A DNA stretch of 21,377 bases from the IMG/VR virus record IMGVR_UViG_3300032265_000121, positions 1 to 21,377 of that record, one strand, 5' to 3'. Positions 1 to 21,377 of the stretch are shown here, piece after piece. Source of the DNA: a virus. Made by a program: the position numbers and the translations under genes. The notes under the pieces are model-generated. The model did no database searches. It was not told the origin of the DNA and saw only the letters and a list, made by a program, of their open reading frames with translations. How positions within the stretch are numbered: the stretch's first letter is position 1; each line of letters starts with the position of its first letter.

Positions 1-1
1 C

Positions 2-30
2 TTGACATTTTATAATTGTTGTGTTATAAT
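2..30 (+). promoter_or_regulatory. Consensus sigma-70 promoter with extended -10
   Basis: TTGACA at 2-7 and TATAAT at 25-30 are separated by exactly 17 bases, and TG at 22-23 gives an extended -10 (TGTTATAAT). All twelve hexamer bases match consensus. The expected start of transcription, about 7 bases after the -10, falls at 36-38, that is on the ATG of the first gene (37-39). Transcripts from here would have little or no 5' leader. A second TATAAT at 11-16 lies inside the spacer but has no visible -35 within the window. The same -10 block, TGTTATAATATTA, recurs at 12180-12192. Recognition by the host RNA polymerase is inferred from the consensus. Confidence 0.85.
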
Positions 31-36
31 ATTAAC

Positions 37-642
37 ATGAGTGAAGATTTAGATCAGAACAATGAAGAAGTGTCAAGTGGGTATTTCTTAGATGGTCAAG
101 AAGTGTCCCTATCTCCTCGAAGAGGAAGACCTCTAAAAGCAAAGCACCATGCTCCGGATTGGTTTCCGCAGCAAACTAAAATAGACGCTTGCACTCTATA
201 CTGCGTGTATGGAGATATAGAAGAAGTGTCTAAACTCACAAACGTCCCTGCTAAATATATAAGGCAGTGGAAAGAAGAACCCTGGTGGGTTGAAGTTCAA
301 AAGAAAGTGTATGTAGAGCAGAACGAGAAGCTCGGTTCTAGAATCAGTAGTGTACTCGATAAGAGTTTACTTGAGATTGAAGAACGTCTCCAGAACGGAG
401 ACTATCTTTGGGATGTACGTAAGAGTGTCTTGGTTCGTAAACCAATAGACACTAAAGTACTCTCAAACCTATTTAACAACTTGGTTAACCGTAGACAACT
501 AGTCCGTGGTGAACCAACGAGTATCACAAACAAAATTGCTGTCGATGACAGACTTAAACTACTTGCTTCTCAATTTGAGAAGTTTGCTAACGCTAAAGAA
601 ATTATCTCAGAACCTGAGGTTACAGATTTAGATGCAGGATGA
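37..642 (+). CDS. Probable terminase small subunit (HTH DNA-binding protein)
   Basis: 201-residue protein read from ATG 37. In-frame TTG codons upstream lie inside the promoter, so they are not plausible starts. Residues 28-34 (RRGRPLK) contain the RGRP core of an AT-hook. Residues about 48-84 look like a helix-turn-helix: a helical segment, then an IEEVSKLTNVPAKYIRQW stretch typical of recognition helices. The rest is mostly helical and charged, with an acidic tail. Size, HTH and position at the head of a packaging module fit the small terminase, which binds the packaging site and loads the large terminase. I recognise no specific subfamily, and a transcription regulator is the alternative. 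There is no SD upstream of ATG 37; a GTG at 70 is a possible alternative start. The gene overlaps the next by 11 bases. Confidence 0.65.
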   Translation: MSEDLDQNNEEVSSGYFLDGQEVSLSPRRGRPLKAKHHAPDWFPQQTKIDACTLYCVYGDIEEVSKLTNVPAKYIRQWKEEPWWVEVQKKVYVEQNEKLGSRISSVLDKSLLEIEERLQNGDYLWDVRKSVLVRKPIDTKVLSNLFNNLVNRRQLVRGEPTSITNKIAVDDRLKLLASQFEKFANAKEIISEPEVTDLDAG

Positions 643-1120
643 TTTAACGGAATTTTTAAACTGGTGGTTAGAACATAAACCCACTTGCCCCCCTAACGAA
701 CAAGCAATCATACACCAAGGTGATACAACAGGTGTAGTGCTTTATAGGAGTGGTTGTTTTCAAGTAGAGTTGTTTATTGTCAAACCTAACGTTGAGATAG
801 TACAGCACATTCATCCTAACGTAGATTCATATGAAGTGCACTTAGCAGGTAACATTGATTTTTACTGTGAGGGTGTTTTATATAACAAGGGTATTCCAGT
901 GAGAGTTAAACCTGATGCATGGCATGGGGGTTTCTTTGGACCACAAGGTGGTAGCTTCTTATCAGTTCAGAAATGGATTAATGGAGTGTCACCTAAGTTT
1001 GTAGGTGATGATTGGGTAGCACACGATAAGAGTGTTAACTATAATGAGAGTGTAACTAAAAAGGAAGATAGAAATGGCAATGTCAACAGGCACAACCCCA
1101 AAGACTTTAGAGGATACTAA
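632..1120 (+). CDS. Cupin-fold protein in the terminase module
   Basis: 162 residues. A single conserved beta-barrel (cupin) is suggested by H59-x-H61 and E68 followed by G73, then P94 and H98 in the second motif (KPDAWHGG). These are the usual metal ligands of cupins, although the spacing between H61 and E68 is slightly longer than the textbook motif. Residues 120-162 are a hydrophilic tail. The start ATG lies inside the end of the preceding gene, so translation is probably coupled. The last 47 bases are shared in another frame with a small Lys-rich ORF. Similar short cupins between terminase genes are known to me from aquatic phage genomes, but their role is not established; sugar binding or modification, or a structural role, are possible. 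Confidence 0.6.
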   Translation: MQDDLTEFLNWWLEHKPTCPPNEQAIIHQGDTTGVVLYRSGCFQVELFIVKPNVEIVQHIHPNVDSYEVHLAGNIDFYCEGVLYNKGIPVRVKPDAWHGGFFGPQGGSFLSVQKWINGVSPKFVGDDWVAHDKSVNYNESVTKKEDRNGNVNRHNPKDFRGY

Positions 1121-1202
1121 ACCTAAGAAACCTAAGAAACAATCTTACGTTAAAAAGGCTAAGATACTTTCAAAGCCTAAGAAGGTTAAACAAGTTAAAT
1201 AA
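1074..1202 (+). CDS. Small Lys/Pro-rich basic protein (42 aa)
   Basis: A 42-codon ORF beginning ATGGCAATG, with a good ribosome site (AAGGA about 8 bases upstream). It overlaps the 3' end of the cupin gene by 47 bases in a different frame. The product is strongly basic: after a short Ser/Thr N-terminus it carries a KPKKPKK run and further KxxKPKK-type clusters to the C-terminus. It has no hydrophobic core, so it is probably unstructured and nucleic-acid-binding. It is the first of four consecutive Lys-rich mini-genes (1074-1835). I do not recognise a family. Evidence for being a gene is the ribosome site and the run of similar neighbours. Confidence 0.6.
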   Translation: MAMSTGTTPKTLEDTKPKKPKKQSYVKKAKILSKPKKVKQVK

Positions 1203-1216
1203 CAAAGGAGATAGTA

Positions 1217-1417
1217 ATGGCAACAGCAACTAAAAAGATTACAGCTAAGATGGTAGATGATACTGTTAAGGCAAGAAAACAACCTATGGGCAAAGGTCCA
1301 AAGGGTGGTCGTATGCCTGGTGAACCAGATGGCGGCATTATGAAAGACAAAGCTTATAAAGCTAAGATGGCTAAAGCTAAAGAAAGTAAAGCTAAAGCTT
1401 CTAAAAAAGGTTACTAA
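1217..1417 (+). CDS. Small Lys/Ala/Gly-rich basic protein (66 aa)
   Basis: 66 residues preceded by a strong SD (AAAGGAG, 6-7 bases before the ATG). The middle carries Gly/Pro/Met-rich sequence (KGPKGGRMPGEPDGG), and residues about 42-66 are an Ala/Lys/Ser tail with AKAKESKAKASKK-like repetition, reminiscent of histone H1 tails. There is no signal peptide or membrane segment. Family unknown. Lying among other basic mini-proteins just before the large terminase, it could bind phage DNA during packaging or inside the head; this is inference only. Confidence 0.75.
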   Translation: MATATKKITAKMVDDTVKARKQPMGKGPKGGRMPGEPDGGIMKDKAYKAKMAKAKESKAKASKKGY

Positions 1418-1419
1418 AA

Positions 1420-1572
1420 ATGGCTACTAAACCAGGACTCTATGCTAACATTCATAAAAAACGTGAACGCATTAAAGCTGGTTCAGGTGAGAAGATGCGT
1501 AAGGTAGGGGAGAAAGGTGCTCCTACTACTAAAGCATTTACAAAGAGTGCTAAGACTGCGAAGAAGAAATAA
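1420..1572 (+). CDS. Conserved phage mini-protein, KPGLYANIHKKRERIKAGSG type (50 aa)
   Basis: 50 residues, starting at the ATG two bases after the previous stop, with AAGG about 9 bases upstream. The core at residues 4-37 (PGLYANI, RERIKAGSGEKMRK, KGAPT) is a pattern I remember from many phage genomes and some viral proteins of unknown function (recalled as DUF5872, unverified). The C-terminus is Lys/Ala/Thr-rich. The highly conserved Gly/Tyr/Asn and AGSGEKMRK block argues for a defined binding role rather than simple charge neutralisation. Function unknown. Confidence 0.75.
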   Translation: MATKPGLYANIHKKRERIKAGSGEKMRKVGEKGAPTTKAFTKSAKTAKKK

Positions 1573-1574
1573 CT

Positions 1575-1835
1575 ATGGCAACTACTAAAAAAAACCCTAG
1601 TTTATCTGTTGGACGTGGTGAAAAGAAGTCTACATCATCTGGAGCAGGACTAACTGCTAAAGGTAGAGCTAAGTATAATAAAGCTACTGGTTCTAATTTA
1701 AAAGCACCACAACCAGAAGGTGGTCCTCGTAAGAGATCTTTTTGTGCTCGTATGTCAGGTATGCCTGGTCCTATGAAAGATAAGGATGGTAAACCCACTC
1801 GTAAAGCTGCATCACTTAAACGTTGGAAATGCTAA
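1575..1835 (+). CDS. Conserved phage protein with SFCARM...RWKC block (86 aa)
   Basis: 86 residues starting two bases after the previous stop. Two conserved blocks are visible: GAGLTAKGRAKYNKATGSNL (24-43) and KRSFCARMSGMPGPMKD (53-69), ending in LKRWKC with a cysteine as last residue. The same arrangement is one I recall in many marine and freshwater phages (remembered as DUF6321, unverified). C57 and C86 could pair or share a metal. It is basic like its neighbours but much better conserved in type. The stop codon overlaps the next start as TAATG. Function unknown. Confidence 0.8.
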   Translation: MATTKKNPSLSVGRGEKKSTSSGAGLTAKGRAKYNKATGSNLKAPQPEGGPRKRSFCARMSGMPGPMKDKDGKPTRKAASLKRWKC

Positions 1836-2092
1836 TGCCTAGTTCACCTAATTATAAACGAGACTATAAAGCAGAGTATGATGCACATCATTCTAGCCCT
1901 AAAGCTAAGAAGCAACGTGCAGCTAGAAACAAAGCAGCTAATGCTAAAGGTACTCCAGGTAAAGATGTAGATCATAAAACACCTTTACGTTCAGGAGGCT
2001 CTACAAGCCTTTCTAATACTCGTGTAAGAAGTAGAACTGCTAACAGGAGTGACAACGGTCATAAGCCTGGCGAAAAGCAAAAGAAGAAATGA
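1835..2092 (+). CDS. Minimal HNH endonuclease-like protein
   Basis: 85 residues from ATG 1835, chosen because it overlaps the previous stop (TAATG); ATG 1829 is a possible alternative, adding two residues. Residues about 46-73 show a HNH signature: DVDHKTPLRSGG, then LSNTRV and ANRSD, giving the order D-H, N, N/H expected for a beta-beta-alpha-metal nuclease. The CxxC zinc knuckles of larger HNH proteins are absent. The N-terminal 40 residues and the tail are Lys/Arg-rich. Genes for HNH proteins next to the large terminase are common in phages and, in cos phages such as HK97, the HNH protein stimulates terminase cleavage. The ATGA overlap with the terminase gene supports a linked role. Confidence 0.72.
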   Translation: MPSSPNYKRDYKAEYDAHHSSPKAKKQRAARNKAANAKGTPGKDVDHKTPLRSGGSTSLSNTRVRSRTANRSDNGHKPGEKQKKK

Positions 2093-3600
2093 AGTTAACT
2101 CCAGACATGATCCACGGATTTACCGGGGCATGTTTAGCAAAGAGGTACGATGGAACTACCCCCACTCCGCAATGCCATCTTGAGTGGTGGGATCTCTGTT
2201 GCAGCGACGACCCATTAGTAGCAATTGCAGCTCCCCGAGCCCACGGGAAATCAACTGCAATCACTCATGCTTACTTGCTCGCTGCCCTTTTATTTAGAGA
2301 TAGAAAGTTTGCACTAATAGTTTCTGACACTGAGAGTCAAGCAACAAACTTCCTTAGTGACATTAAAGACGAGTTGGTTAACAACGAAGACTTAATTAAC
2401 TTGTTTCAAATTAAAGAGCTTGTTAAAGATTCTCAAACAGACATCATTGTAGAGTTTCAAGATGGTGAGCAGTTTAGAATATTAGTTAGAGGTGCAGAAC
2501 AACGGGTACGGGGTTTGAAATGGGATCAACGTCGACCTGACATTATTATTTGTGATGACTTAGAAGGCGATGAACAAGTAGCCTCCAAGGATAGACGTGA
2601 GAAGTTTAGACGATGGTTCTATGCTGCTCTATTACCCTCTAGATCACAGAATGGTATTGTACGTATTGTAGGAACAATACTACATCTTGACTCTTTACTA
2701 AATAGACTTATGCCACCAGACTATGATGGCGACTATATACAAAAAGAACCATTAAAGACTTATTCTACACGTAAGCGTGTTGAATGGCGTAGTGTAAGGT
2801 ATAGAGCACACTCTGAAGACTATAAAGAAATATTATGGACTGATAGATATGATGCAGACTATTTTAGAAATAAGAAAGAAGATTACACTAAGCAGGGTAT
2901 TCCAGAAGTGTATGCTCAGGAGTTTTTAAACTATCCTATTGATGAGTCCACTTCTTATTTTAAACGTAACGATTTTATTGAAATACCGAAACATACATTA
3001 GATGCTATTAGACATAAAGAAAAGAAACTTACTTATTACGCTGCAGTGGACTTTGCTATCTCTACAAGAGACCGTAGCGACTACACTGTTATTACTATTG
3101 GTGGAATTGACTCTGATGGTATAATGAACATTGTTGACGTTCGTAGAGGCCGTTGGGATGCTCTAGAGATTGTTGATGAGATGTTTGCAATGCAAAAGAA
3201 GTATGAGCCTTATTACTTTGTAACAGAACGTGGTGCAATTGAAAAAGCTATTGGTGCCATATTACGAAGAGAGCAACTTAGTCGTCAAGTGTATATGAAT
3301 TTACACCCTATGACTCCTACTAAAGATAAACAAGCAAGAGCAAGAAGTTTTCAAGCAAGATTTAAAGCAGGTGGTGTTAAGTTTGATAAGAGTGCCCCAT
3401 GGTATCCAGATTTAGAAGAAGAGATGGTTCGCTTCCCTAAAGCTAAACATGATGACCAAGTGGATGCATTAAGTTGGTTAGGTTTGGTTGTTGACCAAGT
3501 ACAATCAGCTGACACTCCTGAAGAAGAAGACGAATATGAATACCAACAAACTCTTAAATCATTACAAAACGACGGACGCTCTCGCGTAACAGGATACTAA
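2089..3600 (+). CDS. terL: Terminase large subunit (packaging ATPase/nuclease)
   Basis: 503 residues, a usual length for the family. The N-terminal ATPase has a Walker A at 48-56 (APRAHGKST, K54) and a Walker B at 151-157 (DIIICDD) with the catalytic acid E159 two residues later. The RNase H-like nuclease has the expected acids: D321 in AAVDFAIS, E380 in TERGA, and D455/D456/D459 in KHDDQVDALSW. An acidic stretch EEEDEYEY near the C-terminus is the likely flexible tail. It pumps DNA into the prohead through the portal and cuts concatemers. The start overlaps the HNH gene by ATGA, and the portal gene follows after 3 bases. Confidence 0.96.
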   Translation: MKLTPDMIHGFTGACLAKRYDGTTPTPQCHLEWWDLCCSDDPLVAIAAPRAHGKSTAITHAYLLAALLFRDRKFALIVSDTESQATNFLSDIKDELVNNEDLINLFQIKELVKDSQTDIIVEFQDGEQFRILVRGAEQRVRGLKWDQRRPDIIICDDLEGDEQVASKDRREKFRRWFYAALLPSRSQNGIVRIVGTILHLDSLLNRLMPPDYDGDYIQKEPLKTYSTRKRVEWRSVRYRAHSEDYKEILWTDRYDADYFRNKKEDYTKQGIPEVYAQEFLNYPIDESTSYFKRNDFIEIPKHTLDAIRHKEKKLTYYAAVDFAISTRDRSDYTVITIGGIDSDGIMNIVDVRRGRWDALEIVDEMFAMQKKYEPYYFVTERGAIEKAIGAILRREQLSRQVYMNLHPMTPTKDKQARARSFQARFKAGGVKFDKSAPWYPDLEEEMVRFPKAKHDDQVDALSWLGLVVDQVQSADTPEEEDEYEYQQTLKSLQNDGRSRVTGY

Positions 3601-3603
3601 AAT

Positions 3604-5667
3604 ATGGACTTAGACGTAGCAATTAAAATTGATAAATTAATGGCATCCCCTAATATAGCAGAGATGCTAGATGAGAGTGCACTTAATACTATTGGTCATA
3701 GAGTGGTTAATGAGTTTGATTTAGATAAGAACTCTAGAACTCAGTGGGAAAAACGTGTAGAGGAAGCTATGAAGCTTGCCCTACAAGTTGCAGAAGCTAA
3801 ATCATTTCCATGGAGTGGTGCTTCTAATGTTAAGTTTCCTCTTATTACAATTGCAGCATTACAGTTCCATAGTAGAGCATACCCAGCTTTAATACCATCA
3901 GGTAACTTAGTTAAGATGGAAACAGCGTCAGGTAAGATGGCTAACCCTGATGTAATAGAGGCAGCTAAACGTGTTGAACAACACATGTCTTACCAAGTAC
4001 TAGAAGAAGATCAATCTTGGGAAGCAGAGATGGATAAGGTACTTATAACAGTTCCTATTGTTGGCTGTGCATTTAAAAAGACCTATTGGGATTTTGATGA
4101 AGAACATCCTGTATCAGAAAACATATTAGCTAAAGATTTTGTAGTTTCTTACTGGACTAAGAACTTAACAGACTGTACACGTATGACACACATGTTATAC
4201 TTAAGCAGCAATGATGTACTAAGTAGACAGAGAAGGGGTTTATGGCTTGACTGTGACCTGTCTCGTCCTAACTTACAACCTCAAGATAACTTAACTCTTA
4301 CACAAGATAGAGCTCAAGGTGTCTATGTAAACACTGATGACACTGGTACACCTTTTGAATTCCTTGAACAACATCGTTGGGAAGACTTAGATGGTGATGG
4401 TTATAAAGAACCATACATCATTACCGTACACAGAGAGACTGGTAAAGTAGTTCGTATAGTTGCAAACTATTTTAATAGTTCTATTAAACGAAATGAGAAA
4501 GATGAAATCATTTCAATTAAACCAGAAACTTATTTTACTAAATATTCATTCATTCCATCACCAGATGGCGGTTTTTACGACATTGGTTTTGGTATTTTAT
4601 TAGGACCTTTAAATGAGTCTATTGATACTATTATTAATCAACTTATTGATGCTGGTACTATGGCTACAACTGCAGGAGGCTTCTTATCCCGCGGCATTAA
4701 AGTTCGTGGCGGGAACTATAATTTTGCTCCTCTCGAGTGGAAGCACGTTGATTCTACTGGTGAAGATCTCGCAAAAGGCATCGTACCTCTTCCGGTAAGA
4801 GAGCCATCACAAGTGTTGTACACACTTCTTACGACACTAGTTAACTATGGTGAACGTATCATTGGTGCTACAGACATTATGGTTGGAGAGAACGTAGGAC
4901 AAAATACACCAGCTCAAACAGCTCAGACTATGGCTGACCAAGGTAACACAGTATTCAAAGGTATCTTTAAACGTATTTACAGATCTCTTAAAGAAGAGTT
5001 TCGTAAGTTGTATAGACTTAACCAATTGTATTTACCTAGTGAACATAAATATAGTTTAGGAGTGGCATTAGCATCTGACTATCAGAATGCTCCAGATATG
5101 TTAAGACCTTCTGCAGATCCACATGTAGTTACTGAACCTCAAAAGTTAATGCAAGCTCAAGCTTTAAGAGAAGCTGCAATGACTACACCAGGTTTTAACT
5201 TATATGAAGTTAATAAGAGATATTTAGAAGCTATTAAGATTACTAACATTGATGACATTTACCCAGATCCTAAGGGACCTAACGCAATACAACCACAACC
5301 TAATCCTAAAGTTATGGTTGAACAGATTAAAGCCCAAACCAAGATGCAAGAGGTTCAAACTAAAGCTAAACTTGGTGCAGCTAAACTTATGCAAGATGCT
5401 CAGCTTAATGAAGCTAAGATTCTTAAGCTTGAAGCTGAAGCACTACTTGCTGCAGAGCAGGCTGATGGTGTAAAAGATGGACATCAGATTGCATTGATAG
5501 AAGCACAAATAGGAGCAGCTAAACTACATCAACAGGGTTTAATTGAATCTATTAAGATATTAAAAGATATAGGAGATAGTAAAGATGGTACTAACACCGG
5601 AGGAATTCCAGGAATGGAAGGACAACCTAGTAACCAAAACCCTCTTCAAGGCCCTCAACCAAGATAG
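3604..5667 (+). CDS. Portal protein
   Basis: 687 residues, large as in podovirus portals (the P22 portal is also above 700). The N-terminus is helical; residues about 60-100 contain SFPWSGASNVKFPL, a block I associate with this portal group. The middle holds alternating helix and strand with a DLDGDGYKEPY segment. Residues about 568-655 are a long Ala/Gln/Lys/Glu coiled coil resembling the C-terminal barrel of P22-type portals, ending in a Pro/Gly/Asn tail. It forms the dodecameric DNA gate at one vertex and docks the terminase, then the tail. Its last 83 bases also encode the start of the next gene in another frame. Confidence 0.9.
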   Translation: MDLDVAIKIDKLMASPNIAEMLDESALNTIGHRVVNEFDLDKNSRTQWEKRVEEAMKLALQVAEAKSFPWSGASNVKFPLITIAALQFHSRAYPALIPSGNLVKMETASGKMANPDVIEAAKRVEQHMSYQVLEEDQSWEAEMDKVLITVPIVGCAFKKTYWDFDEEHPVSENILAKDFVVSYWTKNLTDCTRMTHMLYLSSNDVLSRQRRGLWLDCDLSRPNLQPQDNLTLTQDRAQGVYVNTDDTGTPFEFLEQHRWEDLDGDGYKEPYIITVHRETGKVVRIVANYFNSSIKRNEKDEIISIKPETYFTKYSFIPSPDGGFYDIGFGILLGPLNESIDTIINQLIDAGTMATTAGGFLSRGIKVRGGNYNFAPLEWKHVDSTGEDLAKGIVPLPVREPSQVLYTLLTTLVNYGERIIGATDIMVGENVGQNTPAQTAQTMADQGNTVFKGIFKRIYRSLKEEFRKLYRLNQLYLPSEHKYSLGVALASDYQNAPDMLRPSADPHVVTEPQKLMQAQALREAAMTTPGFNLYEVNKRYLEAIKITNIDDIYPDPKGPNAIQPQPNPKVMVEQIKAQTKMQEVQTKAKLGAAKLMQDAQLNEAKILKLEAEALLAAEQADGVKDGHQIALIEAQIGAAKLHQQGLIESIKILKDIGDSKDGTNTGGIPGMEGQPSNQNPLQGPQPR

Positions 5668-5809
5668 AGAGTATATGAAAGAAATGATTGTTCGTGGAAA
5701 CGTGAACAATGTAGAAGAAGCAAAAGGTAGATGTAATGCAATCCTTCACTTGTTAGATTTAACATATGAAGACTTAGTTCAAGGAGCAAGGGATGACAAT
5801 AAATACTAG
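5585..5809 (+). CDS. Conserved small acidic protein overlapping the portal gene
   Basis: 74 residues from ATG 5585, with AGGAGA about 9 bases upstream inside the portal gene. The sequence is helical and charged: LTPEEFQEWKDN at the start, then TLFKALNQDREYMKEMI, NVEEAKGRCNAILHLLDLTYEDL. I remember proteins of this pattern just after portal genes in aquatic phages, with no known function. The 83-base overlap is dual coding: the portal tail in one frame and this N-terminus in the other. Its stop overlaps the next start by 17 bases. It may be a portal or assembly partner, inferred from position only. Confidence 0.8.
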   Translation: MVLTPEEFQEWKDNLVTKTLFKALNQDREYMKEMIVRGNVNNVEEAKGRCNAILHLLDLTYEDLVQGARDDNKY

Positions 5810-6125
5810 TGGGATTAACCCAGTAGGACATAGATTGTTAGTATTACCAGAGGCAGTAGAAGAAGTAACCGAAGGTGGTATTATCATTCATGTAGGTAAT
5901 CAAAAGGATAGGGAGCAGCTAGCCCAGATCCGAGGTACAGTGGTAGCGATGGGTTCAACTGCCTATGCTGATCAGAAAGATGCTTGGTGTCAGGTTGGAG
6001 ACTTCATTACCTTTGGTAAGTACTCTGGACTTATTTATAGAGAGAATGAAACTAAAGATAAAAAAGAGTATAGAGTTATTAACGATTTAGACGTTGTGGC
6101 AACACACGAGAGGGAATCAAAATGA
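5793..6125 (+). CDS. GroES-like co-chaperonin (Cpn10)
   Basis: 110 residues against about 97 for bacterial GroES; T4 gp31 is of similar length. Family features in order: P10-V-G-H-R-L-L-V-L-P at the first strand, a mobile-loop-like segment ending in TEGGIII (26-32), RGTVVAMG (47-54), VGDFITFGKYSG (68-79), and the closing YRVINDLDVVA. The GGIII element is where co-chaperonins bind GroEL. No GroEL is encoded here, so it presumably works with the host chaperonin, as T4 gp31 does to fold the T4 capsid protein. Lying between portal and scaffold fits that job. The ribosome site AAGGAG precedes ATG 5793; the end overlaps the scaffold gene by ATGA. Confidence 0.85.
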   Translation: MTINTSGINPVGHRLLVLPEAVEEVTEGGIIIHVGNQKDREQLAQIRGTVVAMGSTAYADQKDAWCQVGDFITFGKYSGLIYRENETKDKKEYRVINDLDVVATHERESK

Positions 6126-6952
6126 GTGATGAACAAGTAGAACAACAAACCTTAGAACCTGCGGGTAATGAAATTGTTGAAAAAGAAGCAAGGCTTTTTG
6201 GATGGGTTCCTAAAGAAGAATTTAGGGGGTCCGAAACAGATTGGGTAGACGCTGAAGCTTTCGTTAAGCGTGGAAAAGAAATTAATCCTATCCTTCGTAA
6301 GAACAATGAACTACTTATGAAGAAGTTGGATGACAAAGCGAAAGAGATTGATGAGATTAAAGCATCAGTTGAAGAGTTTAAGAAATTCCAGAAGGAATCT
6401 TTTGAACGTAAACAAATGGAATTACAAGCCCAAATTGTAGAACTTAAAGCTCAGAAAAAGACTGCCATTGCTGAAGGTAATGGTGAACTAGTTGTAGACA
6501 TTGATGATCAAATTGATTCATTAAAAGAAGCACAGAAGGAAGCTAAAGAAGAGGTTAAAGCACCTCCTCCAGCCCAACCAGCTGTAGCAACTGATCCTGA
6601 CATCTCAGATTGGCTAGGCCGTAACTCATGGTTTGGTCAAGACTCTGAAATGACAGAGGTGTCAAATGCACTAGGGGCTTCTTTAAGAAGACAGTTTCCT
6701 AACCTATCTGGTCGTGATTTCCTAGATAGGTTGGATGAACGCATTGCTAATTACTTCCCAGAGAAAACATCTCTAGGTAGAAAACAAAGAGGCAGTGCTG
6801 TTGATTCAACAGGAAATGTTAGAAGTGGTGGAAGTGGTAAAAAGACTTATGATTCATTACCACCTGAAGCTAAAACTGCTTGTGATAAATTTGTTAAGCA
6901 AGGCTTATTCAAATCTAAACAAGAGTATGTAGACTTATACGACTGGAATTAA
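6122..6952 (+). CDS. Scaffolding protein
   Basis: 276 residues. The N-terminal part has EKEARLFGWVPKEEFRG and a WVDAEAFVKRGKEINPIL stretch that I associate with phage scaffold proteins. Residues about 60-145 are a charged coiled coil rich in Glu, Lys and Gln, followed by a Pro/Ala linker. The C-terminal 100 residues look globular (DWLGRNSWFGQD, then a basic segment), ending in KQEYVDLYDWN. Basic C-termini of scaffolds usually contact capsid protein. It would shape the procapsid and then leave. Position between portal and capsid genes supports this. Confidence 0.82.
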   Translation: MSDEQVEQQTLEPAGNEIVEKEARLFGWVPKEEFRGSETDWVDAEAFVKRGKEINPILRKNNELLMKKLDDKAKEIDEIKASVEEFKKFQKESFERKQMELQAQIVELKAQKKTAIAEGNGELVVDIDDQIDSLKEAQKEAKEEVKAPPPAQPAVATDPDISDWLGRNSWFGQDSEMTEVSNALGASLRRQFPNLSGRDFLDRLDERIANYFPEKTSLGRKQRGSAVDSTGNVRSGGSGKKTYDSLPPEAKTACDKFVKQGLFKSKQEYVDLYDWN

Positions 6953-6964
6953 AAGGAGAAAATT

Positions 6965-7465
6965 ATGGCAGTAGCGGATACAATCGAAGAAAAAAGAGAA
7001 AAGGTATTAGAGAAACAAGTTCGTAACAGTTCTGAACGTCCTTCACAGGAACGTAAAAGAAACGTGTTCAATGGAACACAAGGAAAGTTAACTGTAAGTC
7101 ATACTATTGATGGTTATCACCTACATGGTTTTAATGACGAAAATGGTAGAATTGCAGATGCTGTAGATGGAGGTTATGAGTTTGTTACTCCCGAGGAAGT
7201 AGGGGGTGTTAAAGAGAACGTAGTGTCTCGTAACACTGATCTAGGAGATAAGGTAAGATGGCTAGTAGGAAGAACTGCCGATGGTGGTCCTTTATATTGC
7301 TACTTGATGAAGATTAAGCAAGAGTGGTATGATGAAGATCAAGCAGTACTACAAGCTAAAAACAATTTAATTGATGATGCTATCCGTAAAGGTAGAAATA
7401 CTAAGGATGGTACTTCAGCAGAGGGCTTCTATGCACCTCGTGAAGGCATCAATTATAAAACTTAA
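6965..7465 (+). CDS. Conserved head-module protein, function unknown
   Basis: 166 residues, with AAAAGGAG well placed before the ATG. The N-terminal 35 residues are charged and helical (TIEEKREKVLEKQVRNSSERPSQERK written here in two overlapping parts: TIEEKREKVLEKQV and RNSSERPSQERKR). Residues about 38-70 contain GKLTVSHTIDGYHLHGFNDENG, shown here as KLTVSHTIDGYHLHGFND, followed by FVTPEEVGG and VRWLVGRTADGGPLYCYLMKI. The C-terminus is helical and basic. I remember this type in the same place in aquatic phages, next to the capsid gene, without a proven role. Head completion or capsid-associated protein is the most economical guess. Confidence 0.7.
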   Translation: MAVADTIEEKREKVLEKQVRNSSERPSQERKRNVFNGTQGKLTVSHTIDGYHLHGFNDENGRIADAVDGGYEFVTPEEVGGVKENVVSRNTDLGDKVRWLVGRTADGGPLYCYLMKIKQEWYDEDQAVLQAKNNLIDDAIRKGRNTKDGTSAEGFYAPREGINYKT

Positions 7466-7487
7466 ATAACAACCAAAGGAGTTTTAA

Positions 7488-8111
7488 ATGGCGAACATCA
7501 ATCGTCCTAAGGGCCTAAACCCAGTACAAAACACTGACGGTTCACCATGGTCAGCAGGTGCTACATTATTCGCGGTTGCGAGTGATGCTTCAAACACTTA
7601 TGCTATCGGTGATATCGTTATGGCAGCAACAGGTGGTGACGCTTTAGGCACACCATACGTAACAAAATGGTCAGGTACAGTAGCAGCTAACAGTTTACCA
7701 GTAGGTGTAATCGTTGGTATTCGTGTTGCTGATCCTGGTACTTCATTAGTTGGTAACTCACTCTCATTAGAGAAAACTTACCTTCCATTAAACGCAGGTG
7801 CACATTATCTATATGTTGTTACAGATCCAATGGCTTATTTCACTGTACAAGGTGATTCAACTGTTTGGGCTGCATCTAACTTAAACAATAACGTAAACGT
7901 ATCTATCACAGCTAACCAAACTACTTTAGGAAATGGTTCTCCATATTCTAACACAGTAGCTACTGGTCCAGCAACAACAAACAGCTTACCATTACAAATC
8001 GTGGGTATTAATGCACGTCCTGATAATGCGTTAGGTGCTTATTGTGAACTCGTAGTTCGTTGGAACGTTCATGCTTACATCGGTCAAGCAACTGGCCGTA
8101 CTGGCGTTTAA
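7488..8111 (+). CDS. Putative capsid decoration/head protein
   Basis: 207 residues with a strong SD (AAAGGAG). It starts MANINRPKGLNPVQ, then is almost all beta: Ala, Thr, Val and Asn-rich, with PVGVIVGIRV, YLYVVTDPMAYFTVQG, LQIVGINARP and CELVVRWNVH segments. No catalytic motif is visible. Codons are enriched in those used by the neighbouring capsid gene, as for abundant proteins. Short beta-rich proteins starting NRPxGL.PV directly before a major capsid gene are, in my memory, annotated as head or decoration proteins. It probably coats or cements the shell. Confidence 0.6.
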   Translation: MANINRPKGLNPVQNTDGSPWSAGATLFAVASDASNTYAIGDIVMAATGGDALGTPYVTKWSGTVAANSLPVGVIVGIRVADPGTSLVGNSLSLEKTYLPLNAGAHYLYVVTDPMAYFTVQGDSTVWAASNLNNNVNVSITANQTTLGNGSPYSNTVATGPATTNSLPLQIVGINARPDNALGAYCELVVRWNVHAYIGQATGRTGV

Positions 8112-8130
8112 TAATTAAAGGAGATCTAAA

Positions 8131-9051
8131 ATGGCGGGTTTAATTACCACAGCATCACATCCTAAGGCTTTATGGCCAGGGATCAAACAATGGTGGGGTC
8201 AAGTTTACGATGAGCATGCAGTAGAATATACTGATCTTTTCGATTCAGAAACTTCATCACAAAACTATGAAGAAGATGTACAATTAACTGGTTTTGGTTT
8301 AGCTCCAGTTAAATCTGAAGGTGCTGGCGTTCAGTACGATTCAGAAGTACAAGGCTTCACAACACGTTACACACACATTGCATACGCTCTTGGTTACATC
8401 GTAACTAAAGAAGAGTTAGATGATAACTTATATGAGCAAGTGTCACGTAAACGTGCAGCAGCTTTAGCAATGTCTTTCCGTCAAACGAAAGAAAACGTTG
8501 CAGCTAACGTATACAACAGAGCATTCAGCAATACATACGCTGGCGGCGATGCAGTATCATTAGCTAATACAGCACACCCAAATACATCAGGTGGTACATG
8601 GGCTAACCGTCCAACAGTTGATGTTGACCTCTCTGAAGCAGCTTTAGAAGATGCTATCATTGCGATCATGGGTCTACAAAACGATCGTGGTTTATTAATC
8701 AATATTATGCCTAAGACATTGATTATTCCACGTCAACAAGTGTTTAATGCTCAACGCATTTTACATTCATCATACCAAACTGGTAATGCTAATAATGATA
8801 TTAACGTGATTAAATCTGGCAATTATATGCCAGGTGGTTTCAAAGTTAACCATTACTTAACAGCACCAAATGCTTGGTTTATCCGTAACACAATTCCTGG
8901 CAAAACAGGTATGAAGTACTACGAACGTGTTGGTATGCAATTTGACCAAGACAATGACTTCGATACTATGAATGCTAAGGCAAAAGGTTACGAACGTTAC
9001 AGCTTCGGCTGGTCAGATCCTAGAGCAATCTGGGGTGTTAACGGTCCTTAA
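8131..9051 (+). CDS. Major capsid protein (HK97 fold expected)
   Basis: 306 residues preceded by AAAGGAG. The pattern fits the short HK97-fold capsid group without a large cleaved prodomain: a helical N-terminus with HPKALWPGIKQWWGQVYDE, a domain with VQLTGFGLAPV and an E-loop-like stretch near GAGVQYDSE, a long spine-type helix at about 90-130 (KEELDDNLYEQVSRKRAAAL, MSFRQTKENVA), then LLINIMPKTLIIP and a C-terminal FGWSDPRAIWG. It follows scaffold and head genes, and a terminator-like hairpin comes directly after it, as expected for the most abundant virion protein. Confidence 0.9.
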   Translation: MAGLITTASHPKALWPGIKQWWGQVYDEHAVEYTDLFDSETSSQNYEEDVQLTGFGLAPVKSEGAGVQYDSEVQGFTTRYTHIAYALGYIVTKEELDDNLYEQVSRKRAAALAMSFRQTKENVAANVYNRAFSNTYAGGDAVSLANTAHPNTSGGTWANRPTVDVDLSEAALEDAIIAIMGLQNDRGLLINIMPKTLIIPRQQVFNAQRILHSSYQTGNANNDINVIKSGNYMPGGFKVNHYLTAPNAWFIRNTIPGKTGMKYYERVGMQFDQDNDFDTMNAKAKGYERYSFGWSDPRAIWGVNGP

Positions 9052-9066
9052 TCGGGACGTCACTGA

Positions 9067-9106
9067 GTGGTGGGAGGGGCGAGAAAAAGTTCCTCCCTAC
9101 ACTTTT
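9067..9106 (+). terminator. Terminator-like hairpin after the capsid gene
   Basis: GGGAGG at 9072-9077 pairs with CCTCCC at 9092-9097; G-T, G-T and C-G pairs extend the stem to nine, with a loop of GAGAAAAA. An outer GTG/CAC (9067-9069, 9100-9102) adds three pairs beyond a 2x2 internal loop. A short TTTT follows at 9103-9106. The T run is short, so partial read-through is likely, giving more capsid than fibre transcript. Confidence 0.65.
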
Positions 9107-9119
9107 CTAAGGAGAATAT

Positions 9120-9188
9120 ATGTCATACGAACAAGAGAAGTTAAAAGGTAAAAGACCTGAACCTAAGGTACAACCTAAAAAGAACTAA
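9120..9188 (+). CDS. 22-codon micro-ORF with strong ribosome site (leader peptide or microprotein)
   Basis: ATG 9120 is preceded by TAAGGAG with a 5-base spacer, as good as any ribosome site in the window. The product starts MSYEQEKLKGK, then has RPEPKVQPKKN; it is Lys/Pro-rich with no hydrophobic core, similar in character to the Lys/Pro protein at 1074-1202. It sits between a terminator-like hairpin and a set of alternative hairpins that end at the next ribosome site. It could be a true microprotein or a leader peptide whose translation affects the downstream structures. Confidence 0.55.
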   Translation: MSYEQEKLKGKRPEPKVQPKKN

Positions 9189-9195
9189 ATTTATT

Positions 9196-9246
9196 AACGC
9201 TCTAATGACGCTTTTAATTAAGCGTTGCTAAGCAACGTCAAAGGAG
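9196..9246 (+). promoter_or_regulatory. Mutually exclusive hairpins upstream of a ribosome site
   Basis: Two ACGCT copies (9197-9201, 9208-9212) can each pair with AGCGT at 9221-9225; the nearer one gives ACGCTT/AAGCGT with a six-base loop. Alternatively CGTTGC (9223-9228) pairs with GCAACG (9232-9237) around a TAA loop. The two folds share 9223-9226, so they cannot coexist. The second stem ends two bases before AAAGGAG (9240-9246), the ribosome site of the gene at 9255. A switch in translation or an RNA stability element is possible. Confidence 0.45.
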
Positions 9247-9254
9247 ATTTAACA

Positions 9255-9968
9255 ATGTCAAACCCAACCAGATTTACAAGTGGAGTGTCAACAGCTTTTT
9301 CAGGCGAAACACTTTACTCATTTCCATTTCCAGATCCGTTTCACACTGGAAGTAACTCAAACTTAGGTAGCTCAGTCTACGCTAATGATTTTAACACACT
9401 AATCGGTACTGATTATACAGTAACTGGTTCATCATCAACATTTGCATTATCTAACACAGTAGTTGGTGGTGCAGCAGTATTAACACCAGGTGGTACTACA
9501 ACAGCTTCAGCTGCATACAAGAACGGTACATTCTTCCAATTCCAAGCTGGTAACAGAGCATGGTTTTCAACAAGAATCCAAACATCAGCAGTAGCTGGTT
9601 CTGTCTCTTACTATGTTGGTTTACGTAACGGTTCAGGTACAACTGATGGTATTTGGTTTGCTAAAGCAGCATCATCAACATCTATTAACTTAGTATCAAC
9701 AGTAGGCTCTACAGCTACTACATTATTAACTGGTGTAGCAACAGCTGCAGCAGCTACATGGGTTGACTTAGGTTTCTACTATGATGGTACTGACATTTTA
9801 GTATATGCTAATAACGTTATTGCAGGTCGTGTTGCAGCTCCTACAATTGGTTCATCAGCAACTACATTAACTAATGCAATCTTAGGCCCTGTGTTCCAAA
9901 TTACTCCAACAGCTACGGATACTTTAACAACTGACTTTGTATTAGTTGCTCAAGAACTCGTAAGATAA
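9255..9968 (+). CDS. Beta-rich virion structural protein
   Basis: 237 residues from ATG 9255, chosen because AAAGGAG lies 8 bases upstream; an in-frame TTG at 9225 sits in the hairpin region and is unlikely. The N-terminus MSNPTRFTSGVSTA and the YANDFNTLIGTDYTVT segment are ones I recall from aquatic phage virion proteins. The body is Thr/Ser/Ala/Gly-rich, with FFQFQAGNRAWFSTRIQ, YYVGLRNGSG and WVDLGFYYDGTDILVYANN, a strand pattern like a lectin-type (LamG/concanavalin) jelly roll. Probably on the particle surface; glycan binding is inference. Confidence 0.65.
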   Translation: MSNPTRFTSGVSTAFSGETLYSFPFPDPFHTGSNSNLGSSVYANDFNTLIGTDYTVTGSSSTFALSNTVVGGAAVLTPGGTTTASAAYKNGTFFQFQAGNRAWFSTRIQTSAVAGSVSYYVGLRNGSGTTDGIWFAKAASSTSINLVSTVGSTATTLLTGVATAAAATWVDLGFYYDGTDILVYANNVIAGRVAAPTIGSSATTLTNAILGPVFQITPTATDTLTTDFVLVAQELVR

Positions 9969-9982
9969 TAGGGGAAATATAA

Positions 9983-10423
9983 ATGGCTAACTCAACGAGT
10001 ATACAAATACTGGAAGATGGCGCTGCCAGAACAGTTCTTAAAGTGGAAGGTGTGTTAGATACATCTGATATATCTTCTACTCTTTTAGTTGATCCTGCCG
10101 CACAAGCTTCAGTTGATCCTACTGGATCTAATTACCTTAAAGCATCTTCATATCGTATTGGTAAAATAATACATAACGTTGAAGATGGTTTATCATTCAA
10201 TCTCTTTTGGGATGCAACCACACCAGTTCGTATTGAAGAACTCACTGGTCGAGGTAAAGCAGACTATAGAGACTTTGGTGGTTTACAACTTAAAGGTTCT
10301 ACTGGTACTGCTAACACAGCTCCAGCAGGAGCTACAGGTAAGATTTACTATTCAACACAAGGATGGTCAACTGGTGCTATTTTATCTTTCTCAGTTATTA
10401 TTTACTTAACTAAACAATACTAA
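9983..10423 (+). CDS. Conserved virion protein (146 aa)
   Basis: 146 residues, AGGGGA ahead of the ATG. It reads as a compact beta protein: ILEDGAARTVLKVEGVLDTS, then IGKIIHNVEDGLSFNLFWDA, PVRIEELTGRG and GWSTGAILSFSVIIYLTKQY. I recall this pattern immediately after capsid genes in uncultured aquatic phages. No catalytic motif is visible. The stop overlaps the next start as TAATG. Likely a small head or fibre-base protein; the function is not proven. Confidence 0.68.
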   Translation: MANSTSIQILEDGAARTVLKVEGVLDTSDISSTLLVDPAAQASVDPTGSNYLKASSYRIGKIIHNVEDGLSFNLFWDATTPVRIEELTGRGKADYRDFGGLQLKGSTGTANTAPAGATGKIYYSTQGWSTGAILSFSVIIYLTKQY

Positions 10424-10581
10424 TGAATAGTTTAATAAATAATCAAGCTAAGTCTATAGAAGTAACAGCAGTTATAACCAGAGCTGATGGTACCGTAGAA
10501 CAACTCGGTACTATCGACTATTGGCACAAGAATCCTATTAAACGTATTATATGGAGAATTAAAAAATGGCTACACTCTTAG
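10423..10581 (+). CDS. Small protein with aromatic/basic C-terminal helix (52 aa)
   Basis: 52-codon ORF joined to the previous stop by TAATG and overlapping the next gene by 16 bases. The first half is beta-like (SIEVTAVITRADGTVEQLGTI); the second is YWHKNPIKRIIWRIKKWLHS, an amphipathic, Trp- and Lys/Arg-rich helix. The overlap architecture at both ends and the matching pattern I recall from similar phages support a real gene. The C-terminal helix could lie on a membrane or bind another virion protein. Function unknown. Confidence 0.65.
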   Translation: MNSLINNQAKSIEVTAVITRADGTVEQLGTIDYWHKNPIKRIIWRIKKWLHS

Positions 10582-10940
10582 TAACAACAGGAAAAGCTGT
10601 CGTCACTAGCCGTATTGGTGGTGGTGGTACTACCCCTCAATATGTTGCTTGGGGCACAGGAGCTGGTACTACAGCAGCAGCTGATACAACTCTATTTACA
10701 GAGTCTTCATCACCAGCTTCTAGAACTACAGGTACTACCTCACAAGTAACAACAACAACTACAAATGATACATATCAAGTTGTAGGTACATTAACTTCAG
10801 GTACAACACAAACTATCACCAATGCTGGTGTATTTGATGCTGTAACAGTTGGTAACTTATTTGTAAAAGGTGACTTCACTGGTTTAGCTTTATCTTCTGG
10901 TGACAGTATTCAGTTTACATTTAAAGTACAATTTAGTTAA
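10566..10940 (+). CDS. Conserved Thr-rich virion/fibre-associated protein (124 aa)
   Basis: 124 residues. A short N-terminus is followed by TTPQYVAWGTGAGTTAAADT, a Thr/Ser run, then YQVVGTLTSGTTQTITNAGV and LFVKGDFTGLALSSGDSIQF, closing with TFKVQFS. The alternating strand pattern and the YVAWGTGAG and ITNAGVFDA blocks are ones I recall from phage tail or fibre regions. It probably is a beta-sandwich virion component. ATG 10566 lies inside the preceding small gene (16-base overlap), with only a weak SD (AATTAAAAA is A-rich), so coupling is likely. Confidence 0.68.
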   Translation: MATLLVTTGKAVVTSRIGGGGTTPQYVAWGTGAGTTAAADTTLFTESSSPASRTTGTTSQVTTTTTNDTYQVVGTLTSGTTQTITNAGVFDAVTVGNLFVKGDFTGLALSSGDSIQFTFKVQFS

Positions 10941-10947
10941 TGTATAG

Positions 10948-12426
10948 ATGGCTCTTAATCAAGCAGCAGTCAATGTCGAGGTTGTCAATGGTCAAGCAAA
11001 TCAGTCTTTAGTAAAGGCTCTTACTGCTACCGCTATAACTTCTACTGCTTCTTTTTTAAGGGGCTTACAAGCAATTAAAAGTGTTACTAGCACTTCAACA
11101 ACTAGTTTAATAAGACGTATTGGGAAGGTGCTATCAATAGCATCTTCTAATACTGTAAGTTTAATTAAAGCTTTATCAAAGTTTTTATCTATATCAGTTA
11201 CAAGTACTGTAACAATAGTGAAAGCTTGGTTAAGAACTTTAACAGCAACAACAACCAATTCAGTAACTGTATCTAAGATAATAGGAGCTATTAAATCTGC
11301 TTCTACTACAAGTACAGTAACTATAGTAAAAGCATTAAGTAAGTTTATAACCTTAGTTGAAACTGAAGTTATAACATTACTCATAAGAACAAGTAGGTTT
11401 ATAACCTTAACAGCTACAGCAGTAACTAATACTGCTTCAATATTAAAACAAGCAAGTAAGACTCTTACATCTAGTTTAGCTAACACTGTAACAGTTAAGA
11501 AAGCTATTAATCTTATTAAAAGTATTAGTAGTAATGCTACTATAACATTAAATAGGTCTTTAAAGAAGTTCTTAACTATAGTAGAGTCAGAAGTTGTTTC
11601 TATATTAATTGTTGCTAATCGTTTTATAACTCTTAGTTATAATTCAATAGTTAGTACGAGTTTAATTAAAAAGTCTTATAAGACACTTAGTGTAATTACA
11701 AATAGTACTATTTTTGTAATAAAAACAATATTAAAGAACTTACAGGTTATACTGTATAGCTTTAGTTTATCAGGACCACTAAATAGTGACTTAATTAATA
11801 ACTCTATTTTAAATAGTGGTAATACTATTAATATTAATGTTTCCCTAGCAATAGCGCAAATTTTTAATAAATTACTAGTAAGTACAGTAGCTCAGTTTGC
11901 GTCTTTAAGTACTGCTGTGGTAAAACTTAAAACATTAACGGTAACTGCTATAACAACAACAAGTACTTTATTTAAACAAATACAAAGAACATTGTCTACT
12001 AGTATAAGTAGTATAATTAGCCTCATAAAGGCTATTAGGAAGCTCTTAAACGCATCTTTAAGCAATACTGCTACCTTAGTAGTTGCTCAGTTCTATTATA
12101 AGCTTTTAAGTGTAGTATCTAACACTACAACTATATTAACTAAAACAGCTATAAAAGTATTGACAATAGGAGTAAATTCTGTTATAATATTAGTTAAAGG
12201 TATTAATAAATACTTAAATATTATATTAAATGCAAGTATTAGTTTAATTACTAATGTTGTATCTTTTGTCAATTATGCAGCTAATAAGGTTATATACGCT
12301 GTACCTAAGTTACGAAGTCTAGCAGCAACTCGATTTATTACTATGGTAGGTACCCTTAAAAAGGTTAGATCTGCCACTACAGTTAAGTTTAGAACCCTAT
12401 TTATTGACAAGGATTTAAATATATGA
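10948..12426 (+). CDS. Degenerate 18-residue tandem-repeat protein (492 aa)
   Basis: 492 residues starting MALNQAAVNVEV. From about residue 25 to 430 it consists of roughly twenty repeats, mostly 18 residues long (range 16-21), with consensus close to L-[ST]-h-x-x-x-[ST]-x-[ST]-h-x-h-[LV]-h-K-A-h-x-K, such as LSIASSNTVSLIKALSKF and LTVTAITTTSTLFKQIQRT. The repeats are interrupted once at about 265-310 by an Asn/Ser/Gly-rich stretch, and the last 60 residues are basic. It is extremely rich in Ser, Thr, Ile, Val, Leu and Lys, almost free of Gly, Pro, Cys and Trp, and strongly basic. Similar repeats occur, as I recall, in other aquatic phages. A fixed short period with beta-branched residues suggests a beta-solenoid or stacked fibre shaft. 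It is not a recognised enzyme. The ribosome site is poor; coupling to the stop 8 bases upstream is likely. Confidence 0.8.
   Translation: MALNQAAVNVEVVNGQANQSLVKALTATAITSTASFLRGLQAIKSVTSTSTTSLIRRIGKVLSIASSNTVSLIKALSKFLSISVTSTVTIVKAWLRTLTATTTNSVTVSKIIGAIKSASTTSTVTIVKALSKFITLVETEVITLLIRTSRFITLTATAVTNTASILKQASKTLTSSLANTVTVKKAINLIKSISSNATITLNRSLKKFLTIVESEVVSILIVANRFITLSYNSIVSTSLIKKSYKTLSVITNSTIFVIKTILKNLQVILYSFSLSGPLNSDLINNSILNSGNTININVSLAIAQIFNKLLVSTVAQFASLSTAVVKLKTLTVTAITTTSTLFKQIQRTLSTSISSIISLIKAIRKLLNASLSNTATLVVAQFYYKLLSVVSNTTTILTKTAIKVLTIGVNSVIILVKGINKYLNIILNASISLITNVVSFVNYAANKVIYAVPKLRSLAATRFITMVGTLKKVRSATTVKFRTLFIDKDLNI
11263..11709 (+). repeat. 75-residue higher-order duplication inside the repeat protein
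   Basis: Residues 106-180 and 181-254 of the repeat protein align over their length. Matching landmarks are VTVSK/VTVKK, AIKSAS/LIKSIS, ALSKFITLVETEV against SLKKFLTIVESEV, SRFITL/NRFITL and ASKTL/SYKTL. The Phe codons at 11344 and 11569 are exactly 225 bases apart. The second copy lost one residue in its third unit. This block contains four 18-ish units each, so it is a duplication of four units on top of the basic period. Confidence 0.75.
12160..12188 (+). promoter_or_regulatory. Consensus sigma-70 promoter inside the repeat gene
   Basis: TTGACA at 12160-12165 and TATAAT at 12183-12188 are spaced by exactly 17 bases, with TG at 12180-12181 for an extended -10. The block TGTTATAATATTA (12180-12192) is identical to that of the promoter at the start of the window, while the spacer differs. 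Expected start is near 12195, about 230 bases before the next gene (12423). It would supply fibre, lysis and tail genes independently of the capsid transcript. I saw no other full match in the window. Confidence 0.72.
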
Positions 12427-12734
12427 GTAATTCATTCTCATACAAAATAACCAACGATAGCGAACAGTTTACATTTGATTACACCCCAGTGATGGGATCA
12501 AGTGAGACTATTAGCTCAGCTACATGCACAGCGGTAGTTAAAGAGGGTACTGATGTTTCCCCTAGTTCTATTTTAGTAGGTAGTCCTTCTATTAATGGAT
12601 TTAAAGTATCTCAAAGAATATCTGGTGGTATAGATGGAGTTACCTATAGCATTCAAATGACTGCAACTACATCACTTAGTAACATTTACACAGTTGTAGG
12701 TGACCTACCTGTATTAGCACCAATTAACGTCTAA
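12423..12734 (+). CDS. Putative fibre-tail adaptor-like protein (103 aa)
   Basis: 103 residues overlapping the repeat gene by ATGA. The pattern FDYTPVMGSSETISSATCTA, VVKEGTDVSPSSILVGSP, ISGGIDGVTYSIQMTAT and a final VVGDLPVLA is one I recall as a small beta-sandwich in many phages, sometimes named fibre-tail adaptor. The GVTY and SGG motifs are characteristic. It probably is an immunoglobulin-like module that joins fibre and tail or head. Position next to a zinc-type protein and the long fibre supports that, but the role is not proven. Confidence 0.65.
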   Translation: MSNSFSYKITNDSEQFTFDYTPVMGSSETISSATCTAVVKEGTDVSPSSILVGSPSINGFKVSQRISGGIDGVTYSIQMTATTSLSNIYTVVGDLPVLAPINV

Positions 12735-12736
12735 CT

Positions 12737-13102
12737 ATGTCTTACGTTCCTAGATATGATAAAGGTGACTGGAAAGCCCTTTGTGACGTTTGTGGTAGAG
12801 AGTATAAATCTTCTCAACTAAAACAACGTTGGGATGGTTTAATGTGTTGTCATCAAGATTGGGAAATCAGACAACCACAAGATTTTGTTAGAGGTGTAGC
12901 AGATACTCAGATAGCTCCATGGACACGTCCAGAGCCATCAGACTATTTTATACCAATAACATACAACTCACAGATAGCGTTTGGACCTACAAACTATTTA
13001 TCTGCAATGAAAACATCATTAACAATAGGTGTAATTAGACCAGATAAAACTAGTCCAAAAGTAATTAACAATTTTCAAATCAACAAAGTAACTATAGGAT
13101 AA
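12737..13102 (+). CDS. Zinc-ribbon-like virion protein (121 aa)
   Basis: 121 residues. The N-terminus holds CDVCG (C16, C19) followed by C37, C38 and H39 in RWDGLMCCHQDWE, a likely zinc or structural cluster. Then comes PQDFVRGVADTQIAPWTRPE, a very recognisable block of aquatic and temperate phage proteins. The last third is beta-like. I recall this family beside tail fibre or collar genes with no assigned function. The N-terminal fold probably is a small zinc knuckle; the conserved PQDFVRG and WTRPE segment is likely an interaction surface. Confidence 0.72.
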   Translation: MSYVPRYDKGDWKALCDVCGREYKSSQLKQRWDGLMCCHQDWEIRQPQDFVRGVADTQIAPWTRPEPSDYFIPITYNSQIAFGPTNYLSAMKTSLTIGVIRPDKTSPKVINNFQINKVTIG

Positions 13103-13105
13103 CAT

Positions 13106-14362
13106 ATGGCACTTAATCAGTTTACCAATAATGCAGGAACCACACTAGCTAGTGGTATAAATGCTTCTGTCACATCACTCACTGTTTCTACAGGTAGTGG
13201 TGCTTTATTCCCAACCCTTTCAGGTTCGTCATACTTCTATTGTACTTTACAACAAGTATCAGGCGGTGGTATAGAAATTGTTAAAGTAACAGCTAGATCT
13301 ACAGATACATTTACTATTGTAAGAGCACAAGATGGTACAACAGGTCTATCATTTGTTACTGGTGATTTTGTTCAATTAAGACTTACAGCAGCAGACTTAA
13401 ATAACTTTTCTCAATTAGACTCTACTAATACATTTGCAGCAGCTCAGACATTTACAGCCGCTCCTATTTTAACAGCATTAACTGGTGTTGTATATGGTAA
13501 TGGGGCTAGTGCCTCTACTGTAGCCACTGGTGCTCAATTAGCAACAGCTATAGGTAGTACTACAATTACTAATGCAACTAATGCTACAAACGTAACAGGT
13601 ACGGTTGGTGTAGCTAATGGTGGTACTGGTGTTGCAACTTTAACAACAGCCTATGGTGTATTAGCAGCAGGTACAACTGCTACTGGTGCAGTACAAAATA
13701 TTGGTACAGGTACGAGCGGTCAGATTCTAAAATCAAACGGTCCTGGTGTTTTACCCTCATTCCAAGCAGCAGCTGCGGGCGGCTTTTCTAATATTACTGT
13801 AGCTACTACTCCAGGTTCATTTACTACGCCCGCTACAACAACTAAAATTAAAGTTACTGTGGTTGGTAGTGGTGGTGGTGGTGGTGCAGGATATTCAGGA
13901 ACACCTGGTCCTATAGGAACACCAACATCTCCTGGATCAGGTGGTGGTGGTGGTGGTGCTTCAATAAAAGTATTTACTGTTTCCGCATCTACACCTTATC
14001 CTTATACAGTAGGAGCAGCTGCCCCTGCAAGTGGTAATACTTCTTCTTTTGGTCCTGTAAGTGGAACAACAATATCTGCAACAGGAGGAGTAGTTGGTTC
14101 TACTTTTCCTTTCACTTCTTATGCTTCAGGTGGCGGAGGAAGTAATGGTGATTTAAATATAGACGGTGGTGGTGGTGGTTCTACTACTCAAGGAGCTTCT
14201 AGCATGTTAGGTGGTGGCGGTAAAGCTGTTATTGCAAACCCTAGTACTACAGGTTCCATCGCAGGGATTAATGGAGGAAATTATGGTGGCGGAGGTGGTG
14301 GAGCGCAGGGACCATCCGCAGGGGGTAATGGTGCAGCTGGTGTAGTAATTATTGAATATTAG
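13106..14362 (+). CDS. Tail fibre/spike with glycine-rich receptor-binding domain
   Basis: 418 residues. The first 100 residues (MALNQFTNN, then SVTSLTVSTGSG, RAQDGTTGLSFVTGDFVQLR, LTAADLNNF) form an N-terminal attachment module I have seen in phage fibres. Residues about 105-235 are a Thr/Ala/Gly-rich shaft (GVANGGTGVATLTTAYGVLA, LKSNGPGVLPSFQ). From about 255 to the end there are five or more poly-Gly runs separated by short hydrophobic loops, ending AAGVVIIEY. This resembles glycine-rich adhesin domains such as those of T2/S16 gp38 (polyglycine II sandwich); the closing AGVVIIEY is common to such phage domains. The loops between Gly runs are the likely receptor-contact surface. Confidence 0.82.
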   Translation: MALNQFTNNAGTTLASGINASVTSLTVSTGSGALFPTLSGSSYFYCTLQQVSGGGIEIVKVTARSTDTFTIVRAQDGTTGLSFVTGDFVQLRLTAADLNNFSQLDSTNTFAAAQTFTAAPILTALTGVVYGNGASASTVATGAQLATAIGSTTITNATNATNVTGTVGVANGGTGVATLTTAYGVLAAGTTATGAVQNIGTGTSGQILKSNGPGVLPSFQAAAAGGFSNITVATTPGSFTTPATTTKIKVTVVGSGGGGGAGYSGTPGPIGTPTSPGSGGGGGGASIKVFTVSASTPYPYTVGAAAPASGNTSSFGPVSGTTISATGGVVGSTFPFTSYASGGGGSNGDLNIDGGGGGSTTQGASSMLGGGGKAVIANPSTTGSIAGINGGNYGGGGGGAQGPSAGGNGAAGVVIIEY

Positions 14363-14370
14363 GAGAATAT

Positions 14371-14637
14371 ATGAAAGAAGCATTAATTAGTCCCAATGAA
14401 ATTATAACTTGGGAAGGAAATAATATAGGAGTTAGAGTTGCTCAAGTGGTTCTTGAAGGTCAAACTTTTCCTGTAGGTGATCCTTTATATTGGATGGTTT
14501 GTGATGATAATGTTATAGCTGATATTTATTATCTTGCTAATGATGGCACAATAGAATTAAACCCTAATTATATACCACCTCCTACACCTGATGTCAATCC
14601 AGAAGTATCAAATGTAATTCCATCTATTAGTATGTAA
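14371..14637 (+). CDS. Small conserved protein downstream of the fibre gene (88 aa)
   Basis: 88 residues with AGGAGAATAT before the ATG. The core VRVAQVVLEGQTFPVGDPLYWMVCDDNVIADIYY, shown in parts as GVRVAQVVLEGQTFPVGD and PLYWMVCDDNVIADIYY, is a motif I recall behind phage fibre genes. The C-terminal 20 residues are Pro/Ser-rich. It could be a fibre assembly factor, comparable in placement to short chaperone genes that follow fibre genes, but I see no direct evidence. The stop overlaps the next start as TAATG. Confidence 0.65.
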   Translation: MKEALISPNEIITWEGNNIGVRVAQVVLEGQTFPVGDPLYWMVCDDNVIADIYYLANDGTIELNPNYIPPPTPDVNPEVSNVIPSISM

Positions 14638-15209
14638 TGAATGAATATAAGTTTTTAGATGATTGGGTAACACATAGAACAAACATTTGGAAACAAGTTT
14701 TATTAAAGTTAGAAAATAAGAATCAATTTTTAGAAATAGGTTCACATGAAGGTAGATCAGCAATTTGGTTTATTGAAAATGGACTTGATAATAACGGCAA
14801 AATAACCTGTATTGATTCTTGGATATGGGGTAGTAAACATGAAAAGACTTTTGATTTAAATATTGATTTATGTTTAAAAACTAATTCAACTAAAAAAGTA
14901 ATCAAGCTTAAAGGTTCTTCTTATTTTCATTTAGCATCTTTAATAGCACAAAAAAAAGAGTTTGATTTAATTTATATTGATGGTTCTCATAAAGCAAGAG
15001 ATGTAATTATTGATGCTTGTTTATCTTGGAACTTATTAAAATTAAATGGTATTTTAATCTTTGATGATTACTTGTTACAAACTAAAGATGTTTATGCTAA
15101 ACCTGCTATAGATTTGTTTGTAGATATGTTTAGAGAAAATATTAAGTATCTTTATATAGGTGATCAATTAATAATAAAAAAAACAAGTAGTTTAACTAAG
15201 GAGTACTAA
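14637..15209 (+). CDS. SAM-dependent methyltransferase (class I, Methyltransf_24-like)
   Basis: 190 residues. Motif I is FLEIGSHEGRSA (31-42), the acidic ribose contact is the D60 in TCIDSW, and the following strands are FDLIYIDGSH (109-118) and LNGILIFDDYL (136-146) with D143/D144. This order and spacing is typical of the small Methyltransf_24 group, which often acts on sugars or small molecules. Substrate unknown. Its codons are more AT-rich (AAA, TTA, ATT, AAT throughout) than those of the capsid and fibre genes, suggesting it arrived separately. It lies between a fibre accessory gene and the lysis cassette, where phages often carry cargo genes. It could modify a host surface glycan or a fibre-linked molecule. 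Confidence 0.85.
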   Translation: MNEYKFLDDWVTHRTNIWKQVLLKLENKNQFLEIGSHEGRSAIWFIENGLDNNGKITCIDSWIWGSKHEKTFDLNIDLCLKTNSTKKVIKLKGSSYFHLASLIAQKKEFDLIYIDGSHKARDVIIDACLSWNLLKLNGILIFDDYLLQTKDVYAKPAIDLFVDMFRENIKYLYIGDQLIIKKTSSLTKEY

Positions 15210-15362
15210 ATGAAAGCTAAATTGATACAAGTATTAGACCTACTAAAGAAAGTGGCTCTATGGGCCTTTAAAGTAGCTTTAAGAGGCATTAAAGCATTGG
15301 TTGAAGAAACAATCATTGTACTTCAAGCATTAGATAAACTACTAACTAAGGAAACAGCATAA
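15210..15362 (+). CDS. Small amphipathic helical protein (50 aa)
   Basis: 50-codon ORF with TAAGGAGTACTAA (AAGGAG) before the ATG and a TAATG overlap into the next gene. It is predicted almost entirely helical: LIQVLDLLKKVALWAFKVAL, then GIKALVEETIIVLQALDKLL. One face is Leu/Ile/Val/Ala/Trp/Phe, the other Lys/Arg. There is no signal peptide, and the hydrophobic stretch 12-22 (LKKVALWAFKV) contains Lys, so it is more likely a surface-lying helix than a typical single TM. At the head of the lysis-like cassette it may be a membrane-active accessory. Function not assigned. Confidence 0.65.
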   Translation: MKAKLIQVLDLLKKVALWAFKVALRGIKALVEETIIVLQALDKLLTKETA

Positions 15363-15550
15363 TGGCTATATTACAAGACATCGTAGACGCTTTAACACCT
15401 AAAGCAACTACAGCAGAAGCTACAGTAGAAACTGAAGTAATTCAAGATCCAATTACAAAACCTTTTCCAGCTAATATTCTTAGAAATGATATTGCTTGGG
15501 AAACAGCAATCACTGGTGAAACAGAAGCAGTTATTCATTCAGAAGACTAA
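15362..15550 (+). CDS. Small acidic protein (62 aa), unknown
   Basis: 62 residues starting on the previous stop (TAATG). A short hydrophobic helix at 2-12 (AILQDIVDALT) is followed by an Ala/Thr/Glu-rich linker and a segment with KPFPANILRNDIAWETAI. It has no membrane segment, Cys or known motif. The tight spacing and overlap on one side argue for translation. Function unknown; it is a cytosolic or virion-associated small acidic protein. Confidence 0.6.
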   Translation: MAILQDIVDALTPKATTAEATVETEVIQDPITKPFPANILRNDIAWETAITGETEAVIHSED

Positions 15551-15551
15551 T

Positions 15552-15827
15552 ATGAAAACACTATTTGCTTTATTGCTATTAGTTATATCTTCATATGCTA
15601 ATGCAGTAGAGTATATGGTGATGCAATATAACGATAATGTTCGTATTATACTTTCTAAAGAAAAATGCACTGATGCAGGATTTAAAGCAGTAGCCCAAAG
15701 AAAAGATAAACAAGTCATGAAAGCTTGTTGGTCTGCTGAAGGTAATAAAATCCATATACAATGGGAAGGTGGAGACTTTAGTGAGTTTCCTGTTGATAGA
15801 TTTGAACCTGTGGAGATTAAAAAATAA
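15552..15827 (+). CDS. Secreted small protein with two cysteines
   Basis: 91 residues from ATG 15552, one base after the previous stop; an upstream in-frame ATG (15486) would bury the signal peptide and is rejected. Residues 1-18 are a textbook signal peptide (K2, a Leu/Ala core, SSYANA), with cleavage after A18 and no lipobox. The mature part has a C39...C59 pair, likely a disulphide, and ends W71-E-G-G-D and PVDRFEP. The pattern of C, then GCW- or ACW-like, then a W-x-x-GD segment resembles small secreted proteins found in proteobacteria and phages, but I cannot name one. Roles could include spanin-like lysis function or superinfection exclusion. The stop is joined to the holin start (TAATG). 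Confidence 0.7.
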   Translation: MKTLFALLLLVISSYANAVEYMVMQYNDNVRIILSKEKCTDAGFKAVAQRKDKQVMKACWSAEGNKIHIQWEGGDFSEFPVDRFEPVEIKK

Positions 15828-16222
15828 TGGGTATTATTGATTCAGTATTAAGTATTGGTTCTACTATATTAGACAGGGTTATTCCTGATAAGAATGCTAG
15901 AGATGCTGCTAAAGAAGAACTAGCTCGTGCTATTAACGATCAAGACTTTCAACTTGCTTTAGGTCAAATTAAAGTTAATGAAGCAGAGGCTTCTTCTGAC
16001 AATCTATTTAAGTCAGGTTGGAGACCAGCTATAGGTTGGGTATGTGGTATTGCATTCTCACTACATTTTGTATTCTTTCCAATCTTAGATTGGTTCTTAG
16101 TACTCTTTGGTCATACAGCAATTGTTATACCATTTGATATGTCAACTCTTATGACAGTGTTAGGTGGTCTCTTAGGTTTAGGTGGTTTAAGAACCTTTGA
16201 GAAAATGAAAGGTGTTGCTTAA
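15827..16222 (+). CDS. Holin, 3-TM superfamily
   Basis: 131 residues. The amphipathic N-terminal half (GIIDSVLSIGSTILDRVIPD, AKEELARAINDQDF) is followed by SGWRPAIGWVCGIAFSLHFV, the hallmark of this holin group, and by two more hydrophobic segments: FFPILDWFLVLFG with AIVIPF, and LMTVLGGLLGLGGL. The tail is short and basic (RTFEKMKG). Three TM helices are expected at about 66-85, 86-101 and 105-122. Holins permeabilise the inner membrane at a set time. It matches the GTA/3-TM holin family as I recall it. Confidence 0.85.
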   Translation: MGIIDSVLSIGSTILDRVIPDKNARDAAKEELARAINDQDFQLALGQIKVNEAEASSDNLFKSGWRPAIGWVCGIAFSLHFVFFPILDWFLVLFGHTAIVIPFDMSTLMTVLGGLLGLGGLRTFEKMKGVA

Positions 16223-16233
16223 AGCGACCTAAC

Positions 16234-16575
16234 ATGAGTATCCTAGTCAAAGAGGAATATATCAAAGCAATGTACACATTGTTTTGTAAACTCCCACCCT
16301 TTGACAAGTATGAGTTACCCCCAGCTAGTAAGATAGAATGGACTATAGTAGATGACAGAGAATTATGTGGTTCTTATTCACCAGAACCTCATTGCATTAC
16401 ATTTTCTGTAGCCCGTCATAGTCATTTCACGTCTATATGTAAAACACTCCTTCACGAGATGATACACATGCTAATGTACCTTCAAGGTAAGAAGTATGAG
16501 TTACATAATAAGACTTTTTATAAACATGTAGATAAGATTTGTTCTATCTACGGCTTTGACCCGAAAGAACTTTAA
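16234..16575 (+). CDS. SprT-like zinc metallopeptidase
   Basis: 113 residues. The sequence LLHEMIHMLMYLQGK contains HExxH (H74, E75, H78), and H91 in YELHNKTFYKH fits the third ligand of the SprT-like group, where H-G/N-x-x-F follows. The N-terminal 60 residues include WTIVDDRELCGSYSPEP and CITFSVARHS, matching the beta-like region before the metal site. There is no signal peptide. SprT-like proteins are often linked to protein cleavage at DNA (SPRTN) or are of unknown function in phage. It lies between two holin candidates, so a lysis or virion-processing role is possible but unproven. Confidence 0.78.
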   Translation: MSILVKEEYIKAMYTLFCKLPPFDKYELPPASKIEWTIVDDRELCGSYSPEPHCITFSVARHSHFTSICKTLLHEMIHMLMYLQGKKYELHNKTFYKHVDKICSIYGFDPKEL

Positions 16576-16576
16576 C

Positions 16577-16771
16577 ATGGTAAATCACTCGCAACTAACA
16601 GAACCAGTAAAACATGCAGTAGATGCAGTAGCAGCGGCTACCGCTCTAGGAACTATAACTACATTCTTACCTCCTATTGCAGCACTATTAACTATATTCT
16701 GGACCTTTGTCCGTATATACGATAGATTTATTTCTAATAAAAAGAAACCCACAACTACATCACAGGATTAA
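16577..16771 (+). CDS. Second small holin-like membrane protein
   Basis: 64 residues from ATG 16577, following the previous stop by one base. The ribosome site is weak (AAAGAAC), so coupling with the upstream stop is likely. Segment AVAAATALGTITTFLPP and AALLTIFWTFVRIY form a hydrophobic region with a Pro-Pro in the centre, suggesting two short helices or a hairpin, then a basic Lys-rich tail (NKKKPTTTSQD). The EPVKHAVDAV... LPPIAALLTIFWTFVRIYD pattern is one I recall as a phage holin. With the 3-TM holin nearby it could be a holin, an antiholin or a pinhole partner. Confidence 0.72.
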   Translation: MVNHSQLTEPVKHAVDAVAAATALGTITTFLPPIAALLTIFWTFVRIYDRFISNKKKPTTTSQD

Positions 16772-16773
16772 TT

Positions 16774-17529
16774 ATGGCAGTTACAGGTATATCAAACTTT
16801 GTAGTTACACGTAATCAAGTGATTGAAGCATCCCTAAGAGGTTTGTCAGTACTTGAAGAGGGTGCCCAACCTACAGCTACAGCATTAGAGAATGCTGGAT
16901 TTGCTCTTAATCTTATTATGAAAAAGTGGCAGTCTAGTGGTATTAAACTCTGGACTATTACAGAACTTACATTACCATTAGTGTCAGGACAAACATCCTA
17001 TAACATAGGACCTACTGGTACTATTACACCACTAGCTTTAAATACAGATAGACCTTTAAGACTTATACAAAGCTTTTTAAGAAACACAAGTGTAAATCCT
17101 GATGTTGATATTCCTATGACTATTATTTCTCAACAAGAGTATAACTTGTTAGGTAGTAAGTTCTCTACAGGAACTACAAACAGTGTATACTACCAACCAT
17201 TTCCAACCTATGGTACATTAAAAGTATTCTTAACTCCTGATAGCAATACAGCTACTAACTATGAGTTACATTTAACAGTACAAAGACCTATCTATATTGT
17301 TAACAATCCTAACGATAACTTTGACTTTCCATCAGAATGGTTTATGGCTCTTAAATGGGCACTTATGGCAGAACTAGCTTCTGACTATGATAAGACATTA
17401 CAAGACAAAACTTATTATGATGCTAAAGCTATGATGCTACAAAAAGAAGTAGAAGATTGGGATATTGAATACTCTTCAACATTCTTTCAACCAGATGTTA
17501 GAACAGGATTTAATAGGAAGTTTAGCTAA
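16774..17529 (+). CDS. Tail accessory/head completion factor, P22 gp4-like
   Basis: 251 residues. The N-terminal helical part includes RNQVIEASLRGLSVLEEG, then ALNLIMKKWQSSGIKLWTI. Central strands (TLPLVSGQTSYNIGPTG) are followed by PSEWFMALKWALMAELASDY, and a C-terminal Tyr/Phe-rich region. The helix-strand order, WQSSGI and the WFMALKWAL element fit the P22 gp4 (tail accessory factor) group as I remember it. That protein binds the portal ring after packaging and connects to the gp10-like hub, which is the next gene, joined by TAATG. Confidence 0.78.
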   Translation: MAVTGISNFVVTRNQVIEASLRGLSVLEEGAQPTATALENAGFALNLIMKKWQSSGIKLWTITELTLPLVSGQTSYNIGPTGTITPLALNTDRPLRLIQSFLRNTSVNPDVDIPMTIISQQEYNLLGSKFSTGTTNSVYYQPFPTYGTLKVFLTPDSNTATNYELHLTVQRPIYIVNNPNDNFDFPSEWFMALKWALMAELASDYDKTLQDKTYYDAKAMMLQKEVEDWDIEYSSTFFQPDVRTGFNRKFS

Positions 17530-19613
17530 TGCCTAAGGCAAATCTACCGTTAAATACAGAACTTGGTTTTAGAACTAACAGTACAGATAAAGACTCTAAA
17601 ATGGTTAACTGTTATAAAGAAACAGTTGGTAAGAAAGTATATACAGTTAAAAGACCTGGTAAAGCTACTTATACAGTAACACCAGCCCTTTCTTCCCCTG
17701 GTCAAGGTTTATGGAGTTATAATGGTAGTTTATATGCTGTAGCAGGAGGTAATTTATATAGTATAACAAGTAATGTTTCTACTAGTTTATTAACAGGTTT
17801 AAACAGTACAAAGAATGTAAGCTTTGTTAATACTCTAGCTACTACAAGTCCTCATCCTTACATGGTATTCCATGATCAAACTAATGGATACTATTTAGAT
17901 GCTACAGGAGCTATTTATACTATAGCTAAACAAGTTAATTTAGTTGTATTAACTAATGGTGGGTCAGGTTATGCTTCAACTACAGGTACCTTTACTGTAG
18001 TAGGATCTATTAGTGGTAGTGGAGCTGTTGGAACTTATACCACTTATGGTGGTTCTATTACTAATGTTACACTAACTAATCCTGGTTCTAATTATGCAGG
18101 TACTTTGACTGTTTCATTTAGTAACAGTAGTGCTTCTGTTACAGGGTCAATTGCTACAACTACACTAACAGTTACAGCGGTATCAGCAGGGACTTTAAAT
18201 ACAGGTATGACAATATCAGGCACTGGTGTTACATCAGGTACTACTGTTGTTAATCAACTTACTGCAACAGGAACTGCTGTAGCAACTACTACTTATGTAA
18301 GTGGTGGTGCAGGATCTGCTTCTACAATTGTTCTTTCATCTGTGACTGGTATAGTAGTTAATCAACTTGTATCTGGTACTGGTGTGCCTGCAGCTACAAC
18401 AGTAACTGCTATTAATACAACTACTAATACTATAACATTAAGTAACTCTTTAACAGTACAAGCAGCTGGTACTTATAATTTTTATACTCAAGGGGATATA
18501 GGTACTTATACAGTTAGTACTTCACAAACAGTAGCTAGTACTACTATCACAGGTGCTGTAACAACAACTGCAGTAGCCTCAGCTAGTTTAAATACTTTCC
18601 CCTCTAATCCAGTCCCTGGTATAGTTTACCTAGATGGTTATATATTTGTTATGGATCAACAAGGTACTATATGGCAATCAGATAATGAATCACCTAACTT
18701 ATGGGGTGCTTTAAATTATACTTCAGCTAAATCAGAAGCTGATAAAGGTAAAGCAATTGCTAGACACCTTAATTACATTGTAGCATTTAAAGAATGGACT
18801 ACTGACTTTTTCTATGATGCTGGTAATGCTACAGGCTCTGTACTATCTATTAATCAATCTGCCCATATGGAAGTGGGTTGTGCAACAGGTGACTCTGTTC
18901 AAAACGTAGAACAATCTTTAATATGGATGTCTAATGTAACAGAAGGTGCTAGATCTATTATGATGCTTAATGGATTAAATCCTTATAAAGTATCAACTAA
19001 AGCTGTTGAGACTTTCTTAAATGCAAGTTCATTAGTAGGTGTAAACTCTTGGGTTTATAAAATAGCTGGACATACCTTTTATGGTTTAGTACTAACAGAT
19101 CAAAATGTAACTCTTGTTTATGATGTTGATGAAAAAGAATGGCACATTTGGACTACAAGTAAAGACTACATTGGTGGTGGTGAAAACTACTTTGAATGTT
19201 CTTTTGTACAACAACACCCTTTTAACAGTGGTCCATACTATGTATTAGATGCTGTTAATGGTTTAATCTTTACACTAGACCCTACTAACTACCATGACCC
19301 TTTTGGTCCTGTTAGAATGCGTATTGTAACTAATAGACAAGACTTTGGAACTTATGATAATAAAACAGGTGGTTGTTTAACTTTGTTTGGTGAAAACATT
19401 AATGATGTTATGCAAGTAAGACATACAGAGAATGACTATGATACATGGTCTGCTTATAGGAATATTGATTTAAGCTTATCTAAACCTTGTCTATATAATC
19501 TTGGTAGATTTAGACGTAGAGCGTATGAATATTTATATACAGGAAATAATCCTTTAAGACTTGAACGAGTAGAGTTTGATCTTAGTGGTATAGATATAGG
19601 ACCACAACAGTAG
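17529..19613 (+). CDS. Tail hub / packaged-DNA stabilisation protein, P22 gp10-like, with inserted domain
   Basis: 694 residues, longer than the P22 gp10 (about 472). The N-terminus (NLPLNTELGFRTNSTDKDSK, KMVNCYKE) and blocks such as VAGGNLYSIT, YLDGYIFVMDQQGTIWQSDN, GALNYTSAKSEADKGKAIAR, EWTTDFFYDAGNATG and WMSNVTEGARSIMMLNG are the gp10-type beta-propeller. Residues about 138-352 are a foreign-looking Thr/Ser/Gly/Val insertion with two similar ISGTG or VSGTG motifs (near 229 and 282), like repeat domains of tail fibres. It joins the gp4-like ring to the tail needle. The insertion may project from the tail and contact the host. The start overlaps the gp4-like gene (TAATG) and the stop overlaps the next (TAGTG). 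Confidence 0.78.
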   Translation: MPKANLPLNTELGFRTNSTDKDSKMVNCYKETVGKKVYTVKRPGKATYTVTPALSSPGQGLWSYNGSLYAVAGGNLYSITSNVSTSLLTGLNSTKNVSFVNTLATTSPHPYMVFHDQTNGYYLDATGAIYTIAKQVNLVVLTNGGSGYASTTGTFTVVGSISGSGAVGTYTTYGGSITNVTLTNPGSNYAGTLTVSFSNSSASVTGSIATTTLTVTAVSAGTLNTGMTISGTGVTSGTTVVNQLTATGTAVATTTYVSGGAGSASTIVLSSVTGIVVNQLVSGTGVPAATTVTAINTTTNTITLSNSLTVQAAGTYNFYTQGDIGTYTVSTSQTVASTTITGAVTTTAVASASLNTFPSNPVPGIVYLDGYIFVMDQQGTIWQSDNESPNLWGALNYTSAKSEADKGKAIARHLNYIVAFKEWTTDFFYDAGNATGSVLSINQSAHMEVGCATGDSVQNVEQSLIWMSNVTEGARSIMMLNGLNPYKVSTKAVETFLNASSLVGVNSWVYKIAGHTFYGLVLTDQNVTLVYDVDEKEWHIWTTSKDYIGGGENYFECSFVQQHPFNSGPYYVLDAVNGLIFTLDPTNYHDPFGPVRMRIVTNRQDFGTYDNKTGGCLTLFGENINDVMQVRHTENDYDTWSAYRNIDLSLSKPCLYNLGRFRRRAYEYLYTGNNPLRLERVEFDLSGIDIGPQQ

Positions 19614-20029
19614 TGATTGTAACATTAGTTCCTAAAGAACTTTATTTAGATTTATTTCCTAAAATTGAATCTTATTTAAATAAAGCAGCAAAGTATACTT
19701 ATGGTAGGTATAGTGCAGAGGACATTAAAAACACTTTATTAAAAGATAGACAACAACTTTGGGTTGCTTTTGAAGGTGAAACAATATATGGTTTTGTAGT
19801 TACAGAAGTAATTACCTATCCACAAATGAAAGCCTTAGTGATGCACTTTACAGCAGGTAAAGAATTGACTAAATGGAAAGATGTAATGCTAAGCGAGATA
19901 CAAGAGTTTGCTAAAGAAACTGGCTGTAAAGTAATTGAATCCTATGGACGTAAAGGATGGGCTAAGGTCTTTAAGAATGATGGTTACAATATTAAATTTA
20001 TATTTTACGAATTACCTGTGGAGAATTAA
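19613..20029 (+). CDS. GNAT-like acyltransferase-related protein (138 aa)
   Basis: 138 residues. It starts at GTG 19613, overlapping the previous stop as TAGTG; no ATG fits. Segments LWVAFEGETIYGFVVTEV, then ALVMHFTAGKEL, then EIQEFAKETGCKVIESYGRK and VFKNDGYNIKFIFYEL follow the strand-helix order of the GNAT fold. The usual acetyl-CoA loop (Q/RxxGxG/A) is not clearly present, so activity is doubtful. I recall proteins of this type in the tail module of podovirus-like aquatic phages. It could modify a virion protein or have only a structural role. Confidence 0.65.
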   Translation: MIVTLVPKELYLDLFPKIESYLNKAAKYTYGRYSAEDIKNTLLKDRQQLWVAFEGETIYGFVVTEVITYPQMKALVMHFTAGKELTKWKDVMLSEIQEFAKETGCKVIESYGRKGWAKVFKNDGYNIKFIFYELPVEN

Positions 20030-20031
20030 CA

Positions 20032-20661
20032 ATGTATAAAATGTTTAACTTATTTAATTGGGTTACTACTCTAGTAGAATCTTTTACCTTCTATGGTGGT
20101 GGTAAAGGAGGTGGAGGTGGTTCTCAGCCTACAGCTACTGACTTCTTTGGTGCAGGTCAACGTGCACCTTATGCTGATTTATTATCAAAGCTTCTCTTAG
20201 GTGGTGGTACTATTGGAGGAACAGCTGCATCTGATTACATTAAATCAACTCCAGGTTATAAGTTTGGTATGGATCAAGGTACACAAGCTATTGATAGAAC
20301 TTCTGCTTCTTCAGGTGCAGGACCTTCAGGAGCTGAAAACTTAGCACTACAAAGCTATGGTAACCAATATGCTCAAACACAATATCAACAACTTATTCAA
20401 AACCTTATGGCACCTTCTGGTGCAGGTCAAGGTGGTATTGTAACTCCTCCTCAACAACAATCTAGCTTTGGTGCACAAGCTCTTGGTGCTTATGCTGGTG
20501 CTGGGTTCCCTGGTGTCTCTAGTATATTTGGTAGTGGTGCAATGTCTGCATCACCTGCTGTAGGTTCAACTGCATACTGGTTAGGTTCTGGTGGTGCAGC
20601 TGCAGGAGGTTATGATGCTTTAGGAGCAGCAGCAACTATGTTTTCTCCATTTGGATTTTAA
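20032..20661 (+). CDS. Putative internal virion/ejection protein (209 aa)
   Basis: 209 residues with GGAG before the ATG. A hydrophobic N-terminus (MFNLFNWVTTLVESF) is followed by a GGGKGGGGGS linker, then PYADLLSKLLLGGG, SDYIKSTPGYKFGMDQGTQ, SYGNQYAQTQYQQLIQNL and an Ala/Gly/Ser-rich tail. The TPGYKFGMDQGTQAIDR block is one I recall from phage proteins in tail or ejection modules. High Gly/Ala content and the aromatic amphipathic start are consistent with an ejection protein that enters the host envelope, comparable to P22 gp7, but this is not shown. Confidence 0.6.
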   Translation: MYKMFNLFNWVTTLVESFTFYGGGKGGGGGSQPTATDFFGAGQRAPYADLLSKLLLGGGTIGGTAASDYIKSTPGYKFGMDQGTQAIDRTSASSGAGPSGAENLALQSYGNQYAQTQYQQLIQNLMAPSGAGQGGIVTPPQQQSSFGAQALGAYAGAGFPGVSSIFGSGAMSASPAVGSTAYWLGSGGAAAGGYDALGAAATMFSPFGF

Positions 20662-20675
20662 TTAAGGATAATATT

Positions 20676-21377
20676 ATGGCTTACTATGATTACTTTGGTG
20701 ACTTAATGAAGGGCTATAACTTTGGCTCTCAAGTTAAAGACAAAATGGAACAGAACAAGATTAAGGATGTTGAAGCTCAATATGCTAAACAGTATGGCAC
20801 AGGAGGTCCTGTAGGGGCTACTCCTGCTGCAACAACTCCTGAACAAGCAAAGCCTACTGATGTTAGCGGTAAAGACTTTCCTACTACCCCTGTCCCTGAT
20901 GATAAGACTACAATAGAGAGAACTTCTCCATTTGGTACCTATGATGAAAAAGGTATGGAAAGCCCTGCGGACTCATTGTTTGGTTTTAAAGGACAAGCAC
21001 CTACTGCTAGTGAAAAGAAAAGCATGGCTACAGGCACCCCTATGGATGCTGAAGCACCTAAACCACTTACAGACGTTGTTAAACAAGCAGAAAGTCCTAG
21101 ACCAGGAACTGCCCCTACATCCCCTCAAGAAACTAAACCTGTAATGACTCAACACATGGAGGCTCATACTGTTGCTAATGATTTAAATCAAGCTATTAAC
21201 TACAAAAGAGGATTAGCTGATGAATATCGTAGAAAAGGTATGCCTGAACAAGCAAACAAAGTACAAAGTGAAATGTTTGACTTACAAGGTAAAGCAGTGG
21301 AAGCTAATATTAAGTCTCTTGAATTACAAGACAAAGTTTTAGATGGTGTTGGTGGTATTGTAGATGGTTATATTAAA
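20676..21377 (+). CDS. Internal virion protein candidate, runs off the window
   Basis: ATG 20676 is preceded by TTAAGGATAATATT (AAGGA), and the frame stays open for 234 codons to the last base. The N-terminus (YYDYFGDLMKGYNFGSQVKD) is followed by an extended Pro/Thr/Ala-rich region (about 45-155) and then a helical segment (NDLNQAINYKRGLADEYRRK, KVQSEMFDLQGKAVEANIKS). No enzymatic motif is seen. Its place after the gp10-like and ejection-like genes fits an internal virion/DNA-ejection protein. The C-terminal part lies outside the window. Confidence 0.6.
   Translation, partial: MAYYDYFGDLMKGYNFGSQVKDKMEQNKIKDVEAQYAKQYGTGGPVGATPAATTPEQAKPTDVSGKDFPTTPVPDDKTTIERTSPFGTYDEKGMESPADSLFGFKGQAPTASEKKSMATGTPMDAEAPKPLTDVVKQAESPRPGTAPTSPQETKPVMTQHMEAHTVANDLNQAINYKRGLADEYRRKGMPEQANKVQSEMFDLQGKAVEANIKSLELQDKVLDGVGGIVDGYIK

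Follow-up and report, generated by a model that had tools for sequence, protein, structure and literature searches.

A virus-only 18-residue repeat protein encoded between gp80-like and gp77-like genes as the probable rope of a GP4-type neck fibre

The repeat protein encoded between the gp80-like and gp77-like genes of a 21,377-base virus contig (the window, i.e. the whole stretch of DNA analysed) is probably the elongated backbone, or 'rope', of a bead-chain neck fibre of the GP4 fibre I type, with gp80-like beads and a position near the gp77-like protein. We assign this reading a probability of about 60%. The slot of the rope and its partner genes are well supported (Table 1). The gene order, the variable number of repeats and the constant partners together make this protein the best rope candidate in the phage group of the window. 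The contig encodes a large terminase, an SU10-like portal and adaptor, a GroES-like protein, a Mu gpT-like capsid protein and an Hc3-like head-closure protein, and, judged by this gene content, the virus is a short-tailed phage. We also observed the following among the virion genes: the GroES-like gene (5793-6125; assigned by similarity to annotated co-chaperonins of related phages), a methyltransferase gene (14637-15209), an SprT-like metalloprotease gene (16234-16575) and an acetyltransferase-like gene (19613-20029).

Table 1. Positions of the repeat gene, its parts and its neighbours in the window
Feature	Coordinates	Strand	Basis or remark
Repeat protein ORF	10948..12426	+	ATG 10948 to stop 12426, open, 492 aa
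~19 recognisable 18-residue units in the rope-like repeat protein	10948..12426	+	Self-similarity, unit profile
N-terminal LN pentads 'MALNQAAVNVEVVNG'	10948..10992	+	Family-conserved; [LIV]N-x3-[LIV]N also in syntenic Burkholderia, Pseudomonas and Sinorhizobium phage proteins
First array, 18-residue units (residues ~24-262)	11017..11733	+	Unit profile, spacing
Non-repeat insert (residues ~263-328, 66 residues)	11734..11931	+	LN motif copy at residues 278-289 (11779-11814)
Second array, 18/20-residue units (residues ~329-438)	11932..12261	+	Unit profile
Conserved, less regular C-terminus (residues ~439-492, ~54 residues) ending VKFRTLFIDKDLNI	12262..12423	+	
gp80-like protein (GP4 fibre I bead), 124 aa	10566..10940	+	7 nt upstream of repeat gene; PF23140, E 9.9e-5
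gp77-like protein (GP4 fibre-tail adaptor), 103 aa	12423..12734	+	Overlaps repeat gene by 4 nt (ATGA); PF23148, 45.2 bits, cut-off 27
Tail fibre protein, downstream, same gene block	13106..14362	+	PHROG tail fibre families, best named 2.4e-22
Ejection-type gene	20032-20661		phrog_598; away from fibre block

The units of the repeat protein follow the 18-residue consensus K-[TLI]-[LI]-[ST]-[VAI]-x-S-T-S-T-[VA]-[TS]-[IL]-[VIL]-K-[AS]-[IVL]-[GSN]. Self-similarity by lag (BLOSUM62 versus shuffles) gave z = 12.0 at lag 18, 6.0 at lag 36 and 3.0 at lag 54, and a unit profile trained on relatives counted 18-19 units with a total score of 254 (shuffled mean 3.1, maximum 19.1). These values agree with the earlier note on this DNA, which had described a 492-residue protein with about twenty 18-residue repeats. 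Its description of them as basic and poor in Gly, Pro and acidic residues also holds, with 53 K+R against 8 D+E, only 1.8% G, 1.0% E, 0.6% D and 0.4% P, and a composition of T 14.4, S 13.2, L 12.4, I 12.0, V 10.2 and K 7.9%. The constant period that it had claimed stands in part: most units are spaced by 18 residues, but spacings of 20, 21 and 38 also occur, one gap between unit starts is 84 residues long and a non-repeat insert separates the two arrays. Tandem Repeats Finder detected no DNA-level array at 10948-12426, the repeat being present only in the protein; the repeats are therefore old and have been maintained as protein. Nothing was found in support of an antisense ORF (11001-11486, 161 aa). 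The insert holds 'LNSDLINNSILN', resembling the N-terminal 'LNQAAVNVEVVN' of the same protein. This N-terminal LN motif reappears inside several ropes, at residues ~203 and ~421 in that of contig L035 and within the insert of the window protein, as if entire rope modules had been fused.

We found no match of the repeat protein above the cut-off in Pfam and none in PHROGs, NCBIfam or the PDB, which bears out the claim that the repeats are unlike known fibre repeats. Weak matches to NAGLU_N and T4 gp15 look like chance. A search of the PDB by sequence found neither a GP4 rope chain nor any relation of the repeat protein to a PDB chain. No relatives were recovered by the patterns used from a collection of bacterial and archaeal genomes with one genome per species. 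A tblastn search with two family members against INPHARED phages and plasmids also gave nothing and missed the homologue in MW202796, likely because of low-complexity filtering, since that homologue was recovered by synteny.

The assignment of the two flanking genes comes from Pfam. The gp77-like protein of the window matches PF23148 ('fiber-tail adaptor gp77') above the cut-off with an E-value of 1.4e-11, and the profile of its family matches PDB 8jou_D (E 0.0028). The gp80-like protein scores 23.1 bits against PF23140 ('Podophage GP4 fiber I protein gp80'), where the curated cut-off is 27 bits; the same model matches 15 of the 16 members of the gp80-like family, with a best E-value of 5e-7. 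Its AlphaFold2 model is of low confidence (pLDDT 53), and its Foldseek matches, all with E-values of 0.15 or higher, were uninformative. A 52-residue ORF at 10423-10581 (+), MNSLINNQAKSIEVTAVITRADGTVEQLGTIDYWHKNPIKRIIWRIKKWLHS as read by hand, overlaps the start of the gp80-like gene, and a homologous small ORF occupies the same place in relatives.

The order of the three genes was examined from both ends. With the gp80-like protein as bait, 327 relatives were found, of which 80 were fetched and 42 complete distinct repeat proteins read. Considering the immediately adjacent gene only, a gp77-like gene comes next in 40 of these 42 and after none of 25 other genes downstream of gp80-like (Fisher P 2e-16, a value that is overstated as the sequences are related); gp77 was not detected beside the other two repeat proteins. 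With the gp77-like protein as bait, 238 relatives were found and 80 fetched, and 65 upstream proteins were examined. At least six units were present in 64 of them, and the remaining one, a fragment, has the C-terminus of the family, so that the repeat gene lies directly before gp77-like at all 65 loci, usually with gp80-like directly ahead. The repeat protein is thus encoded between gp80 and gp77 homologues, as is expected of a GP4-type fibre I rope. In some contigs gp80-like and the rope are 2-3 kb apart with other genes between them. In a second group of contigs (L076, L079, L100, L104 and others) the gene directly after gp80-like encodes another fibre-like protein, 'MA[FL]V[LV]xDR[VI]...', and in several of these contigs the rope is found further downstream, in at least one contig together with gp77. 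Contig L035 encodes a second gp80-like protein (7931-8362; 30% identical) that has an N-terminal extension and lies downstream of gp77-like. The earlier note had placed the repeat gene beside a fibre adaptor, which the adjoining gp77-like gene confirms, and the reading as a fibre-related, probably virion-borne repetitive protein is supported.

The relatives form a virus-only family. The 45 non-redundant members pooled are 214-772 residues long with 8-37 units, a range that excludes fragments and two longer proteins (708 and 965 aa) with other N-terminal domains. In the latter two, from contigs L151 and L163, additional unrelated sequence stands ahead of the repeats. Pattern-guided searches yielded homologues in 13 and later in 30 viral contigs; the gp80-like gene lies 7-21 nt before the repeat gene in every one of them in which the flank is present, and in most the gp77-like gene shares 4 nt with the repeat gene. 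The identity of gp80-like proteins stays at about 70-86% while the rope varies over its whole range of lengths and unit numbers. A variable rope beside a constant gp80-like protein is expected of a variable-length backbone, and argues for that role. One homologue has been deposited, as a 'hypothetical protein' (UOF82047.1; Caudoviricetes sp. ct2os315, MW202796.1), with 37% identity over 151 residues (E 1e-8). It shares the lag-18 signal (z 8.6) and the gene order with the window protein, but is 429 residues long and differs at the C-terminus.

Cultured podophages have a protein in the same slot. A protein of 170-291 residues follows the gp80 homologue in Burkholderia phages JC1, BcepMigl, BcepIL02 and DC1, Pseudomonas Itty13, Ochrobactrum POI1126, Sinorhizobium PBC5 and phiM5, Roseobacter CRP-4, Methylophilales MEP401 and others. 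The gene after this middle protein is Gp77 by Pfam in JC1, and was assigned by size, position and annotation in the other phages; in BcepMigl a pectin-lyase-like gene lies between the middle protein and the gp77 position. The middle proteins of BcepIL02, BcepMigl, JC1, MEP401, C72C1, MW202879, PBC5 and phiM5 are repetitive (lag-20 z 3.4-10.6), and JC1_54 and BcepMigl gp57 match phrog_19041 ('virion structural protein'). The N-terminal motif [LIV]N-x3-[LIV]N is common to the window protein and five of the cultured-phage middle proteins in the tested set, and a survey of 515 ORFs from these loci found it outside the rope class only in GroES homologues; LN pentads were also seen by eye at the start of POI1126 gp16. 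The repeat proteins in this slot and the motif that some of them share with the window protein speak for the rope reading. In Lessievirus and related phages, the middle proteins (BcepIL02 gp56, JC1_54, BcepMigl gp57, Itty13, PBC5 orf12 and POI1126 gp16) resemble the window protein in slot, in being repetitive with a period that is ~20 in most, and in N-terminal LN pentads, but their units are rich in Gly, Ala and Arg, and in Lessievirus the hydropathy is strand-like. The unit profile of the window family gave nothing above shuffles on these ~20-residue ropes, and hhalign matched the two groups only at the N-terminus (P 0.025), so common descent with the cultured-phage ropes is not demonstrated. 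A likeness by eye of the 18-residue units to those of POI1126 or PBC5 was unsupported when tested with the unit profile.

Each fibre I of GP4 is reportedly built of gp80 dimers that an elongated rope protein holds together, and stands on a 15-fold adaptor, and we take gp77 of GP4 to be a 15-fold ring adaptor. In PDB 8JOU (GP4), 10 chains carry the gp80 sequence and 3 carry that of gp77, as would be expected if several beads formed a chain on an adaptor, and this favours the rope reading. The window locus resembles GP4 fibre I in having gp80-like before and gp77-like after the rope position; its rope unit is 18 residues long and Thr/Ser/Lys-rich, with up to 37 units in relatives. An elongated repetitive protein with this many units could hold several beads. 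In the mechanism that we infer, the protein would be present in the virion at a presumed copy number, many gp80-like copies would bind and string along it via the 18-residue units, and the bead chain would be anchored by one end near the gp77-like adaptor. Gain or loss of whole units would change the number of bound beads and hence the length of the fibre. The Lessievirus rope has ~11 'AxMxL' units (our own reading of the sequence, not a program count) beside the 10 gp80 chains of the GP4 model, which by analogy suggests roughly one unit per bead; on this rule we hypothesize about 20 beads per fibre in the window phage. More tentatively, and with somewhat less than even chances, the rope may act as a protein ruler that works outside the tail tube: the number of units would set the number of gp80-like beads and so the length of the neck fibre, and phages would tune this length through the gain and loss of single units, the partners otherwise remaining constant. 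The Anabaena myophage A-1(L) offers a functional analogy only: it has five bead-chain fibres anchored on a 15-fold neck ring, but each bead is a trimer of gp81 that connects head to tail with the next, and there is no rope (PMC10966104). It is plausible that the window rope is a new type of repeat in a known kind of structure.

The earlier note had proposed a continuous beta-solenoid or helical shaft. An unlikely variant of this idea is a self-standing fibre shaft, in which the units fold by themselves into a beta-solenoid or a trimeric beta/coiled-coil rod and gp80-like is a mere neighbour or the tip. The regular 18-residue period and the beta-branched composition speak for it, as does the pooled unit spacing in the family, where 20 (123 cases) is commoner than 19 (35) or 21 (17) beside 401 cases of 18. 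This spacing parity was dropped as a proof of beta structure, because many of the 20-residue spacings sit at recurrent homologous linkers. Even lags exceed odd lags in the window protein (z 3.7), not in all relatives. Against the shaft, AlphaFold2 gave no solenoid (pLDDT 34), strand-like two-residue alternation was not found, and the hydropathy of the family is helix-like: in the unit profile a period of 3.6 accounts for 49% of the variance (permutation P 0.005, uncorrected for the nine harmonics), with windowed z of 4-12 across the family. The strict linkage with gp77 and gp80 is also better accounted for by a shared complex. With a beta-branched composition and a helix-like hydropathy, the periodicity does not decide between helix and strand; folding only upon binding would fit these mixed signals, and poor prediction would do so equally. 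The shaft as first proposed was therefore not borne out, and the genomic context points instead to a backbone that would bind many copies of the gp80-like protein.

The helix-like period, together with the basic and hydrophobic composition, is what a membrane-active or ejected protein would show, whose amphipathic helices (18 residues being five turns) insert into the host envelope. We consider this slightly less probable than the shaft. The gene is part of the fibre block, at a distance from the ejection-type gene, and is linked with the fibre adaptor gp77; Ser and Thr are very frequent, and, as every unit has two conserved Lys, the regular units contain no stretch of 19 residues free of charge. 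The earlier suggestion of a membrane-interacting element, behind which stood the composition and the amphipathic period only, was not upheld. Least probable of all, in our estimate, is a scaffold or chaperone for fibre assembly that is missing from mature virions. In JC1, mass spectrometry of virions found the gp80 and gp77 homologues (gp53 and gp55) and did not report the middle protein gp54 (PMC9144972), and in phiM5 the gp80 homologue has the note 'detected in phage particle proteome', which is absent on the syntenic middle protein. The presence of both neighbours in JC1 virions favours the rope reading, and the missing gp54 counts against it; a low copy number could account for that absence, but this is not support for the rope. 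BcepIL02 gp56 and BcepMigl gp57, on the other hand, are annotated as virion-associated, and the hypervariable length in repeat units suits a structural backbone more than a chaperone.

Hundreds of uncultivated phage contigs carry gp80-like and gp77-like genes (the 327 and 238 relatives above), and the gene between the two belongs to no family and is called 'hypothetical' where deposited. A label of probable fibre backbone would explain a block of unannotated virion genes, and a repeat protein directly before gp77 provides a simple genomic signature for GP4-type neck fibres. The natural series of ropes, from 8 to 37 units, makes the idea of a length ruler directly testable.
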